Below, piece after piece: positions 1 through 64,000 of a stretch of DNA of 64,000 nucleotides. Where the stretch lies: assembly GCF_029626225.1 (NCBI RefSeq), contig NZ_JARUBP010000001.1:2480001-2544000 (forward strand), written 5' to 3'. The DNA comes from Asanoa sp. WMMD1127. GTDB lineage: Bacteria; Actinomycetota; Actinomycetes; Mycobacteriales; Micromonosporaceae. Position 1 is the first letter of the stretch. Each line of letters opens with the position of its first letter. The translations under genes were made by a program, and so were the position numbers. Under the pieces are notes generated by a model. That model did no database searches and was not told the DNA's origin. It was given only the letters and a program-made list of their open reading frames with translations.

Positions 1-1
1 C

Positions 2-604
2 GGCGCCCGGGTCGAGGGCAAGCTGACGGTTGACGACGAGAACATCTACGACAAGGACGTCGACGTCACGGCCGTACGCCGGATGATCGGCATGGTCTTC
101 CAGCGGCCCAACCCGTTCCCGACGATGTCCATCTTCGACAACGTCGTCGCGGGTCTGAAGCTCAACGGCGTGCGCCGCAAGTCGGTGCTCGAGGAGGCGG
201 CCGAGAAGGCGCTGCGGTCGGCCAACCTGTGGGACGAGGTCAAGGACCGGCTCGGCAAGCCCGGCGCCGGCCTGTCGGGTGGCCAGCAGCAGCGGCTCTG
301 CATCGCCCGTACGATCGCGGTCGAGCCGCAGGTCGTGCTGATGGACGAGCCGTGCTCGGCGCTGGACCCGATCTCCACGCTGGCGATCGAGGACCTGATG
401 TTCAAGCTGAAGGACCGCTACACGATCATCATCGTGACCCACAACATGCAGCAGGCCGCGCGCGTCTCGGACCGCACGGCGTTCTTCTCCATCGAGCGCA
501 CGGGCGACCCCGGCCGCCTGATCGAGCACGACTCGACGCAGAAGATCTTCAGCAACCCGAGCCAGAAGAAGACCGAGGACTACATCACGGGCCGCTTCGG
601 CTGA
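2..604 (+). CDS. pstB: Phosphate ABC transporter ATP-binding protein PstB (5' truncated)
   Basis: ATPase of the high-affinity phosphate importer PstSCAB, acting on the cytoplasmic face of the membrane. Only the last 200 residues are present; the Walker A region lies before the window. Visible are the Q-loop (VFQRPNPFP), the ABC signature LSGGQQQRL, Walker B with the catalytic Glu ([13 protein letters not shown]) and the H-loop (IVTHNMQQA). The NPFP stretch and the end DYITGRFG are typical of PstB, which gives high confidence. A hairpin follows the stop, suggesting it ends the pst operon. Expression is probably RegX3/PhoP-controlled, but the promoter is outside the window. Confidence 0.97.
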
Positions 605-618
605 CCGGCTGCGCATAG

Positions 619-649
619 GATCCCGGCACGCGGTCGGCGGGCCGGGATC
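619..649 (+). terminator. Hairpin after pstB
   Basis: Perfect 9-bp inverted repeat (GATCCCGGC at 619-627, GCCGGGATC at 641-649) with a 13-nt loop, in the 59-bp gap between pstB and the histidine kinase. No U-tract follows, as is usual in G+C-rich actinobacteria. Confidence 0.65.
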
Positions 650-663
650 TGGCGTGGACGGGG

Positions 664-2640
664 GTGACGCGGGTGGCCGAGCGGCACGGCGAGCTGTGGT
701 TGGCCCGGGTCGCCGCGGCGGCGCTGGCCCTGGGGTTCGGCTTCGGTGGGCTCGTCGGCATCGTCGAGAGCGGACATTCGATCGCCGCCCGGTCGGCGGC
801 GGTGGCCCTGTTGACCGCCCTGGTGGCTCTGCACCTACGCAACTGCGTGCGCCCGCGCGCCGGCAGCGCGCCCGCGGGCTGGAGTTGGACGCTCGCCGTC
901 CAGGCGTTGCTGACCGGCGCCGGCATGGTCTGGTTCGCCGACACCTGGTACGGCAACTCGGGCTTCCTCGCCGCCGCGATGCTGTTGCTGGTGCGCCCGC
1001 CGGTGCTCGCCTGGGCCGGCTTCGGCCTCGTCGTGGTCGCGCAGTTCGCCGTCGCTCTGACGGTCCGACCCACGGTCGGCGAGGCGGTCCACCTCGCGGT
1101 GGGCCACGCGGCCTTCGTCGGCATCGCGCTCTACGCCGTCGCCCGTCTGGCCGACCTGGTCGCCGATCTGCGCGACGGCCAACTGGCTTTGGCCGCGGCG
1201 GAGGTCGCCCGGCAGCGGCTGGAGTTCGGTCGCGAGCTCAACGAGCGGGTCGGCGCCAGCATCCGCCGGCTGATCGCCGACGCCGAAGCGATTCTGGCCC
1301 AGCCAACGCCGGACCGGGCCCGGCCTGAGCTGGACGGCGCGCTCGCCACGGCCCGGTCCGCGCTCAACGAGGCCCGTTCCGTCGCGCACGGGCACGGCCG
1401 GGATGCCCCGCGCGCCACTCCACCGCGCCTGGCGGCCGACCTCGACACGGCGGGCGTGGCAGCGCTCGGCGCTCTGGCGATCGTCCTGATGATCGTGCCG
1501 ACCGAGCTGCGGTGGGCCGTGCGGACCGGCCTGTCCGGCGGCGAATGGGCCCTGCTGGCGGCGGCGCTGCTCGGGTTCGTCGGGTGTTACCTGGCGGCGT
1601 GCCTGCCACCGCGGGGCGGCAAGCGGCAGCAGCGCTGGTGGCTCCTCCTCGTCGCCGGGGCGCTGGCGGTCGGCCCGCTCGCCGTCCTCGACCTCCCCGT
1701 GTGGCACGTGGCGTACTTCCTGCCCGGCCTGTCCCTGGTCCTGCTGCGCGGCGCGCTGCGGTGGCTGGTGAGCGTGCCGCTGATCGGCCTCGACGCCGTT
1801 CTCTATCTCTGGGACGCCAACCTCGGCGACCCGACCGTCCTGGGCCAGGTCTACGAGGCGGTGTGGACGGGCGAGCGCGCCGTGCTCGTCCTGGCCCTGG
1901 CCAGCATGGCCAGCCTGACGGCCCAGCTGGTGGCCGCGCGGGGGGCGCTCGCGGAGGCGGCACTGGTGCACGAGCGGCTGCGCTTCGCCCGGGACCTCCA
2001 TGACCTGTTCGGCTACAGCCTGTCGGTCCTCGTGCTCAAGAGCGAGCTCGCGGCGCGGCTGTTCGACCGCGACGCCGGGCGGGCTCGCGCCGAGCTGGCG
2101 GCCGGCGTCGAGGTCGCCCGGGAGGCTCTGGCCGAGCTGGAGACACTGGCCGTGGGCTACCGCGCCATGACGGTCGAGGCCGAGGCCCGCACGGTGCGCG
2201 CGGTGCTGACCGACGCCGGCATCGAGGTCCAGGGGTCGGTGGCGCCCGGACCGCTCGACGACGAAATCGGCACGGTGCTCTCGACCGTGCTCCGTGAGGG
2301 CGTCACCAACCTGTTGCGACACAGCGACGCGCGACGGTGCGAGCTGACCGTCTCGCGCGGTCCGACCGAGGTCCGGCTCCGGCTGACCAACGACGGCGTC
2401 GCACCGGCCGCCGGAGTGCCGCGGGGGATGGGTCTCGACAGCCTCACCCGTCGGGTCGCCGCGCTGGGCGGGACGCTGTCCGCGGCCCGGGTCGGCGACG
2501 GGTTCCGGCTGGAGGCGACGGTGCCCTTACAGCCAACCCCGATCGGTGGCGATCCGGATCGCGTCGACCCGGTTGCGGGCGTCGAGCCGGGTGATCGCCG
2601 ACGAGAGGTAGTTGCGCACGGTTCCCACGCTCAGGAATAG
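664..2640 (+). CDS. Sensor histidine kinase with duplicated membrane/DHp arrangement
   Basis: NarL-type (HisKA_3) histidine kinase of 658 residues; GTG start. Order: hydrophobic segments to about residue 170, a helical segment resembling an H-box (FGRELNERVG, with Asn193 where His is expected), a second membrane block (about 260-425), a genuine H-box (FARDLHDLFG, His446) and a HATPase_c domain (EGVTNLLRHSDA N-box, then PRGMGLDSL). The normal end is near VPL at about 622; the frame then runs 36 further codons, antisense to the 3' end of the response-regulator gene that converges on it. That regulator is the likely partner. The signal is unknown. The duplicated layout is unusual. Confidence 0.9.
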   Translation: MTRVAERHGELWLARVAAAALALGFGFGGLVGIVESGHSIAARSAAVALLTALVALHLRNCVRPRAGSAPAGWSWTLAVQALLTGAGMVWFADTWYGNSGFLAAAMLLLVRPPVLAWAGFGLVVVAQFAVALTVRPTVGEAVHLAVGHAAFVGIALYAVARLADLVADLRDGQLALAAAEVARQRLEFGRELNERVGASIRRLIADAEAILAQPTPDRARPELDGALATARSALNEARSVAHGHGRDAPRATPPRLAADLDTAGVAALGALAIVLMIVPTELRWAVRTGLSGGEWALLAAALLGFVGCYLAACLPPRGGKRQQRWWLLLVAGALAVGPLAVLDLPVWHVAYFLPGLSLVLLRGALRWLVSVPLIGLDAVLYLWDANLGDPTVLGQVYEAVWTGERAVLVLALASMASLTAQLVAARGALAEAALVHERLRFARDLHDLFGYSLSVLVLKSELAARLFDRDAGRARAELAAGVEVAREALAELETLAVGYRAMTVEAEARTVRAVLTDAGIEVQGSVAPGPLDDEIGTVLSTVLREGVTNLLRHSDARRCELTVSRGPTEVRLRLTNDGVAPAAGVPRGMGLDSLTRRVAALGGTLSAARVGDGFRLEATVPLQPTPIGGDPDRVDPVAGVEPGDRRREVVAHGSHAQE

Positions 2641-3132
2641 CGTCGCGGCGATCTCGTCGGGTCCGGCGCCGGTCGCGGCCAGTCGCAGCACGTCGATCTC
2701 CCGGGCCGGGAGCGGGTTCGCCGGCGTCTCCAGCGCGGCCAGGGCGAGCTGAGGATCGACGACGCGTTCACCCGCGACCACCTTGCGGATCGCGTCGACG
2801 AGGGTCTGCGGCACGGCGTGCTTGAGCACGAACCCCGCCGCTCCGGCGGCGAGCGCGCGGCGCAGATGATCGGGCCGGGCGAGGCCCGTGAGCACCAGCG
2901 CCCGACACTCGGGCAGCGCTTCCCGCAGCTTCACGGCGGCGGAGATGCCGTCCAGGCCCGGCAGGTCGATGTCCAGCAGCGCGACGTCCGGACGCTCGCG
3001 GGCGGCGGCCTCGACGATCTCGTCGCCGCGCTCGACGGCGGCCACCACGGTCAGGTCTTCCTCGAGCTCCAGCACCGCCGCCAGGGACTCACGCAGCAGC
3101 GGCACGTCTTCGGCGATCATCACGCGGATCAT
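2527..3132 (-). CDS. NarL/LuxR-family response regulator
   Basis: DNA-binding response regulator of 201 residues, close to the family norm. The receiver domain starts MIRVMIAEDVPLL with the acidic pair, the phospho-acceptor Asp lies in VALLDIDLPG (about 54), and a C-terminal LuxR helix-turn-helix spans about 140-195 (LPAREIDVLRLAATG, then SVGTVRNYLSSAITRL). The ATG is preceded by an AGGA Shine-Dalgarno 7 nt upstream. It faces the kinase at 664-2640 and the two coding regions overlap tail to tail by 114 bp, an odd layout for a two-component pair. Partnership is inferred from adjacency and matching family. Confidence 0.93.
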   Translation of the reverse strand: MIRVMIAEDVPLLRESLAAVLELEEDLTVVAAVERGDEIVEAAARERPDVALLDIDLPGLDGISAAVKLREALPECRALVLTGLARPDHLRRALAAGAAGFVLKHAVPQTLVDAIRKVVAGERVVDPQLALAALETPANPLPAREIDVLRLAATGAGPDEIAATLFLSVGTVRNYLSSAITRLDARNRVDAIRIATDRGWL

Positions 3133-3233
3133 GTGGGTTCCTCATACCGGGTCGCTGAGCGCCGTACTACCGGCCGGTGCCGCTGGATTGGAACTCTATC
3201 GGCACAGCCGAACAGCACCGGAAGGAGACAGTG

Positions 3234-3788
3234 ATGCGGCGGATCATCGCCTCGACGTACGCGACGCTCGACGGGTACATCGACAACCCGCACCTGTGGT
3301 CGATGGAGTACAACAGTCCGGACGCCCTGCAGTACGCCCTCGATCTCGCGCTCGGCGCCGATGCGCTCTTGCTGGGCCGGGTCACCTACGAGGGCATGGC
3401 GCAGGCCTGGCCGACGATGGGCGGCAACCCGTACGGCGATCACGTCAACAGCATCGAGAAGTACGCCGTCTCGTCGACGATGGACGCGCCCGCGGACTGG
3501 AACAACTCGTTCGTCATACCCGGCGACCGGCTCGTCGAGAGCGTCACCGAGCTGAAGAACCGGCCCGGCAAGGACATCCTGGTCTGGGGACACGGCCGGC
3601 TCACCGACGACCTGGCGGCGCACGGGCTCCTCGACGAGCACCGGATCTGGATCTGCCCCGTCCTCAAGGGCAGCGGCGAGCCGCTGTTCCGGCCCGAGAG
3701 CGTCACCCCGCTGGCCCACGCCGACACGACGACGTTCGGGTCGGGCGTCGTGGTGTTGTCGTACCGCCCCGTCACGGCCGCGGCATAG
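3234..3788 (+). CDS. Dihydrofolate reductase-like (RibD C-terminal domain) protein
   Basis: Stand-alone RibD-C/DHFR-like protein of 184 residues, probably an NADPH-dependent reductase of unknown substrate. The start MRRIIASTYATLDGYIDNPH is typical of this family, as are LLLGRVTYEGM and the NADP-site-like segment DILVWGHGRLTDDL. ATG 3234 is chosen over upstream in-frame codons because GAAGGAGA lies 5 nt before it. It is a single-gene unit ending in a hairpin shared with the convergent nitrobindin gene. It is not folA: the fold is right but the sequence belongs to the divergent yyaP/yqjY-like group. Confidence 0.85.
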   Translation: MRRIIASTYATLDGYIDNPHLWSMEYNSPDALQYALDLALGADALLLGRVTYEGMAQAWPTMGGNPYGDHVNSIEKYAVSSTMDAPADWNNSFVIPGDRLVESVTELKNRPGKDILVWGHGRLTDDLAAHGLLDEHRIWICPVLKGSGEPLFRPESVTPLAHADTTTFGSGVVVLSYRPVTAAA

Positions 3789-3793
3789 CGTCC

Positions 3794-3822
3794 GGCGGCG
3801 CGGGATCCGTTCCCGTGCCGCC
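3794..3822. terminator. Bidirectional hairpin
   Basis: 12-bp stem with one G-T wobble (GGCGGCGCGGGA at 3794-3805, TCCCGTGCCGCC at 3811-3822) and a 5-nt loop, between two convergent genes. Confidence 0.65.
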
Positions 3823-3837
3823 ACCCGCGGGCCGGGT

Positions 3838-4434
3838 TCAGCCGCCGACGCGGACCAGCCGGGCGGAGAGGTGCGGCGACATCTCCTGGCCGACCGCGGC
3901 CATGTCCTGCGCGTAGAGCAACGCGCCCTCGACGATGCCGTAGAGCCGGTGGCCGGCGGTCACCTCTTTGGCGGTCGGCGTGCGCAGGACGAGGTCGGTC
4001 GCCATCTCGACCCGCGTACCGTCGATCTTGCCGATGTGCATCTCCATGATGCCGGTCGGCGTCGTGATCAGGACCTCCAGCTCGCCGGTGCCCTTGCCGT
4101 CGACGATCACCGGTCGCCACCAGCCGACCTCGCGACCGGCCGGCTTCACGGGCAGGTTCTCCTCGTTGATCACCCAGGCCCGCGACTCGTAGTAGAGGAA
4201 CGGCCGGCCGTCGTGCGTGATCTTGATTTCCTGCCCGTAGTCGAAGTCCTCGATCGTCGGGAAACCACCACGACCACGACCCCGCCAGAGCCCGATGTAG
4301 GGCAGCAGCGGCTGCAGCGCCGGGTGCAGATCCGGTCCCTCGCGCAGGTCGTATGTCTCCACGAAGGGATACGGCTCCACCGGCGGGGCGTTGAGCCACG
4401 GCGGGGGTGCGATCGGGTTCTCGTCGGTCACCAT
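3838..4434 (-). CDS. Nitrobindin-like haem-binding beta-barrel (peroxynitrite isomerase family)
   Basis: FABP-like/THAP4-type haem protein (former DUF1794) of 198 residues. Family members bind ferric haem in a small beta-barrel and isomerise peroxynitrite to nitrate. Seen here are the signature GLWRGRGRGGFPTIEDF near residues 48-64 and the C-terminal segment SPHLSARLVR, whose His is the candidate haem ligand. The ATG overlaps the stop of an upstream 34-codon ORF (ATGGTGA), so translation is probably coupled. Family assignment is firm; enzymatic activity is inferred from the family. Confidence 0.9.
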   Translation of the reverse strand: MVTDENPIAPPPWLNAPPVEPYPFVETYDLREGPDLHPALQPLLPYIGLWRGRGRGGFPTIEDFDYGQEIKITHDGRPFLYYESRAWVINEENLPVKPAGREVGWWRPVIVDGKGTGELEVLITTPTGIMEMHIGKIDGTRVEMATDLVLRTPTAKEVTAGHRLYGIVEGALLYAQDMAAVGQEMSPHLSARLVRVGG

Positions 4435-4532
4435 CTGCCCCTTGCTACGCGTGCTGCCAGATAGACCAGTCCACCGGCCAGCGCGCCGAAACCTGCCACG
4501 AGCAGGCTCACGAACCCGATCTCGGTCACCAC
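4428..4532 (-). CDS. Small single-span membrane protein (34 aa)
   Basis: Short ORF starting GTG GTG (4532), encoding one hydrophobic helix (VSLLVAGFGALAGGLVYLA) and a basic tail (RVARGRW). Three things support it: a TAGGAT -10 box (4545-4540) ends 7 nt before the GTG, the stop overlaps the nitrobindin ATG (ATGGTGA), and no other function explains this gap. It probably makes a leaderless bicistronic mRNA with the nitrobindin gene. It might anchor or assist the haem protein at the membrane, but that is speculation. Function unknown. Confidence 0.6.
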   Translation of the reverse strand: MVTEIGFVSLLVAGFGALAGGLVYLAARVARGRW

Positions 4533-4539
4533 GCGAACG

Positions 4540-4549
4540 ATCCTATGCT
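4540..4549. promoter_or_regulatory. Overlapping divergent -10 boxes
   Basis: TATGCT (4544-4549, plus) ends 6 nt before the ATG at 4556. TAGGAT (4545-4540, minus) ends 7 nt before the GTG at 4532. The hexamers share two base pairs, so both genes would be leaderless and the two promoters cannot be fully occupied at once. No convincing -35 was seen. Confidence 0.6.
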
Positions 4550-4555
4550 GAGCCG

Positions 4556-4918
4556 ATGGCTCGTACGTTGATCGTCAAGGTCACCGCCGGGGCGGACGCG
4601 CCGGAGCGGTGTGCCCAGGCCTTCACCGTCGCCGCCACGGCCGTTGCCGCCGGCGCCGACGTCTCATTGTGGCTGACCGGTGAGTCGTCCTGGTTCGCGC
4701 TCCCCGGCCGGGCGGAGACCTTCGACCTGCCCCACTCGGCGCCGCTCGCGGACCTGCTCGCCGCGGTGCTGGCCGCGGGCCGGGTCACCCTCTGCACCCA
4801 GTGCGCGGCCCGCCGCTCGATCGGCTCCGACGACGTGCTCCCCGGCGTACGCATCGCCGGGGCGGCGGCCTTCGTCGAAGAGGTGTTGACGGACGGCGCG
4901 CAGGCGTTGGTCTACTGA
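4556..4918 (+). CDS. DsrE-like family protein
   Basis: Small cytoplasmic protein of 120 residues with the DsrE/DsrF-like alpha/beta fold: LIVKVTAGADAPERCAQAF resembles the first strand-helix and VSLWLTGESSWFAL the second strand. VTLCTQCAARR contains a Cys-X2-Cys that could carry sulfur. ATG 4556 is chosen because a TATGCT -10 ends 6 nt upstream; earlier in-frame codons lie inside the divergent promoter. The stop overlaps the next start (TGATG), so the methyltransferase is co-translated. A sulfur-relay role is suggested by the family only. Confidence 0.75.
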   Translation: MARTLIVKVTAGADAPERCAQAFTVAATAVAAGADVSLWLTGESSWFALPGRAETFDLPHSAPLADLLAAVLAAGRVTLCTQCAARRSIGSDDVLPGVRIAGAAAFVEEVLTDGAQALVY

Positions 4919-5538
4919 TGGACTGGGTGAGCTGGCACTCCGCGTACGCGGACCCCTCGTCGTCGCTGTCCCGTCGCCTGGAGGCGGTGCGGGAGCAGAT
5001 CCGGCTGTGCCTCTCCGCGGCCCCGTCGGGCTCGTTGCGGGCGGTCAGCATGTGCGCCGGCGACGGTCGCGACCTGCTGGGTGTGCTCGCCTCCCATCCG
5101 CGCGCGGCAGACGTCTCGGCCCGGCTGGTCGAGCTGGACCCGACGTTGGCCGCTCGGGCGCGCGCCGCCGCGGCGTCCTTGCCGGCCGAGGTCTCGGTGG
5201 TCGAGGGCGACGCTGCGTTCACGTCCGCCTACGCGGGGGCGGTCCCGGCCGACCTGGCCCTCTTCTGCGGCGTCTTCGGCAACATCTCGCCGACGGACAT
5301 CGCGACCACGATCGCCGCGGTGCCGGAGTTCGTCGCACCCGGCGGCGTCGTCATCTGGACGCGCCACCGCGAGGCGCCGGATCTGGTGCCGCAGATTCTC
5401 GAGTGGTTCGCGGACGTGGGGTGTGAGTCGCTCTACGTCTCGCCCAAGGACGCCGGCTTCGGTGTGGGGGCACACCGGTTCGTCGGGACGCCGCGGCCGC
5501 TCGTCGCCGGGCGTCGGCTGTTCACGTTCGAACGCTGA
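4918..5538 (+). CDS. Class I SAM-dependent methyltransferase
   Basis: 206 residues. The SAM-binding motif I region is AVSMCAGDGRDLLGVL (about 40-55), with the acidic ribose-binding position in ARLVELDPTL and VVEGDAAF as the next loop; VVIWTRHREAPDLVPQILEWF forms the C-terminal part of the Rossmann fold. The ATG shares its A with the TGA of the DsrE-like gene, so the two form a tight pair. The substrate cannot be read from the sequence. A repeat cluster begins 38 bp after the stop. Confidence 0.85.
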   Translation: MDWVSWHSAYADPSSSLSRRLEAVREQIRLCLSAAPSGSLRAVSMCAGDGRDLLGVLASHPRAADVSARLVELDPTLAARARAAAASLPAEVSVVEGDAAFTSAYAGAVPADLALFCGVFGNISPTDIATTIAAVPEFVAPGGVVIWTRHREAPDLVPQILEWFADVGCESLYVSPKDAGFGVGAHRFVGTPRPLVAGRRLFTFER

Positions 5539-5576
5539 TCGGCTCTCGGCGCCCTCGCGCGCCGGGCTGGCCTGGT

Positions 5577-5718
5577 GTTGCGCAGGGCTTTGCTCTGCAG
5601 CCAAATACGCAACGCAGGTCCGCCGGGGTGTTGCGCAGGCTTTGCTCTGCAGCCAAATACGCAACGCAGGTCCGCCGGGGTGTTGCGCATATGGCTGCAG
5701 AGCAAAGCCCTGCGCAAC
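5577..5718. repeat. Tandem 52-53 bp repeats plus an inverted copy (TTGCTCTGCA family)
   Basis: Two direct units (5577-5629 and 5630-5681) differ by a single inserted G. Each contains GTTGCG, then GCTTTGCTCTGCAGCCA, then CGCAAC. A third, inverted partial copy follows (5682-5718; GGCTGCAGAGCAAAGCC core). Each core can fold through GTTGCG/CGCAAC. The same core occurs at 14784-14850, 61571-61635 and 62231-62254. The cluster lies between a methyltransferase gene and the 3' end of a convergent MFS gene. No coding function is visible. Confidence 0.85.
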
Positions 5719-5745
5719 ACGGGCTCCGGGCCCGGGACGCGAAGT

Positions 5746-5786
5746 GGCCCGCGTCCCGCCCCCAAGGAGGAGGCAGGACGCGGGCC
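5746..5786. terminator. Hairpin between the repeats and the MFS gene
   Basis: Perfect 11-bp arms GGCCCGCGTCC (5746-5756) and GGACGCGGGCC (5776-5786). It lies just beyond the minus-strand MFS stop, so it probably ends that transcript. Confidence 0.65.
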
Positions 5787-5799
5787 GAGGAGAGCCGGA

Positions 5800-7230
5800 T
5801 CAGCCGCGGGCCTTGCGGGGCAGCAGGAAGCCGAGCCCGAACGTCACCGCGGTCAGGGCCAGCGCGATCAGCGTCACCCGCTCCACCCCCACCGACAGGT
5901 TGCCGAAGAACACCGTCCCCAGGATCGCGACCCCGAGCGCCGCACCCAGCTGCTGCAGCGACTCCAGGATCCCGGCTGCCGAACCGACCTCGTGGTCGCG
6001 GACCTCGCCCATGATGACGTCGAACAGCGGGACGAAGATCATGCCCATGCCGATGCCGTAGAGCAGGAGCGGCGCGAGCATCGAGCGGACGCCGACCGAG
6101 TCGAGCTGGAACACCACGTACAGGGCCGCCGTGCCGGCCAGCATCAGCGCCAGTCCGATGTGGAGGATGCGGCGGCCGAGGCGGTGCATCATCGTGCTGC
6201 CGAAGCCCGAGCCCAGGAACGCGCCCACCGCCCACGCGGCCATCGTCAGGCTCGCCTTCATCGGGCTGTAGCCGAGCACCAGCTGCAGGAACATGCCCAC
6301 CGCCAGCGAGAAGCCGGCGATCGCGCCGAAGAAGACGATCACGAACAGCACACCCGAGGCGTACGACCGGCGCGTGAAGACCGCGAGCTCCACCAGCGGG
6401 TTCCGGCCCGAGCCGGCCCGGCGGATCTGGCGGACCGCAAAGGCGACGAAGACCGGCACAGCGGCGGCGATCATCAGCAGCGTCCACAGCGGCCAGCCCA
6501 GCTCACGGCCCCGGACCAGCGGGAACACCAGCAGCACCATGCCGACGGCGGCGGTCAGGGCGCCGGTGACGTCGAGGCGGCTGCCAGCCTGCGCCCCGGA
6601 CGAGACCGGCAGCGCGGCCCGGCCGGCCAGCAGAGCGAACAGGCCGAGCGGCAGGTTGATCAGGAACACCATCCGCCAGCCGGTGCCGAAGAAGTCAGCG
6701 TCGATCAGGGCGCCGGCCACCACCGGGCCGAGGATCGTGGCGAAACCGATGATCGGGCCGAACGCGCCGAACGCCTTGCCGATCTCCTGCGGCGGGAACA
6801 GGTCGCGGATCAACCCGAAGCCCTGCGGGATCATGATGGCGGCGAACAGGCCCTGCACCACGCGGGCGACGATCAGGCTCTCCGGCGACCAGGCCACCGC
6901 GCACAACAGCGACGCGGCCACGAAGCCGACCACGCCGACCAGCAGCACCCGCCGCCGGCCGAACATGTCGCCGAGCCGTCCGCCGGTGAGCAGGCCGACC
7001 GCGAGCGCCAGCGTGTAGGACGCCGCCACCCACTGCAGGCTCGTGTAGCTCCCGCCCAGCGAGGCCTGGATCGCCGGCGCGCCGACGTTGACCACCGTGG
7101 TGTCCAGCAGGTTCATGATCGTTGCGGCAAGGATCGCGAACAGGCCCAGCCAGCGGCGCGACTGGCCGACCCGGGCGGGCGCAGAGACGGCGGCAGGCGC
7201 CGCGGGGGACTCGAGAACGGCAGTGCTCAC
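5800..7230 (-). CDS. MFS drug exporter, DHA2 (EmrB/QacA) family
   Basis: 476-residue proton-driven multidrug exporter with about 14 predicted membrane segments. Visible family marks are LDTTVVNVGAPAIQASLG after TM1, GRLGDMFGRRRVLL in the loop between TM2 and TM3, and VVQGLFAAIMIPQGFGLI. The GTG at 7230 is chosen because CGGAGG lies 5 nt upstream; the longer open frame runs into the control region of the divergent regulator. It is paired with a divergent TetR gene at 7367, with palindromic sites between them, so substrate-induced derepression is likely. Substrates are not predictable. Confidence 0.92.
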   Translation of the reverse strand: MSTAVLESPAAPAAVSAPARVGQSRRWLGLFAILAATIMNLLDTTVVNVGAPAIQASLGGSYTSLQWVAASYTLALAVGLLTGGRLGDMFGRRRVLLVGVVGFVAASLLCAVAWSPESLIVARVVQGLFAAIMIPQGFGLIRDLFPPQEIGKAFGAFGPIIGFATILGPVVAGALIDADFFGTGWRMVFLINLPLGLFALLAGRAALPVSSGAQAGSRLDVTGALTAAVGMVLLVFPLVRGRELGWPLWTLLMIAAAVPVFVAFAVRQIRRAGSGRNPLVELAVFTRRSYASGVLFVIVFFGAIAGFSLAVGMFLQLVLGYSPMKASLTMAAWAVGAFLGSGFGSTMMHRLGRRILHIGLALMLAGTAALYVVFQLDSVGVRSMLAPLLLYGIGMGMIFVPLFDVIMGEVRDHEVGSAAGILESLQQLGAALGVAILGTVFFGNLSVGVERVTLIALALTAVTFGLGFLLPRKARG

Positions 7231-7252
7231 GACAACCTCCGGAGAAGCGGAC

Positions 7253-7345
7253 CGGAATGAACTGTTCCGCTTCTGACTGTAGCAGAGCGGAACGATCCGT
7301 TCCAGAGGCGAGCCGGGAAAACAGAACAGAACTTTTCGTTCCGCA
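7253..7345. promoter_or_regulatory. Probable TetR operators between MFS and tetR
   Basis: Two clear palindromes occupy the 136-bp divergent gap: CGGAATGAACTGTTCCG (7253-7269, arms CGGAA/TTCCG) and GGAACGATCCGTTCC (7289-7303, arms GGAACG/CGTTCC). A weaker copy (AGAACTTTTCGTTCC) lies at about 7329-7343. Together they would let one TetR dimer family repress both directions. The half-site also matches the dispersed GGAACGG palindromes seen elsewhere in the window. Confidence 0.65.
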
Positions 7346-7366
7346 ACCGTGCTAGCCTTGGGCGTC

Positions 7367-8011
7367 ATGACGACCGTGCCGATGAGCGGCCGCCGCGCCC
7401 AGGCCGCCCGCAACGACGAGGTGATCCTCGACGCCGCCCGCGACGTCTTCGTCGCCGATCCGGGCGCGCCCATCGCCGCCGTGGCGCAGAAGGCGGGTGT
7501 CGGGATCAGCGCGCTCTACCGGCGCTACCCGAGCAAGGAGGAGCTGCTCTCCAAGCTCTGCCTCGACGGCCTGCTGGTCTACGTCGGCATCGCTGAGCAG
7601 GCCAACGCCGAGCTCGACGCCGGCGCCGACCCGGCGGAGACCTTCACGACCTTCATGCGCCGCATCGTCGACGCCGACACCCACTCGCTGACCCAGCGAC
7701 TCGCCGGCACGTTCCACCCGACGCAGGAGCACAACCGCAACGCCGTCCGCGCCGGCGAGCTCAACCAGCACCTCGTCGACCGCCTGCTCGAGGCCGAGGT
7801 GGTCCGTCCCGACCTGGCCGTCGCCGACCTCGGCCTGGTCTTCGAGATGATCGCGGCGATCCGGTTCGGCGACGACGAACGCCGTGGCCAGCTGCGCCAC
7901 CGCTACCTGGCCCTGCTGCTCGCCGGCCTCCTCCTGCCGGAGGCGAGCCCGCTGCCCGGCCCCGCACCGTATCCGGGCGAGTTCGCCGGCCGCTGGATCA
8001 AGACGCCCTAG
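7367..8011 (+). CDS. TetR-family transcriptional regulator
   Basis: 214 residues. The N-terminal helix-turn-helix spans about 14-60 (NDEVILDAARDVF, then IAAVAQKAGVGISALYRRYPSKEEL), the standard TetR DNA-binding unit; the C-terminal two thirds is a variable helical ligand and dimerisation domain. ATG 7367 is preferred because TAGCCT (7353-7358) ends 8 nt before it, making a leaderless start likely. It is divergent from the MFS exporter at 5800-7230 and is most likely its local repressor. The effector is unknown. Confidence 0.9.
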   Translation: MTTVPMSGRRAQAARNDEVILDAARDVFVADPGAPIAAVAQKAGVGISALYRRYPSKEELLSKLCLDGLLVYVGIAEQANAELDAGADPAETFTTFMRRIVDADTHSLTQRLAGTFHPTQEHNRNAVRAGELNQHLVDRLLEAEVVRPDLAVADLGLVFEMIAAIRFGDDERRGQLRHRYLALLLAGLLLPEASPLPGPAPYPGEFAGRWIKTP

Positions 8012-8033
8012 CCGGGCGCACTATTATTCGAAG

Positions 8034-8462
8034 GTGTCGGATACCTCGCTTGCTGAAGTTCTCCGGGCGCGCGGGCTGCGGCTGACCGCGCAGCGACAGC
8101 TCGTCCTGGAAGCCGTCTACGAGCTGGGCCACGCGACACCCGAGCAGGTGCACAACGCGGTCCGCGAGACGGCCGCCGGTGTGAACATCACCACCATCTA
8201 CCGCACGTTGGAACTGCTCGAAGACCTCGGGCTGGTTACCCATACGCACCTCTCGCACGGGTCACCGACGTACCACGCCGCCGGTGGTCATCAGCACGTC
8301 CACCTGGTGTGCCGGTCGTGCGGCGAGGTGACCGAGATCGACCCGTCGGTGCTCCAGCCGCTCGTTGACCAGTTGGCCGATGAGCGCGGGTTCCGGGTCG
8401 ACGTCGGGCACGTGGCGTTGTTCGGCGACTGCGGTCGATGTGAGGAGCAGGGGCAGGGATGA
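8034..8462 (+). CDS. Fur-family metal-responsive regulator
   Basis: 142-residue ferric uptake regulator homologue: N-terminal winged helix (LRLTAQRQLVLEAV, then NITTIYRTLELLEDLGLV) and C-terminal metal-binding half with the His-rich HQHVHLVC and two Cys-X2-Cys pairs (CRSCGE, CGRCEE) for structural zinc. It may be Fur or Zur; sequence alone does not decide. GTG 8034 is supported by a TATTAT -10 at 8022-8027 ending 6 nt upstream (leaderless). It overlaps ygfZ by ATGA, so the two are co-transcribed, consistent with a link to iron or iron-sulfur metabolism. Confidence 0.9.
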   Translation: MSDTSLAEVLRARGLRLTAQRQLVLEAVYELGHATPEQVHNAVRETAAGVNITTIYRTLELLEDLGLVTHTHLSHGSPTYHAAGGHQHVHLVCRSCGEVTEIDPSVLQPLVDQLADERGFRVDVGHVALFGDCGRCEEQGQG

Positions 8463-9544
8463 TCGACGCACCCGGTGCGGTCGCCGTCGAGGCGATCGAC
8501 GAGGAGAGCCCGGACGGCGGGGTGGCCGCGCACTACGGCGACCCGACCCGTGAGCAGCGCCTGCTGGAAGGCGACGTCGGCCTGGTCGACCGGTCCAACC
8601 GCGGCGTGATCGCGGTGCCGGGCGAGGAACGCGCCTCCTGGCTGCACACGCTGACCACCCAGCACCTCGCCGCGCTCGCCGCCGGCCAGGGCAGCGAGCT
8701 GCTCGTGCTCTCGCCGCACGGGCACGTCGAGCAGCACGCGATGGTCGCCGAGGACGGCGAGACCACGTGGCTCGACACCGAGCCGGGCGCGACCGCGGGT
8801 CTCCTCAAATACCTCGAGATGATGCGGTTCTTCACCAAGGTCGACCCGCGCGACGCCACCGCCGACTACGCCATGTTGTCCCTGGTGGGCCCCAACGCCG
8901 TCACCGCCGCCGCCAAGCTCGACGGCAGCCTGGCCGACCTGCGCGCCCCGGACGCCCTCGCGGTCCCCGGCGCCAAGTTCACCAAGGGCGACGCCCCGGA
9001 CCGCCCGACCACGGTGTACGACGTCCGCCCGCTCCAGGACGGCGGCTGGGCCCGCCGCACCGCGCTCGGCGTCGACGTCCTCGTCCCGCGCGACCGGTTC
9101 GCCGGGGCCGTCAAAACCCTGCTGGACGCTGGCATCGCCCCGGCCGGCCTCTGGGCCTACGAGGCGATCCGGGTCGCGGCCCGCCTGCCCCGGCTCGGCT
9201 GGGAGACCGACCACCGCACGATCCCGGCGGAGGTCGACCTCATCGGGCCGGCCGTGCACCTCGACAAGGGCTGCTACCGCGGCCAGGAGACGGTCGCCCG
9301 GGTGCACCACCTCGGCAAGCCCCCGCGCCGGCTGGTGCTGCTGCACCTCGACGGCGTGACGACCGACCAGCCGCCGGCCCGTGGCACGGAGGTGACGGTC
9401 GACGGCCGCACGGTCGGCTTCGTCGGCACCGCCGTCCGCCACCACGAGCTCGGCCCGGTCGCGCTGGCCGTGCTCAAGCGCAACGTCCCCGACGACGCGA
9501 CCCTGCGCATCGGCGAGTCCACGGCGGCGATCGACCCCGCGTAA
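8459..9544 (+). CDS. ygfZ: YgfZ/GcvT-domain folate-binding protein
   Basis: 361-residue tetrahydrofolate-dependent protein of the YgfZ (IBA57-like) family, which supports maturation or repair of iron-sulfur enzymes. The diagnostic motif KGCYRGQE, carrying the conserved Cys, is near residue 270 (HLDKGCYRGQETVARVHH). The N-terminal part follows the aminomethyltransferase fold (GLVDRSNRGVIAVPGEER, WLHTLTTQ). It starts inside the stop of the Fur-family gene (ATGA), which suggests metal-dependent co-expression. Confidence 0.9.
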   Translation: MIDAPGAVAVEAIDEESPDGGVAAHYGDPTREQRLLEGDVGLVDRSNRGVIAVPGEERASWLHTLTTQHLAALAAGQGSELLVLSPHGHVEQHAMVAEDGETTWLDTEPGATAGLLKYLEMMRFFTKVDPRDATADYAMLSLVGPNAVTAAAKLDGSLADLRAPDALAVPGAKFTKGDAPDRPTTVYDVRPLQDGGWARRTALGVDVLVPRDRFAGAVKTLLDAGIAPAGLWAYEAIRVAARLPRLGWETDHRTIPAEVDLIGPAVHLDKGCYRGQETVARVHHLGKPPRRLVLLHLDGVTTDQPPARGTEVTVDGRTVGFVGTAVRHHELGPVALAVLKRNVPDDATLRIGESTAAIDPA

Positions 9545-9566
9545 GGCCCGCGCTTAGGATCGCCCC

Positions 9567-10406
9567 ATGACAACAACGACGTTGATCACGGTGGCGCCGA
9601 CGGGGGCCGAGTCGGCCAAGTCCGACGTGCCCGCCCTGCCGGTCACGCTCGACGAGCTGGTGGTGACCGCGAAGGAGTGCGCCGCCCTGGGCGCGTCGGT
9701 GATCCACGTGCACATCCGCGACGGGCAGGCCGAGCCGACGCTCGACCTGGGCCGCCTGCGCGAGACCGTGGTCGCGCTCCGCGAGTCGACCGACCTGGTC
9801 GTCCAGCTCTCCAGCGGCGGGGCGGTCACCGACCCCGAGGCCGACCGGCTGCGCGTGCTCGACGCCGCCCCCGACATGGCCTCCTGCACGATGGGCACGG
9901 TCAACTTCGGTAACGACGTCTTCCTCAACCGCTGGGAGTTCGTCGTCGAGCTGCACACCCGCATGCAGGAGCGCGGGATCGTCCCCGAGTACGAGATCTT
10001 CGACCTCGGCCACCTCGCCGCCCTGGAGCGGCTGCTGGCCAAGCACGGTCTGCCGGCCGGCGGGCACGTGCACGTCGACTTCGTGATGGGCGTGCCGGGC
10101 GGCATGCCGGGCACCACGGCGGCCCTGGTCGCCTGCGTCAACGAGCTGCGCAACCTGCCGGCGGGCACCACGTTCTCGGCCACCGGCATCGGCCGCACCA
10201 CGATCCCGGTCATGCTCGCGTCGCTGTCGGCCGGCGGTCACCTGCGGGTCGGCATGGAAGACACCGTCACCTACGCCAAGGGCCGGCCGGTCGAGTCCAA
10301 CATGCAGCTCGTGGCCCGCGCGGTCGGTTTCGCGCAGCTGGCCCAGCGCCCGCCGATGACCCCGCTCGACGCCCGTGAGCTGCTCGGGCTGGAGACCAAC
10401 CGCTGA
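9567..10406 (+). CDS. 3-keto-5-aminohexanoate cleavage enzyme family (BKACE, DUF849)
   Basis: 279-residue TIM-barrel, zinc-dependent beta-keto acid cleavage enzyme; family members condense a beta-keto acid with acetyl-CoA. Family marks are TLITVAPTGAESAK at the start, ASVIHVHIRDG (metal-binding His pair), VQLSSGGAVTDPE, and GHVHVDFVMGVPGGMPG. The exact substrate is not predictable; Kce of lysine fermentation is only one member. The ATG has a TAGGAT -10 (9555-9560) ending 6 nt before it, so it is leaderless. Its stop overlaps the asparaginase start (TGATG). Confidence 0.85.
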   Translation: MTTTTLITVAPTGAESAKSDVPALPVTLDELVVTAKECAALGASVIHVHIRDGQAEPTLDLGRLRETVVALRESTDLVVQLSSGGAVTDPEADRLRVLDAAPDMASCTMGTVNFGNDVFLNRWEFVVELHTRMQERGIVPEYEIFDLGHLAALERLLAKHGLPAGGHVHVDFVMGVPGGMPGTTAALVACVNELRNLPAGTTFSATGIGRTTIPVMLASLSAGGHLRVGMEDTVTYAKGRPVESNMQLVARAVGFAQLAQRPPMTPLDARELLGLETNR

Positions 10407-11389
10407 TGGGCAAGTTCTACGAAGGCGGCGTACGCCTGGTCGAGGTGATCCGATCCGGCTTCCCGGAGGGTTACCACCACGGTTCCGCGGTGGTGCTCGA
10501 CCCGGCCGGCCGCACGGTCGCCGCCACCGGTGACGTCGAGTCGCCGATGTTCCCGCGGTCGTCCAACAAGCCGATGCAGGCGGTCGGCATGCTGCGCGCG
10601 GGGCTGCGCCTGACCGACCCGGCCGATCTCGCGCTGGTCTGCGCCAGCCACTGGGGTCAGGACTTCCACGTCGCCCGGGCCCGGGCGATGCTGCGCTCGG
10701 CCGGGCTCGACGAGTCAGCGCTGCGCTGCCCGCCCGACATGCCGCTGGACCCGGCCGCCGCGGCCGACGTGATCCGGGCCGGTGGCGGGCCGGAGCGGAT
10801 CCAGATGAACTGCTCCGGCAAGCACACCGGGATGCTGCTGACCTGCGTGGCGGCCGGCTGGCCGACGGAGGGCTACCTGCAGCCCGAGCACCCGCTGCAG
10901 CGGGCGATCACTGCCGCGGTGGCCGACGTCGCGGGCGAGGAGATCGTGGCCACGGCCGTCGACGGCTGCGGCGCGCCGCTGCTGGGCATGTCGCTGACCG
11001 GGTTGGCCCGGGCGTTCGGGCGGATGGTGGAGAGCGACGCCGAGCGGCCGGTCGCGGATCTGCCGCGCGACCACCAGCGGGCGGTCGCCGACGCCATGCG
11101 GGCCCATCCCGAGCTCGTGTCCGGCCGGAGGACGACCGAACATCAGCTGATGACCGCCGTACCCGGGATGCTGGTCAAGGCCGGCGCCGAAGGCGTCATG
11201 GCGGTCGCCGTGCCGGGCGCCGGCGCGGTCGCGATCAAGATGGACGACGGCGCCCACCGCGGCAACCGGCCGGTGCTGGTGTCCGCGCTGCGCCGCATCG
11301 GTGTGACCGGTGAGGCGCTCGAGCAGGCCGCCGAGGTGCCCGTGCTGGGCGGTGGCGAACCGGTCGGAGAGCTCAAGAGCCTCTGGTAG
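10406..11389 (+). CDS. Asparaginase, rhizobial (AnsA/ReAV) type
   Basis: 327-residue member of the asparaginase II family related to the Rhizobium inducible enzyme and unlike E. coli AnsB. Recognised from VEVIRSGFPEGYHHGSAVV, FPRSSNKPMQAVGML (Ser-Ser-Asn-Lys motif), ASHWGQDFHV and QMNCSGKHTGML with the conserved Cys-Ser-Gly-Lys. It would hydrolyse asparagine to aspartate and ammonia in the cytoplasm. It is translationally coupled to the BKACE gene (TGATG), so both may work on amino-acid breakdown. Confidence 0.88.
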   Translation: MGKFYEGGVRLVEVIRSGFPEGYHHGSAVVLDPAGRTVAATGDVESPMFPRSSNKPMQAVGMLRAGLRLTDPADLALVCASHWGQDFHVARARAMLRSAGLDESALRCPPDMPLDPAAAADVIRAGGGPERIQMNCSGKHTGMLLTCVAAGWPTEGYLQPEHPLQRAITAAVADVAGEEIVATAVDGCGAPLLGMSLTGLARAFGRMVESDAERPVADLPRDHQRAVADAMRAHPELVSGRRTTEHQLMTAVPGMLVKAGAEGVMAVAVPGAGAVAIKMDDGAHRGNRPVLVSALRRIGVTGEALEQAAEVPVLGGGEPVGELKSLW

Positions 11390-11414
11390 GTCGGTTTCGC
11401 GACATTGTGGCACT

Positions 11415-11466
11415 GCTAACTCCCGTTAGCGTTTCGCTTGCAGGAGCTAGCAAGCGGAGCTAACGT
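11415..11466 (+). promoter_or_regulatory. Promoter/operator region of the XRE-hbhA-like pair
   Basis: Contains inverted repeats GCTAAC/GTTAGC (11415-11430) and CGCTTG/CAAGCG (11435-11456), directly before a TAACGT -10 (11461-11466) that ends 7 nt before the ATG at 11474. Likely sites for autoregulation by the XRE protein. Confidence 0.5.
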
Positions 11467-11473
11467 CGTCCGC

Positions 11474-12076
11474 ATGCCCTCGAAGGATCTGCCCCGCGAC
11501 GTGGGGGCGTTCATCCGCGATCTGCGCCGCAACGCGCAGATCTCGCTCCGCCAGCTCGCCGAGCAGGCCGGCGTCAGCAACCCCTACCTGAGCCAGGTCG
11601 AGCGCGGGCTGCGCAAGCCCAGCGCCGAGGTGTTGCAGCAGCTCGCCAACGCCCTGCGGGTGTCGACGCCGGTGATGTACCTGCGGGCCGGCCTGCTCGA
11701 GGAGAAGGAAGGCCACGGCGTGCTCACCGCCATCGCCGCCGACTCCGACCTGACGATCGCCCAGAAGCAGTCGCTCAGCCAGATCTACGAGACGTTCCGC
11801 CGCGAGAACGCGCGGCACGCCGAGGCGGAGGCGGAGTCGGCCAAGCAGGCCGAAGCCGCGAGCGAGGCGGCCGCCCAGGCCGCGCGTGCCGCCGACGCCG
11901 CCGCGGCCGCGGCCGGTCGAGCCGCCGGTGGGCCCACGCAGGCCCCGACCGGCTGGCCCGGCGACGCAGAAGCCACCCCAACACCGGCGGCGGAGACCGC
12001 CAAGCCGGTGGTCAAGAAGACGGCCAAGAAGGCCGTGAAGAAGGCGGCGCCGAGGGCCGCCGAGGAGGAGAACTGA
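11474..12076 (+). CDS. XRE-family regulator with Ala/Glu-rich coiled tail
   Basis: 200 residues: Cro/C1-type helix-turn-helix at about 12-65 (ISLRQLAEQAGVSNPYLSQVERGLRKPSAE), a middle segment to about 118, then a long Ala/Glu-rich helix (about 118-155) and a basic Lys/Ala tail ending in acidic residues. The upstream in-frame GTG/TTG region is rejected because a TAACGT -10 sits 7 nt before ATG 11474. It overlaps the next gene by ATG/TGA. The pair matches my recollection of M. tuberculosis Rv0474-Rv0475 (regulator-HbhA). Probably regulates itself and its neighbour. Confidence 0.85.
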   Translation: MPSKDLPRDVGAFIRDLRRNAQISLRQLAEQAGVSNPYLSQVERGLRKPSAEVLQQLANALRVSTPVMYLRAGLLEEKEGHGVLTAIAADSDLTIAQKQSLSQIYETFRRENARHAEAEAESAKQAEAASEAAAQAARAADAAAAAAGRAAGGPTQAPTGWPGDAEATPTPAAETAKPVVKKTAKKAVKKAAPRAAEEEN

Positions 12077-12636
12077 TGTCCCAGCCGAAGACGACCCGTA
12101 TCCCGGCTCCGTTGTACGCGGCCGCCGGCGCCGGGGAGATGGCCTACCGCCAGCTGCTCAAGCTGCCGACGTACGCCAACGACCTGAGCGACAAGGCCGC
12201 CAACAACGGCGCGGAGCTGCGCCAGCAGGTGATCACCACGACCACCGAGCTGCGGGACCGGGCCAGCAAGGCCTACCGGCAGGCCAACGAGCGCGCGGTC
12301 AAGCTGCGCCGCGAGGACCTCGACGTCGACCGCCTGCGTGACCTGGCCATGCGCAACGCCGGCCAGTTCATCGTCACCGCGCAGGACCTGCAGGACCGGG
12401 CGATCAAGTTCTACGGCGATCTCGTCGCGCGCGGCGAGAAGGTCGTCGGCACCGGCATCGTGGAGGCCGCCGACACCGTGCAGGCCGACATGAACGAGAC
12501 CGAGAAGCCGATCGCGCCGAAGGCGGAGAGCAACGGCCACGGCAGCCTGGGCGCCGCCGAGACCAAGCAGGTCGCCAAGAAGACGGCCGCCAGCAACAAC
12601 AGCAACACCGCGCCGAAGAAGACCGCCGCCAAGTAA
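12076..12636 (+). CDS. HbhA-like (heparin-binding haemagglutinin-type) protein
   Basis: 186 residues. The N-terminal two thirds is strongly helical, probably coiled-coil (ELRQQVITTTTELRDRASKAYR, with YRQANERAVKLRREDLDVDRL following), and contains the HbhA-like motif KFYGDLVARGEKVV near 113-126. The C-terminal tail is rich in Lys, Ala, Ser and Asn (QVAKKTAASNNSN, PKKTAAK). In mycobacteria HbhA is a surface adhesin that binds sulfated glycans through its Lys-rich tail. No signal peptide is visible, as in HbhA. Function here is inferred from architecture and gene order. Confidence 0.7.
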   Translation: MSQPKTTRIPAPLYAAAGAGEMAYRQLLKLPTYANDLSDKAANNGAELRQQVITTTTELRDRASKAYRQANERAVKLRREDLDVDRLRDLAMRNAGQFIVTAQDLQDRAIKFYGDLVARGEKVVGTGIVEAADTVQADMNETEKPIAPKAESNGHGSLGAAETKQVAKKTAASNNSNTAPKKTAAK

Positions 12637-12649
12637 GCGGCACGTCGGA

Positions 12650-12683
12650 AAAGGGGACCGACCGGATCTGGTCGGTCCCCTTT
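12650..12683. terminator. Bidirectional intrinsic-type terminator
   Basis: Perfect 14-bp stem (AAAGGGGACCGACC at 12650-12663, GGTCGGTCCCCTTT at 12670-12683) with a 6-nt loop, between the convergent hbhA-like and alaX genes. A and T runs flank the stem on both sides, which suits both directions. Confidence 0.85.
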
Positions 12684-12698
12684 CGCGTACGCGCTGCT

Positions 12699-13436
12699 TC
12701 AGTCGACGATCCGGACCCGTACCCGCCGGTTCGCCTTGCCCTTGCTCTCGACCTTGACCACCTGGACGCGGCCGATCTGCCGGGTCGAGGCGACGTGGGT
12801 GCCGCCGTCGGCCTGCACGTCGAGGCCCACGATGTCGACGATGCGGATCTCCTGCTCGTCGGCCGGGATCAGGTTGGACTGCGTGCGGATGATGTCCGGC
12901 AGTGCCAGCGCCTCGTCGCGGGGCAGCACCTTGACCGCCACCGCCCGGTCCGCGGTCACCTCGGTGTTGACCAGCTCTTCGAGCCTGGCCTTGAAGTCCT
13001 GCGGTACGACCGGCAGGTTGAAGTCCATCCGCGCCTCGCCGGGCTCCATGTTGCCGCCGGTCACGAGCGCCCCGAAGTCGCGGAACACGACGCCGCAGAG
13101 CACGTGCAGGCCGGAGTGGGTGCGCATCAGCATGGTCCGGCGGTCGTCCTCGACGGCGCCGGTGACCGCGGTGCCGACCGGTGGCAGCGGGTCGCCCTCG
13201 GCGGGGAGCAGGTAGAGGTCGTCACCCTTGTGCGTGCCGACGATCCGGGTCTGCGTGCCCTGCCAGAGCAGCGTGCCGTGGTCCGGCGGCTGGCCGCCGC
13301 CACCCGGGTAGAAGGCCGAGCGGTCCAGGACGATGCCGTCGTCGGGCGACGAGTGCAGCACCGTGCACTCCCACTCGCGCAGCGTCGGGTCGATCAGGTC
13401 GAGACGGTGTGTGCGGCCATGCTCGGAAACGCCCAT
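12699..13436 (-). CDS. Alanyl-tRNA editing protein AlaX
   Basis: 245-residue free-standing editing domain homologous to that of AlaRS; hydrolyses Ser- or Gly-tRNA(Ala) in trans. Visible are the N-terminal FYPGGGGQPPDHG, the zinc-binding His-X3-His (RTHSGLHVL, about 100-108) and ADGGTHVAST with the third His. Size fits AlaX-M. A TAGTCT -10 (13450-13445) ends 8 nt before the ATG and overlaps the stop of the upstream hydrolase, so there may be a leaderless promoter inside the operon. Confidence 0.92.
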   Translation of the reverse strand: MGVSEHGRTHRLDLIDPTLREWECTVLHSSPDDGIVLDRSAFYPGGGGQPPDHGTLLWQGTQTRIVGTHKGDDLYLLPAEGDPLPPVGTAVTGAVEDDRRTMLMRTHSGLHVLCGVVFRDFGALVTGGNMEPGEARMDFNLPVVPQDFKARLEELVNTEVTADRAVAVKVLPRDEALALPDIIRTQSNLIPADEQEIRIVDIVGLDVQADGGTHVASTRQIGRVQVVKVESKGKANRRVRVRIVD

Positions 13437-13447
13437 GACCGGGCAGA

Positions 13448-14341
13448 CTACTCCGGCGCGTTGAGGAAGCCGGAGATGCGGGCGCGCAGGTCGGTGCGGT
13501 CGGTCCAGACCACCCCGGGCCGGTCGTAGACGTGCAGCGTCGCGTTCGGCAGCGCCTGCGCCAGCCGTTCCGCGACCGCGACCGGGTGCACCTCGTCGCC
13601 GGCGCAGGCGATCACCAGGGCGCGGGCGGTGACGCTGTGCAGCGGGGTGAGGTCGGCGACCGGGTGGCGGTCGGCCAGCGAGGCCAGGTCGCCGGCGAGC
13701 CCGTCGCGCATGAGCTGGTCGATCCGCTGCCGCAGGTAGGCCCAGACGGCCGGGGTGCCGCGCAGCGTCGGCGGGAACTCGACCGAGATCGCGTCGGCGA
13801 CCGCGGCGACGTCGCCGGCCTCGATGGCGGTGGCCAGGGCGGCGAGGCGAGCCTTGACGGCGGCCGGGCGCGGCAGGTCGAGCACCGCGGGCAGGAAGAA
13901 GACGAGCCGTTCGAACCGGTCGGGGTTGTCGGCGACGAGCCGGGTCAGCGCGCCGGCGCCGAGGCTGATCCCCACCGCGCGGGTCGCCCCGGACAGGTCG
14001 GCGACGGCGCGCAGGTCACGGGCCAGATCGGCGTACGACCAGGGTCCGGGTGGTGAGTCGGAGCGGCCGTGGCCGCGGAACTGGAAGAACACCTTGCGAC
14101 CGTCGACCGCGCTGCCCATCGGGCGCGTCACCGCGATGCCACTCGCCAGGCCGTGCGCGAACACGGTCGTCGGGGTGCCGGTGCCGGTGATCAGGCGCTC
14201 GAGTCTGACGCCGTGCGGCGTGGTGACCAGCTCCGTTTCCGGCTCGGGCAGCGTGGGGCGCCCGCTGCGCGGGGCGCTCGGGCCGGGTCCGTAGGTCCGC
14301 GGGCCACCGTCGGGGGGTGGAGGCCAGCGGAAATCCCTCAC
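13448..14341 (-). CDS. Alpha/beta-hydrolase fold protein
   Basis: 297 residues. Alpha/beta hydrolase with a nucleophile elbow GISLGAG (Ser near 125), an oxyanion-hole region TTVFAHGLASG and QFRGHGRSDSPPGPWSY as the usual strand-4 loop; LVIACAGDEVHPV holds the likely catalytic Asp. The usual C-terminal catalytic His is not obvious, because the C-terminus reads ATLHVYDRPGVVW. The GTG overlaps the TGA of the upstream DUF2516 gene, so they form an operon with alaX. Substrate unknown. Confidence 0.82.
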   Translation of the reverse strand: MRDFRWPPPPDGGPRTYGPGPSAPRSGRPTLPEPETELVTTPHGVRLERLITGTGTPTTVFAHGLASGIAVTRPMGSAVDGRKVFFQFRGHGRSDSPPGPWSYADLARDLRAVADLSGATRAVGISLGAGALTRLVADNPDRFERLVFFLPAVLDLPRPAAVKARLAALATAIEAGDVAAVADAISVEFPPTLRGTPAVWAYLRQRIDQLMRDGLAGDLASLADRHPVADLTPLHSVTARALVIACAGDEVHPVAVAERLAQALPNATLHVYDRPGVVWTDRTDLRARISGFLNAPE

Positions 14342-14655
14342 CAGAAGCCTTTGCCGTCAGTCAGGTCCTTGAGCCCGACACGCACGTCGAGCAGGTAGAC
14401 GAGGGCCGCTCCGATGCCGATCAGCCGGAAGAGGCTGAACGTGCCGAACGACGGCAGCAGGGAGAGGAGGAGGCAGATGCCCAGGATCGCCAGCCAGCCA
14501 CCCTTGGGCAGGGACCCGATCGCCGGGAACGCGTCGGTGCGCTGGGTGAGGCAGTGCACGAAGGCGACGCCGATCAACACCAGCGAAAGAACCATGATCA
14601 ATATGCCGACGCCGCTCAGGACATCGTCGTAGAAGATTGGCGCGCTCGTGGGCAT
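14338..14655 (-). CDS. DUF2516 family membrane protein
   Basis: 105 residues with three hydrophobic segments (about 13-33, 52-70 and 75-90) and a C-terminus ending DVRVGLKDLTDGKGFW, characteristic of actinobacterial DUF2516; in mycobacteria a homologue sits beside hbhA. ATG 14655 is chosen because TACTCT (14668-14663) ends 7 nt upstream, suggesting a leaderless operon promoter for DUF2516-hydrolase-alaX. Function unknown. Confidence 0.82.
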   Translation of the reverse strand: MPTSAPIFYDDVLSGVGILIMVLSLVLIGVAFVHCLTQRTDAFPAIGSLPKGGWLAILGICLLLSLLPSFGTFSLFRLIGIGAALVYLLDVRVGLKDLTDGKGFW

Positions 14656-14783
14656 GGAGACAAGAGTACTTCCGCGCCACCGTTCCGGGAGCCGGAGCCG
14701 GGCGTGCGCATTCCGGGGATCTGGGGGACCGGGCGGCCGGTCGGCGGCGCGTCGGTCCTCCGCCGCGGTGGGTTGTCCGCAGG

Positions 14784-14850
14784 CTTTGCTCTGCAGCCAC
14801 ATACGCAACGGAGGTGCGCCGAGGTGTTGCGTATGTGGCTGCAGAGCAAG
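14784..14850. repeat. Inverted pair of the TTGCTCTGCA repeat family
   Basis: 24-bp perfect arms: the left arm ends at 14809 and contains TTGCTCTGCAGCCACATACG; the right arm starts at 14826. They are separated by 16 nt. Same core as the cluster at 5577-5718 and the flanks of the XRE gene near 61.6-62.2 kb. It lies in a 327-bp gene-free gap (14656-14982) where nothing else was recognised. Confidence 0.85.
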
Positions 14851-14982
14851 GACGTCAGGGCTGCTCGAAAGCTCCGGCTTGGGGCGCGGCGCGTCAGTCA
14901 GTGGGGCTGGGCCGGCCATGACGGCTCAGGCGCGGCGCGGTGGCGGCCTCGGCTCGCGGTGGCGCGTCGCCGGGCCGGCGGC

Positions 14983-15189
14983 TCAGTGCTCCGGGATGTA
15001 GCGCCAGGGCGGGTCACTGCCGGGGGCGTCGTCGGCCACGTAGGTCTCGGTGACCTTGACGTCGCCGTCGGGGCCGGTCCAGCGCCATTCGTGGGTCAGG
15101 GGGCTGGGCGGCAGGCCGTCGGTGATCGGTACCTCGACCTGGGTGCCGTCCTGCGGCCCGCCGATCACCGGAATCCACGAGTTCGCCAT
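14983..15189 (-). CDS. Hypothetical protein (68 aa)
   Basis: Short, acidic, Trp- and Pro-rich protein (NSWIPVIGGPQDGTQVEVP near the start, then HEWRWTGPDGDVKVTETYV) with no membrane segment or motif I can name. It starts with ATG and has a weak GATGAT box 6 nt upstream. Base composition matches the neighbours. The evenly polar, low-complexity-free sequence argues for a real gene, but no function can be given. Confidence 0.55.
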   Translation of the reverse strand: MANSWIPVIGGPQDGTQVEVPITDGLPPSPLTHEWRWTGPDGDVKVTETYVADDAPGSDPPWRYIPEH

Positions 15190-15234
15190 GCCCAGATCAT
15201 CGCGCGGGCGGTTGGCGGGCGGGCGTGAATCGCG

Positions 15235-15651
15235 CTATCCGGCCGCCGGGTCGGGAAGCAGCGCCGCCAGCTTCTTCGGCGCCATGATGCGGTAGCTCTC
15301 GGTCAGCAGCTCCGCCACCTCAGCCCAGTCGGTGCGCGGGCCGAACACCAGGCCGACCACGTTGTGCCCCCAGTCGGCCTTGAAATAAGGAGGCTCGCCG
15401 ACCGAGAAGGCGCCGACCTCGTCGTCGGGCGCCCGGAAGGTCATCACGACCAGGTGGCTGGTGGCCCCGACCGCCCGCGCGTAGGCCGGCCGCCGCTCCG
15501 GGTCGACCGTGAGCACGTGGGCGATGGTGCGCTTGCGGACCCGCCACCGGACGCCGACCCAGGCATCCTCCTCGTAGGTCTCGGGCAGCGCGAGACAGAT
15601 CCGGCTCAGCCGGTCAAGGATGGCGGGCGGCACGTCGCCGGGCTCGGACAC
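15235..15651 (-). CDS. MmcQ/YjbR family DNA-binding-like protein
   Basis: 138 residues of the MmcQ/YjbR (DUF419) fold, a small domain with a double-wing-like structure. Marks: CLALPETYEEDAWVGVRWRVRKR at the start, HLVVMTFRAPDDE in the middle and the C-terminal ESYRIMAPKKLAALL. GTG 15651 is chosen because TACGGT (15663-15658) ends 6 nt upstream, while the longer frame runs into the divergent acetyltransferase gene. Molecular role unknown. Confidence 0.82.
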   Translation of the reverse strand: MSEPGDVPPAILDRLSRICLALPETYEEDAWVGVRWRVRKRTIAHVLTVDPERRPAYARAVGATSHLVVMTFRAPDDEVGAFSVGEPPYFKADWGHNVVGLVFGPRTDWAEVAELLTESYRIMAPKKLAALLPDPAAG

Positions 15652-15698
15652 GGAAAGACCGTAGCGCCGGGGTCCGACACTTCCGTAGCCTTCGGCCC

Positions 15699-16181
15699 AT
15701 GCCCCAGGTGACCCTGCGCCCGGCAACCGACGCGGACGCCGACGCCATCGCCGACATCTGGCGAAGCGGCTGGGCCGACGGCCACCTCGGCAACGTCCCC
15801 GACGCGCTGGTCGCGATCCGGACGCCCGAGTCCTTCCGGTCCCGGACGGTCGACGGCCTCCCGCACACGACGGTCGCCGTGGTCGGTGAGGCGGTGGCCG
15901 GCTTCGTGATGGTGGTCGAGGACGAGGTCGAGCAGGTGTACGTGTCATCCGCCCACCGCGGCTCCGGCGTCGCCGCTGTCTTGCTGGCGGAGGCCGAGCG
16001 TCTGGTGGCGGCAGAGGGCTACGGCGAGGCCTGGCTGGCGGTAGCCCCCGGCAACGCCCGAGCCCGCCACTTCTACGAACGCAGCGGCTGGTCGGACGCG
16101 GGCCTCTTCGACTACCCAGCCCAAACAGCCGACGGCCCACTCCCGGTCCCCTGCCATCGCTACGTGAAGCCGGTCGCCTAA
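15699..16181 (+). CDS. GNAT-family N-acetyltransferase
   Basis: 160 residues. Acetyl-CoA-dependent N-acetyltransferase: beta4 QVYVSSAHRGSGVAAVLLAEAE carries the acetyl-CoA pyrophosphate motif (RGSGVA, about 87-92), and AWLAVAPGNARARHFYERSGW is the classic motif B. A TAGCCT -10 (15686-15691) ends 7 nt before the ATG (leaderless), back to back with the promoter of the MmcQ-like gene. Substrate unknown. Confidence 0.9.
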   Translation: MPQVTLRPATDADADAIADIWRSGWADGHLGNVPDALVAIRTPESFRSRTVDGLPHTTVAVVGEAVAGFVMVVEDEVEQVYVSSAHRGSGVAAVLLAEAERLVAAEGYGEAWLAVAPGNARARHFYERSGWSDAGLFDYPAQTADGPLPVPCHRYVKPVA

Positions 16182-16188
16182 CAACGAA

Positions 16189-16220
16189 GCGCCCCGCACC
16201 TCCGAAGAGATGCGGGGCGC
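16189..16220. terminator. Bidirectional terminator hairpin
   Basis: Perfect 10-bp stem (GCGCCCCGCA at 16189-16198, TGCGGGGCGC at 16211-16220) between the convergent acetyltransferase gene and the first exported-protein gene. Confidence 0.75.
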
Positions 16221-16234
16221 CGAACTCGCCGAGA

Positions 16235-16747
16235 TCACTGCGAGTTTGCGGTGACCTTCCACTTGGTCGTGATTGCCCGGCCCTGGCAACTGTCAGGGGC
16301 AGTGCCATCGAGCCAAACCGCGTCCAGCACGCGAATGGTTGCAGTGCCGTCCTTCGGGATCGAGATGCTGCCAGTGCTGCCGCCCGAGCCGTTGTCGATA
16401 ACGATCGGTTCAGCCAGGTTCAGGGCTTCCGCGCAAGTCGTCCCTCCGCCGATGGAGAGAAGAGTGTTGACGACGTCGGCGCTAGTGACCGTCACGCCAA
16501 CCTCGTTCTCATTCGTCACCGGGATGATGATGCTTGCCTTGTGGTTGTCGCCCGACCACAGCTGAGTTTCCTCGTTGGCGTAGTCGATGGTCACCGTCCC
16601 GACGGTCAGCGGCTCCATCTGGGCTGCGGCGCCTTCGACTGGGCCGGTGGTGAAGAAATCGCTGAACGCGTAAGCGACACCGCCTGCGGCGAAGACGCCG
16701 GCGGCGGCGAGGGTGGCAGCGAGGACTCGCTTCGAACGCTTCTGCAA
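16235..16747 (-). CDS. Exported TasA/camelysin-like protein, paralogue 1
   Basis: 170 residues. A Sec signal peptide (basic KRSKRV, hydrophobic LAATLAAAGVFAAGGVAYA) is followed by FSDFFTTGP, like the start of mature camelysin/TasA-type proteins; the rest looks like a beta-sandwich with two Cys (TTCAEAL and SCQGRAI). The segment LDAVWLDGTAPDSCQG matches paralogues 2 and 3 (LDDAV...CQG, VEDAV...CQG). TTG 16747 is chosen because GGAG lies 7 nt upstream; longer starts would precede the signal peptide. Divergent from the other members. Possibly a surface-fibre subunit; function unproven. Confidence 0.7.
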   Translation of the reverse strand: MQKRSKRVLAATLAAAGVFAAGGVAYAFSDFFTTGPVEGAAAQMEPLTVGTVTIDYANEETQLWSGDNHKASIIIPVTNENEVGVTVTSADVVNTLLSIGGGTTCAEALNLAEPIVIDNGSGGSTGSISIPKDGTATIRVLDAVWLDGTAPDSCQGRAITTKWKVTANSQ

Positions 16748-17350
16748 GGGAGGTCTCCTAGTGCGTGCCGGCGTCCGGGCCGGCGAAACTTCATGGCGGG
16801 TGTCGCGGACAAACCAGGTGTTTTCGACCGGCTGCGGCGACGTAGGAAACTCTGCCCCAAGGCGGCGAGATTGCGGCATAGAGAACACGGTTTGTGGTTG
16901 TTCGCCGACAAGAGATCGCAATGCGCGGACCGGATGACCCCGAATAGGTGACCCCTTTGGAACGCGACAAATGCTCGTCGTGAGCACGCCTATTGGTCAT
17001 GAATAAAGCGTCCCCGAGCATCGGAACGATTTTGCAAAACCCCAGGTCAGGTGCCTCGGCGAGTCGGCTTGGCACGTGTGCTAGCGCCACGTTTTCGCAG
17101 TTCAGAGCCTATCTACAGCGCGCCGAACCAACACGAAACGGGCTTAACGGGCATATCGGGTCACTCTAAGGAGTTAAGCCGTCAGGCTTTACCTGGGCTA
17201 TTTCAGCACAACAAAGGTCGGACATTTGCTTGCTTGAGGTTAATGAGGGATCTCGGCAAAGTTGTCGTCGGGCGCCGGACCCGCCTCCACCGGGCCGGCG
17301 CCGACATAAAGAGCAACGCTTTCGCCCGTACCTTTGAAAGGGATTCCGCC
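16748..17350. promoter_or_regulatory. Long A+T-richer intergenic control region
   Basis: About 600 bp without a credible gene, visibly richer in A+T than the rest of the window, between divergent exported-protein genes. Contains a perfect 8-bp inverted repeat GGCTTAAC (17141-17148) / GTTAAGCC (17173-17180). An AAAGGGA ribosome-binding site precedes the ATG at 17351. Its length and composition suggest a regulated promoter region; no known operator was recognised. Confidence 0.45.
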
Positions 17351-17797
17351 ATGCGCACGTTCACCAAGCGGACCGCATCCGTCGCCATCGCCGCCGCCGT
17401 CATCCTGGGGGCGTCGAGTGCCGCTTGGGCGTGGTGGGAGTTCAGCGGCCGGGCCACCGTCGAGGCCTCGGCCGCATCGATCAAGCCGATCGAGGTCGAC
17501 ACGCGGGACGTCAACGGCCTCTACCCGGGTGCGGAGAAGGACCTGCGGGTCGAGATCTACAACCCGAACCCGTTCCCGGTCGTTATCACTGAGGCCGAGG
17601 CGACCGTCCGCACCGAGGCCGGACCCCGCTGCGGTGACGCGATCACCGTGGAGCTCCCGGACCGTCCCGTCCGGGTCGAGCCTGGCCGCAAGTCCTACAC
17701 CCTCGACGACGCCGTGCGGATGGACGAGAGCGTGACGCGCTGCCAGGGCGCCGACTTCAGGGTGGTCATTTTCTATCGAGGCCAGAACGCGGCCTGA
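17351..17797 (+). CDS. Exported TasA/camelysin-like protein, paralogue 2
   Basis: 148 residues. Signal peptide (MRTFTKRTASVAIAAAVIL, ending near AAWA) followed by WWEFSGRATVEASAASI; then a beta-rich domain with two Cys (RCGDAI and RCQGADF). The stretch LDDAVRMDE then CQGADFRVVIFY parallels paralogues 1 and 3, so all three derive from one ancestor. LYPGAEKDLRVEIYNPNPFPVVI resembles the strand pattern of ribosomally made fibre or pilus subunits. First gene of a four-gene co-directional run. No signal peptidase of the SipW type is present in the window. Confidence 0.72.
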   Translation: MRTFTKRTASVAIAAAVILGASSAAWAWWEFSGRATVEASAASIKPIEVDTRDVNGLYPGAEKDLRVEIYNPNPFPVVITEAEATVRTEAGPRCGDAITVELPDRPVRVEPGRKSYTLDDAVRMDESVTRCQGADFRVVIFYRGQNAA

Positions 17798-17869
17798 TCG
17801 ACGTCGGCGGGTGGCGTGGCTGGTTCGGCCACGCCGCCCGCCGAGCCAGAAAAGAACGTAGGAGCGTCC

Positions 17870-18358
17870 ATGCGCAACATGTCCCAGCGCGCCGCCGTCA
17901 TCACGCTGGTCGCCGTCATCGTGGCCGGCATCGCCAGCGTGGCGTGGGCGGCCTGGTCGGTCACGGGCCAGGGCACGGCGACGCTGTCCGCGGCCGAGGT
18001 GACCGCCCTGCAGGCGACGGCCCGGCCGACCGGGAGCCTCTTCCCGGGCGGCACGGCGGACATCGAGGTCAGCGTGACCAACCCGAACGAGTTCGCCGTC
18101 GAGGTGCAGTCGTTCGCGCAGGACCCGCAGATCGTCGTCGACCAGGCGCACGCCCAGGCCGGTTGCACGGCCGGCAACGTGCGGCTCAAGGCCACGAAGA
18201 AGCCGATCGCCAAGCGGGTCGAGGCCGACGGCGGCCGCCAGACGTTCGTGGTCGAGGACGCGGTCGAGATGGTCTACAACGCGCCGGAAGCCTGCCAGGG
18301 CGCGTCCTTCGAGATCACCCTCGCCCTCGCCGGCGTGGGCCTGCCGGACTCGGCATGA
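17870..18358 (+). CDS. Exported TasA/camelysin-like protein, paralogue 3
   Basis: 162 residues. Signal peptide (MRNMSQRAAVITLVAVIVA, ending near SVAWA) then AAWSVTGQGTATLSAAEV; core with LFPGGTADIEVSVTNPNEFAV, almost superimposable on LYPGAEKDLRVEIYNPNPFPV of paralogue 2. Two Cys (AGCTAGN and EACQGASF) could form a disulfide outside the cell. GTAGGAGC lies about 5 nt before the ATG. Gene 72 bp downstream of paralogue 2, same strand. Confidence 0.72.
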   Translation: MRNMSQRAAVITLVAVIVAGIASVAWAAWSVTGQGTATLSAAEVTALQATARPTGSLFPGGTADIEVSVTNPNEFAVEVQSFAQDPQIVVDQAHAQAGCTAGNVRLKATKKPIAKRVEADGGRQTFVVEDAVEMVYNAPEACQGASFEITLALAGVGLPDSA

Positions 18359-18462
18359 CGCCAACGGTGCGCGCCCGTCAGCCGCGCGATCCCGGTTCGA
18401 TCCCGATCCGGATGCCCTACCTCCACCGTCCGGATCATCGGTGCAGTCATGAAGGTGAACAA

Positions 18463-19638
18463 GTGAAGAAACTGATTGCCACCTCTCCCGCCGTGCTTGG
18501 TGGGATCGCGGCCGTGGCCGTTGTGGCGGGTGCCGGCGCGGCGCTCGCCGCCTGGCGTGTGCAGAGCGACGAGGTCGTTCTGACCGCGGAGACCGCCACG
18601 CTCTCGCCCGGCAACAAGCCCGCCGTCACCGCCGACGGCAACCTGGTCACCGTTTCCTGGAAGCCGAACTCGTTCGGTGAGCGCAAGGTCGACAGCTACC
18701 GCATCCAGCGCTACGACCTGGCCGGCGCCGTGCAGCAGCCGCGGGGCAGCTGCGAGGAGAACGTGGCCAAGGAGTCCTGCACCGACTCGGGCGTGCCGAC
18801 CGGCTCGTGGCGCTACACGGTCGTGCCGGTCAAGGGCGGCTGGACCGGGCCGGAGAGCGCCAAGAGCGACGCGGTGATCGTGGCCGAGGACGGTAAGGCG
18901 ACGGTGATCCCCGACCCGGTGGCCGACAAGACGCAAGGCCCGGCGGCCGGTCCCGCGGTGGTCAAGCTGGGCGACCCGGCCGACGCCGCGCCACCCGCGC
19001 CCGGCGCGCCGCCCAAGTGGACGCTGCAGCCCGGCGGCGACGGGGTGCTCGGCACCGACGACACGCTGACCTACGTGGGTGGGGACCCGATCGACCCCAA
19101 GACCATCATCGAGGGCTGGGACGGCGGCAAGCGCCCGGTCATCGTGCAGGCCACGGCCGGCGACCCGGCGGTGCTGACCGTCGACGACGGCAGCGTCCGG
19201 GTCTTCGGCCCCCTCGCGGTGCCGGCGGCGACGGTACCTGCCGACGTGGCATATACCGCCACCCTGGCCGCGATCAACGGCCGGATCGTCGTCACCCTGG
19301 GCGCCGTCAAGGTTCCGCCCAGGCAGGAAGCAGCGCCGACCACGCCGCCCACCGCGGACGCCGACACCCCACCCGCGACGCCCGAGGCGACCGCGCCGGG
19401 CCCCGACCCGGATCCGGACCCGACGACCGCTCCGGCCACGCCCGACGACACGCCGAGCGCCACCGAGTCGACCGGCGGCGACCAGCCGGCCAGCACCGAC
19501 GAGACCCCGGCCGAGGGACAGCCGGAGACGCCGGCGACCGACCCGGCGGCCTCCGACACGCCGCCGGCCGCCGAGGTGACGCCGTCGACGGCCGGTGAGA
19601 CCAGCGAGCCCGCCGTGGTGCTCGTCGCCGCGACATGA
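18463..19638 (+). CDS. Large exported protein with FN3-like domain and Pro/Thr-rich tail
   Basis: 391 residues. A signal-anchor-like N-terminus (KKLIATSPAVLGG, then a hydrophobic stretch ending ALAAWRVQSDEVV) echoes the AW junction of the paralogues. Residues about 45-125 look like a fibronectin-III fold (NLVTVSWKPNSF, VDSYRIQRYDL, SWRYTVVPVKGGWTGPES) with a Cys pair (SCEEN, SCTDSG). A second beta-rich domain follows to about 290, then a tail rich in Pro, Thr, Asp and Glu. No LPXTG or terminal anchor helix. GTG 18463 has GAAGG 7-11 nt upstream. May be the adhesive or tip partner of paralogues 1-3. Confidence 0.68.
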   Translation: MKKLIATSPAVLGGIAAVAVVAGAGAALAAWRVQSDEVVLTAETATLSPGNKPAVTADGNLVTVSWKPNSFGERKVDSYRIQRYDLAGAVQQPRGSCEENVAKESCTDSGVPTGSWRYTVVPVKGGWTGPESAKSDAVIVAEDGKATVIPDPVADKTQGPAAGPAVVKLGDPADAAPPAPGAPPKWTLQPGGDGVLGTDDTLTYVGGDPIDPKTIIEGWDGGKRPVIVQATAGDPAVLTVDDGSVRVFGPLAVPAATVPADVAYTATLAAINGRIVVTLGAVKVPPRQEAAPTTPPTADADTPPATPEATAPGPDPDPDPTTAPATPDDTPSATESTGGDQPASTDETPAEGQPETPATDPAASDTPPAAEVTPSTAGETSEPAVVLVAAT

Positions 19639-20114
19639 GCGAGGCGGCCGGTGAAGAACCGACGACCCGGGAACTCACCGGCCGTAACCTGGCGCCCGCT
19701 CCGTCCGGTGTACCAAACGTGCAGTTCACCCCGAAAAAGGTCCTCGCGCTGATCCTCGGGCTCGGCCTGCCCATCGTGGTCTCGGTCGGCTGGGCGCTCG
19801 GCCAGCGCGGGGTCACCGGCACCCCGCCCGGCGGGTCGGGCGCGATGGGCGCGGCACCGCACGAGCAGGTGCCCTCGCCGGCCGCGCAGTACGACGTCTA
19901 CAACGAACCGCCGGTGATCGTGCCGATGGCCAGCGCCTCGGCCGCCGCCACACCGACCCCGGAGCCGGAGGCGCCCCGGACGACCGCCGACCCGCGGCCG
20001 CACCCGACGACGCCGCCGACCGTGCTTCCCGAGGACCAGACGCCGAGCCCGGAGCCCAGCCCGAGCGACCCGGAGCCCACCCCGGAGGAGCCGAGCACCG
20101 AGACGGACGGATAA
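19635..20114 (+). CDS. Membrane-anchored protein with Pro-rich extracellular tail
   Basis: 159 residues. Short cytoplasmic N-terminus to about 33, one membrane helix (VLALILGLGLPIVVSVGWALG, about 36-56), then an outward tail rich in Pro, Glu, Asp and Thr (TPTPEPEAPR, SPEPSPSDPEPTPEEPS). It starts inside the stop of the FN3-like gene (ATGA), so the two are surely co-expressed. A spacer or anchor role for the exported cluster is plausible. No catalytic motif seen. Confidence 0.65.
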   Translation: MSEAAGEEPTTRELTGRNLAPAPSGVPNVQFTPKKVLALILGLGLPIVVSVGWALGQRGVTGTPPGGSGAMGAAPHEQVPSPAAQYDVYNEPPVIVPMASASAAATPTPEPEAPRTTADPRPHPTTPPTVLPEDQTPSPEPSPSDPEPTPEEPSTETDG

Positions 20115-20165
20115 AACCGGGCAAACCACCCACTCGTACGGTCGACCGCCCGTACGGTCATGGTC

Positions 20166-21032
20166 ATGGGCCTGGTCTTGGCGATCGTTTCGGCGATCTG
20201 CTACGGCTCGGCGTCGGTGTTCCAGGCGATGGCCGCCCGCCGGGCGCCGAGCTCCGACACCGTCGACGCGCGGTCGCTCGTCCGGGTCTTCGCCCAGTGG
20301 CCCTATCTGCTCGGCCTCGCCCTCGACGGCGCCGGCTTCGTGGCCCAGTTCATCGCCCTGCGCAGCCTCCCGATCTTCGTCGTCCAGGCCGCGCTCGCCG
20401 CCAGCCTCGCGGTGACCGCCGTGATCGCCATCCCGATCCTCAAGCTGCGGCTCGGCCCGGTGCAGTGGTTCGCGGTCGCCGGCGTCTGCGTCGGTCTCGC
20501 CCTGCTCGGCATCTCGGCCGGCCACGAGAACGCCGACCGGCCCGGCTGGACGTTCCGGATCGGCCTGGCCATCGCCGTACCCGTGCTGGCCCTGCTGGGT
20601 CTGGCCGCCCTCAAGCTCAAGGATCCGGTGCGGGCGGCGACCCTCGGTCTGGTCGGTGGCCTGTTCTTCGGCGTGGTGGCGCTGGCCGCGCGGTCGATCT
20701 CGGACGTCGACTTCGTCGACTGGTTCAGCGGCCCGGAGATCTACACGCTGGTCGTCGCGGGCGGTCTGGCGTTCGTCTTCTACACGATCGGCCTGCAGCG
20801 GGCCTCGGTCACCACCGTGACCGCCGGCCTGGTGATCGGCGAGACCGTGCTGCCGTCGGTGGTCGGCGTGGTCGCGCTCGGCGACAGCACGCGGCGCGGC
20901 TTCATCCCGGTCGCGGTGGTCGGCTTCGCCCTGGCGGTGGCGGCGAGCCTGATGCTGGCCAGGTACGGCAGCCTCGAGGAGTCGGAACCCGCGGCCGAGT
21001 CGCCGGGCACGCCCGAGCTGCAGACCGACTAG
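20166..21032 (+). CDS. DMT-superfamily (EamA/NIPA-like) membrane protein
   Basis: 288 residues, nine to ten hydrophobic helices. The N-terminal AIVSAICYGSASVFQAMAARR and the repeated hairpin layout fit the drug/metabolite transporter superfamily, perhaps the actinobacterial NIPA-like group. ATG 20166 is preferred over ATG 20160 because TACGGT (20153-20158) ends 7 nt before it but only 1 nt before the earlier codon. The stop (TAG) overlaps the stop of the convergent peptidase gene. Substrate unknown. Confidence 0.8.
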   Translation: MGLVLAIVSAICYGSASVFQAMAARRAPSSDTVDARSLVRVFAQWPYLLGLALDGAGFVAQFIALRSLPIFVVQAALAASLAVTAVIAIPILKLRLGPVQWFAVAGVCVGLALLGISAGHENADRPGWTFRIGLAIAVPVLALLGLAALKLKDPVRAATLGLVGGLFFGVVALAARSISDVDFVDWFSGPEIYTLVVAGGLAFVFYTIGLQRASVTTVTAGLVIGETVLPSVVGVVALGDSTRRGFIPVAVVGFALAVAASLMLARYGSLEESEPAAESPGTPELQTD

Positions 21033-21766
21033 ATCGGCCGGTCGGCGATCCGGCGGGCGCCCAAGGGTCGGTGCACGCCCGGCGAGACGTGATAGGCGTC
21101 CGCGCCCGGTGCGGCGGTGACCGCCTCGACGAGGTCGGTGCCGACGTAGTGCAGGCCCGTCGCGTCATCGGTCGCATAGCCGGGCGGCAGCGTGCCGTCG
21201 TCGACGAGCCGCTGGAAGAGCACGCGGCGCGGCTGGTCGGTCGCGTCGTGGTGGACGCTGTTGCTGTAGGGGAGGAAGGCCAGCGCGTCGGTGACCGGGT
21301 CGAGGTCGTCGGAGAACGAGTCGGTGGTGCCGCCGACGTGCCAGCAGATGCTGCCCGCGCTGCCGCCGCCGAGCACGACGCCGGCCTCCCAGCACTCGCG
21401 CATGATCTCGTCGAGCCGGTGCGCCCGCCAGACCGCCAGCAGGTTGACCACGCTGCCGCCGCTGACCCAGATCAGGTCGCGGGACAGCAGGAAGGACCGC
21501 ACGTCGCGGACATTGGGCTGCGGGAACAGCTGGAGATGGCTGGCCTCGGCGTCGTCCGCGCCGGCCAGCACCGCGTAGAGGCTCGCGATGGCGGCCGGGT
21601 CGTCGCCGACCGCGGTGGTGACGAAGCAGACCTTGGCCTTGGGCACGTCGGCCAGCGAGATCGCGTGGTCGAGCAACGCGCTGCGCCGGCCGGGCGGTGT
21701 GCCCGCCGGCCGGGCGGTCGGTGAGACGGCGAAGATCTGCGGCGGACGCGGCACGGTCGTGATCAT
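21029..21766 (-). CDS. Peptidase E-like serine peptidase (family S51)
   Basis: 245 residues. S51 peptidases are monomeric aspartyl dipeptidases with a GATase-like fold. The nucleophile motif is VVLGGGSAGSICWH (Ser near 130), with VCFVTTAVGDD as the N-terminal strand, DLIWVSGGSVVNLLAVWR before it, and GLHYVGTDLVEAV near the end. ATG 21766 is chosen over TTG 21781; neither has a clear ribosome-binding site. It probably cleaves Asp-X dipeptides or related substrates in the cytoplasm. Confidence 0.87.
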   Translation of the reverse strand: MITTVPRPPQIFAVSPTARPAGTPPGRRSALLDHAISLADVPKAKVCFVTTAVGDDPAAIASLYAVLAGADDAEASHLQLFPQPNVRDVRSFLLSRDLIWVSGGSVVNLLAVWRAHRLDEIMRECWEAGVVLGGGSAGSICWHVGGTTDSFSDDLDPVTDALAFLPYSNSVHHDATDQPRRVLFQRLVDDGTLPPGYATDDATGLHYVGTDLVEAVTAAPGADAYHVSPGVHRPLGARRIADRPI

Positions 21767-21838
21767 CTCAGAAATGGCCAACCGGCGGGGCAGACGACGC
21801 CCACCCCCGTAAGCGTCGCCCGCTCTCCGCCGGTTTCA

Positions 21839-21871
21839 GGTGGCCCGGCCGTCCCCCAACGGCGGGCCACC
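21839..21871. terminator. Hairpin in the gap before peptidase E
   Basis: 9-bp arms GGTGGCCCG (21839-21847) and CGGGCCACC (21863-21871). It lies in the roughly 250-bp gap between the peptidase E gene and ybjN, on the side where the minus-strand ybjN transcript would end. Confidence 0.55.
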
Positions 21872-22015
21872 ACCCCCAACGCGTTCGCTCGTCGCCTGGC
21901 CTCGCGGCCTGCGGCTCCCCCAAGAACCCCTCGAGCGTGGCGCCAACAAGAACGGTAGTTCTCGACGATCTCGGTAAACAAGCGAGTTCGCATGTCTCGC
22001 CGATCACATCGGTCC

Positions 22016-22534
22016 TTACCGCTCAGTAGCCGGCGGCGTGGGAAAGAGATGCGTGAATGCCTGAAGGTTCGCGGTGGACTCCCCGCGCTTGACCCGCCAC
22101 TCCCACTCGCGCCGGATCGCCGTGCCGAAGCCGATTTCCAGCATGGTGTCGAACGAGTCGTCGGCGTAGGTGAGCACCGAGCCGAGCAGCCGGTCGAGCT
22201 CGTCCTCGGTGATGCCGGCCAGCCCGACGCGGCCTGTCAGGTAGACGTCACCGACCTGGTCGATGGAGAACGCCACGCCGTACATCCGGGCGTTGCGCTG
22301 GAGCAGCCAGGCCCACAGCTCCTCGCGCCGCTCGTCGGGCTGGCGCATCACGAACGCCTCGACCCGTAAGGAGTGCTCGCCGACGATCAGGTTGCAGGTC
22401 GTCTTGAGTTTGTGGGTGCCCGGCAGCGTCACCACGTAGGCCAGGTCGCCGGTCGACTCGACGGCCAGCTCGCGTTCGGCGCAGACCCGCTCGATCAGCG
22501 CCGCGACCTCGGCCGGGGAGGGCCCGCTCACCAC
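22016..22534 (-). CDS. YbjN domain-containing protein
   Basis: 172 residues. YbjN/type III secretion chaperone-like fold without catalytic residues: the N-terminal [26 protein letters not shown], the middle [22 protein letters not shown] and [23 protein letters not shown] fit the actinobacterial form (M. tuberculosis Rv0487 from memory). It starts with GTG overlapping the mshA stop, so the two are translated together. No role in mycothiol synthesis is proven; the order mshA-ybjN is widely conserved. Confidence 0.85.
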
Positions 22535-23901
22535 GCGGCCAGCGCGGCCGCCTCGCCGGCGAGCCGGGCGGTCAGCCGCTCCCGATGCTCCGTCACCGCA
22601 CCACCGTAAACCGCCAGCAGCCCGCTCGCCGTGCGCGACCAGGAGAACTCGCTGGCGTGCGCGACCGCGCCGGCGGACAGCTGCGTCCGGCGGCGGGGCG
22701 CGGTCAGCAGACCGCCGAGCGCGCGGGCCCAGTCGTCGGGGTCGTGCCCGTCGACCAGCAGGCCGCTGATGTCGTCGCGGACGGCGGTGACCAGGCCGCC
22801 GACCGCGGCCGCGACCACGGGGGTGCCGCAGGCCTGGGCCTCGAGCGCGACCAGGCCGAAGGACTCGTTGTAGGACGGCACCGCGACGAGGTCGGCGGCC
22901 CGGTAGACGTCGGCGAGGTCGCTGCCGGTCTGCGGCGGCAGGAAGCGCACCGCGTGGCTGATGCCGAGCGAGGCGGCGAGCTCGATGAGCGCGGTGGGCC
23001 GGTCCAGGCCGGTGCCGCTGGGCCCGCCGACGATCACCACGGTCAGGTCGCGGGCGGTCTCGGGGTCGCGGGCGTGCAGCGCGGCGGCCGCGGCGAGCAG
23101 CACGTCGGGCGCCTTGAGCGGCTGGATCCGGCCGACGAAGGCGACGATGTGGCCGCGCTCGGGCAGCCCCAGCCGGCGGCGCGCGGCGAGCTGGTCGCCG
23201 GGCGTGAAGCGGTCGAGGTCGACGCCGGGCTCGACGACGCTGACCAGGTCGGGGTCGGCGCCGTACCGGTCGATCAGGTCGCGGGCCTCGAAGGTCGTGT
23301 TGGCCACCAGCCGGTCGGCCTCGGCGACCACCTGCTCCTCACCGACCACCCGGGCCAGCGGCTCGGGCCGGTCACCGGAGGCGAGCTGGGCGTTCTTGAC
23401 CTTGGCCAGGGTGTGCGCGGAGTGCACCAGCGGCACGCCCCAGCGCTCGCGGGCCAGCCACCCGACCTGCCCGGAGATCCAGTAGTGCGAGTGCACCAGG
23501 TCGTAGTAGCCGGGCGCGTGGGCCGCCTCGGCGCGCAGCACCCCGGTCGCGAACGCGCACATCTGCGCCGGCAGGTCCTCCTTGGCCAGCCCCTCGAACG
23601 GGCCGGAGATGACGTGCCGGACGAGCACGCCGGGCGACATCTCGACGGTGTGCGGCAGGTCGCTGGAGGTGGCCCGGGTGAAGATCTCGGTCTCGACGCC
23701 GGCTTCGGCGAGGCGGCGGGCGACCTCCGTCACGTAGACGTTCATCCCGCCCGCGTCGCCCGTGCCGGGCTGGTCGAGCGGCGACGTGTGGACGGAAAGC
23801 GTGGCGATGCGTCGGGGGAGCGGCCAGGGCTGGGGTCCTCGCTGCCGGACGACGCCATTCGGCGCCTGCACCAGATCTGCTCCTTCCGCGCGGGCCCTCA
23901 T
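22528..23901 (-). CDS. mshA: D-inositol-3-phosphate glycosyltransferase MshA
   Basis: First committed enzyme of mycothiol synthesis: transfers GlcNAc from UDP-GlcNAc to 1L-inositol-1-phosphate. 457 residues, GT-B fold, GT4 family. Strong marks: [21 protein letters not shown] near 36-55, [31 protein letters not shown], the acceptor/donor region [11 protein letters not shown], and the GT4 motif [21 protein letters not shown] (Glu-X7-Glu) near 365-385. The ATG at 23901 gives a 30-residue leader; a later start is possible. Mycothiol is the low-molecular-weight thiol of actinobacteria. Confidence 0.96.
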
Positions 23902-24042
23902 TGCCGGGCGCCCATATACAAACCTTTCCCCCTGGCGTCATCTTCCCTACCCGCGCCGAGCTACGCCTACCGGGTGGTGCGCAGACGTGACGGACTTCAT
24001 CCGCGAGTGAGGCGCGCCACGCGATGCGAGAGGATTGCCGGC

Positions 24043-24819
24043 ATGCCGATCGCGATCGTCACCGGCGCGTCCAGCGGAATCGGGGCTGCCAGCGCCCGCC
24101 GCCTGGCCGCCGAAGGGTTCACCGTCGTCGTCGCCGCGCGCCGGGCCGATCGGCTCGACGAGCTTGTGACAGAAATCACCGACGCCGGCGGGGCCGCGGT
24201 CGCCGTGCCGTGCGACGTCACCTCCGACGAGTCGGTCGCGGAACTCGCCGAGGCGGTGGCCGACCTGGCCGAGCCGGTCACCCTGCTCGTCAACAACGCC
24301 GGCGGCGCCCTGGGCCTCGACCCCGTCGAGAAGGGCTCGGTCGCCGACTGGCAGTGGATGTACGAGGTCAACGTGCTCGGCACCCTGCGGGTCACCAAGG
24401 CCCTGCTGCCGCAGCTGGAGGCGTCCGAGGCCGGCACGATCGTGATGGTCAGCTCGACGGCCGGCTTCATCGTCTACGAGGGCGGTGGCGGCTACAGCGC
24501 GGCCAAGCACGGCATGACCGCGCTGACCGGCACGCTGCGGCTCGAGCTGGCGGGGCGGCCGGTCCGGGTGATCGAGGTCGACCCCGGCATGGTGCGCACC
24601 GACGAGTTCGCCAAGGTCCGGTTCCGCGGCGACGAGGCCCGTGCGGCCGCCGTCTACGAGGGTGTCGAGATGCCGTTGACCGCCGACGACGTGGCCGACT
24701 GCATCGCCTGGTGCGCGACCCGGCCGCAGCACGTCAACGTGGACCGCTTGGTGGTCCGCCCGCTGGCCCAGGCCGCGCAGCACAAGGTCGCCAAAGGCCC
24801 CATCGGGAGGCAGAGCTGA
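24043..24819 (+). CDS. SDR-family NAD(P)-dependent oxidoreductase (YdfG-like)
   Basis: 258 residues. Rossmann motif TGASSGIGAASARRLA (about 8-22), NNAGG at about 85, catalytic Ser (MVSSTAG) and Tyr-X3-Lys (YSAAKHG, about 151-155) complete the classical SDR set. VVAARRADRLDEL suggests NADP preference. AGAGGA precedes the ATG by 9 nt. Divergent from mshA, as in the M. tuberculosis block (Rv0484c-Rv0486 from memory). Related enzymes oxidise serine or 3-hydroxy acids; the substrate here is unknown. Confidence 0.9.
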   Translation: MPIAIVTGASSGIGAASARRLAAEGFTVVVAARRADRLDELVTEITDAGGAAVAVPCDVTSDESVAELAEAVADLAEPVTLLVNNAGGALGLDPVEKGSVADWQWMYEVNVLGTLRVTKALLPQLEASEAGTIVMVSSTAGFIVYEGGGGYSAAKHGMTALTGTLRLELAGRPVRVIEVDPGMVRTDEFAKVRFRGDEARAAAVYEGVEMPLTADDVADCIAWCATRPQHVNVDRLVVRPLAQAAQHKVAKGPIGRQS

Positions 24820-24836
24820 GCAGTCGGCCCCGGGGC

Positions 24837-25607
24837 ATGGTCACCAGGGGAACGACCAACCCCAATCGGCTGCGCCGGATCGACAACTGGATCGCGGCGT
24901 ACGCGGCCGCGCTGCTCCGGGACGCCGCCGATCCGCTGGTGGTCGACCTCGGCTACGGCGCCACCCCGGTGACCGCGGTCGAGCTACGCGCCCGGCTGTC
25001 CCGCGTGCGGCCCGACGTCCGGGTGGTCGGCCTGGAGATCGACCCCGAGCGCGTCGCCGCCGCCGCGCCGGCCGCCGACCCGCCGGGTCTCACGTTCGCC
25101 CGGGGCGGCTTCGAGCTGGCCGGCCTGCGCCCAGTGGTGGTGCGGGCGCTCAACGTCCTGCGCCAGTACGACGAGGCCGAGGTCGCCCCCGCCTGGGCCA
25201 CGATGACGGGCGCGCTGGCGCCGGACGGGATCGTGGTCGAGGGCACCTGCGACGAGCTGGGCCGGCTGGCCGCCTGGGTCTGCCTCGACCGGGCCGGCCC
25301 GCGCTCGCTCACGCTGGCCGCCCGGCTCTCCACGCTGGACACCCCCGGCACGCTGGCCGAGCGGCTGCCCAAGGCGCTGATCCACCACAACGTGCCGGGG
25401 GAGCCGGTGCACGACCTGCTGCGGGCGCTGGACGACGGTTGGCGGGACGCGGCCCCGTACGCCACCTTCGGCGCGCGGCAGCGCTGGCGGCGCGCGGTGG
25501 CGGCGGTGAAGAAGGCGGGCTGGCCGGTGCTGGACCGCCCGGCCCGCTGGCGGCTCGGCGAGGTGACCGTCGCCTGGGAATCGGTCGTCCCGACAAAATT
25601 GTCCTAA
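24837..25607 (+). CDS. Class I SAM-dependent methyltransferase-like protein
   Basis: 256 residues from ATG 24837. The SAM site is LVVDLGYGATPVTAVEL (motif I) and VVGLEIDPERVAAA (motif II acid). Early RGTTNPNRLRRIDNWI is distinctive of a conserved actinobacterial family of unknown substrate. The true start may be an in-frame CTG at 24816: GGGAGG lies 5 nt before it, the added residues (SSRPRG) join smoothly to the conserved start, and ATG 24837 has no ribosome-binding site. It follows the SDR gene directly, so an operon is likely. Confidence 0.8.
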   Translation: MVTRGTTNPNRLRRIDNWIAAYAAALLRDAADPLVVDLGYGATPVTAVELRARLSRVRPDVRVVGLEIDPERVAAAAPAADPPGLTFARGGFELAGLRPVVVRALNVLRQYDEAEVAPAWATMTGALAPDGIVVEGTCDELGRLAAWVCLDRAGPRSLTLAARLSTLDTPGTLAERLPKALIHHNVPGEPVHDLLRALDDGWRDAAPYATFGARQRWRRAVAAVKKAGWPVLDRPARWRLGEVTVAWESVVPTKLS

Positions 25608-25686
25608 CCGGACACGCCACCTAAATCGCCTAAGCCTCGTTGGGCCGTTCGACAACGACCCATCACACAGACGGGGAGGACAGGCT

Positions 25687-26025
25687 GTGCGTAAACGGCT
25701 GTCCCTCATTCTCGCCGCTTTCGCGCTCCTGGTGCCGGCGATCGCCCTGACCAGCGTGGCCGCGCAGGCCGCGCCGTCCGCCGCCTACGCGGCACCGTCG
25801 CCGTGCCCGGACGGCTCGGTGCGGCAGGACTACTACTGCGAGCCGACCGACACTCCGACGACCCCGCCGGTCGAGGAGCCCGCGCCGGAGCCGACGCCGA
25901 CGCTGCCGCAGACCGGTGCGGGCGCCGGCACCATGGCCGGGATCGGCGGCGGCGTGCTGCTGCTCGGCGCGGTCATCGCGGTGTGGGCCACGCTCTCCCG
26001 CCGCCGCCACCGTTTCGAGGCCTGA
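25687..26025 (+). CDS. LPQTG cell-wall-anchored protein (sortase substrate)
   Basis: 112 residues. N-terminal signal peptide (MRKRLSLILAAFALLVPAIAL, cleavage near QAAP), a short Cys-containing outer part (PCPDGSVRQDYYCEP), a Pro/Thr spacer and a full sorting signal: LPQTG (about 78-82), hydrophobic helix (GIGGGVLLLGAVIAVWATL) and tail SRRRHRFEA. It would be linked to peptidoglycan by a sortase; none is in the window. GTG start with GGGGAGGACAGGCT upstream. The exposed region is only about 50 residues, so it may be a small surface display or signalling protein. Confidence 0.85.
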   Translation: MRKRLSLILAAFALLVPAIALTSVAAQAAPSAAYAAPSPCPDGSVRQDYYCEPTDTPTTPPVEEPAPEPTPTLPQTGAGAGTMAGIGGGVLLLGAVIAVWATLSRRRHRFEA

Positions 26026-26075
26026 CCACATCACCCCCAGCCCGGTGCGTACCCGGGGGTCCAGTGGGGGTAACC

Positions 26076-26115
26076 GAAGAAGGCCCGCGCGCCGGAAACG
26101 CCGCGGGCCTTCTTC
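26076..26115 (+). terminator. Strong hairpin after the LPQTG gene
   Basis: Perfect 14-bp stem (GAAGAAGGCCCGCG at 26076-26089, CGCGGGCCTTCTTC at 26102-26115) with a 12-nt loop, 50 bp after the stop codon. Confidence 0.85.
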
Positions 26116-26126
26116 CTTGCCCGCCC

Positions 26127-26179
26127 GTTAGGAACGGTCCGTTGCAATCGGAAACCGATTGCAACGGACCGTTCCTAAC
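26127..26179. repeat. 25-bp perfect palindrome of the GGAACGG family
   Basis: Left arm 26127-26151 (begins GTTAGGAACGGTCCGTTG), 3-nt AAA loop, right arm 26155-26179. Both ends contain GGAACGGTCCGTT or its complement. The murB stop codon (26177-26175) lies inside the right arm, so transcripts from both sides end in this structure. It probably works as a terminator or mRNA 3' stabiliser, but its core matches dispersed repeats at 41450 and 54327. Confidence 0.8.
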
Positions 26180-27266
26180 GCAGGGTGCAGTTGACCAGGA
26201 CCGGTTCCGGGTGGAGGGTCACGCCGAACCGGTCGTGCACGCCGTCGCGGATCTCCCGGGCCAGGTCGAGCAGCGCGGCGGTGCTGCCCTCACCGCGGTT
26301 GGTCAGCGCCAGCGTGTGCTTGCCGGAGATGGCGACCCCGCCGCGGCCGCCGTAGCCCTTGGTGAAGCCGGCCTTTTCGATCAGCCAGGCGGCGCTGACC
26401 TTGACGTGCCCGCCCGGGCCCGGCCAGGACGGCGGCTCGCCGATGCCGGCGGCCCGGCTGCGCAGGAACTCGGCGGCGGCCGCGTCGAGCACCGGGTTGG
26501 TGAAGAACGAGCCGACCGACCACGTGTCGTGGTCGACGGGGTCGAGCACCATCCCCTTGCCGGCGCGTAGGGCCCGCACCGCCGCCCGGGCCTCGGCCAG
26601 CGGCACCCGGTCGCCCGTCTCCACCGCCAGCGCCTTGGCGAGCTCGGCGTAGCGGACCGGCGCCGAGCGCGGGTCGCGGGCCAGCCGGAAGTCGACCGAG
26701 AGCACCACCCAGCGGTCGCTGTGCTTGAACAGGCTCGCGCGGTAGGCGAACCGGCACTCGACCGGCGCCATCCGGCGGACGGTGTCGTCGACCCGGTCGT
26801 AGACCTCGACGGCCACGATCGTCTCGGCGACCTCCTGGCCGTAGGCGCCGACGTTCTGGATCGGGGTCGCGCCGGCCGAGCCCGGGATGCCGGAGAGGCA
26901 CTCGACGCCCGACCAGCCGGCGTCGACGGCGGTGGCGACGAACTCGTCCCAGGGCTCGCCCGCGGCGACCCGGACCACCACGTGGGCGGCGTCGGAGTCG
27001 ACGACCTCGACGCCGCGGGAGCGGACCAGGATCACCGGGCCGGGTACGCCGTCGTCGGCGACCACGACGTTGCTGCCCCCGGCCAGGATCATGGCGGGTA
27101 CGCCGGCGCGCGCGGCTGTGCGTACCATTTGCACGATTTGGTCGGAACTCTCCGCCGTTTGCACCTGACCCGCGGGGCCGCCCAGCCGCAGCGTGGTGAA
27201 CTCCGCCAACGCCCGGGGCGCGAGCGGGTCGGCGGCGGTCGGGGGGTCGGCGCTAACGTCTGACAC
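26175..27266 (-). CDS. murB: UDP-N-acetylenolpyruvoylglucosamine reductase MurB
   Basis: 363-residue FAD enzyme that reduces UDP-GlcNAc-enolpyruvate to UDP-MurNAc in peptidoglycan precursor synthesis. FAD-binding signatures: FTTLRLGGPAGQV, ILAGGSNVVVADDGVPG, CLSGIPGSAGATPIQNVGAYGQEV; catalytic region SVGSFFTNPVL (Ser) and SAAWLIEKAGF. Length fits the actinobacterial type I enzyme. GTG 27266 is chosen because TAGGGT (27279-27274) ends 7 nt upstream (leaderless); the open frame upstream overlaps the divergent gene. Confidence 0.96.
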   Translation of the reverse strand: MSDVSADPPTAADPLAPRALAEFTTLRLGGPAGQVQTAESSDQIVQMVRTAARAGVPAMILAGGSNVVVADDGVPGPVILVRSRGVEVVDSDAAHVVVRVAAGEPWDEFVATAVDAGWSGVECLSGIPGSAGATPIQNVGAYGQEVAETIVAVEVYDRVDDTVRRMAPVECRFAYRASLFKHSDRWVVLSVDFRLARDPRSAPVRYAELAKALAVETGDRVPLAEARAAVRALRAGKGMVLDPVDHDTWSVGSFFTNPVLDAAAAEFLRSRAAGIGEPPSWPGPGGHVKVSAAWLIEKAGFTKGYGGRGGVAISGKHTLALTNRGEGSTAALLDLAREIRDGVHDRFGVTLHPEPVLVNCTLR

Positions 27267-27338
27267 GCTGTTAACCCTAGGCTGAGAGGCTCCGGCATCT
27301 GTGGCGACGGTCCGGCCCCGCACCGAAGGAGCACCCCG

Positions 27339-28100
27339 ATGACCAGACTGCACGGCACCAAGGACTTCTGGCTCGGCGGTCTGCGCGCGGAAGCGGCCGC
27401 GTTCGGGGCGGCGGTGGCGGCCGCGCCGCCGGACTCCCCGGTGCCCTCCTGCCCCGACTGGACCGTCACCGACCTGACCCACCACGTCGGCAGCGTCTAC
27501 GAATACGTGACCCGGCTCGTCGAGCGCGGCGGCACCGACCGGCCCGACCCGCGCGAGCACCCCAAGGACGCGCCCGACGGCGCCGCGGCGTTGGCCTGGT
27601 GGCAGATGCGCTACGACGCGCTTCTCTCCACACTGGACGCCGTCGACCCCGAGGCCCCGGTCTGGAACTGGGCCCCGCAGTCGAAGAAGGCCGGCTTCTG
27701 GCACCGCCGGATGGCCCACGAGACCGCCATCCACCGGTGGGACGCTCAGATGGCGCTGGCCGCGAGCGAGCCGATCGAGGCCAAGCTGGCCGCCGACGGC
27801 ATCTCCGAGGTGCTCGACACCTGGCTGCCCGCGGGCCGGCGCCGGGCGCAGGAGCGTCCGCACGGCGTGGTCCACCTGTTCGCGGCCGACACCGATCAGG
27901 AGTGGCTGGTGCGGCTGCGCGGCGAGGGCGTCGCGCTGCTCGACACCGACACGATCCTCGACACCGACGAGCCGCCCGCCCGGGTGCAGGCCGAGGGCAC
28001 GGCGAGTGATCTGCTGCTGGCGCTCTACGGCCGGGTGGGCTTCGATGTCCTCGTGGTCAGTGGCGATCCGACGCTGCTGACGGCGTTACGCACGGGGTGA
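27339..28100 (+). CDS. Maleylpyruvate isomerase/DinB-fold family (mycothiol-dependent type)
   Basis: 253 residues of the TIGR03083-type family. The N-terminal DinB-like four-helix domain has the metal-binding His set: His in CPDWTVTDLTHHVGSVY (about 44-48) and HRRMAHETAIHRWD (about 122-135). A C-terminal SCP2-like domain follows. Family members use mycothiol as cofactor or substrate, which fits nearby mshA. AAGGAG precedes the ATG. Divergent from murB. Physiological substrate unknown. Confidence 0.85.
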   Translation: MTRLHGTKDFWLGGLRAEAAAFGAAVAAAPPDSPVPSCPDWTVTDLTHHVGSVYEYVTRLVERGGTDRPDPREHPKDAPDGAAALAWWQMRYDALLSTLDAVDPEAPVWNWAPQSKKAGFWHRRMAHETAIHRWDAQMALAASEPIEAKLAADGISEVLDTWLPAGRRRAQERPHGVVHLFAADTDQEWLVRLRGEGVALLDTDTILDTDEPPARVQAEGTASDLLLALYGRVGFDVLVVSGDPTLLTALRTG

Positions 28101-28104
28101 TTCG

Positions 28105-29133
28105 TTGACCAGGGCCAAGAACGGAGCGCGCGAGCGGCCGACGCTGGAGGCGGTGGCGCGCCGGGCCGGCGTCTCCCGGGCCACCGTGTCGCGCGTGGTC
28201 AACGGCTCGACCACGGTCGCCGAGCCGATCCAGGAGGCGGTCCGGCGGGCAGTGCGTGAGCTGGGCTACGTGCCCAACATGGCGGCCCGCAGCCTGGTCA
28301 CGCAGCGCACCGACTCGGCGGCGCTGATCCTGCCGGAGACGCCGACGCGCGTGTTCTCCGACGACCCGTTCTTCCACGGCATCATCCGCGGCGTGTCGAT
28401 GGAGCTCGACGCCCTCGACAAGCAGCTCGTCCTGCTGATCGCCGGCTCGACCGCGGGCCACGACCGGGTCGAGCGCTACACGATGAGCCGCCACGTCGAC
28501 GGCGTCATGTTCGCCTCGATGCACGGCGCCGACCCGCTGCCGGCGGCGCTGATCCGGATGGGCATCCCGGTCGTCTGCAGCGGCCGGCCGCTGGGGCGGG
28601 CCACGGTCGAGGTGCCCTACGTCGACGTCGACCAGATCGGCGGCGTGGTCTCGGCCGTGCAGCACCTGCTCGACTCCGGGCGCAAGCGGGTCGCCACGAT
28701 CGCCGGCCCGCAGGACATGGTCGCCGGGATCGACCGGCTGACCGGCTACCGCCAGGCGTTGCGTGACTCCGACCGCCGCTCGATCGTCGCGATCGGCGAC
28801 TTCACCCGCGAGTCCGGCACGGTCGCGATGCGCCAGCTGCTCGACGACGACCCCAAGCTCGACGCGGTGTTCGCGGCCTCCGACCTGATGGCCCACGGCG
28901 CGCTGCGGGTGCTGCGCGAGGCCGGGCGCCGGGTGCCGGACGACGTCGCGGTGATCGGCTTCGACGACATCGAGATGGCCCGCTACACCGAGCCGCCGCT
29001 GACCACGGTGCGCCAACCGATCCAGCAGATCGGCCGCGAGATGGCCCGTCAGCTCATGCGCCTGGTCGCCGGCGAGGAGATCGAGTCGGTCACGATGCTG
29101 CCCACCGAATTGATCATCAGAGAATCCGCCTGA
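28105..29133 (+). CDS. LacI-family transcriptional regulator
   Basis: 342 residues. N-terminal LacI helix-turn-helix (LEAVARRAGVSRATVSRVVNG, about 13-33) and hinge (GYVPNMAARSLVTQRT), then a periplasmic-binding-protein-like effector domain with FSDDPFFHGIIRG, VDVDQIGGVVSAVQHL and the C-terminal VIGFDDIEMARYTEPPLTT. It would bind a sugar or related effector. TTG 28105 follows GGGG; the gap to the previous stop is 4 bp, so the two genes are co-transcribed. No sugar-use genes are adjacent, so its targets lie elsewhere. Confidence 0.9.
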   Translation: MTRAKNGARERPTLEAVARRAGVSRATVSRVVNGSTTVAEPIQEAVRRAVRELGYVPNMAARSLVTQRTDSAALILPETPTRVFSDDPFFHGIIRGVSMELDALDKQLVLLIAGSTAGHDRVERYTMSRHVDGVMFASMHGADPLPAALIRMGIPVVCSGRPLGRATVEVPYVDVDQIGGVVSAVQHLLDSGRKRVATIAGPQDMVAGIDRLTGYRQALRDSDRRSIVAIGDFTRESGTVAMRQLLDDDPKLDAVFAASDLMAHGALRVLREAGRRVPDDVAVIGFDDIEMARYTEPPLTTVRQPIQQIGREMARQLMRLVAGEEIESVTMLPTELIIRESA

Positions 29134-29191
29134 CGCTGCAACGGCTGCGCCGGGTTTCACGTTCTTAGCGTCGTGGATCGACGGAGTTGGC

Positions 29192-29707
29192 GTGGACGCT
29201 GAGGCGCGGCACGACTTCAGTGTCTTCGTCGCGAACCGGTCCGCGTCGTTGTTCCGGTTCGCCATGGGGTTGACGGGGCACCCGCAGCAGGCAGAGGACC
29301 TGCTGCAGTCGGCCCTGGCCAAGGCCTACCGGCATTGGGGGCGGGTGCGCCACGGCAACCCGGACGCATACCTGCGCCAGGTGATGTGCCGCGAACAGAT
29401 CGACTGGTTCCGGCGACCGAGCTGGGGCCGCGAGCTGCCGAGCGAGCGGCTGCCGGAACGGCGGGTCGCGGACGGGACCGCAGGGGTCGACCTGCGGCTG
29501 GCGCTGCGCGAGGCGTTGGGTCGCCTGAGCCCGAGACACCGGGCCGTGCTGGTGCTGCGCTATCTCGAGGATCTACCCGACGACGAGATCGCCCAGCTGG
29601 TCGGCTGCCGGCCGGCGACCGTGCGCAGCCTGGCCGCCCGTGGGCTGGAGCGGCTGCGGGTCCTGTGCCCGGAGTTGGCACCCGAGCTGATGGAGGAGCG
29701 GCGATGA
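29192..29707 (+). CDS. SigE-family (SigE/SigM-like) RNA polymerase sigma factor
   Basis: 171-residue group 4 (ECF) sigma factor of the actinobacterial SigE-type family. Region 2: LFRFAMGLTGHPQQAEDLLQSALAKAYRHW with the -10 recognition segment; region 4: LSPRHRAVLVLRYLEDLPDDEIAQ and GCRPATVRSLAARGLERL. GTG start with GGAG 5 nt upstream. Its stop overlaps the next start (ATGA), the usual sign that the next gene is its membrane partner. Confidence 0.92.
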   Translation: MDAEARHDFSVFVANRSASLFRFAMGLTGHPQQAEDLLQSALAKAYRHWGRVRHGNPDAYLRQVMCREQIDWFRRPSWGRELPSERLPERRVADGTAGVDLRLALREALGRLSPRHRAVLVLRYLEDLPDDEIAQLVGCRPATVRSLAARGLERLRVLCPELAPELMEERR

Positions 29708-30816
29708 CCAGGGAACTGCGCCGCGCCCTGCGCGAGCTGACCGACGTGCCCCCTCCGCCTGACCTGGCCGCCCGGTCGATCCGGCTCGCCGAGCGCCGGC
29801 GGCGCACCCGGATCGCGCTGGGCGCCGTGGCCGCGGCCGTGGTGGCGGTGTCGGTAGCGGTGCCGCTGGTGCTCCGGCCGGACCGGCACAGCGCGCCCGT
29901 GCCCATCGCGCCGACGCCGTCGGTCAGCTCTGACGGCACGGCTGCCCTGCCGGAGACGCCGCAGGTCGTCGCTTTCGCCTACGCCCGGGCCACGCCGATC
30001 TCCTCCGGCGGCTGGCCGCCGCCCGGCGACTCCTACGTGCTCGACCGGTCCACCGGCCAGTACCGGACGATTCCCTACGAGGTGGTGGTGCCGTCCCCGG
30101 ATGGGAAACGGTTCTTCGTCGCCGACGCCGAACGCGGCGGCATCATGGAGGGCGCCCGCGGCTCCGTCCACTGGGTGGAGGCCTACGACCGCGGCGCGCG
30201 CGGCGTGGAGTGGTCGCCCGACGGCCGAGAGGTGCTCATCACCTCCCTCGGCAAGGACGAGCCCGGGGGCTTCACCGTGGTCGACTCGAAGACGTTCGAC
30301 GAATCCCGTTTCGTGCCAATGGTCGACATACAGTCGCTGAACGCCCGTGGGCTCGGCTTCTTCTGGAGTCGCGACGGCCGGAGCATCGGACACACGCTCA
30401 CCACCTCGGACACCGGGTCGGACCCGGACCGGGCGCTCGGCATCCGGTTCTACGACCTGAGCGGCAGGACACTGCGAACGGTGGAACTCGACGGCACCGC
30501 GGCTGTGCGGACCACCGCCGACGTGTCGCCGGACGGCCGCCGGGCGGTGGCCGTCGACGACTGGGGGAATCGGCACGTCCGGATCGTCGACCTCGAATCC
30601 GGGGCCGTCATCGGCGAGTTCGCCGGTTCCGGCGTCGTCGGCTGGTACGACGACGAGCATCTGGTGCTCAGGAACAACGACGAGCTGCAGGTGGTCGACT
30701 TCACCGGTCAGGTGGTGCGCCGCGTGCCCGGGTCAGCCAACCTGCTGACCGGCGCGGTCGTGCACCTTGTGCCCGCGGACGGGCTGCCGGCGGCGTCAGC
30801 CCGCTACGCGTTCTAG
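29704..30816 (+). CDS. Membrane protein with PD40/WD40-like beta-propeller, probable anti-sigma partner
   Basis: 370 residues: short cytoplasmic N-terminus (MTRELRRALRELTDVPPPPDL), one membrane helix (about 40-60, VAAAVVAVSVAVPLVL), then an outer propeller-like domain with blade motifs VVPSPDGKRFFVADAE, VEWSPDGREVLITSL, ADVSPDGRRAVAVDD. It overlaps the sigma gene by 4 nt and probably holds the sigma factor at the membrane, although no zinc-type anti-sigma His-Cys motif is present. Its 3' end overlaps the convergent MFS gene by 21 bp. Confidence 0.72.
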   Translation: MTRELRRALRELTDVPPPPDLAARSIRLAERRRRTRIALGAVAAAVVAVSVAVPLVLRPDRHSAPVPIAPTPSVSSDGTAALPETPQVVAFAYARATPISSGGWPPPGDSYVLDRSTGQYRTIPYEVVVPSPDGKRFFVADAERGGIMEGARGSVHWVEAYDRGARGVEWSPDGREVLITSLGKDEPGGFTVVDSKTFDESRFVPMVDIQSLNARGLGFFWSRDGRSIGHTLTTSDTGSDPDRALGIRFYDLSGRTLRTVELDGTAAVRTTADVSPDGRRAVAVDDWGNRHVRIVDLESGAVIGEFAGSGVVGWYDDEHLVLRNNDELQVVDFTGQVVRRVPGSANLLTGAVVHLVPADGLPAASARYAF

Positions 30817-32019
30817 CTCCCGGGCGCCGGTGGCGCGGCGGGCGGCTTCGCGGTCGCGGGACGGGCCGGTCAGCAGGTGGCCGGCTGCGGCGGCCAGGCC
30901 GAGCGAGCCGGCGACGATCCAGTGCCAACTGCCCAGGCGCTCCAGGCTGAGCCCACCGAGCGCCGGGGTCAGGAAGGCGGCCGCGGGGAAGGTCAGCGCG
31001 AACACGGCCTGGTAGCGGCCGCGCAGCTCCTCGGGCGCCAGCTCCGCGTTGACCTCCGCGTTGGGTGGCGCGGCCAGCATCGACCCGATCGTCCAGACCA
31101 CCGCCGCCAGCAGGTAGATCGCCATCCGGTCGGCGAAGGCCAGCGCGCCGAAGCCGACCCCGATCAGCAGGAGGGCGGCGGCCAGCACGGTGTGCTTGCG
31201 ACGGCCGTCGATCAACGGGGGTACGAACAGCTGGCCGACCACGATCAGAGCGGCGCTGATCGCGACCACCGTCCCGTACGCCGCGGGGCTGAGCCCGTCG
31301 GCCCGCATCGCCAGCGGCATGATCGTCGAGGTCTGCGTGGATAGGGCGGCGAGCAGGAAGGTGAGCCCGACGAACACGAGGTAGGTGCGGTCGGTGAGGG
31401 CGGTCAGCAGCCCACCGTTGGTCCGCGCGTCCGACCGGCGGCGGAACGTCTCCGGCACCTTCCAGGCGATGACGATCGCGGTGATAGCGGTCGCGCCGGC
31501 GTCGGCCAGGAACAGCACCAGGTAGCTGACCTGCGCGAGCACGCCGGCCACCAGACCGGCCGCCGCCATGCCGAGGTTGAACGACCAGAACTGCAGGTTG
31601 AACGCGCGCGACCGGCCCTCCGCCGGGACCACGTCGACGATCGCCGCGACGAATGCCGGCATCGGCATCGAGTGGACGATGCCGAGCAGCACGGTGAGCA
31701 CCGCGATCACACCCACGTGGGTCGTGAACGCCAGCGCCGCCATCAGCGCCGCCGCCACCGCGTGGGCCCAGAACAGCGTGGCGCGGCGACCCCAGTGGTC
31801 GGCGAGCACGCCGCCGAGCAGGGTGCCGGCGACGCCGCCGATGCCGTAGCCGCCGACCACCAGGCCGGCCAGGCTGACCGAGGCGCCGCGCTCGTCGGTC
31901 AGGTAGACCGACATGATCAGCATCGCGAACGCGCCGACCCGGTTGATCAGCATGCCGGACCACAGGTACCAGTAGGTGCTCGGCAGGCCGCCCGCGGTGC
32001 TCCGCAACCAGGCGCGCAA
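30796..32019 (-). CDS. MFS transporter (tandem paralogue A)
   Basis: 407 residues, about 12 membrane segments. The N-terminus [25 protein letters not shown] matches [25 protein letters not shown] of the next gene upstream, showing a tandem duplication; [14 protein letters not shown] is the MFS loop motif. TTG 32019 has AAGGGGACGGGG just upstream. It lies 39 bp after its paralogue, so the two form an operon. Substrate unknown; the DHA1-like form suggests drug or metabolite export. Confidence 0.85.
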
Positions 32020-32058
32020 CCCCGTCCCCTTCAGTTAAGAAGCCTTACGGAAGAAACG

Positions 32059-33360
32059 CTACGAAGGCGCGGAGGTCGGCGCCAGCGTGTCGCTCATCAC
32101 CCCGGGTGGAGCAGGCTCGACCTCCGAGCGCGGCGCCGGCGCCCGGCTGGCCGCCGCGATCGCCGCCGCCCGCCGCTCGCGGGCCGGGCCGGCGGCCAGG
32201 TGGATCGCGGCGGCCAGGAAACCGATCAATGCGCAGCCGATCCACAGTGCGCTGTTGCCCAGCTGGTCGCGCACGAAACCGCCGGCGACCGGGGCGGTGA
32301 AGCCGGCGATCGACCAGGAGAGCGAGAAGACGCCCTGGTAGCGGCCGCGGATCGCGGCCGGCGAGAGGTCGGCGATGGTGGCCGCCGACGACGGCGAGTA
32401 GACCATCTCGCCGAGGGTCCAGACAAGCACGGTCATCGCGTAGAGCCAGGCGTTGCCGGCCAGTGCGGTCAGGCCGAAGCCGACGCCCTGCACGATCGTG
32501 CCGACCGCCAGCACCCGGGCCCGGCTGTGCCCGGCGATCAGCTTCGGGATGAACAGCTGGCCCAGCACGATCAGCACGCCGTTGAGCGCGATCACCCAGC
32601 CGAAGGTCGACGACGAGAGGCCGTCGTCGGTCATCGCGATCGGCAGCATCGAGATGTGCTGCAGGAAGACCATCGCGGCCAGCAGGTTGACCAACGTGAA
32701 GGTCAGGAACACCCGGTCGCGCAGCACCAGGCCGAGCCCGCCCTTGGCGGCGGCACCGGGATGCGCGGCCGCGACGGCGGGTCGGGTTTCCTTGATCTTG
32801 ATGAACACGATGGCGGCGGTGACCAGCGTCGCGGACGCGTCGACCAGGAAGAGCAGCAGGTAGTCGAGGTGGGCGGCGAAGCCACCGAGGATGGCCGCGG
32901 ACGCGAAGCCGAGGTTGATCGCCCAGTAGTTGAGCGAGAACGCGCGCACCCGGTCGCGGTCGGGCACGACGTCGACCATCATCGCGGCGAACGCGGGGCG
33001 GGCCGACTCGGCGAACATGCCGAGCGCGAACGCGACGATCGCGATCATCACGAACGGCCGGGAGAAACCGAGCAGCACCATCATGCCGGCGCCACCGACG
33101 TGGGCGAGGAGCAGCGTCGGCCGCCGGCCCCAGCGGTCGGCCAGGACGCCGCCGACCATCGTGCCGACCCCGCCGCCGGCGCTCCACAGGCCCACGACCA
33201 GGCCCGCCTGGATGTCGCTGAAGCCGCGTTCCTTGGTCAGATAGACCGTCAGGAAGATCAGGACGAAGCCGCCGAGCCGGTTGACCAGGGTGCCGCACCA
33301 CAGGTACCAGAAGGTCCGGGGCAGTCCGCCCGCCGTCTCGCGCAACCAGCCCCGTACCAA
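32059..33360 (-). CDS. MFS transporter (tandem paralogue B)
   Basis: 433 residues from TTG 33360; the frame is open to 33390. TTG 33360 is preferred because AAGGGGGG lies 9 nt upstream and it aligns with the start of paralogue A ([13 protein letters not shown] against [12 protein letters not shown]). Motifs: [31 protein letters not shown] (A has [17 protein letters not shown]). A -10-like TAGGTT (33414-33409) would give a leader of about 40 nt. The tail after about 385 is Ala/Glu/Pro-rich. Substrate unknown. Confidence 0.83.
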
Positions 33361-33510
33361 CTCGTGGCCCCCCTTGGTAATGACCACCAATCCACGGTGG
33401 CCTTACGCAACCTAAGTGGAGGGCACCCAGGAAGTCATCAGGATTACCGCATGGCGGTCGTCACGCCGGGTGCCTGTCGGCCGCCGGGCGGCCTGCGCGA
33501 GGATGGCCTC

Positions 33511-34260
33511 ATGACTGTGGGGACGTTGGTGCTGCTCCGGCACGGCGAGAGCGAGTGGAACGCGAAAAACCTCTTCACCGGCTGGGTCGACGTCGACCTG
33601 ACCGAGAAGGGCGAGACCGAGGCCCGGCGCGGCGGCGCGCTGCTGCGCGAACACGACCTGCTGCCGGACGTGCTGCACACCAGCGTGCTGCGCCGCGCGA
33701 TCCGCACCAGCGAGCTCGCGCTCGGCGAGGCCGGCCGGTCCTGGATCGCGGTGCGGCGGTCGTGGCGGCTCAACGAGCGCCACTACGGCGCGCTGCAGGG
33801 CAAGAACAAGAAGCAGACGCTCGAGGAGTACGGCGAGGAGCAGTTCATGCTCTGGCGCCGGTCCTACGACGTCCCGCCGCCGCCGATCGACCCCGGTGAC
33901 GAGTGGGCGCAGACCGGCGACCCGCGGTACGCCACCCTGCCGCCCGAGCTCATGCCGGCGACCGAGTGCCTCAAGGACGTGCTCGAGCGCACCCTGCCGT
34001 ACTGGTACGACTCGATCGTCCCGGACCTGCTGGCCGGGCGCACCGTGCTGGTCGCGGCACACGGCAACTCGCTGCGCGCCCTGGTCAAGCACCTCGACGG
34101 CGTCTCGGACGAGGCGATCGCCAAGCTCAACATCCCGACCGGCATCCCGCTGCGCTACGACCTGGACGCCAACCTGCGTCCCGTCACGGCCGGCGGCGCC
34201 TACCTGGATCCGGAAGCCGCCAAGGAGGCGGCCGCCGCCGTCGCCAACCAGGGAAGGTAA
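33511..34260 (+). CDS. gpmA: 2,3-bisphosphoglycerate-dependent phosphoglycerate mutase
   Basis: 249 residues, the standard length. Glycolytic enzyme interconverting 3- and 2-phosphoglycerate. The phosphohistidine motif [20 protein letters not shown] holds the catalytic His near 11; further marks are [26 protein letters not shown], and [15 protein letters not shown] with the second His. GAGG lies 9 nt before the ATG. It precedes the phosphate-signalling genes phoU and senX3-regX3, the order seen in mycobacteria. Confidence 0.97.
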
Positions 34261-34374
34261 CCCCCGCCCGGCCGGCGACCACAAGCCCGGCGGTGCTATC
34301 GGTTTGCTACCGCAAACCGGCGGTGCGACCGCAAGCCGAACGGCGCCTGGCCACGTGAGGGAGCGTAGTGGCGC

Positions 34375-34440
34375 GCTCGTGTGGTGCGGCGTCGTCCGGC
34401 CGAGCGCAGCAATGGCCGGACGGCGCCGCACCACACGAGC
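34375..34440. terminator. Large 27-bp inverted repeat between gpmA and phoU
   Basis: Arms 34375-34401 and 34414-34440 pair over 27 bp with a single G-T mismatch, loop 12 nt. Convergent gpmA and phoU flank it, so it can end both transcripts. A smaller hairpin (CGGTTTGC/GCAAACCG, 34300-34319) lies just before it. Stem length exceeds that of a usual terminator, so a repeat or attenuator role is possible. Confidence 0.75.
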
Positions 34441-34468
34441 TGCCAGCGCCGCGGAGCGACCGAACCAT

Positions 34469-35116
34469 TCAGCTCTGCTCGCCGGTCACCAGGTAGATGA
34501 CGTGGTGGCCGGCGTTGACCGCGTGGTCGGCGAAGCGCTCGTAGAAGCGGCCCAGGAGGGCGCCGTCGATCGCGGTCTCGGCGCCGTAGGGCCAGTCGGG
34601 GCTGAGCATGACCTTGAACAGCTCGACGTGCAGCGCGTCCATCGCGTCGTCGTCGGTCTCGAGCTCGGCGGCGCCGATCGGGTCGAGCTTCGACAGCACG
34701 GTCGCGATCTTGGCGGCCATCTTGTCGGCGACGTCGGCCTTGGCCAGGAACACCGGCCGCAGCTCGGCCGGCACCGCCGGCGACGGGTGGCGGCGCAGGG
34801 CGGTCTTGGCCACGTGGTCGGCCAGGTCGCCCATGCGCTCCAGGTCGGCGGCCGTCTGCAGCGCGGTGATCAACACCCGCAGGTCGCTGGCCACCGGCGC
34901 CTGGCGCGCCATGAGATCGGTCACCCGCTCCTCGACCTGGCGGTAGAGCGCGTCGACCTCGGCGTCCCGGGCGATGACGTCCTCCGCCGCGACCTTGTCG
35001 GCGCGGAGCAGGGCGGTGGTCGCCTCGCGCATGGCGGTGCGGACCGCCTCCGCCATGTCGACCAACAGCTGACTGACGATGTGCAGGTCGGCGCGGAACT
35101 CTTCGCGCAGGGCCAT
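34469..35116 (-). CDS. phoU: Phosphate signalling protein PhoU
   Basis: 215 residues; two three-helix bundles each with the PhoU motif E/D-X3-D: VIARDAEVDALYRQVEER, then AADLERMGDLADHVAKTAL, and in the second half DDDAMDALHVELFK and FYERFADHAVNAGHHVIYL. It links the Pst transporter to the sensor kinase and dampens phosphate signalling. ATG with AGGAG 7 nt upstream. Divergent from senX3, with PHO-box-like repeats between, so both are probably under RegX3 control. Confidence 0.95.
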   Translation of the reverse strand: MALREEFRADLHIVSQLLVDMAEAVRTAMREATTALLRADKVAAEDVIARDAEVDALYRQVEERVTDLMARQAPVASDLRVLITALQTAADLERMGDLADHVAKTALRRHPSPAVPAELRPVFLAKADVADKMAAKIATVLSKLDPIGAAELETDDDAMDALHVELFKVMLSPDWPYGAETAIDGALLGRFYERFADHAVNAGHHVIYLVTGEQS

Positions 35117-35200
35117 CTGGTGCTCCTGAATAGCGGGTGTGTCGTTGGCTCAACGATTGTGACCGCTGGGTAATATCCGGTCACGCTTCGTCTTATGTCC

Positions 35201-35260
35201 GGTTCACCGTAGGTGTACGTCGCAGAACGCCAGTGAACGGCGTTGGGCCGGCTGGTGAAC
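35201..35260. promoter_or_regulatory. PHO-box-like GTTCAC repeats between phoU and senX3
   Basis: GGTTCACC (35201-35208) and two copies of the complement GTGAAC (35233-35238 and 35255-35260), the latter 22 bp apart, two helical turns. GTTCAC repeats are the known recognition unit of PhoP/RegX3 in actinobacteria, so autoregulation of this divergent region is likely. Confidence 0.6.
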
Positions 35261-35331
35261 ATTGCGCGATCTGCGCCCGGTTTGCCCGGCCCGACCAGCC
35301 TGTTCGTAAACAATGACCCTACGATCGCCTC

Positions 35332-36609
35332 GTGGAATGGGCGATCGTGGCTGGCGCATGCGTTGCCAGCCTGCTGGCGGGCCTCGCCGCCGGATCGCTG
35401 ATCCCGCGCCTCAGGCGACGGGGATCAGCGACCGTCGCCCCTACCCGCGCGGCTGGCGACGGAAGGCAGGCGATCACCATCGACCGGCACGATCCGCAAC
35501 CCGGATTGGGTCGCAAGAGCCTCGACTCGCTGCGGGTCGGCGTCGTGGTGCTCGACGGTGACGACAACGTGACCCTGGTCAACCCGGCGGCGCGGGCGAT
35601 GGGACTGCTCCGCTCGGCCGGCACCCCGGGCAGCATGGTGGCCCACCCGATCATCCGCACGCTGGCCGGCCAGGTGCGCCGGTCCGGCGTACGCCGCGAG
35701 GTCGAGATGGACCTGCCCCGTGGCGACGGGGCCGAGCCGCTCGGCGTACACCTGCGGGCCGTTGGTCTTGGCGGCAACTTCGTCGCCGTGGAAGCGGCCG
35801 ACGTCACCGAGTCGCACCGGGTCAGCCGGGTGCGCCGGGACTTCGTCGCCAACGTCAGCCACGAGCTGAAGACCCCGATCGGCGCGCTGCAGCTGCTGGC
35901 CGAGGCGCTGCTCGACGCCACCGACCCGACCAACGTGGGCCCGCAGCCCGGCGCCGGCCCCGAGGAGGACGTCGCGGCCGCCCGCCGGTTCGCCGAGCGG
36001 ATCCAGCACGAGTCGACCCGGCTCGGCCGGCTGGTCAACGAGCTGCTGGAGCTGACCCGGCTGCAGGGCGCCGACCCGCTGCCGGACCCGGAGCCCGTGC
36101 CGGTCGACTGGGTGGTCGCCGAGGTCATCGACCGCACGCGCACGACCGCCGCCGCCCGCGAGATCGAGGTCGTGGTCGAGGGCCGGCGTGGGCTCACCGT
36201 CTACGGCAGCGACAGCCAGCTGGCCACCGCGCTGGCCAACCTCGTCGAGAACGCGATCGCGTACTCGAAGGAGGAGACCCGGATCACCATCAGCACCGCG
36301 CTCGACGACGACACGGTGCTGCTGTCGGTGGCCGACCAGGGCATCGGGATCGCCCCCGACGAGGTCGACCGGATCTTCGAGCGGTTCTACCGCGCCGATC
36401 GCGCGCGTTCCCGGGCCACCGGCGGCACCGGGCTCGGCCTCGCGATCGTCAAGCACATCGCCACCAACCATGGCGGGCGCATCGACGTAGTCAGCACACT
36501 GGGGGAGGGTTCGACGTTCACCCTCCGGCTTCCGGCCAGCCCGCCGGACGCCGCCCTCCCGCTACCCCCCTCTATTGAGATCGTGTCCGGATCGCCTCAG
36601 TCGAGCTGA
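35332..36609 (+). CDS. senX3: Sensor histidine kinase SenX3/PhoR
   Basis: 425 residues. One N-terminal membrane helix (IVAGACVASLLAGLAAGSLI), a PAS-like domain (about 60-155, GVVVLDGDDNVTLVNPAARAM), HisKA with the phospho-acceptor VSHELKTPIGAL (His near 181), HATPase N-box NLVENAIAYS and G-boxes DQGIGIAPDE, GGTGLGLAIVKHI. Senses phosphate state with PhoU and phosphorylates RegX3. GTG 35332 has TACGAT (35320-35325) ending 6 nt upstream, so it is leaderless. The name follows the mycobacterial orthologue. Confidence 0.93.
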   Translation: MEWAIVAGACVASLLAGLAAGSLIPRLRRRGSATVAPTRAAGDGRQAITIDRHDPQPGLGRKSLDSLRVGVVVLDGDDNVTLVNPAARAMGLLRSAGTPGSMVAHPIIRTLAGQVRRSGVRREVEMDLPRGDGAEPLGVHLRAVGLGGNFVAVEAADVTESHRVSRVRRDFVANVSHELKTPIGALQLLAEALLDATDPTNVGPQPGAGPEEDVAAARRFAERIQHESTRLGRLVNELLELTRLQGADPLPDPEPVPVDWVVAEVIDRTRTTAAAREIEVVVEGRRGLTVYGSDSQLATALANLVENAIAYSKEETRITISTALDDDTVLLSVADQGIGIAPDEVDRIFERFYRADRARSRATGGTGLGLAIVKHIATNHGGRIDVVSTLGEGSTFTLRLPASPPDAALPLPPSIEIVSGSPQSS

Positions 36610-38398
36610 TCCGAGCGGTAAGGAAGGAAAGTCCGTGGCCCGCGTGCTCGTGGTCGAGGACGAAGAGTCGTTCTCCGATGCCCTCTCGTACATGCTCCGC
36701 AAGGAGGGCTTCGAGGTTTCGGTCGCACCGACCGGCACCTCGGCGCTGACCGAGTTCGACCGGACCGGCGCCGACATCGTCCTGCTGGACCTGATGCTGC
36801 CGGAGATGTCCGGCACCGAGGTCTGCCGGCAGCTGCGGTCGCGCTCCCGGGTGCCGATCATCATGGTCACCGCCCGCGACAGCGAGATCGACAAGGTGGT
36901 CGGCCTGGAGATCGGCGCCGACGACTACGTGACCAAGCCCTATTCGCCGCGGGAACTCGTCGCCCGCATCCGCGCGGTGCTGCGCCGCCAGGGCACGGAG
37001 ACCACCGAGCCGGACGTGCCGACCCTGTCCGCGGGCCCGGTGCGGATGGACGTCGAGCGCCACGTGGTCACGGTCGACGGCTCGGCCGTGCAGCTGCCGC
37101 TCAAGGAGTTCGAGCTGCTGGAGCTGCTGCTCCGCAACGCGGGCCGGGTGCTCACCCGCGGCCAGCTGATCGACCGCGTCTGGGGGGCCGACTACGTCGG
37201 CGACACGAAGACCCTGGACGTGCACGTGAAGCGCCTGCGCTCGAAGGTCGAACCAGAACCGTCGACGCCGCGCTTCATCGTCACGGTCCGCGGACTGGGC
37301 TACAAGTTCGAGCCGTAGGCAGACGTGCCGGTACCTGCTGACGGGAGCCATCCCAGAAAGCGCAGAATTGCCGGCGTTCGAAATCGGTTCCGTATCTTGT
37401 CGCGGAGTTGGATTGCGGCTTCCATCCGGACGCCCGATTCGGGCCGAGTGCGGGCCCGATTGCGCGGACGAATATTTGTGATTCGGCGCAGCGGGCCTTC
37501 GCGTGTCGCCTCTTCTGTTGGCGATACGCGCTTTCTTGCGGTTCTCGCGGGCCCGCGTCGGGTCGATCCGCGCCAATGACCCGCCCACCCGAAGGGCCCT
37601 GCTGATTTCGCCGGCCGGCCGGACACTTTGCGCCGCGGACTGGGCCGGCCTGACCGCCTCCATCTGCGCCTTGCCGCGTTTGCCAAACTGGCCGCTTCGC
37701 CAATTGCGGGATCCCGCTCGCCGCCCGTCCAAGGCAATTGGGTCTGCGGCTTTGCCCGGGTCTGCGGCCTTGCCGGGCCGGGTCTGTGGTCTTGCCCGGG
37801 TCTGCGGTCTTGCCCGGGTCTGCGGCCTTGCCGGGCTGGGTATGCGGTCTGCCAGGCCTGCGATCTTGCCCGGGTTCGAGCCTCGCACGGGGCTGCAGCC
37901 TTGCCCGGATCTACGGTCTTGCTCGGTACTTGGGCGGCCCTGGCGCGGTGCTTGGGGCCTTGCGTGAGCTGCCGCCTCGCGCGGGGTTGCGGCCTTGCCC
38001 GGGTCAGGTGGCTTGATCGGGTCCGTGGCCTCGACGGGTTTCGTGGCGTTGGCGGGCGTCTGCGCCTCGACTCCACAGGCGATGTTGACTTGGCCGACGT
38101 CGTTGGCCGAGCCGCCGCGCGACGGACCGCGACCGATGGGGGCGTCCAGGCCTGACGCCGCGGGCCGGGCTCGATCGAAACCGGCCTCGCCGCCCGCGGG
38201 CGTGACCGCCACCCATTGTTGTTGGTGGTCGACGTGTATTCGGCGCAGCTTCTCGGCATGGCGCTGTGCCAAACCCCACGCCCGACGACATTGATGCGCG
38301 CGGCGGAATGCATCGCGCTCGGGGGAATAGTTACGTGATCTGGTCCGATCGCGCATGGCAGCCAATTCACCCCTGGTGAACAATTGAAGCTGCCGCAT
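36572..38398 (-). CDS. Repeat-rich ORF with conserved-looking N-terminus and no natural stop
   Basis: The first about 80 residues (MRQLQLFTRGELAAMRDRTR, NYSPERDAFRRAHQCRRAWGLAQRHAEKLRR) look like a true basic helical protein and have a GATAAT -10 (38410-38405) ending 6 nt before the ATG. From about residue 85 the frame becomes Pro/Arg/Ala/Gln-rich, with decaying 18-22-bp repeats and many A- or T-ending codons, and runs on with no stop for another 230 codons antisense to regX3. The last part is almost surely not natural. I read this as a small gene that lost its stop or frame after repeat expansion. Function unknown. Confidence 0.4.
   Translation of the reverse strand: MRQLQLFTRGELAAMRDRTRSRNYSPERDAFRRAHQCRRAWGLAQRHAEKLRRIHVDHQQQWVAVTPAGGEAGFDRARPAASGLDAPIGRGPSRGGSANDVGQVNIACGVEAQTPANATKPVEATDPIKPPDPGKAATPREAAAHARPQAPRQGRPSTEQDRRSGQGCSPVRGSNPGKIAGLADRIPSPARPQTRARPQTRARPQTRPGKAADPGKAADPIALDGRRAGSRNWRSGQFGKRGKAQMEAVRPAQSAAQSVRPAGEISRALRVGGSLARIDPTRARENRKKARIANRRGDTRRPAAPNHKYSSAQSGPHSARIGRPDGSRNPTPRQDTEPISNAGNSALSGMAPVSRYRHVCLRLELVAQSADRDDEARRRRFWFDLRAQALHVHVQGLRVADVVGPPDAVDQLAAGEHPARVAEQQLQQLELLERQLHGRAVDRDHVALDVHPHRARGQGRHVRLGGLRALAAQHRADAGDEFPRRIGLGHVVVGADLQADHLVDLAVAGGDHDDRHPGARPQLPADLGAGHLRQHQVQQDDVGAGPVELGQRRGAGRCDRNLEALLAEHVREGIGERLFVLDHEHAGHGLSFLTARISSTEAIRTRSQ
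36635..37318 (+). CDS. regX3: Response regulator RegX3/PhoP (OmpR family)
   Basis: 227 residues, standard for the family. Receiver: VARVLVVEDEESF with acidic pair, phospho-Asp in IVLLDLMLPEMSG (about 52), Thr in MVTARDS and Lys in YVTKPYSPREL. C-terminal winged helix (about 130-226: LPLKEFELLELLLRNAG, DTKTLDVHVKRLRSKVE, VTVRGLGYKFEP). GTG 36635 follows AAGGAAGGA. It lies 25 bp after senX3, same operon. Controls phosphate-starvation genes such as pst and phoU. Confidence 0.95.
   Translation: MARVLVVEDEESFSDALSYMLRKEGFEVSVAPTGTSALTEFDRTGADIVLLDLMLPEMSGTEVCRQLRSRSRVPIIMVTARDSEIDKVVGLEIGADDYVTKPYSPRELVARIRAVLRRQGTETTEPDVPTLSAGPVRMDVERHVVTVDGSAVQLPLKEFELLELLLRNAGRVLTRGQLIDRVWGADYVGDTKTLDVHVKRLRSKVEPEPSTPRFIVTVRGLGYKFEP
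37743..37875. repeat. Imperfect 18-22 bp tandem repeats
   Basis: Units of the form TCTGCGGYYTTGCCCGGG at 37743, 37761 (lengthened to 22 nt), 37783, 37801, 37819 (22 nt) and a decayed copy from 37841; weaker echoes continue to about 38010. Multiples of three predominate at first, but the 22-nt units shift frame, which fits decay of the coding frame on the minus strand. Confidence 0.75.
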
Positions 38399-38502
38399 GC
38401 TTCTATTATCTCGCCCCGACACGCTTAACGCACACCCCGGCGAGCAATCAAACATGCCAATCTGATCGTTGCACTATCCAGTGGCGGCGATAGGGTGGTG
38501 CC

Positions 38503-38640
38503 GTGAGTGCCGAATCAAGGCTTCCTGCGGACTCGAAGTCGTCGTCAAGCAACGACGCCGCTGCAGCGGACTCTGCCGCTGCGTTCGCGCGGCGGTTCGC
38601 CGATCGTCATGGAGAGCTTTCGCGCCGACTGGCGCGCTGA
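38503..38640 (+). CDS. Putative leaderless small protein (45 aa)
   Basis: GTG-initiated ORF of 45 codons, Ser/Asp/Ala-rich at first (SRLPADSKSSSSNDAAAA) with a basic helical end (FARRFADRHGELSRRLAR). TAGGGT (38491-38496) ends 6 nt before the GTG and TTGCAC lies 16 bp before that, a good promoter. It fills most of the gap between the minus-strand ORF at 38398 and the gene ending at 38664. Product and function unknown; it could also be a regulatory transcript. Confidence 0.4.
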   Translation: MSAESRLPADSKSSSSNDAAAADSAAAFARRFADRHGELSRRLAR

Positions 38641-38663
38641 CCCGAATCGCGCCGTGTGCCGGC

Positions 38664-39554
38664 TCAGCGCTTCTTCGGGGGGTTCGGTGGGGCGGCCGGC
38701 TCGCGGCCGCCGGAGAGGTTGCCCGCTCGGGCGATCGGGAGGCGGCGCTTCGGGTCCGCCGGGTGGGCGGCGACCAGGCCCCGGCGGGAGCGGGCCGCGC
38801 ACATCTCCGCCAGCTTCGCGTAGGCCGCCTTGCCGATCAGCTCGGTCAGTTCGGGCTCGTAGCTCTGCCACATCGGCTCCCGGCCGACGTGGGCCTCCGG
38901 TGACGACGTGCACCACCAGCGGAGGTCGTGGCCGCCGGAGCCCCAGCCGCGGCGGTCGAACTCGGTCAGCGTGGTGATCAGGATCTTCGTGCCGTCGGGG
39001 CGCTTGTGCCAGTCCTGGTCGCGGCGGACCGGGAGCTGCCAGCACACGTCGGGCTTGTATTCCAGCGGGTGCACGCCGTCGCGCAGGGCCTGGGCGTGCA
39101 GGGCGCAGCCGCCGCCGGCGGGGAAGTCCGGGTCGTTGAGGAACACGCACGGGCCGTCGGGGCCCTGGGTGGCGGTGCGCCGGGCCGGCGTCTTGCCGTC
39201 GACCGTGTCCATCTCGGTGTAGTTCTTGAAGCCCCGGCGGTAGTGCTGCCACGTTTCCGGCGTCAGCTTCTTGGCCGCCGCCCGCACCCGGCTCTCGTCG
39301 TCGGAGTCGGTGAAGAACGCGCCGTGCGAGCAGCAGCCGTCTTCCGCGCGGCCCTCGATGATGCCGTGGCAGCCCTTGCCGAAGATGCACGTCCAGCGGG
39401 AGAGCAGCCAGGTCAGGTCGGCGCGGATGAGGTGCTTGGGGTCCTCGGGGTCGAAGAACTCGACCCACTCGCGCGGGAAGTCGAGGTCGACCTCGCGGCT
39501 GCGGGGATCGTCGGCGTCGTCGACGAGAACACGAAGCTGGCTGCGTGCTGGCAC
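38664..39554 (-). CDS. Conserved Cys-rich actinobacterial protein (Rv0495c-like)
   Basis: 296 residues. Cys/His-rich N-terminal half: [50 protein letters not shown], pointing to a metal-binding (possibly iron-sulfur) protein. The arrangement fits the conserved hypothetical next to ppx in mycobacteria (from memory). GTG 39554 with TAGGCT (39566-39561) ending 6 nt upstream. The C-terminus is Pro/Arg-rich and variable. Function unknown; a redox or metal role is inference from the Cys pattern only. Confidence 0.82.
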
Positions 39555-39630
39555 CGAACAAGCCTACGCCCGAATCACGTACGAGCAGGCGTGCCGCACG
39601 GCAACCGGCGGTGCGTCATAAGGTGCGGGC

Positions 39631-40575
39631 ATGAGGCTGGGCGTACTCGACGTCGGTTCCAACACCGTGCATCTCCTGCTGGTCGACGCGCACCATGGCG
39701 CCCACCCGTGGCCGGCGCACTCGGAGAAGTCCGTGCTGCGGCTGGCCGAGCAGATCGGCCCCGACGGCGCGCTCACCAAGGCCGGCGCGGACGCCCTGGT
39801 CAAGACCGTGCACGACGCCAAGGTCAGCGCGCGCCGGCTCAAGGCCGACGATCTGCTCGCGTTCGCCACCTCGGCGGTCCGGGACGCCACCAACTCGCAG
39901 GAGGTGCTGTCGCGGGTGCGCAAGGAGACCGGCGTACGCCTGCAGGTGCTCTCCGGCGCCGACGAGGCGCGGGCGACCTTCCTCGCCGTGCGGCGCTGGT
40001 TCGGTTGGTCGGCGGGTCGGCTGCTGGTGCTCGACATCGGCGGCGGCTCGCTGGAGATCGCGGCCGGCATAGACGAGACGCCGGACCTGGCGATGTCGCT
40101 GCCGCTCGGCGCCGGCCGGCTCAGCCGGGAGCGGCTCCAGGTCGACGCGGCCACCTCGACCCCACCGCCGCCCAAGGCTGTCGACGACCTCCAGGCGTAC
40201 GTGGAGAAGCAACTCGCCAACGCCGGCTCCAAGCTGGCCGACGTCAAGTGGGACCGGGCCGTGGCGACCTCGAAGACGTTCCGCACGCTGGCCCGGCTCG
40301 CCGGCGCGGCCCCGTCGCGGCAGGGGCTGTGGGAGCCGCGCGCCCTGCCGGCCCACGGCCTGCGGCAGGTGCTGGGCTTCATCCGGCTGATCCCGCCGCG
40401 CCAGGTCTACGAGCTGGAAGGGGTCAGCGCCAGCCGCTCGCACCAGCTGCTGGCCGGCGCGGTGGTGGCCGAGGCGGTGCTGCGCCGGCTCCAGATCGAC
40501 GCGGTCGACATCTGCCCCTGGGCGCTGCGGGAGGGAGTCATCCTGCGCCGCCTCGATCAGCTTGAATCGGCTTAG
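39631..40575 (+). CDS. ppx: Ppx/GppA exopolyphosphatase family protein
   Basis: 314 residues; the short actinobacterial Ppx1 type. ASKHA fold: phosphate 1 motif LGVLDVGSNTVHLLLVD, ADDLLAFATSAVRDATNSQEVL, and phosphate 2 motif LLVLDIGGGSLEIAAG. Cleaves terminal phosphate from polyphosphate or acts on (p)ppGpp-related substrates. ATG 39631 has TAAGGT (39619-39624) ending 6 nt before it. Located near senX3-regX3, matching a phosphate-reserve role. Confidence 0.9.
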   Translation: MRLGVLDVGSNTVHLLLVDAHHGAHPWPAHSEKSVLRLAEQIGPDGALTKAGADALVKTVHDAKVSARRLKADDLLAFATSAVRDATNSQEVLSRVRKETGVRLQVLSGADEARATFLAVRRWFGWSAGRLLVLDIGGGSLEIAAGIDETPDLAMSLPLGAGRLSRERLQVDAATSTPPPPKAVDDLQAYVEKQLANAGSKLADVKWDRAVATSKTFRTLARLAGAAPSRQGLWEPRALPAHGLRQVLGFIRLIPPRQVYELEGVSASRSHQLLAGAVVAEAVLRRLQIDAVDICPWALREGVILRRLDQLESA

Positions 40576-40647
40576 GCAGGCCTTAAACAGTGGATTTGGG
40601 GTGGCTCGTCCGAGTGGTCCAGGCCACCTAGGGCTACCCTGACAGTC

Positions 40648-41448
40648 GTGACCTCGCGCACCCCCGTACTGCTGTCAAGCTCTTCGGTCTTCCCCGAGCC
40701 AACCGCCGCCGCCTTCGAGATGGCCGCGCGGCTGGGCTACGACGGCGTCGAAGTGATGGTCTGGACCGACGCGGTGAGCCAGGACGCCGGCGCCCTGCGC
40801 GGGCTGGCGTCCCACTACGGCGTGCCGGTGCTGTCCGTGCACGCGCCCTGTCTCCTGGTCACCCAGCGGGTGTGGAGCTCCGACCCGTGGGAGCGGCTGC
40901 GCCGCGCGGCCGAGCTGGCCGAGGCCGTCGAGGCGCCGACCGTGGTGGTGCACCCGCCGTTCACGTGGCAGCGCGACTACGCCCGGTCGTTCCAGCCGGG
41001 GCTCGAGCGCATCGAAAACAAGCACAGCGATCTGACCTTCGCGATCGAGAACATGTTCCCGGTACGCATGGCCGGGCGCGAGTTCGTGCCCTACCAGCCG
41101 GGCTGGAACCCGACCGAGACGGGCTTCGCGGCGTACACCCTGGACCTGTCGCACTGCGCGGCGTCGCGCACCGACGCGCTGGCGCTGGCCGACACGATGG
41201 GCGACGGGCTCCGGCACGTGCACCTGGGCGACGGCAGCGGCGAGGGGCGCGACGAGCACCTGGTGCCCGGGCGCGGCAACCAGCCCTGCGGCGAACTGCT
41301 CGAGTCGCTGGCCGGGCGGGGCTTCCGCGGCTCGATCGCCGTGGAGGTCAACACCCGGGGCGCCAAGAGCCGCTCGATCCGCGAGGCCGACCTGGGCGCC
41401 GCGCTCGAGTTCGCCCGCGCCCACCTGCCGGCGCCGGCCAAGGTCTGA
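40648..41448 (+). CDS. Sugar phosphate isomerase/epimerase (xylose isomerase-like TIM barrel)
   Basis: 266 residues. AP endonuclease 2-type TIM barrel: [48 protein letters not shown] (metal-binding Glu), [10 protein letters not shown] (Asp, His), [20 protein letters not shown] and SIAVEVNT. It could bind Mn or Zn; the sugar substrate is unknown. GTG 40648 with TACCCT (40635-40640) ending 7 nt upstream. Equivalent to the gene beside ppx1 in mycobacteria (from memory). Confidence 0.87.
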
Positions 41449-41449
41449 A

Positions 41450-41495
41450 GGAACGGCCCGTTCCTAACGCTTTCCGCATAGGAACGGCCCGTTCC
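41450..41495. repeat. Composite GGAACGG palindrome element
   Basis: Two perfect 15-bp palindromes GGAACGGCCCGTTCC (41450-41464 and 41481-41495) joined by TAACGCTTTCCGCATA. The same 46-bp arrangement occurs in reverse at 54327-54372. It starts two bases after the stop of the isomerase gene, with the convergent CGNR gene ending at 41502. Confidence 0.85.
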
Positions 41496-41501
41496 TAACG
41501 G

Positions 41502-42035
41502 CTAGACGCCCGCGAGGGTGGCCCGCTTGCGGGCCCGGTGCGCGGCGACGTGCGACCGGGTGGCGCAGCGCTCCGAGCAGAACCGGCGGCAGTTGTTCGA
41601 CGACGTGTCGAGGTAGACGTTGCCGCACCGGTCGTCGGCGCAGACGCCGAACCGGGCGCTGCCATGGGTGCACAGCCAGACCGCCAGGCCCCAGACCGCC
41701 GCGGCGAGGAACTCCGCACTGGCCGACGCGCCTCGGCTGGTGACGTGCATGTGCCAGTCGCTCGCGTCGTGCCCGGAGATCCTCGGCTGGACCGGATGGT
41801 CCTTCAACAGGGAATTGATCTCGTTGACCGCCTCGGTGTCGCGGCCCGCGCTGCCGAGCTGGAAGACGTCGCGCAGCCGCTTCTGGGCGCGGCGGAACAT
41901 CGTCACATCACGCTCGGTGACCTCGTCGCGCATCCAGACGTTGTCGCCGGCGAAGACGGCCCGCAGGTCGTCGATGCCCGCCATCGGGGCGTTGACCAGG
42001 TCAACGGCGGTGCGCGCGTACGCATCGAAGTTCAC
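41502..42035 (-). CDS. CGNR zinc-finger domain protein
   Basis: 177 residues. Stress-induced ABATE domain in the N-terminal part (AVDLVNAPMAGIDDLRAVF) and the C-terminal zinc finger CADDRCGNVYLDTSSNNCRRFCSERCATRSHVAAHR, carrying the CGN motif and four Cys. Likely a DNA-binding regulator. GTG start with TACGGT (42047-42042) ending 6 nt upstream (leaderless). Single-gene unit between two palindrome-flanked genes. Confidence 0.88.
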   Translation of the reverse strand: MNFDAYARTAVDLVNAPMAGIDDLRAVFAGDNVWMRDEVTERDVTMFRRAQKRLRDVFQLGSAGRDTEAVNEINSLLKDHPVQPRISGHDASDWHMHVTSRGASASAEFLAAAVWGLAVWLCTHGSARFGVCADDRCGNVYLDTSSNNCRRFCSERCATRSHVAAHRARKRATLAGV

Positions 42036-42172
42036 CCGACAACCGTAGACGACGCGGAACTCCGGTGCCTCGTCCGTCGGGTCACTCCGCGACCGTGCCC
42101 TTCCGCTAAGTGATCATGAGCGCTTGCCAAGCTCGCCGAGAACCCCACGCGTACGGGCGTTACGCTGCCGTC

Positions 42173-43093
42173 ATGCTCCGTTCGGTCATCCTCGCCGCCT
42201 CCCGGTCATCCCGGGTCGAGCGGCTCGTCGAGACGGCACCGCTCACCCGCGACGTCGTCCACCGCTTCATCGCCGGCACGACCGCCGACGACGCGCTGCA
42301 CACGACCCGCGACCTGGTCGGCGACGGCCTGGCGGTGACGCTCGACCACCTCGGCGAGGACACCGTCAACCCCGACCAGGCGATCGCCATCAAGGACGAA
42401 TACCTGGCGCTGCTCGGCGCGCTGTCCGGCGCCGGCCTGACCCCGGCCGCCGAGGTCAGCGTCAAGCTCTCCGCGCTGGGGCAGAAGTTCGACGAGCAGC
42501 TCTCGTACGACCTGGCGCGGCAGATCTGCGCGGCCGCCGCCAACGCGGGCACCACGGTGACCCTCGACATGGAGGACCACACCACCACGGACTCCACCCT
42601 GGAGATCCTGGCCAAGCTGCGGCTCGACTACCCGACCACGGGCGCGGTGCTCCAGGCCTACCTGCGGCGCACCGAGGCGGACTGCCGCGAGCTGGCCACT
42701 GTCGGGTCTCGCGTGCGGCTCTGCAAGGGTGCCTACAAGGAGCCTGAGTCGGTGGCGTTCCAATCGGCGATCGACGTCGACAAGTCCTACGTGCGATGCA
42801 TGAACATCCTGATGTCCGGCGAGGGCTACCCGATGCTGGCCACGCACGACCCGCGGCTGATCGCGATCGGCGAGGACCGGGCCCGCTGGTTCGACCGGTC
42901 GCCCGACGCGTTCGAGTTCCAGCTGCTGCACGGCGTGCGCCCCGACGAGCAGCTGCGGCTGGCCGGCGAGGGCTACACGGTGCGGGTCTACGTGCCCTAC
43001 GGCAACGACTGGTACGGCTACATGATGCGCCGTCTGGCGGAGCGCCCGGCCAACCTGCTGTTCTTCGCGCGGGCCGTGAAGTCCCGCAAGTAA
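42173..43093 (+). CDS. Proline dehydrogenase
   Basis: 306 residues; a monofunctional FAD TIM-barrel enzyme oxidising proline to pyrroline-5-carboxylate. Marks: VSVKLSALGQKFD, VTLDMEDHTTTDSTL, VLQAYLRRTEADC, RVRLCKGAYKEPESVA and VRVYVPYGNDWYGYMMRRLAERPAN (C-terminal FAD/proline site). ATG 42173 is chosen over 42110 because TACGCT (42161-42166) ends 6 nt upstream. In mycobacteria the neighbouring gene is proC, the opposite step of proline metabolism. No P5C dehydrogenase is adjacent. Confidence 0.93.
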   Translation: MLRSVILAASRSSRVERLVETAPLTRDVVHRFIAGTTADDALHTTRDLVGDGLAVTLDHLGEDTVNPDQAIAIKDEYLALLGALSGAGLTPAAEVSVKLSALGQKFDEQLSYDLARQICAAAANAGTTVTLDMEDHTTTDSTLEILAKLRLDYPTTGAVLQAYLRRTEADCRELATVGSRVRLCKGAYKEPESVAFQSAIDVDKSYVRCMNILMSGEGYPMLATHDPRLIAIGEDRARWFDRSPDAFEFQLLHGVRPDEQLRLAGEGYTVRVYVPYGNDWYGYMMRRLAERPANLLFFARAVKSRK

Positions 43094-43146
43094 CTCGGCC
43101 GTACGGCTGATCCCTCGATCGGGTGGTTGGCCTTAATCTCGCCCGG

Positions 43147-44457
43147 ATGGCTGAGGAGACAGGTGCGCCGGCGCCACGCCGGCGGTGGTCGTTGTGGCTT
43201 CCCCTCGGCCTGGTCGCCGCGCTCGTGCTGTGCGTCGCGCCGGTCGGGGTGGGCGTCGTGGTGTTCCGCGGCCTCGACACCCCCGCCTGGCCCGCCACTC
43301 CGGCGCCCAAGGCCGAGCCGGCCCGCAGCCCCGTCGCCGGCGACGCCGAGCGGGTCACCGCCGCCTGGCTCAGAGACCAGATCGGCGCGGCACTGACCGC
43401 ACAGGGCGCCGCGCTGCTCGGCGGCGACCAGGCGAAGTTCGTGGGCACGGCCGACCCGGCGAGCCCGGCCGCCAGGACCCTGCGGGCGCAGTTCGCGTCC
43501 CTGCGGGCGATGAAGATCAGCCGGTGGTCGCCGTCCGCCGAGGCCATCCCGTCGTCGGTCGGCCCGCGCAAGTGGCGGGCGCTGGTCGAGGTCGACCACT
43601 GCTTCGTCGAGCCCGACTGCGCGCCGATGAGCATCACCTACGGCACGGTGTGGGCGGACACCGCCGCCGGGCTCAAGCTGACCGCGATCGAGCCCTCGAT
43701 GTCCACGTACGACGGTCCCCGCCCCTGGGAGGTCGACCAGCTGGTGGTGGCGACCGGCAAGCGGGTCGTGGTGGCCACGACGCAGGCGCTGCGCGGCCAG
43801 CTCAAGACGGTGCTGGCCGAGGCCGAGCGGGCCGCCGTCGTCGCCGACCGCTACGCGGTCGGCGGGCCGCCGCCGTCCCACTACGAGGTGTTCTACGCGG
43901 GTCCGGCGCAGTGGAAGCGCTGGTTCGGCGGCAAGCGGCCGTCCTGGACCGCCGGATACGCGCTGCCGGTCGGCGGCGACCAGGTCGACGTCGTGATCAA
44001 CGCGGCCGCGCCGCAGCGCAACAACCTCGACGACCTACTCCGCCACGAGATGACGCACGCCGCGACGATGCCTGCCAACGGCTTCCCGACGTCGGCCTGG
44101 TGGCTGGTCGAGGGCATCGCCGAGCTGGCGGCCTCCGGCGGCGCGGCGCCGCAGTCCTACGAGGGCATCGAAGAGGTACGCAAGGTCGTCCGGGAGCGCG
44201 GCTGGTCCGGCCCGCTGCAAGACCTCAAGATCGCCGATGGCGCGGCCGACTGGGAGGTCGCCGGGGCCTATGGCATCGGTTATCTCGCGGTGCGGCAGTT
44301 GGCGGAGCGCTTCGGGGAGCCGGACGTGCTGGCGTTCATGAAGGCGCTCACCCATGATCGACTGCCGATCGACGATGCGAGCCGGGAAGTCTTCGGCGAG
44401 CCGTGGTCACTGCTCAACGACCAGTGCGTGGCCGCCGTACGCGCCGCCGCCGGCTGA
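43147..44457 (+). CDS. Membrane-anchored gluzincin-like metallopeptidase
   Basis: 436 residues. Short cytoplasmic N-terminus, one membrane helix (about 16-42, SLWLPLGLVAALVLCVAPVGV), an outer region to about 230, then a peptidase-like domain with HEMTH (LLRHEMTHAATMP, about 300) and a downstream Glu in WWLVEGIAELAASGG, the HExxH plus E pattern of gluzincins. The C-terminal AGAYGIGYLAVRQLAERFG resembles M1/M48-like helices. ATG 43147 with TAATCT (43134-43139) ending 7 nt upstream. Substrate unknown; extracellular protein turnover is likely. Confidence 0.78.
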   Translation: MAEETGAPAPRRRWSLWLPLGLVAALVLCVAPVGVGVVVFRGLDTPAWPATPAPKAEPARSPVAGDAERVTAAWLRDQIGAALTAQGAALLGGDQAKFVGTADPASPAARTLRAQFASLRAMKISRWSPSAEAIPSSVGPRKWRALVEVDHCFVEPDCAPMSITYGTVWADTAAGLKLTAIEPSMSTYDGPRPWEVDQLVVATGKRVVVATTQALRGQLKTVLAEAERAAVVADRYAVGGPPPSHYEVFYAGPAQWKRWFGGKRPSWTAGYALPVGGDQVDVVINAAAPQRNNLDDLLRHEMTHAATMPANGFPTSAWWLVEGIAELAASGGAAPQSYEGIEEVRKVVRERGWSGPLQDLKIADGAADWEVAGAYGIGYLAVRQLAERFGEPDVLAFMKALTHDRLPIDDASREVFGEPWSLLNDQCVAAVRAAAG

Positions 44458-44708
44458 TCGAACTCCGCGGCGACCGTACGCGCCGGCCGCCCGGCCGACC
44501 AAGGTCTTGGGTCACCGGTCACGGCTGCCTCATTCGACGCCTTCGAAATGTCCCCTTTAGGGGTGAATTTCGGGAAAACTCGGTGAGTTGAGTTGACGGA
44601 TCATGATCAAATCCGCGAAGGCATCGCGCCGGTAACAGCGGCACCGTTACCGTACTAGTTACACGCGCGACTGACGGCGCGCGCCGGGGATGGATTGGTT
44701 GGTGAGCC
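44458..44708 (+). promoter_or_regulatory. Upstream region of the HTH gene
   Basis: About 250 bp without a gene, including A+T-richer stretches and GTTACCGTACTAGTTAC around 44644-44660 with a TACTAG hexamer. The homologous gene in Streptomyces (bdtA) is a BldD target, so developmental control is conceivable, but no clear BldD site was identified. Confidence 0.35.
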
Positions 44709-44918
44709 ATGGCAGGATCACCACAAGCCGACAGGCTGTCGGAGGTCAAGTTCCTCACGGTCGCCGAAGTGGCGACATTGATGCGGGTGTCAAAGATGAC
44801 GGTCTACCGCTTGGTGCATTCGGGTGATCTCACCGCGGTGCGCGTCGGTCGATCGTTCCGGGTTCCGGAGCACGCCGTGAACGAATACCTACGCGGCGCG
44901 TTCCAAGAGTCCGCATAA
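44709..44918 (+). CDS. MerR-like excisionase-type HTH protein (BldC/BdtA-like)
   Basis: 69 residues. Winged-helix domain of the excisionase/BldC class: FLTVAEVATLMRVSKMTVYRLVHSG and VGRSFRVPEHAVNEYLRGA. Stand-alone DNA-binding protein expected to bind cooperatively at direct repeats. Gene order (HTH, bS22, galE-like, acyltransferase) matches mycobacterial Rv0500A onward and the Streptomyces bdtA locus from memory. Not a phage gene in this setting. Confidence 0.9.
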   Translation: MAGSPQADRLSEVKFLTVAEVATLMRVSKMTVYRLVHSGDLTAVRVGRSFRVPEHAVNEYLRGAFQESA

Positions 44919-44931
44919 GAGCGACAGGGAG

Positions 44932-44964
44932 CCGGCCGCGGGGCCTGTCCGGCCCCGCGGCCGG
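44932..44964 (+). terminator. Strong hairpin after the HTH gene
   Basis: Perfect 14-bp stem (CCGGCCGCGGGGCC at 44932-44945, GGCCCCGCGGCCGG at 44951-44964) with a 5-nt loop, followed by a short T-rich stretch. Confidence 0.85.
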
Positions 44965-45135
44965 GGTCGCTTTGGTCGCCGTGACAGGCGACGCGTACCC
45001 TGGATCGCGATTCTGACCCCGCTGTGGCGCGATGCGCCGGCAACGCCAGGTCGGATCCGATGTCAGTTCGCTGTCGGCCGCACCTCCCCGTGACGTCCGA
45101 CGCATGTCGCACGTTCACTGGGAGAGGGCTGTCGT

Positions 45136-45237
45136 ATGGGCTCGGTGGTCAAGAAGCGCCGCAAGCGTATGGCCAAGAAGAAGCACCGCAAGCTGCTGCG
45201 CAAGACCCGCGTCCAGCGTCGTCGTCTCGGCAAGTGA
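45136..45237 (+). CDS. 30S ribosomal protein bS22 (AURKAIP1/COX24 domain)
   Basis: 33-residue, extremely basic protein ([19 protein letters not shown], then [14 protein letters not shown]). Nearly identical in form to the actinobacterial small ribosomal protein called bS22 in mycobacterial ribosome structures, where it sits near the decoding region. The ATG is followed by an uninterrupted Lys/Arg frame to TGA 45237. Expected to be highly expressed. A hairpin follows at 45265-45285, so it may be monocistronic. Confidence 0.95.
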
Positions 45238-45264
45238 CGCCGGCCCGGGCCGCCTGAGGCCCGA

Positions 45265-45285
45265 CCCCGGGCCACTGGCCCGGGG
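45265..45285 (+). terminator. Hairpin after bS22
   Basis: Perfect 9-bp stem (CCCCGGGCC, loop ACT, GGCCCGGGG). Confidence 0.7.
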
Positions 45286-45341
45286 CTAGCGGCCCGGCGC
45301 GTCCGCGCGGCACCCTCCTGAGCACTCGACCGGAGGCCAAC

Positions 45342-46403
45342 GTGAGGTCGCGACCAACAGGTTCGGTTGTCGTCACCGGCGTCAGCCGCTACCTGGGCGC
45401 GCACGTCGCCGCCCGGCTGGCCGCCGACGACCGGATCGTCAGGGTGGTGGGGCTCGACCCGAACCCGCCGCCACCCGAGTTCGCCCACCTGCTCGACGGT
45501 GTCGAGCAGGTGCATGGCGACGCCGGCTCGGCCAGCACCGTGATCGCCGACCTCGAAGCCGAGGCGGTGGTCCATCTCGCCCTGGCCACGGCGCCGGATC
45601 CGCAGCACGGCGGCCGGGCGGCCATGAAAGAGCAGAACGTCATCGGCACGATGCAGCTGCTCGCCGCCTGCCAGCAGGCGCCGCGGCTGCGCAAGCTGGT
45701 GATGCGTTCGTCGACGGCCGCCTACGGCGCGTCGTTCCGCGACCCGGCCGTGTTCACCGAGGACACCGAGCCGCGCGAGGTGCCCCGCGGTGGGTTCGCC
45801 CGCGACATCCTCGACATCGAGGGCTACGTACGAGGCTTCCGGCGCCGCCGGGCCGACGTCACGGCGACCGTGCTGCGCTTCGCGCCGTTCATCGGCTCGA
45901 GCGCCGACACGACGCTGACCCGCTACTTCTCCCGGCCGGTCGTCCCGACCGTGCTCGGCCGCGACCCGCGCCTGCAGTTCCTGCACATCGACGACGCGCT
46001 GGAGATCGTGCACCGGTCCGTCGTCGACGACCACCCCGGCACGTTCAACGTCGCCGGCGCGGGTGTGCTCTCGCTGTCCCAGGCGATCCGCCGGGCCGGC
46101 CGGATACCGGTGCCGGTGCTCGAACCCGGGCTGTCCGCCGCGTCCAACCTCGTCCGCAACCTCGGTCGCAGCGGCTACGGACTCGACCAGGTCGACCTGT
46201 TCGTGCACGGCCGCGTGGTCGACACGAGCAAACTGGTCGACGAGTTCGGCTACGCCCCGCGCAGCACCGCCGACGCGTTCGACGACTTCGTCGCCGGCCA
46301 CCGCGGCGGCGCTGTGCTCCGCCGGGAGCAGCTGGCCATCGCCGAACGAGCGATCCTCGACGGGATCCGCCAGGCACGCGCGACTGTGCAGGAGAAGGCA
46401 TGA
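45342..46403 (+). CDS. NAD-dependent epimerase/dehydratase (GalE2-like, Rv0501-type)
   Basis: 353 residues, extended SDR. The Rossmann motif is VVVTGVSRYLGAHVAARLA, a variant of GxxGxxG; VVHLALATAPDP and VMRSSTAAYGAS hold the strand-4/active-site region, but the classical Tyr-X3-Lys is not evident (expected area: GFARDILDIEGYVRGF), so catalysis is uncertain. GTG start with GGAGG 5 nt upstream. It overlaps the acyltransferase by ATGA. In mycobacteria this pair is linked to envelope lipids. Confidence 0.85.
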   Translation: MRSRPTGSVVVTGVSRYLGAHVAARLAADDRIVRVVGLDPNPPPPEFAHLLDGVEQVHGDAGSASTVIADLEAEAVVHLALATAPDPQHGGRAAMKEQNVIGTMQLLAACQQAPRLRKLVMRSSTAAYGASFRDPAVFTEDTEPREVPRGGFARDILDIEGYVRGFRRRRADVTATVLRFAPFIGSSADTTLTRYFSRPVVPTVLGRDPRLQFLHIDDALEIVHRSVVDDHPGTFNVAGAGVLSLSQAIRRAGRIPVPVLEPGLSAASNLVRNLGRSGYGLDQVDLFVHGRVVDTSKLVDEFGYAPRSTADAFDDFVAGHRGGAVLRREQLAIAERAILDGIRQARATVQEKA

Positions 46404-47551
46404 CCGACGACCAGAGCCGACCCGACCGGCCGCCGCGCAAGAGCGCCCACAAGAGCACCCGCCGCACACCGGCGCAAAAGTCCAACGGTGCCGCGCGGCC
46501 GCCGGTCCTGCCGGGCGCCGAGTTCCCGATCGACCCGCCGTCGGCCAACGGCAGCGAGCCGCACGCCTCGAACGGGACGCGCAAGCCCGGAACCACCGCG
46601 CCCACGGGCGGCGCGGCCACGGGCGGCGCGGCCACGGGCGGCGCGGCCGCAGGGGCTGGCAACGGAACTCGGCCAGGCCCGCTGCCGCCGGCGGTGGCAG
46701 ACCGGCCCGGCGACATCTGGGATCAGCGGGTCGCCAAGGGTCTCGCCTTCCTGCGCCGCCGGCTGGCCGGTGACTACGAGGTCGACGAGTTCGGCTTCGA
46801 CCCGGAGCTCACCGACAAGGTGTTCCTGCCGATGCTCCGGCTGCTCTACCGCGACTGGTTCCGCACCGAGGTTTTCGGCGTGGAGAACCTGCCGGCGCAC
46901 GGCTCAGCGCTCGTGGTCGGCAACCACTCCGGCACCCTCGCGCTCGACGCGGTCATGCTGGCCACGGCCGTCAACGACCGCACGCCCAACCGTCGCCACC
47001 TGCGGCTGCTCGGCGCCGACCTGGTGTTCCGCATGCCGATCGTCTCCGAGCTGGCGCGCAAGTCGGGCGGCACGGTCGCCTGCAACCCCGACGCCGAGCG
47101 CCTGCTCCGCAACGGCGAGCTCGTCGGCGTCTTCCCCGAGGGCTTCAAGGGCGTGGGCAAGCAGTACGCCCAGCGCTACAAGCTCCAGCGCTTCGGCCGC
47201 GGTGGCTTCGTGTCGGCCGCCCTGCGCACCGGCACCCCGATCGTCCCGGCCGCCATCGTCGGCGCTGAGGAGATCTATCCGATGCTGGCCGACATCAAGC
47301 CGCTGGCCCGCCTGCTCGGCATCCCGTACTTCCCGGTGACCCCGACCTTCCCCTGGCTCGGGCCGCTGGGCATGGTGCCCCTGCCGAGCAAGTGGCTGAT
47401 CGAGTTCTCCGCGCCGATCCCCACCGCCCACCTGCGCGACCAGGCCGACGACCCGCTGGTCGTCTTCAACCTGGCCGACCAGGTGCGGGAGACCATCCAG
47501 CAGACCCTGCACACGCTCCTGGAGCGCCGCCCGGACCCGTTCGGCCGCTAA
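46400..47551 (+). CDS. 1-acylglycerol-3-phosphate acyltransferase family protein (Rv0502-like)
   Basis: 383 residues. A PlsC-type acyltransferase domain occupies about 140-370, with the catalytic His-X4-Asp-like GNHSGTLALDAVML and the acceptor motif FPEGFKGVGKQYAQRYKL. The first about 100 residues are a low-complexity, Gly/Ala/Thr/Pro-rich linker containing three 15-bp repeats. It likely transfers acyl chains to a lysophospholipid or glycolipid at the membrane. Translationally coupled to the GalE2-like gene, so the two probably act in one envelope pathway. Confidence 0.87.
   Translation: MTDDQSRPDRPPRKSAHKSTRRTPAQKSNGAARPPVLPGAEFPIDPPSANGSEPHASNGTRKPGTTAPTGGAATGGAATGGAAAGAGNGTRPGPLPPAVADRPGDIWDQRVAKGLAFLRRRLAGDYEVDEFGFDPELTDKVFLPMLRLLYRDWFRTEVFGVENLPAHGSALVVGNHSGTLALDAVMLATAVNDRTPNRRHLRLLGADLVFRMPIVSELARKSGGTVACNPDAERLLRNGELVGVFPEGFKGVGKQYAQRYKLQRFGRGGFVSAALRTGTPIVPAAIVGAEEIYPMLADIKPLARLLGIPYFPVTPTFPWLGPLGMVPLPSKWLIEFSAPIPTAHLRDQADDPLVVFNLADQVRETIQQTLHTLLERRPDPFGR
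46606..46650 (+). repeat. Three 15-bp in-frame repeats in the acyltransferase linker
   Basis: GGGCGGCGCGGCCAC repeated at 46606, 46621 and 46636 (last copy ends GC instead of AC), encoding a Thr-Gly-Gly-Ala-Ala unit. Likely variable between strains; no effect on the catalytic domain expected. Confidence 0.85.
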
Positions 47552-47562
47552 GCCGAAGGAGG

Positions 47563-48438
47563 TCAGGTGGCGCGGCGGCGACGGCGGACGGCCAGCGCGG
47601 TCGTGATCGCGCCGGCAAGCAGGCCGGCGGCCAGCGTCGACGGCACCGCCACCTTGACCGCCTTGCGGCCGGTGCGGAAGTCGCGCATTTCCCAGCCTTG
47701 CTCGCGGGCGGCCCGGGCCAGCGCGGCATCGGGGTTGACCGCGACCGCGTGCCCGACCGCCGACAGCATCGGCAGGTCGTTGATCGAGTCGCTGTAGGCG
47801 GTGCACCGCCGCAGGTCGAGCCCTTCGACGTTGGCCAGCTGCGTGATCGCGTCGGCCTTTGCCGGGCCGTGCATGAGGTCGCCGACCAACCGCCCGGTGT
47901 ACGCGCCGTCGAGCACCTCGGCCACCGTGCCGATCGCGCCCGTGAGCCCGAGTCGCTGGGCGATCACCCGGCCGATCTCCACCGGGGCCGCGCTGACCAG
48001 CCAGACGCGCTCGCCGGCGTCGAGATGCAATTGCGCGAGGGCGCGCGTACCGGACCAGATCCGGGGCGCCATCAGCTCGTCGAAGATCTCTTCGGTGAGC
48101 CGTTCGATGTCGTCGACCCGCCAGCCCTCGATGAACGCCAACGCGACCTTCTTGGCGTTGGACATGTCACCGGCGTGCTCGGCCGCCAGCAGCCGGTAGC
48201 GGGCCTGCTGCCACGCGAACCGGGCCAGGTCGGTGGTGGTGAAGTAGCGCCGGGCGGCCAGCCCGCGGGCGATCCAGTAGATCGAGGCGCCCTGCAGCAT
48301 CGTGTTGTCGATGTCGAAGAAGGCGGCGGCGCTCTTGTCGACGTCGACCTCGAGCGCGGCTTCGAAATCCGCCGCGGCCCAGCCGGCGGTGTGACCGTGC
48401 GCGTCCGTGCTGATAGTCAGCCGGTGCTCCGATGCCAC
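47563..48438 (-). CDS. HAD-IB family phosphatase (SerB1-like)
   Basis: 291 residues. HAD motif I FFDIDNTML (nucleophile Asp about 41), motif II LVSAAP (Ser), motif III Lys in PAKADAI and motif IV AYSDSINDLPML. The C-terminus has a hydrophobic helix with an Arg-rich tail (TLAAGLLAGAITTALAVRRRRR), so it is probably membrane-tethered. Similar to the SerB1/CicA-type HAD proteins next to Rv0502 in mycobacteria. GTG start with GGAGG 8 nt upstream. Substrate may be a lipid phosphate or phosphoserine; undecided. Confidence 0.87.
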   Translation of the reverse strand: MASEHRLTISTDAHGHTAGWAAADFEAALEVDVDKSAAAFFDIDNTMLQGASIYWIARGLAARRYFTTTDLARFAWQQARYRLLAAEHAGDMSNAKKVALAFIEGWRVDDIERLTEEIFDELMAPRIWSGTRALAQLHLDAGERVWLVSAAPVEIGRVIAQRLGLTGAIGTVAEVLDGAYTGRLVGDLMHGPAKADAITQLANVEGLDLRRCTAYSDSINDLPMLSAVGHAVAVNPDAALARAAREQGWEMRDFRTGRKAVKVAVPSTLAAGLLAGAITTALAVRRRRRAT

Positions 48439-48555
48439 GCCGCTACCTCCGGATCTGCCGCCTGGGCCCTCGACCGAGGGTATCCGGACGAACCCGCCCC
48501 TACAGCGATCGAGGCGTTCCCCGGAGTGGAGAACGCCCCGATCGTGGTAACTCCC

Positions 48556-49686
48556 TCAGGGAACGAGCCCGCCGAGCAGGTCACCGAGGTCTTCGACGAG
48601 GCCGCCGCCGCTCGGCGCCGGAGTCGGCGTGTTGCCCGGCGCCGGGCTCGAACCCGAGCGGTCGGCGGAGCCGGGAGCGTTCGGCGGAGCCGGCGCGTCG
48701 GGCTGGTCCGGGCGGGGGTCGGTCTTCTCGGGCCGCACGTCGTCGGCCCGGCCGGTGGTGTCGCCACCGGGCTGCGACTTGTCGGCCGGAGCGTCGGCCG
48801 GCGCGCTGCCCGCCGGGCAGGCACCCGGCAGCGGACCCAGCGCGTCGGCGGTCGACTCGGCGGTCGCGCCGCACTCGAGGGAGCGGCGCAGCTCGTCGGA
48901 CCGCTTCTCCGCCGAGAGCAGCAGGGCGACCGAGGTCAGCGCGCGCTCCTGGCGCGGACCGGTGGTGCCGCTGACCAGGCCACCCACGTCGGTGCGCTGC
49001 CGCTTGAGGAACGCGTCGATCGCGTCGAGCGCGGCCATCTCTCTGCGCTGCGTCGCCGTGGTGGTGAGCAGCTTGACGCCCTCGGTGGTGTTGGCGTCCA
49101 TGTCGTCGAGCGCCCGGGCGAACCCGTCGCCGTCGCCGACGGCCCGCGCCTCGTTGAGGCGGTTGCGGGCGAAGTCGAGGAACAGCTGGCCCTTGGACAG
49201 GTCGGAGCTGGCCAGCGCGAGCTGAGCCCGCTCCGTGGACCGCTTGACCCCGTAGAGCGCATCGCCCGGCACGGCGTTCTCGCTGGCGGCCGACATGCCC
49301 GAGATGGCGATCGCGCCGACGGCGACGCCGGCCAGGATCGCGCCCCGGGTGCGGAGCCGGCGGGCCCGTTGCTTCGGCGCGTTGGCCGCGGCCCGGAACG
49401 CCACGAGGTCGACGGTCGCGCCGGTGTCGGCGATGTTGCCGATCCCTTCGCGCTCCGCCGCGGCGACCAGCGCCGCCCGGAGGCTCATCCGGAACTCGGG
49501 GTCGACGTCGACGTCGACCGAGTGTTTGAGCGCCGACACCCGATGCCCGACAGCCACGACATCCGCGAGATCGTTGTCGACCGAAGACCGTACGTGGTGA
49601 CGACGGCCGCCGTGGGCCTCGTCGAGAAGCTGGGCGAAGCGCTCGGCGCGCCGCCGGTGGAAAAGCACGGAGTTCACCGCGGGCAC
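48556..49686 (-). CDS. rsbN: RsbN-like anti-sigma factor (DUF5667)
   Basis: 376 residues. N-terminal cytoplasmic part (NSVLFHRRRAERFAQLLDEA, then about 90 further residues), one membrane helix (about 115-137, GAILAGVAVGAIAISGMSAA), an outer DUF5667 domain (VPGDALYGVKRSTERAQLAL, KGQLFLDFARNRLNEARAV) and a Pro/Gly/Asp-rich tail. Architecture and position directly downstream of bldN fit RsbN, the anti-sigma factor that holds BldN in Streptomyces. GTG with AAGGGGG upstream. Confidence 0.87.
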   Translation of the reverse strand: MPAVNSVLFHRRRAERFAQLLDEAHGGRRHHVRSSVDNDLADVVAVGHRVSALKHSVDVDVDPEFRMSLRAALVAAAEREGIGNIADTGATVDLVAFRAAANAPKQRARRLRTRGAILAGVAVGAIAISGMSAASENAVPGDALYGVKRSTERAQLALASSDLSKGQLFLDFARNRLNEARAVGDGDGFARALDDMDANTTEGVKLLTTTATQRREMAALDAIDAFLKRQRTDVGGLVSGTTGPRQERALTSVALLLSAEKRSDELRRSLECGATAESTADALGPLPGACPAGSAPADAPADKSQPGGDTTGRADDVRPEKTDPRPDQPDAPAPPNAPGSADRSGSSPAPGNTPTPAPSGGGLVEDLGDLLGGLVP

Positions 49687-49699
49687 CCCCCTTCGCTGG

Positions 49700-49760
49700 T
49701 TACGACAGTGTTGCCGGGATGGAGACCCATCACCGGACGCATCGAGTTCAACTGTCGTAA
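49700..49760. promoter_or_regulatory. Widely spaced inverted repeat between bldN and rsbN
   Basis: TTACGACAGT (49700-49709) and its exact complement ACTGTCGTAA (49751-49760), 41 nt apart, in the 106-bp gap upstream of rsbN. Could be a looped operator or an attenuating stem controlling the sigma/anti-sigma ratio. Confidence 0.5.
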
Positions 49761-49792
49761 GGCACGAAAAGTTACGGGGCGCCCGCCACCCG

Positions 49793-50767
49793 TCACGGTT
49801 GGAACCCGTCGGGAAGCAGCCGGGCGAGCGCCCTGACAGCCCGGTATTGCAGCGCCTTGATGGCGCCCTCGTTCTTGCCCATGGCCTGCGCGGTCTCGGC
49901 CACGGAGAAGCCCTGCAGGAAGCGCAGCACGATGCATTCCTGCTGCTCGGGGTTGAGCTGCTTGACCGCCGTGAGCAGGGCCACGTTGGTGATGTGGTCG
50001 ACCACGGCCGCTTCCGGGCTGCCCTCGGGGCCGCGGTCCTCGCGGTCGGCGTCGAGCACGTCGCCGGTGGTCACCTCGAGCCGGTAGCGGCCCGACTTGA
50101 AGTGGTCGGCGACCAGGTTGCGGGCGATGGTGACCAGCCACGCGCCGAGGTCGCGGCCCTGCCACGTGAAGCTGCCGATGCGCTTGAGCGCCCGCAGGAA
50201 CGTGTCGGAGGTCAGGTCTTCCGCGAGCTGGCGGTTGCCGACGCGGAAGTAGACGAACCGGAAGACGGTGTCGACGTAGCGGTCGTAGATCAGCCCGAAC
50301 GCCTCGGCCTCGCCGGCCTGCGCCCGCTCGACCAGCGTCCAGACCTCGGTCGCCGGGTCGGACGGGTCGGGGCGCGACGGGTATTGCGTCGGTGCGCCGC
50401 CGGAGCCGCCGGTGCGCTGCTCGGCGATCGGTGGGACGGCCGGCAGCACCGCGGTCTCGCCGCTCTCGGCCGGGCTCTGGCCGACGCCGGGCTGGGCCGG
50501 CATGGTCGGCCGGTTGGGCGTGCCCACGCGGCCGCCGCCCACCTGCTTGGCGTTGCTGCCCGGGCCGACGGGGCGACCAGGGAGGTCGGTGTGCGGCCGG
50601 TTGCGGGTCCGCCGGGCGCCCCCGTCGGCGACGGGACCGTCGCCGCGCCAGGTGGATCCGTCACCTCGAATGTCGAGGCTCCGCATCTCCCGCAGCGATC
50701 GGCGCAGCGCCGTCAGGCCTGCGTCGAAGCCGAACGCAACATCAGCGGGGTAGCTGTAGGCCGTCAC
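49793..50767 (-). CDS. bldN: BldN-type ECF RNA polymerase sigma factor
   Basis: 324 residues. A long N-terminal extension (about 140 residues, Pro/Gly-rich) precedes region 2 (AFGLIYDRYVDTVFRFVYFRVG, LAEDLTSDTFLRALKRI) and region 4 (LNPEQQECIVLRFLQGFSVAETAQAMGKNEGAIKALQYRAVRAL). In Streptomyces BldN is made as a pro-sigma whose extension is removed and which drives aerial-development genes (chaplins, rodlins). GTG 50767 is chosen because AGGAGG lies 7 nt upstream. Followed by rsbN. Confidence 0.88.
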   Translation of the reverse strand: MTAYSYPADVAFGFDAGLTALRRSLREMRSLDIRGDGSTWRGDGPVADGGARRTRNRPHTDLPGRPVGPGSNAKQVGGGRVGTPNRPTMPAQPGVGQSPAESGETAVLPAVPPIAEQRTGGSGGAPTQYPSRPDPSDPATEVWTLVERAQAGEAEAFGLIYDRYVDTVFRFVYFRVGNRQLAEDLTSDTFLRALKRIGSFTWQGRDLGAWLVTIARNLVADHFKSGRYRLEVTTGDVLDADREDRGPEGSPEAAVVDHITNVALLTAVKQLNPEQQECIVLRFLQGFSVAETAQAMGKNEGAIKALQYRAVRALARLLPDGFQP

Positions 50768-50877
50768 TTGCCGCCCTCCTGGCCGCGAGCCGGGATCGGC
50801 CACGTCGAGTCGACACCCGGACATAGGTGCTCATGCAGCGCGTCTATGGGCACAGCGGCCTCCTCGGGGATGAGGGG

Positions 50878-50920
50878 TGTGACTCACATACAAAAGGGGT
50901 GAGCCGACCCAAAGATAGTA
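50878..50920. promoter_or_regulatory. Candidate bldN promoter and operator
   Basis: TACTAT -10-like hexamer on the minus strand (50920-50915) would give a leader of about 140 nt. Downstream of it is a perfect palindrome TGTGACTCACA (50878-50888), close to the AGTGA-n-TCACC form reported for BldD targets. A repeated GCGACACGC motif occurs three times between 51060 and 51125. Suggestive of developmental control; not proven. Confidence 0.45.
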
Positions 50921-51246
50921 GGGCCAACATCACCCACGTGTGGGGAGTCCGTTACACAGAGCCGAAGTATTTCCCGATACCACCTGAACGTGTCGCACAT
51001 CTTGTCCGCTACTGGACCTCAGCCACCTTCTCGGGCGACGGCCGCGACCTGCGGAAAGCATGCGACACGCCGAATCGCGACACGCCGATGTGTGACGCTG
51101 CGTCTGGCCGATCGGCGACACGCGGGTGGCTCGTCGGTTTACGCCGGCAGTCCCGTCGGTGGGATTTCGGTCGCACACTCGCACAACACCCCGGGCGACG
51201 CACGACCATCGCCATCGCGGGCGACACTGTGCCAGACTCGGCGACC

Positions 51247-52776
51247 GTGGTGGACCGCCGTTCCGACACACTTGCCGACCGGGTGGCGGCAGCCGCTGCC
51301 GCGACGCCCGACAAGACCGCGCTGATCTGGCACGACACGACGTTGAGCTGGGCCGAGCTCGACCGCCGCGTCGACGCCGCCGCGGCCGCGCTCGTCGGGC
51401 TCAACCTGCCGACCGGGGCGCGGGTTGCGCTCGCGTTACCCAACTCACTCCGCTACGCGGTGACCTTCTTCGGGGTGCTCCGCGCGGGACTTGTCGCGGT
51501 GCCGGTCAACCCGCAGTTCACGGCCCGCGAGCTGCGCCACGTGCTGGCCGACTCCGGTGCGTCCGTGCTGGTCGCCAGCCCCGACGTGGCCCGGGTCGTC
51601 GAGGGCGTACGCGAAGACCTGCCCGACCTGGCCCGCATCGTCGACCGGTTGCCGGAGTCGGGCGAGGCCACCGCCGCCGCCCGCTTCCATAACCTGGCCG
51701 TGCTGCTCTACACCTCGGGGACCGAGGGCCGGCCCAAGGGCGCGATGCTCAGTCACCGGGCGCTGCTGGCCAACCACGAGCAGATCGGCGCCGTGACGCC
51801 GGCCGTGGTCGGGCCCGACGACACGGTGCTGCTCGCGCTGCCGCTGTTCCACGCCTACGGGCTCAACTCTGGCCTCGGCGCCGTCGCCTACCACGGGGCG
51901 ACCGGCGTGCTGATCGAGCGCTTCGACCCGGCCGACTCGCTCGCCGTCGTCGCCCGCCTCGGCGTGACCGGGCTGGTCGGCGTCCCGTCCATGTTCCAGG
52001 CGTGGTCGCTGCTGCCCGGCCTGGACCAGGCGATGGCGACCGTACGCGTGGCCGTGTGCGGCGCGGCCCCGCTCGACCCCGAGACCGCGGCCCGGTTCAC
52101 CCGCGCGACCTCGCTGCCGGTCTTCGTCGGCTACGGGCTGACGGAGACCGCGCCGGTGGTGACCTCCACATTGCTCAGTCCCGAGCCCAAGCCCGGTTCG
52201 ATCGGCCGGCCGCTGCCCGGCATCGAGCTCCGGCTCGTCTCGCCCGACGGCGCCGACGTCGCGGACGTGTCCGAGCTGGACGGTGACGAGTTCGACCTCG
52301 AGGTCGGGCCGCCGGAGACGGATCCGGGCGAGATCGTCGTGCGCGGCGCCAACCTGTTCGACGGCTACTGGCCCGACGGCCGCGACGGTCCTGACGCCGA
52401 CGGCTGGTGGGCGACGGGCGACATCGCGTACGCCGATGCCGACGGTGATCTGTTCCTCGTCGACCGCCGGGGTGAGCTGGTGATCGTCAACGGCTTCAAC
52501 GTCTACCCTCGCGAGGTGGAACAGGTTCTCGAAGCCCATCCGGGCGTCGCGGAGGCGGCCGTGATCGGCGTGCCGCATCCCTACACCGGGCAGTCCGTCA
52601 AGGCGTTCGTGGTGCGGACGCCGGGGACCGACGTGGAACCGGAGGAGCTGCTCGGCCACGCCGAACAGAACCTGGCCCGGTTCAAGACGCCGACCGCGCT
52701 GGAGTTCGTGCCCGAGCTGCCGCACTCGGCGATCGGCAAGGTGCGCAAGGCCGAGCTGCGGGGCGACGATGCCTAG
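51247..52776 (+). CDS. AMP-dependent acyl-CoA synthetase/ligase
   Basis: 509 residues, ANL superfamily. Core motifs: VLLYTSGTEGRPKGAMLSHRAL (P-loop, about 155-176), FVGYGLTETAPV, GWWATGDIAYADADGDLFLVDRRGE and the C-terminal Lys in HSAIGKVRKAEL. GTG 51247 is chosen because the family usually starts near DTLADRVAAAAA; no good Shine-Dalgarno is present. Probably activates a fatty or carboxylic acid; substrate not predictable. Overlaps the glutaredoxin gene by 8 nt. Divergent from bldN. Confidence 0.87.
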   Translation: MVDRRSDTLADRVAAAAAATPDKTALIWHDTTLSWAELDRRVDAAAAALVGLNLPTGARVALALPNSLRYAVTFFGVLRAGLVAVPVNPQFTARELRHVLADSGASVLVASPDVARVVEGVREDLPDLARIVDRLPESGEATAAARFHNLAVLLYTSGTEGRPKGAMLSHRALLANHEQIGAVTPAVVGPDDTVLLALPLFHAYGLNSGLGAVAYHGATGVLIERFDPADSLAVVARLGVTGLVGVPSMFQAWSLLPGLDQAMATVRVAVCGAAPLDPETAARFTRATSLPVFVGYGLTETAPVVTSTLLSPEPKPGSIGRPLPGIELRLVSPDGADVADVSELDGDEFDLEVGPPETDPGEIVVRGANLFDGYWPDGRDGPDADGWWATGDIAYADADGDLFLVDRRGELVIVNGFNVYPREVEQVLEAHPGVAEAAVIGVPHPYTGQSVKAFVVRTPGTDVEPEELLGHAEQNLARFKTPTALEFVPELPHSAIGKVRKAELRGDDA

Positions 52777-53005
52777 GGTCACGCTGCTCACCCGGGCCGA
52801 GTGTCACCTGTGCGACGCGGCCCGCGCGGCGCTCGACCGGGTCACCGAGCGCACCGGCGAGCCCTGGGCCGAGCGTTCGGTCGACGAGGACATCGAGCTC
52901 GAACGCGACTACGGCGACCGGCTGCCGGTGGTGCTGCTGGACGGCCGGGAGCACGGCTACTGGCGGGTCGAGGAGGACCGGCTCGCCCGGGATCTCGGTG
53001 AGTAG
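52769..53005 (+). CDS. Glutaredoxin-family protein (Rv0508-like)
   Basis: 78 residues. Thioredoxin-fold with redox pair CHLC (TLLTRAECHLCDAARAAL, about 11-14), cis-Pro in RLPVVLLDG and DUF836-like size. It could reduce disulfides using mycothiol or act as a small disulfide reductase. It overlaps the AMP-ligase stop by 8 nt. In mycobacteria an equivalent gene precedes hemA. Confidence 0.88.
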   Translation: MPRVTLLTRAECHLCDAARAALDRVTERTGEPWAERSVDEDIELERDYGDRLPVVLLDGREHGYWRVEEDRLARDLGE

Positions 53006-53014
53006 AGTCGTCGC

Positions 53015-53662
53015 GTGACGCGCACGCACCTGGTCTGGGACTGGAACGGCACGCTGCTCAACGACTTCGAGCTGGTGCTGTCGGCGACCAACCACGCCCT
53101 GGCCACGGCGGGTGGCCTGCCGGTGACCGCCGATCACCACCGGCGGCATTTCGTGCGCCCGGTCGCCGACTACTACGCGATGGTGCTGGGGCGGGCCGTC
53201 GACGCCGACGAGTTCGACCGGCTCGACGCGATCTTCCACGACGCCTACCGGGCCGGGCTGACCACCTGCGCGCTGGCCGACGACGCGGTGAACGCGATGC
53301 TGTCGTGGCCGGGCACGCAGTCGCTGCTGTCCATGTGGTTCCACGAGGACCTGGTGCCGGCCGTGACCGCGTTCGGGCTCGACGGCCGGTTCCGGCGGGT
53401 CGACGGGGTGCAGGTGGCGCTCGGCGGTGACCGGGCGTTCAAGGCGGGTCACCTCGCGCGGCATCTGGCGGCGCTCGAGGTCGACGGTGGGTCTGCCGTG
53501 CTGATCGGGGACTCGCTCGACGACGCCGACGCGGCGCGCTCCGTCGGGGCCGGGTGCGTGCTCTACAGCGGCGGGTTCACCGACGAGGAACGGCTGCGGG
53601 CCTCGGGTCACCCGGTCGCGTCGTCGCTGTCGGAGGCCGTGCAGCTCGCCTCAGCCGCGTAG
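53015..53662 (+). CDS. HAD-family phosphatase (phosphoglycolate phosphatase-like)
   Basis: 215 residues. HAD motif I VWDWNGTLLND (nucleophile Asp about 9, where Trp replaces the usual Phe), a helical cap, Lys in GGDRAFKAGHL and motif IV VLIGDSLDDADAARSVG. GTG 53015 with TAGAGT (53003-53008) ending 6 nt before it; this -10 overlaps the glutaredoxin stop, so an internal leaderless promoter is likely. Its end overlaps the convergent response regulator by 12 bp. Confidence 0.87.
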   Translation: MTRTHLVWDWNGTLLNDFELVLSATNHALATAGGLPVTADHHRRHFVRPVADYYAMVLGRAVDADEFDRLDAIFHDAYRAGLTTCALADDAVNAMLSWPGTQSLLSMWFHEDLVPAVTAFGLDGRFRRVDGVQVALGGDRAFKAGHLARHLAALEVDGGSAVLIGDSLDDADAARSVGAGCVLYSGGFTDEERLRASGHPVASSLSEAVQLASAA

Positions 53663-54295
53663 GTAGGCGAGGACCGCCAGCACCCGGCGGTGCTGTTCCT
53701 CGTCGGGCGGCAGTTGGAGCTTGGTGAAGATGTTGCGCACGTGCTTTTCCACGGCGCCGTCGCTGACCACCAGCTTGCGGGCGATCGCGGTATTGGACAT
53801 GCCCTCGGCCATGAGCCCGAGCACCTCGCGCTCGCGGGCCGTCAGCTCGCGCAGCGGGTCGTCGCGTCGCCGCCGGACCAGCAGCTGGGCGACCACCTCG
53901 GGGTCGAGCACGGTGCCGCCGCCGGCCACCCGGCCGAGCGCGTCGAGGAACTCCGTGATCGCCGCCACCCGGTCCTTGAGCAGGTAGCCGACCGCCCCGG
54001 CCCGGTCGGCGAGCAGATCGTCGGCGTACGACACCTCGACGTACTGCGAGAGCACCAGCACCGGCGTGCCCGGCACCAGCCGGCGCGCCTCGACCGCCGC
54101 CTTGAGGCCCTCGTCGGTGTGGGACGGCGGCATCCGGACGTCGACGATCGAGACGTCGGGCTTCTCCCGGACGATCGCCTCGACCAGGCTCGGTCCGTCG
54201 CCGACCGCGGCGGCCACCTCGTGGCCGTGCTCGGTGACGAGCCGGACCAGTCCTTCGCGGAGGAGCACCGCGTCATCGGCGATCACTATGCGCAC
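53651..54295 (-). CDS. NarL/LuxR-family response regulator
   Basis: 214 residues. Receiver MRIVIADDAVLLREGL (acidic pair), phospho-Asp in VSIVDVRMPPSHTDEG (about 52), Lys in GYLLKDRVAA; LuxR HTH LTAREREVLGLMAEGMSNTAIARKL and EKHVRNIFTKL. Lies directly downstream of its cognate kinase, same strand, separated by the palindrome at 54327-54372. Output genes unknown. Confidence 0.93.
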   Translation of the reverse strand: MRIVIADDAVLLREGLVRLVTEHGHEVAAAVGDGPSLVEAIVREKPDVSIVDVRMPPSHTDEGLKAAVEARRLVPGTPVLVLSQYVEVSYADDLLADRAGAVGYLLKDRVAAITEFLDALGRVAGGGTVLDPEVVAQLLVRRRRDDPLRELTAREREVLGLMAEGMSNTAIARKLVVSDGAVEKHVRNIFTKLQLPPDEEQHRRVLAVLAYLRG

Positions 54296-54326
54296 CGGTC
54301 GAGCCTAGCGATGCGCCCCGCAGTTG

Positions 54327-54372
54327 GTAACGGCCCGTTCCTATGCGAAAAGCGTTAGGAACGGGCCGTTCC
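54327..54372. repeat. Composite GGAACGG palindrome element, second copy
   Basis: Two 15-bp palindromes, 54327-54341 (GTAACGGCCCGTTCC, one mismatch) and 54358-54372 (GGAACGGGCCGTTCC, perfect), joined by 16 bp that match the spacer of the 41450-41495 copy at 15 of 16 positions in reverse orientation. It sits between a kinase and its response regulator, so it may set their relative expression. Confidence 0.85.
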
Positions 54373-54373
54373 T

Positions 54374-55681
54374 TTACAGCGGGAGCGTGGCTTGCACCAG
54401 CGTGGGGCCGCCGGCGGGGCTTGTCACCGTCAGGCGGCCGCCCGCGGCGTGCACCCGGTCGGCGAGACCGGCCAGGCCGTGGCCCTTGGAGACGTGGGCG
54501 CCGCCCTCACCGTCGTCGGAGATCTCCACCCGCAGGTCCTTGCCCTCGCGGCTGACCGCGACCCGGCACACCTGGGCCCGGCTGTGCTTGGCCACGTTGG
54601 TCAGGGACTCGGCGACCACGAAGTAGGCGGCGCTCTCCACGGACGGGTCGAGCCGGCCACCGGCGGTGCCCAGGTTCTGGTCGACCGTCAGGTCGATCGG
54701 GATCACGCCCCGGCCGGCCAGGGCGGCCAGCGCGCTGGGCAGGCCGCGGTCGACCAGGATCGGCGGGGCGATGCCGCGGGACAGCGAGCGCAGCTCGTCG
54801 AGGGTCTCCCGCGTCTGGGTGAGCGCCTCCTCGATCGTGCGGCGGGCCGCCTCGGGGTCGTTGTCGAACTGCTGCTGCGCCCGGCCCAGGTCCATGGCGA
54901 GCCGGACCAGCCGCTGCTGGGGGCCGTCGTGGATGTCGCGCTCGAGCTTGCGCAGGGCGGTCGCCTCGGCCGAGACGGCGGCCCGGCGCTGGCCCTCCAG
55001 CGTGGTGATCCTGTTGCGCATCTCGGCGACGCCGGTCAGCATCCCCTTGCTCGTGCTGGCCTGGAGCAGCGCCACGCCGCGCACCACGATCGGCAGGCTG
55101 AGCAGGAAGAACACCCCGATGACGGTGTGGACCAGGAGGCGCGGGCCGGTGCCGCTGCCGAGGCCGAGCAGGGTGTTGAGGTCGACCTCGTCGGGGTCGC
55201 GGGGGATGGCCCAGTCCCACATCCAGTAGGTGATGCCGCCGAGCGCGCCGGCCCACCACGTGACGGTGACCACGAACGAGAAGATCGACAGGACGAACTT
55301 GACAAGGGCGTGCAGGGCGTCGAGCCACGACTGGCTGTCGCCGACGATCGCGAGGACCCGGCGGAACAGGCCGGCGCCGGGGCTGGCGGTGCGGTATTCC
55401 GGGCGGACCCGGGGCACCCGCAGCACGGGGCCGATGGCCATCCGGTCGAGGTCGGCGAAGAACCGGGCGACCAGCAGGGCGCCGGCCAGCACGGGCAGGC
55501 CGATGCCGGTGACGATCAGGCCGGCGCTGAGCACGAGACCGACCAGGCACGCGACGAAACCGGCGATCGCCAGCGGGAAGCCCACGATCACGTACGCCGA
55601 GTCGGTCAGCAGTTGACGCACGATGCCACGGTGGAATGCGGGCGTGGCCTCCGCGGGGCTGGGAACGACGGCTGTTGTCAT
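54374..55681 (-). CDS. Sensor histidine kinase with Sensor (PF13796-like) domain
   Basis: 435 residues. N-terminal membrane sensor with two pairs of helices (about 30-75 and 125-215; GFPLAIAGFVACLVGLVLSAG), DHp H-box RKLERDIHDGPQQRLVRLAMDLG (His near 265), HATPase N-box ESLTNVAKHSRA and G-box SKGHGLAGLADRVHAAGG. ATG 55681 is chosen because TAGCGT (55694-55689) ends 7 nt upstream. Signal unknown; likely envelope or lipid related in this class. Confidence 0.92.
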   Translation of the reverse strand: MTTAVVPSPAEATPAFHRGIVRQLLTDSAYVIVGFPLAIAGFVACLVGLVLSAGLIVTGIGLPVLAGALLVARFFADLDRMAIGPVLRVPRVRPEYRTASPGAGLFRRVLAIVGDSQSWLDALHALVKFVLSIFSFVVTVTWWAGALGGITYWMWDWAIPRDPDEVDLNTLLGLGSGTGPRLLVHTVIGVFFLLSLPIVVRGVALLQASTSKGMLTGVAEMRNRITTLEGQRRAAVSAEATALRKLERDIHDGPQQRLVRLAMDLGRAQQQFDNDPEAARRTIEEALTQTRETLDELRSLSRGIAPPILVDRGLPSALAALAGRGVIPIDLTVDQNLGTAGGRLDPSVESAAYFVVAESLTNVAKHSRAQVCRVAVSREGKDLRVEISDDGEGGAHVSKGHGLAGLADRVHAAGGRLTVTSPAGGPTLVQATLPL

Positions 55682-55854
55682 GCCGTCGACGCTAGGCATC
55701 CGCCCTGTTCACCCCCATCCCGTCGGCTTGCCTCTTCAGGGTAGGGCTGTCCGTACCACCACTGGCCCCCCGCGTCACGGATTTGGTGGTAGAGGCGTCA
55801 TTTACGCAATAATCGGCTTCGGGATGGGTGCCGTCGTGCGCTCAAGATCGCGAT

Positions 55855-55872
55855 TTGTGCACGAGTTCACAA
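55855..55872 (+). promoter_or_regulatory. Rex operator (ROP) upstream of rex-hemACDB
   Basis: TTGTGCACGAGTTCACAA matches the Rex operator form TGTGAACGCGTTCACA at 14 of 16 core positions. A TACGCT -10 (55878-55883) follows 5 bp later, so bound Rex would cover the -35 area and block transcription when NADH/NAD+ is low. The leader to the rex ATG is about 100 nt. Confidence 0.85.
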
Positions 55873-55993
55873 GCGCCTACGCTGTAACCCCGACGAATCC
55901 CGTTAACACAGCCGGTCACCGCGCCGCACTTCGGGGGCCCCACACCGCGGGCCCCGTGCGCGGGCAAGCCAGACGATCGCAACACGGAGTCGC

Positions 55994-56749
55994 ATGAGCC
56001 AGCACCGCCCGAATGGCCCCAACGGACGGTCCGGCGGCGTACCCGCCCTGCCGGACCTGCCCGAGGCGACGGTGGCCCGCCTGCCCGAATACCTTCGCGC
56101 GCTGCACGCGATCGCCGAAGCGGGCAACGACACCGTCTCCAGCGAAGGGCTCGCCACGGCGGCCGGGGTCAACTCGGCGAAACTGCGCAAAGACCTTTCC
56201 CACCTCGGCTCCTACGGGACACGGGGGGTCGGCTACGACGTCGCCCTGCTGATCGACCAGATCGAGTTCACCCTCGGGTTGACCCAGCGCCGGGCGGTCG
56301 CCCTGGTCGGCGTCGGTAATCTCGGTCACGCCCTCGCCGGCTACGCGGGGTTCGCCAGCCGCGGGTTCCGCATCGCGGCGCTCTTCGACGCCGACCGGGC
56401 CCGGGTGGGCGAGCCGATCAACGGGCTCAACGTGCGGCACATCTCCGAGCTGGCCGATGTCGCCGCGGCCGAGTCGATCGCGATCGGCGTCATCGCCACA
56501 CCGGCCGGCGCGGCCCAGGAGGTCGCCGACGCCCTCGTCGCGGCCGGCGTCACCAGCATCCTCAACTTCGCGCCGTGCGTGCTTTCCGTCCCCGAAGGGG
56601 TAGACGTCCGCAAGGTCGACCTGGCGATCGAGTTGCAGATTCTCTCGTTCCACGAGCACCGTAAGTCGGCGCTGACCGCCCTCCCCGGCGGATATACGAG
56701 CCCCAACGGGCTCGCGGCGACCGGGACGGAAGAGGCGGTGGGCACGTGA
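55994..56749 (+). CDS. rex: Redox-sensing transcriptional repressor Rex
   Basis: 251 residues. N-terminal winged helix (ATVARLPEYLRALHAIAEAG, VNSAKLRKDLSHLGSYGTRGVGYDV) and C-terminal NAD(H)-binding Rossmann domain (VALVGVGNLGHALAGYAGF). It releases DNA when NADH/NAD+ rises, and controls respiratory and haem genes. First gene of the operon rex-hemA-hemC-hemD-hemB, as in Streptomyces. CGGAG lies 4 nt before the ATG. Autoregulation is indicated by the operator at 55855. Confidence 0.96.
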   Translation: MSQHRPNGPNGRSGGVPALPDLPEATVARLPEYLRALHAIAEAGNDTVSSEGLATAAGVNSAKLRKDLSHLGSYGTRGVGYDVALLIDQIEFTLGLTQRRAVALVGVGNLGHALAGYAGFASRGFRIAALFDADRARVGEPINGLNVRHISELADVAAAESIAIGVIATPAGAAQEVADALVAAGVTSILNFAPCVLSVPEGVDVRKVDLAIELQILSFHEHRKSALTALPGGYTSPNGLAATGTEEAVGT

Positions 56750-58053
56750 ACCTGATCGTGGTGGGCGCTTCCTACAAGACCACGCCGGTCGCCATGCTGG
56801 AGCAGCTGGCGGTGCCGGCGCCCGACGTGATCGGCACGCTCGACAAGCTCGTCGCCCAGCCCTACGTGCGCGAGGCGGTCGTGCTGTCCACCTGCAACCG
56901 GGTGGAGATCTACGCGGCGGTCACCGGGTTCCACGGCGGTCTCACCGACATCTGCGCGGTGCTCGGCGAGCGCGCCGGCCGGGCCCCGGCCGAGCTGGCC
57001 AACAACCTCTACGTGCACCACGGCGCCGCCGCGGTCGAGCACACCTTCCGGGTCGCCACCGGCCTCGACTCCATGGTGATCGGCGAGGCGCAGATCCTCG
57101 GCCAGCTACGCGACGCCTACCACGCGGCCACCGAGGCCGACAGCGCCGGCCGCACGCTGCACGAGCTGATGCAGCAGGCGCTGCGGGTCGGCAAGCGGGC
57201 CCACGCCGAGACCGGCATCGACAAGGCCGGGCAGAGCGTCGTGACCGCGGCCCTCGACATCGCGGCCACCCACTTCCCCGGCGCGCTCGCCGACCGACCG
57301 GCCCTGGTGGTCGGCGCCGGCGCGATGGGCGCGCTCTCCGTCGCCACGCTGTCCCGGCTGGGCGTCGGCCCGGTGTCCGTGACCAACCGGGGCGCCGACC
57401 GCGCGGTCCGGCTCGCCGCGGCCTACGGCGCGACCGCCGTCCCGATGGCCGAGCTGACTCGTACCCTCGCCGAGGTTGACGTCGTGGTCGCCGCCACCGC
57501 CTCCACCGAGCCGGTGCTCACCCGCGACACCGTCGCCGCCGCGCTGCCCGGCCGCACCACCCCGCTCGTGCTGCTCGACCTGGCCGTGCCGCGCGATGTC
57601 GAGCCCGAGGTCGCCGGCCTGCCCGGCGTCGTCGTGGTCGACATCGACACGCTCGCCGCCGAGCTGCGCGCCGGCCAGCACGCCGCCGACGAGGTGGCGG
57701 TGCAGGGCATCGTCGAGGCCGAGGTCGAGACGTTCGTCGGCTGGCTGCGCGGTGCCGACGTGGCGCCCACGGTGGCCGCGCTGCGCACCCGGGCCGACGA
57801 GGTGGTGGCCGCCGAGCTCAGCCGGCTGCGCCAGCGCAGCCCCGAGCTGTCCGAGGAGCAGCGGGCCGAGGTCGCGCACACCGTGCACCGGGTCGTCCGC
57901 CGCCTCCTGCACTCTCCGACCGTCCGCGTGCGGCAGCTCGCCGCCGAGCCGGGCGGCGACCAGTACGCCACGCTGCTGCGCCAGCTCTTCGACCTCGAGG
58001 TGCCGCAGACCGCGCAGGCCGACGACGTCCCACCGTTGGGAGACCATTCATGA
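56746..58053 (+). CDS. hemA: Glutamyl-tRNA reductase
   Basis: 435 residues. First enzyme of C5-pathway tetrapyrrole synthesis: NADPH-dependent reduction of Glu-tRNA(Glu) to glutamate-1-semialdehyde. Catalytic Cys in VVLSTCNRVEIYA (about 50), GLDSMVIGEAQILGQ, Rossmann VVGAGAMGALSVATL and C-terminal helical dimerisation domain. GTG start overlaps the rex stop. hemL is not in the window. Confidence 0.97.
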   Translation: MNLIVVGASYKTTPVAMLEQLAVPAPDVIGTLDKLVAQPYVREAVVLSTCNRVEIYAAVTGFHGGLTDICAVLGERAGRAPAELANNLYVHHGAAAVEHTFRVATGLDSMVIGEAQILGQLRDAYHAATEADSAGRTLHELMQQALRVGKRAHAETGIDKAGQSVVTAALDIAATHFPGALADRPALVVGAGAMGALSVATLSRLGVGPVSVTNRGADRAVRLAAAYGATAVPMAELTRTLAEVDVVVAATASTEPVLTRDTVAAALPGRTTPLVLLDLAVPRDVEPEVAGLPGVVVVDIDTLAAELRAGQHAADEVAVQGIVEAEVETFVGWLRGADVAPTVAALRTRADEVVAAELSRLRQRSPELSEEQRAEVAHTVHRVVRRLLHSPTVRVRQLAAEPGGDQYATLLRQLFDLEVPQTAQADDVPPLGDHS

Positions 58054-58976
58054 CCGCGCTGCGCCTGGGTACGCGGGCCAGCAAGCTCGCGCTCGCCCAG
58101 TCCCGCCTGGTCGCCGACGCCGTGACCGCCGCCACCGGCCGCCCGGTCGAGCTGGTGGAGATCTCCACGGCCGGCGACCGCTCGTCCGCGCCGGTCGCCC
58201 AGCTCGGCGTCGGCGTGTTCGTGTCGGCCCTGCGCGACGCGCTGATGGAGAACCGCATCGACATCGCGGTGCACTCCTACAAGGACCTGCCGACCGCGCT
58301 GCCGGGCGCCCTGCACATCGCCGCGATCCCGCCCCGAGAGGACCCGCGCGACGCGCTGATCGCCCGCGACGGCCGGTCGCTGACCGACCTGCCGGCCGGC
58401 GCGCAGGTCGGCACCGGCGCGCTGCGGCGGATCGCCCAGCTCAACGCTTTGCGGCTGCCGTTGACGGTGACGCCGATCCGGGGCAACGTCGACACCCGGA
58501 TCAAGCGGGTCACCGGCCCGGAGGCCGACCTTGACGCCGTCGTGCTCGCTCGGGCCGGGTTGGTCCGGCTCGGGCGCGCTGACGAGATCACCGAAACGCT
58601 CGACCCCATGCTGATGCTGCCCGCACCGGCACAGGGTGCGTTGGCGGTGGAGTGCCGGCACGACGACCACGACCTGGTCGCCGAGCTCGGCGCGCTCGAC
58701 GACGGACCGACCCGGGCCGCGGTCACCGCGGAACGGGCGTTGCTGGCCACGCTGGAGGCCGGGTGCAGTGCCCCGGTCGCCGCCTACGCGGAGTTCGCGG
58801 AGGGCGAGGACGGCGACGAGATCTACCTGCGCGGTGCGGTGATCAGCCCGGACGGCGAACGCGCCATCCGGCTGTCCCGCACCGGAACGCCCAGCGCCGC
58901 GGCGGAGATCGGCAAGGCACTCGCCGCCGAGCTCCTCGACCGTGGCGCCGATACCTTGTTTGGGAGCACAGAATGA
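58050..58976 (+). CDS. hemC: Porphobilinogen deaminase (hydroxymethylbilane synthase)
   Basis: 308 residues. Joins four porphobilinogens to hydroxymethylbilane. LRLGTRASKLALAQSRLVAD, HSYKDLPTALP, GTGALRRIAQLNALR and the dipyrromethane-cofactor Cys in LEAGCSAPVAAYAEF. Its ATG overlaps the hemA stop by 4 nt (ATGA), and its own stop overlaps hemD the same way, so tight co-translation. Confidence 0.97.
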   Translation: MTALRLGTRASKLALAQSRLVADAVTAATGRPVELVEISTAGDRSSAPVAQLGVGVFVSALRDALMENRIDIAVHSYKDLPTALPGALHIAAIPPREDPRDALIARDGRSLTDLPAGAQVGTGALRRIAQLNALRLPLTVTPIRGNVDTRIKRVTGPEADLDAVVLARAGLVRLGRADEITETLDPMLMLPAPAQGALAVECRHDDHDLVAELGALDDGPTRAAVTAERALLATLEAGCSAPVAAYAEFAEGEDGDEIYLRGAVISPDGERAIRLSRTGTPSAAAEIGKALAAELLDRGADTLFGSTE

Positions 58977-60553
58977 CCCGCACCCGTAAGCCCGCAGGCC
59001 ACATCTCGTTCGTCGGGGCGGGACCCGGCGACCCGGGCCTGCTGACCCGCCGGGCGCACGACGCGCTGGTCGAGGCCGACCAGGTGGTCTACGACCGCGG
59101 CGTCCCGGAGTCGCTGCTGACCGCGATCCGGGCCGAGGCCAAGGCCGACGCGCAGTTCACCCCGGCCGAGGGCGCCTCCGGAGACGTGGCCAAGGTGCTG
59201 CTCTCCGCCGCGCGCTCGGGCCTGTCCGCCGTGCACCTCGTCGCCGGCGACCCGTTCGGGCACGAGTCGGTGGTCAAGGAGGTGCAGGCCGTCGCCCGCA
59301 CCGCCGTCCACTTCGAGGTCGTGCCGGGCGTCGGTCAGGCCGAGGGCGTGGCCACCTACGCGGGTGTTCCGCTCCCCGGGCTGCGTACCGCCGCTGATGT
59401 CGACGATGTGTCGTCCCTCGACTTCGAAGCGCTGGCCACCGCGGTGGCCCGTGACTCGCTGGCCCTCGCGGTCGACGCCGGTGACCTCGCCGCCCTGCGC
59501 GACGGCCTGCTCTCGGCCGGCCTCGACGGCACCACGCCGGTCGGCGTGACCGGCGACGGCACGGGCGAGACCCAGTTCACCACCACGTCGACGGTCGACA
59601 GCTTCGTCGCCGCCGCGCTCGGCTTCACCGGCCGCGTGGTGCTCACCCTGGGCGTCGGCGTCGCGCACCGCGACAAGCTGAGCTGGTGGGAGAACCGCCC
59701 GCTGTACGGCTGGAAGGTGCTCGTGCCCCGCACCAAGGAGCAGGCCGGTGCGATGAGCGCGCGGCTGCGGGCGTACGGCGCGATCCCCTGCGAGGTGCCG
59801 ACCATCGCCGTCGAGCCGCCGCGCACGCCGGCCCAGATGGAGCGGGCCGTCAAGGGCCTGGTCGACGGTCGCTACGCCTGGGTGCTGTTCACCTCGGTCA
59901 ACGCCGTGCGCGCCGTCTGGGAGAAGTTCGCCGAGCACGGCCTCGACGCCCGCCACTTCGGCGGCGTGAAGATCGCCTGCATCGGCGAGGCCACCGCCGA
60001 CGCGGTCCGCGCGTTCGGCATCCAGCCCGAGCTGGTGCCGTCGGGCGAGCAGTCGTCGGAGGGCCTGCTGGCCGAGTTCTCGCCGCACGACGAGGTGCTC
60101 GACCCGGTCGGCCGGGTGCTGCTGCCGCGCGCCGACATCGCCACCGAGACGCTGGCCGCGGGCCTCACCGAGCTGGGCTGGGAGGTCGACGACGTGACCG
60201 CGTACCGCACGGTCCGCGCGGCCCCGCCGCCGGCCGAGATCCGCGACGCCATCAAGTCGGGCGGCTTCGACGCGGTCCTGTTCACCAGCTCCTCCACGGT
60301 CCGCAACCTGGTCGGCATCGCCGGCAAGCCGCACACCCGCACGGTGGTGGCGGTGATCGGCCCCAAGACCGCCGAAACGGCCACGGAGTTCGGCCTGCGC
60401 GTCGACGTCCAGCCGGCCCACGCCTCGGTCCCGGACCTGGTGGAGGCGCTCGCGGCGTACGCCGTCGAACTGCGCGAGAAGCTGGCGGCGATGCCGGCCA
60501 AGCAGCGCCGCGGCTCGAAGGTGCAGGGCCCGACCGCGCTGAGGTTCCGCTGA
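58973..60553 (+). CDS. hemD: Bifunctional uroporphyrinogen-III methyltransferase/synthase (CobA-HemD fusion)
   Basis: 526 residues. The N-terminal CobA-like half (about 1-245) has the SAM motif SFVGAGPGDPGLLTRRA and ASGDVAKVLLSAARSG; it lacks the strict GDPFxFGRG form (reads AGDPFGHESVV), so its methyltransferase activity may be weak or lost. The C-terminal HemD half (about 250-510) has WVLFTSVNAVRAVWEKF, IACIGEATADAVRAFG and AVLFTSSSTVRNLVG, which is convincing uroporphyrinogen-III synthase. Fusions of this type are standard in actinobacteria. Confidence 0.94.
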   Translation: MTRTRKPAGHISFVGAGPGDPGLLTRRAHDALVEADQVVYDRGVPESLLTAIRAEAKADAQFTPAEGASGDVAKVLLSAARSGLSAVHLVAGDPFGHESVVKEVQAVARTAVHFEVVPGVGQAEGVATYAGVPLPGLRTAADVDDVSSLDFEALATAVARDSLALAVDAGDLAALRDGLLSAGLDGTTPVGVTGDGTGETQFTTTSTVDSFVAAALGFTGRVVLTLGVGVAHRDKLSWWENRPLYGWKVLVPRTKEQAGAMSARLRAYGAIPCEVPTIAVEPPRTPAQMERAVKGLVDGRYAWVLFTSVNAVRAVWEKFAEHGLDARHFGGVKIACIGEATADAVRAFGIQPELVPSGEQSSEGLLAEFSPHDEVLDPVGRVLLPRADIATETLAAGLTELGWEVDDVTAYRTVRAAPPPAEIRDAIKSGGFDAVLFTSSSTVRNLVGIAGKPHTRTVVAVIGPKTAETATEFGLRVDVQPAHASVPDLVEALAAYAVELREKLAAMPAKQRRGSKVQGPTALRFR

Positions 60554-61536
60554 TGCCGTTCCCGACTGACCGCCCGCGCCGGCTCCGGACCACGCCCGCG
60601 ATGCGCCGCCTCGTCGAAGAGACGAAGCTCGCCCCGTCGGAGCTGGTCCTGCCGATGTTCGTCAAGGAAGGCCTGACCGAGCCCCGCGAAATCTCCGCGA
60701 TGCCCGGCGTGGTCCAGCACTCCCGGGAGTCCCTCCGCAAGGCCGCGGCCGAAGCGGTCCGGGCGGGTGTCGGCGGCATCATGCTGTTCGGCGTCCCGAT
60801 CCACAAGGACCCGACGGGCTCCGGCGGCCTGGACCCGGACGGCATCCTCAACGTGGCGATCCGTGACGTCGTCGCCGAGGTGGGCGACGCCACGGTGGTC
60901 ATGGGCGACCTCTGCCTGGACGAGTTCACCTCCCACGGCCACTGCGGCGTCCTCGACGATGCGGGTCGGGTCGACAACGACGCCACCCTCGCGGCGTACG
61001 CCGAGATGGCGGTGGCCCAGGCCGAGGCGGGCGTACACCTGGTCGGCCCGTCCGGGATGATGGACGGTCAGGTCGGCGCGGCCCGGGCCGCCCTGGACGC
61101 CGCGGGCCACCAGGACGTGGGAATCCTGGCGTACGCGGTGAAGTACGCGTCGGCCTTCTACGGCCCGTTCCGCGAGGCGGTCGAGTCGGCGCTGGAGGGC
61201 GACCGCCGGACCTATCAGCAGGACCCGGCCAACTTCCGCGACGCGCTGCGTGAGGTGACGCTGGACGTCGAGGAAGGCGCGGACCTGGTCATGGTCAAGC
61301 CGGCCCTGACCAACCTGGACGTCATCCACGCGGTCCGCCAGCAGGTGAACATCCCGGTAGCCGCCTACCAGATCTCGGGCGAGATGGCGATGGTCGAGGC
61401 CGCGGCCGCCAACGGCTGGCTGGACCGCGAGCGCGCCATGCTGGAAACCCTGACCTCGATCCGCCGCGCCGGCGCCCAGGTCATCCTGACCTACTGGGCA
61501 GTCGAGGCCGCGGGCCTGCTCCGCTCCCGCTACTGA
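60553..61536 (+). CDS. hemB: Delta-aminolevulinic acid dehydratase (porphobilinogen synthase)
   Basis: 327 residues. Condenses two ALA to porphobilinogen. Active-site Lys in AVKYASAFYGPFREA and VMVKPALTNLDVI. The metal region DLCLDEFTSHGHCGV has Asp instead of one zinc-binding Cys, pointing to a Mg-dependent type. ATG 60553 overlaps the hemD TGA (TGATG). Last gene of the operon. Genomic order hemC-D-B, upstream of the repeat-flanked XRE gene. Confidence 0.97.
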   Translation: MPFPTDRPRRLRTTPAMRRLVEETKLAPSELVLPMFVKEGLTEPREISAMPGVVQHSRESLRKAAAEAVRAGVGGIMLFGVPIHKDPTGSGGLDPDGILNVAIRDVVAEVGDATVVMGDLCLDEFTSHGHCGVLDDAGRVDNDATLAAYAEMAVAQAEAGVHLVGPSGMMDGQVGAARAALDAAGHQDVGILAYAVKYASAFYGPFREAVESALEGDRRTYQQDPANFRDALREVTLDVEEGADLVMVKPALTNLDVIHAVRQQVNIPVAAYQISGEMAMVEAAAANGWLDRERAMLETLTSIRRAGAQVILTYWAVEAAGLLRSRY

Positions 61537-61570
61537 ACGCGAAGGCCCCGTCCCGGACCTACCTCTCGGC

Positions 61571-62254
61571 CGCATTTGCTCTGCATCCATAGACGCATCA
61601 CCTCTGCCTGTGATTCGCGGATGGATGCAGAGCAAGGGAAGTCGGTTATCCACAGGTCGCGGTGTGACGCTTACGCCGTCGTATCGGATCGTGCATGCTC
61701 TGGCGATGCCACAGCGCATAGGTCCTACAAAGCTTCCAGCAGCCGGCCTCGTTCGAGCCGCTCGAAGGCGGGCCGATTTCAGTCAACGTGAGCTGGCGAG
61801 GAAGAGCGCCGCAGCGCAAGGCACCATCGCGCGGATCGAATCAGGCGACTTGACGCCGAGCTTGGCGATGATCGAGAAACTACTCGGCGCCTGCGGCTTC
61901 CAACTGGTGGCGGTTGATCACGAGGGCTGTGTGCTGCGGCCGATGCGGGACACGGAGGATACGTTGGACGGCGCGGGCAGGCGCTATCCCGCGCACTTGG
62001 ACGTCATCCTCGACCCACTGCCGGGCGAATGGTGGGCCGACATATACGGATTGGCGAGGCCGCCAGAGACTTTCTACCGCGACCGAGCCCGTCGCGACCG
62101 TCAGCGTCGGCGCAGTCAGTGGGAAGTCCGCGTCAAGAAATACAGGTTCGTGCCGCCGCCGCCGACGGCACGCGGTTTCTACGCCTGACCTGCCCGTCCG
62201 ATGGCCAGGACGGCGGCGCTGCGGCGATTCGTCTATGGATGCAGAGCAAATGCG
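61571..62254. mobile_element. Cassette-like element: XRE gene inside 24-bp perfect inverted repeats
   Basis: The left end (61571-61594, begins CGCATTTGCTCTGCATCCAT) and right end (62231-62254, ends ATGCAGAGCAAATGCG) are exact reverse complements over 24 bp. A third internal inverted copy (ATGGATGCAGAGCAA at 61621-61635) pairs with the left end over 15 bp. The 684-bp unit holds one gene. No target-site duplication or transposase is seen, so mobility is inferred only; it could instead be a pair of binding-site repeats of the enclosed regulator. Same core as repeats at 5.6 and 14.8 kb. Confidence 0.6.
61706..62188 (+). CDS. XRE-family helix-turn-helix protein enclosed by inverted repeats
   Basis: 160 residues from ATG 61706. 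Cro/C1-type HTH at about 14-68 (LVRAARRRADFSQRELARKS, GTIARIESGDLTPSLAMIEKLLGACGF), then a second part with YPAHLDVILDPLPGEWWADI and an Arg-rich end (YRDRARRDRQRRRSQWEVRV). The longer frame from 61610 is rejected because it runs through the repeat. A CATGCT box ends 6 nt before the ATG. Resembles antitoxin-like regulators, but no toxin gene is adjacent. Function unknown. Confidence 0.75.
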   Translation: MPQRIGPTKLPAAGLVRAARRRADFSQRELARKSAAAQGTIARIESGDLTPSLAMIEKLLGACGFQLVAVDHEGCVLRPMRDTEDTLDGAGRRYPAHLDVILDPLPGEWWADIYGLARPPETFYRDRARRDRQRRRSQWEVRVKKYRFVPPPPTARGFYA

Positions 62255-62284
62255 GGTGAAGAGACACCCCGAGCCCGACGTGGT

Positions 62285-62312
62285 GGAGCGGCCGGCTCAG
62301 GCCGGCCGCTCC
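62285..62312 (-). terminator. Hairpin after the nuclease gene
   Basis: Perfect 12-bp stem (GGAGCGGCCGGC at 62285-62296, GCCGGCCGCTCC at 62301-62312) with a 4-nt loop, 15 bp downstream of the minus-strand stop. Confidence 0.85.
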
Positions 62313-62326
62313 AACTGCCGTCAGGC

Positions 62327-64000
62327 TCAGTCGTCGTTGCGGATGGTGCCGATGGCGACCGGGTCCGCCAGGACCAGGCCCGGGATGCCGGCCACGATCA
62401 GGGTCAGGGTTTCGTTCTGTTCGCGTTGGCGGTCGCCCTTGACCGTCACGTCGACCGTGGTCGACGTGGCGCCGGCGGGCAGGGTGCGGCAGCCGATCAC
62501 CGGGTCGTAGTCGCTGCCCGCCCGGGCCGTCAGGCCCAGGGTGGTGCCGCAGAGGAGGACCGCCTGGGACAGCGGGCGGCTGACCGAGACCGTGAAGCTG
62601 AGCGTCGTCGTGCCCGTGTCGCCCTCGGTCAACGCTGCGTCCGCGACCGTCAGAGACGCCCGCGAGCTGAAGCGGGCCACCTGCGGGTCGTGGTCGCTGG
62701 AGCCGCGGGAGCCGTCGCCGGCGTGGTTGGCCGGCCAGTCCGCGTTGATGTGGGCCGCCCGCATCTGGACCAGGTCGCCGTACAGCGGCGCGTTGACGAA
62801 CAGGTGGTCCAAGGTCTGGGACTGGCCCTCGAACGAGTACGAGTACGCGCTCGACGGCACCTCGCGGACCAGGTCCTCCCACAGGTTGTGCAGGCCCGCG
62901 TCGTACAGCGGCGCCAGCTGGTCGCCGGGGTTCGCCTGCACCGGGTCGTCGGGGCGCGGGAAGACGTTGAGGTCACCGCCGTAGACGACGCGGGCGTTCG
63001 GGTCCGCGCCTTCGATCGCCGTGACGATGGCGGCGCCGTAGCGGGCCTGTTCGCGGCGCTGGCCCACCCGGCCGTCCGGTGTCGACGAGTAGTGGTTGCT
63101 CACCGCCCACAGCACCGACTTCTCGTTGCTGCCCGGCGCGGCGGCGACCAGGAACTTCGCCACCTGCGGGGCTCGGGTGAAGACGTCCGAACCGTCCACG
63201 CCGGTCGACGTGTCCACGTCGGACGGCAGGTCGGCGTTGAGCGACTTCGGGTTCTGCACGTCGGTGTTGTAGCCCAGCCCGGCCGCCCGGTAGGAGACCG
63301 TCGGGTTCGCGCCGAGGACCGCGTCCGTCGCGGACGCCGGGGCCAGCGTGACCCGGTCCGTGCGGTAGAGGAACGCCGCGGTGATGCCACGGTCGTCGGC
63401 GCCGTCACGGTCATAGGCAGCGGCGTACGCCGGACCGCCCGTGGCCTTGATGGTCAGCGCCAGCTCCTGGATCGTGTCGGGAGCGCCGTCGGCGTTGTCG
63501 GTGGTGCCACAGGCCAGCGTGGCGCCCGAGACCGTGCAGATGTCCTGGTCCTCGGCCTCCTGCACCAGAATCACGTCGGGGCTGTGCAGGTCCCTGGTGA
63601 TCTGCGAGGCCAGCGCGGCCAACTGGTTGTCGTAGTCGGCCTGGTCCACCGGCACGTAGTCGAACGGCGGGCTCACACCCGGGCAGCCGGTGTTGCCGAG
63701 GAAGTCGCAGCCGTCGAACGGGTCGTCGCGGAAGTCGTACAGGTTCTCGACGTTGTAGGTCGCGACCGCGAACTCGTCGTTGCGGTCGGCGGGCCGCGGC
63801 GGGTTGTTCCGGGACGGGTCGGCGCCGGCCGCGAACGAGACCTGGCCGGGCTGGATGCCGTACTTCTCGAAGGAGTAGTAGAGCCCACCGACCGCGTCGC
63901 TGGTCAGCGTGTCGAACGTGTGCGCCGGCGGCAGCAGCGTCGTGCTGTCGCCGGAGCTGTCCTTCACGCCCATCGAGCCGAACATGATCCGGTTGCCGTT
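62327..64000 (-). CDS. Secreted ExeM/NucH-type endonuclease with Calx-beta domain (5' truncated)
   Basis: 557 residues visible; the N-terminus, including any signal peptide and lamin-tail/OB part, lies outside. Endonuclease/exonuclease/phosphatase core: EFAVATYNVENLYD, VILVQEAEDQD (metal Glu), VVYGGDLNVFPRPDDP (Asp, Asn), LDHLFVNAPL and GSSDHDPQVARF (catalytic His). Two Cys-containing loops (GCDFLGNTGCPG, CTVSGATLACG). A C-terminal Calx-beta-like domain (LTVADAALTEGDTGTTTLSF, ATSTTVDVTVKGD, NETLTLIV) follows. Secreted DNA degradation for nutrient use is the likely role. Confidence 0.9.
   Translation of the reverse strand, partial: NGNRIMFGSMGVKDSSGDSTTLLPPAHTFDTLTSDAVGGLYYSFEKYGIQPGQVSFAAGADPSRNNPPRPADRNDEFAVATYNVENLYDFRDDPFDGCDFLGNTGCPGVSPPFDYVPVDQADYDNQLAALASQITRDLHSPDVILVQEAEDQDICTVSGATLACGTTDNADGAPDTIQELALTIKATGGPAYAAAYDRDGADDRGITAAFLYRTDRVTLAPASATDAVLGANPTVSYRAAGLGYNTDVQNPKSLNADLPSDVDTSTGVDGSDVFTRAPQVAKFLVAAAPGSNEKSVLWAVSNHYSSTPDGRVGQRREQARYGAAIVTAIEGADPNARVVYGGDLNVFPRPDDPVQANPGDQLAPLYDAGLHNLWEDLVREVPSSAYSYSFEGQSQTLDHLFVNAPLYGDLVQMRAAHINADWPANHAGDGSRGSSDHDPQVARFSSRASLTVADAALTEGDTGTTTLSFTVSVSRPLSQAVLLCGTTLGLTARAGSDYDPVIGCRTLPAGATSTTVDVTVKGDRQREQNETLTLIVAGIPGLVLADPVAIGTIRNDD

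Follow-up and report, generated by a model that had tools for sequence, protein, structure and literature searches.

The window that we analyzed, a stretch of 64,000 nucleotides of Asanoa DNA, contains a cluster of genes encoding three short secreted proteins (gA, gB and gC), a larger FN3/Ig-type secreted protein with a C-terminal tail rich in Pro and Thr (gD), and a protein with a single hydrophobic span (gE). Our comparisons support placing gA, gB and gC together in an actinomycete family whose members are small, begin with a signal-like N-terminus and share two invariant cysteines, and they support TasA/camelysin as the nearest known family, by profile and at a remote distance. We see an even chance that the cluster encodes a secreted, SipW-independent, TasA-like donor-strand surface fiber module in which gD would be the initiator or an adhesin. 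The host, Asanoa, is a soil actinomycete.

Organization of the cluster

The gA gene (16235-16747, minus strand) codes for 170 amino acids from a TTG start, with AGGAG read from the sequence at a spacing of 7 bases upstream; its signal peptide is coded by 16667-16747 and its mature domain by 16238-16666, both on the minus strand. All the other genes lie on the plus strand: gB (17351-17797, 148 amino acids), gC (17870-18358, 162 amino acids), gD (18463-19638, 391 amino acids, GTG start) and gE (19635-20114, 159 amino acids). The signal peptides of gA to gD were assigned by eye, with junctions at AYA-FSDF, AWA-WWEF, AWA-AWSV and ALA-AWRV, respectively. In gE about 37 residues are followed by the hydrophobic span, also recognized by eye, and by a Pro/Thr-rich tail. 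Between gA and gB there is a conserved non-coding block (16876..16912, strand unassigned) that is well conserved in all six Asanoa aligned and is possibly a regulatory element. A WhiG/FliA-type promoter in the conserved block upstream was also looked for by eye and was not supported.

The preliminary description had presented the locus as a cluster of five genes; all five open reading frames are present at these coordinates and gD and gE do overlap by ATGA, but in other genomes the cluster includes gX, the fourth of the short paralogues, and relatives of gE were found only in the six Asanoa among the 41 loci compared. In the window gX is decayed to a remnant (18359..18462, plus strand), identified by protein and DNA similarity to the intact gX that occupies the same place in three other Asanoa; 16 of 18 residues coded by 18364-18417 are identical to intact gX, and the DNA alignment, which spans 18351-18500 and thus takes in the last bases of gC and the first of gD, is 73% identical across 179 columns and contains a single gap of 29 bases (E 6e-31). 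The gX paralogue is present in several related clusters. Neither gX nor gB is indispensable, since gX is missing in three Asanoa and gB in one.

Kinship of the short paralogues and their relation to TasA

Blastp shows homology beyond chance between the mature domains of gB and gC (E 7e-17, a score reached by 0 of 500 shuffles). The relation of gA to gB is distant (E 9e-4, again reached by 0 of 500 shuffles) and that of gA to gC is limited to 23 residues (E 0.001, reached by 4 of 500 shuffles), while the protein of locus L054 links the two in a single pass, with E values of 9e-14 to mature gA and 2e-8 to mature gC. Iterated profiles, which include the proteins' own rows, also join all three. 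In a 47-row alignment of the family the two Cys are invariant and the L, P and G of an LxPG motif are near-invariant; gB has LYPG and gC has LFPG, and gA of the window has LWSG, with S for P. The proposed three-way paralogy with two shared Cys is thus upheld by blastp, shuffles and alignment, with gA as the distant member, whereas the CQGAxF end that had been ascribed to all three occurs in gB (CQGADF) and gC (CQGASF) and is replaced in gA by LDAV...CQGRAI. The proteins of the cluster have no Pfam or NCBIfam model above the cut-off, and a scan of viral contigs with gC found no relative. We found no account of the family among the listed titles and opening portions of abstracts of the literature on TasA, camelysin and SipW in actinomycetes, Micromonosporaceae included, and on the Asanoa and Actinoplanes surface; PMC13251363 concerns Actinoplanes sortase substrates, with no link to it.

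The resemblance to TasA/camelysin that had been proposed is supported by profile-profile comparison and by two conserved TasA interface positions. Mature domains were compared with 21 actinobacterial TasA domains in local and global mode, and the match was 75 and 81% for the 47-row family set, 81 and 85% for an 88-row set, and 90 and 91% for a 108-row set, with reversed family sets under 1%. The corresponding local and global values for the 47-, 88- and 108-row sets were 3.5 and 9%, 25 and 14%, and 66 and 45% with DUF11, and 5 and 1%, 49 and 18%, and 52 and 25% with NPCBM_assoc, so that TasA ranks above both in every family set compared. The scores themselves were 31-40 with the 21 TasA domains, 27 with a set of ten, 11-31 with DUF11 or NPCBM_assoc and about 16 for reversed sets. 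The match depends on the rows used: it is only 20-40% with a smaller TasA set, 54-64% with the Micromonosporaceae rows alone and 43-82% with random halves of the family. An LxPG motif general to Ig-like domains accounts for part of the likeness, since DUF11 goes up to 66% with the loosest family set and TasA itself matches DUF11 at 34% and NPCBM_assoc at 49%. A match of 94% obtained with the signal peptides included was discounted, because signal peptides by themselves can align.

A profile of ten actinobacterial TasA proteins matches the fiber structure 8aur at 1e-9. The family profile searched against solved structures gave no TasA and only weak unrelated matches, the best being a laccase (E 0.006) aligned from the signal-peptide region onward. 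The Pfam profile PF12389 does not match gA, gB or gC at E up to 1 and has no match in their genome at 1e-3; membership of the family in PF12389 was rejected. In TasA, F29 and P62 are part of a conserved "proline box" at the protomer interface, according to PMC10151520. By alignment the family retains the N-terminal aromatic and the LxPG proline of this box, apart from the serine of the window's gA: with the mature start set by alignment with gC, an aromatic residue is found at position 1 or 2 in 36 of 37 rows that are not gX, as against 1 of 10 gX-type rows. For the C-terminal Gln232 of the TasA box no clear counterpart was seen by eye in the family against the 8aur alignment. It could also be supposed that the proteins act in proteolysis or regulation, as secreted camelysin-like proteins with no relation to fibers, a reading that we regard as very improbable: gA, gB and gC have no HExxH-type motif by eye and no Pfam peptidase match.

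Distribution, variability and the proposed fiber

The short paralogues recur with a neighboring gD in many actinomycete genera. Co-conservation of the cluster, for which the preliminary description had proposed a search, extends to these genes but not to gE; genes like gA are also found on their own (loci L054-L056). A gD profile matches 29 of the 41 family loci, which cover 535 kb, and none of 55 control loci covering 179 kb; its training set includes 23 of the 29. The 11 strongest gD matches in 388 genomes, of which 4 are outside the training set, each have a family gene no more than about 1.3 kb away, and a strong gD match is found in at most 11 of the 28 family-positive genomes.

Our comparisons make gD a candidate adhesin or initiator. 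Pfam fn3 was not found in gD above the cut-off; among 10 gD homologues scanned there was one weak fn3 below it (L100, E 0.006), and Big_13 or Laminin_G passed it in two, Big_13 being found in L085. The N-terminus of gD begins with an aromatic stretch that resembles those of the short paralogues. Scored against the family N-terminus, gD N-termini have a mean of 3.8 (n = 22, with four Asanoa rows placed at an implausible site) versus -14.6 (sd 8.4) for 703 background ORFs; 8 of the 22, not including the window's own gD, exceed the 99th background percentile, and 13 of the 22 exceed the 95th when positions 1-2 are left out of the scoring.

A different view is that the proteins do not polymerize but stay in the cell envelope as monomeric, disulfide-stabilized Ig-like proteins with gD or a wall polymer as their binding partner; we hold this to be a serious possibility but a minority one. 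It draws strength from the fact that sequence proves no assembly, from the single gA-like genes and from the partial Ig-like similarity to DUF11 and NPCBM_assoc; it is opposed by the preference of the family profile for TasA over those Ig families, by the aromatic N-terminal stretch common to the family and gD, and by the presence of 2-7 family members, often adjacent, in 21 of the 28 family-positive genomes.

Among the six Asanoa the signal peptide of gA has a mean identity of 81% and the mature domain one of 30%, versus 82-87% for the flanking genes of the same species. Both gC, the best conserved short subunit in Asanoa, and gD are far more conserved, and a hypervariable subunit at the surface is a possible role for gA. 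The same divergence could be read as that of an interaction or recognition cassette, in which gA would be a variable secreted ligand with a role among strains or in countering phage, the part of gB, gC and gD being only to display it; the conservation of gC and gD and the existence in other genera of clusters that have no gA-like gene speak against this reading, which we consider improbable.

In the fiber reading, export would be by Sec, with cleavage at A-(W/Y)-A by the ordinary signal peptidase I, leaving an N-terminal strand led by an aromatic residue. By donor-strand exchange this strand would enter the beta-sandwich of the subunit that follows, with its aromatic packed on the LxPG turn as F29 of TasA is on P62, and the two Cys of each subunit would form an internal disulfide. 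With its similar start and FN3/Ig body, gD could start or end the fiber in the manner of TapA and provide adhesion. The parts of cap and, in Asanoa, of membrane base would fall to gX, which has no aromatic strand, and to gE, respectively, and gA would be an exposed, fast-changing subunit. More tentatively, this may be a widespread, unnamed actinomycete fiber, SipW-independent and mixed, of disulfide-locked TasA-related subunits joined by donor strands. An FN3/Ig adhesin bearing a similar donor strand would begin it or form its tip, a paralogue that lacks the strand would cap it, and it would display a hypervariable subunit in which the mature domain is swapped between species and the signal peptide is kept.

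TasA fibers are scaffolds of Bacillus biofilms and have homologues in other bacteria and archaea, as stated in PMC10151520. If the fiber reading is true, a SipW-free relative would extend donor-strand fibers to the filamentous actinomycetes, a large antibiotic-producing group, offer a way into the study of hyphal or spore adhesion and account for a family left blank by the annotation libraries searched. A hypervariable gA would likewise be a testable case of a surface fiber under diversifying pressure, for example from phages.

Comparison with known systems

The absence of a nearby sortase that had been reported is borne out: nine flanking proteins have no sortase domain at 1e-5 and no LPxTG-like end was seen by eye in gA to gE. 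The sorting signal and sortase of sortase-assembled pili were thus not found in the cluster. The claim that no SipW-like peptidase is near also holds and extends to the whole genome, where three SipW matches were found, none over the cut-off. Actinobacterial PF12389 proteins are of the same class as the family but differ in this respect: among the matches listed, a SipW-type gene lies within 5 kb of a family gene in 0 of 28 genomes, while one lies within 5 kb of PF12389 in at least 24 of 30. Both PF12389 and the family were found together in 7 genomes, each time on separate contigs.

The likeness to archaeal bundling pili is confined to the proposed principle of donor-strand assembly; archaeal AbpX matches the profile of actinobacterial TasA weakly (E 0.1), and the family itself has no match to these pili in the solved-structure search. 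Streptomyces chaplins and rodlins likewise belong to the actinomycete surface and are encoded by several homologous genes, a likeness by description only. TapA has an Ig-type body of its own and an N-terminal stretch resembling a fiber subunit, as given in PMC9674648 and PMC10151520; gD is like it, by layout only, in its Ig-type body (by pattern and homologues) and subunit-like N-terminus, and unlike it in that the body is FN3/Big-like.

The family differs from TasA in being shorter, with two invariant Cys, signal peptides ending in AWA or AYA, several paralogues per cluster, no C-terminal Gln232 and no recognition by PF12389. It is like TasA/camelysin in consisting of small exported proteins with an aromatic residue at mature position 1 or 2, an LxPG turn followed by a strand with Asn, a QG near the C-terminus and a collinear, remote profile match.

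The cluster and its family of short secreted proteins

The five open reading frames of the preliminary description (16235..20114) are present as it described them. Three encode short secreted proteins, gA (16235-16747, minus strand), gB and gC; the others encode gD, a secreted protein of FN3/Ig type (18463-19638), and gE, a single-span protein (19635-20114). gB, gC, gD and gE share one direction and gA is divergent from them. The genes flanking the cluster are ordinary, with domains of tRNA_SAD protein, hydrolase, DUF2516, YjbR and GNAT type on one side and of NIPA/EamA-like transporter, S51 peptidase, YbjN and glycosyltransferase type on the other. Scanning all five proteins gave no Pfam or NCBIfam match above cut-off, and the family has no name in these two libraries. 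Elsewhere in this genome, outside the window, a single open frame (C1:3298908-3300002) holds three consecutive DUF11 matches.

Sequence comparison shows that the three short proteins form one family in which gA is far removed from gB and gC. The mature parts of gB and gC match with E 7e-17, a score attained by 0 of 500 shuffles; the values for gA are E 9e-4 with gB (0 of 500) and E 0.001 with gC (4 of 500). A protein from locus L054 links mature gA (9e-14) and mature gC (2e-8) in a single pass, and iterated profiles join all three, with the caution that these profiles include their own rows. Two cysteines are invariant in the 47-member family alignment, where the L, P and G of an LxPG motif, one Asn and one Phe are near-invariant. 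The proposed kinship of three two-cysteine proteins is borne out by the gB-gC score, the L054 link and this alignment. In four paralogues from other loci (L046:9965-10468, L048:7314-7883, L050:8317-8820 and L057:10102-10551) a stretch, Arg-rich in those of L046 and L050 (EEPTWEVREPRRRRFDRRS), precedes the hydrophobic segment; these four are possibly membrane-anchored base subunits.

Distribution and variation among relatives

Because the candidates in each genome were scored in part, the genome and genus counts are lower bounds: relatives of gC occur in at least 55 of 200 Micromonosporaceae genomes and at least 10 of 44 genera (89% identity in A. ishikariensis, 85% in A. siamensis), and across the class the family profile finds members in at least 28 of 394 genomes and at least 21 of 138 genera. 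Two to seven members are carried by 21 of these 28 genomes. Near two family genes in genome G501 lies an open reading frame (L103:3046-4427) with GLNYRLALDLGTNSIGWSM near its start, which resembles the beginning of a Cas9 protein.

Co-occurrence of the five genes held in part. gA, gC, gD and gE are present in all six Asanoa genomes, that of the window included, flanked by the same GNAT and transporter genes, but gB is present in five, and among 41 family loci relatives of gE were found only in the six Asanoa. The gB of L042 has 36% identity to that of the window and falls outside its group in the tree, and in L041 only the apparent start of gB remains. Three of the six have an intact gX, a fourth short paralogue (L038:7822-8268, L041:8658-9140, L042:7111-7608); the window retains a remnant of it in the gC-gD interval (18359-18462), and L040 a fainter one. 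Nine gX-type proteins from four genera group in a single clade with 100/100 support, whereas a tenth row (L053), itself doubtful, is placed outside it.

Among the six Asanoa, with gA (16235-16747 and the L038-L042 counterparts) divided at the presumed cleavage site, identity averages 81% (73-92) for its signal peptides and 30% (24-40) for its mature domains, compared with means of 74% for mature gC, 84% for the FN3 region of gD, 82% for GNAT and 87% for the transporter. At the DNA level identity is 76% over the upstream 250 bases, 84% for gA signal coding, 47% for gA mature coding and 83% for GNAT. gB has the reversed pattern (signal 36%, mature 60%; five genes, one of another type). gA falls into two groups, one of which includes a protein from another genus (L055). 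The simplest reading of this hypervariability is fast change or replacement of an exposed domain. Upstream of gA, a non-coding block (16876-16912) is well conserved in all six Asanoa compared.

Association of gD with the family

gD belongs with the short paralogues. Its N-terminal domain has a match in 29 of the 41 family loci, 23 of these 29 already being part of the profile training set, and in 0 of 55 control loci, the two sets of loci comprising 535 kb and 179 kb, a threefold difference in bases. Each of the 11 strongest hits in 388 genomes (E of 9e-17 or below) has a family gene no more than about 1.3 kb away, and four of these 11 genomes (G201, G221, G266, G294) are outside the training set. 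These being all the strong hits, no more than 11 of the 28 genomes with family members have one. At 1e-5 the profile finds some match in 103 of the 388 genomes; matches below the top 11 reach 1e-11 at best, and in three cases (G211, G233, G234) these too adjoin a family gene. A Pfam scan of 10 gD homologues placed Big_13 over cut-off in one and Laminin_G in another; the homologue at L098:2175-4481 (minus strand) has a C-terminal Laminin_G_3 domain.

Trp is near-invariant at position 2 of gD. The N-termini of gD reach scores similar to those of the family, with a mean of 3.8 (22 scored of 27; six rows are from Asanoa, four of these scored at an implausible site) versus -14.6 for 703 background ORFs. 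Eight of the 22 exceed the 99th background percentile, and 13 exceed the 95th when positions 1-2 are left out.

Processing, the proposed fibre and comparison with TasA

The comparison set consisted of actinobacterial PF12389 (TasA/camelysin) proteins; a profile built from ten of these matches the TasA fibre structure 8aur (E 1e-9) and also 5of1. Against 21 mature TasA domains, mature-only family profiles of 47, 88 and 108 rows reached 75-81%, 81-85% and 90-91%, versus 3.5-9%, 14-25% and 45-66% for the Ig-like control DUF11 and 1-5%, 18-49% and 25-52% for the Ig-like control NPCBM_assoc; reversed family sets gave under 1%, and a separate comparison of the family with its own reverse gave 10%. 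Micromonosporaceae rows alone gave 54-64% to TasA versus 1-16% for controls, random halves of the family 43-82%, and a set of only ten TasA domains a weaker 20-40%. TasA itself reaches 34-49% with the two controls. The 94% obtained with signal peptides included is discounted. On these profile comparisons, weaker results included, TasA is the nearest known family, but a remote one.

The preliminary description saw no peptidase of the TasA-processing SipW type nearby, and this is confirmed: the genome has three TIGR02228 (SipW-type) matches, none over cut-off. A SipW-type place lies within 5 kb in at least 24 of 30 actinomycete genomes with PF12389 and, among the places listed, in none of the 28 family-positive genomes. 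The signal-like N-termini end in the usual AxA site, and signal peptidase I is therefore the likely processor.

What the sequences support is that the short proteins are homologous, begin with signal-like N-termini and conserve their cysteines, that they are associated with gD, that TasA is the nearest known family, that SipW is lacking and that gA is variable. In the proposed mechanism the two cysteines would form a disulfide, the short subunits would join into a fibre by donor strand, gD may be an initiator or adhesin, gX a cap and gE the base. We regard the assembly of such a fibre as evenly balanced.

In the published accounts, TasA subunits build fibres when the N-terminal strand of one, comprising residues 28-38, inserts into the next (PMC9674648), and F29 and P62 are part of the most conserved protomer interface (PMC10151520). 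In our alignment to 8aur (TasA numbering), F29 comes second in the fibre chain, P62 is the proline of LKPG and Q232 lies in the C-terminal FEATQW. With mature positions set by alignment rather than by a signal-peptide predictor, 36 of 37 non-gX family rows have an aromatic residue at position 1-2. The camelysin/TasA likeness proposed earlier stands for the mature-domain profile, the N-terminal aromatic residue and LxPG, which the family has in common with TasA, but Gln232 has no clear counterpart in the family. The N-terminal likeness between gD and the family parallels that reported between TapA and TasA.
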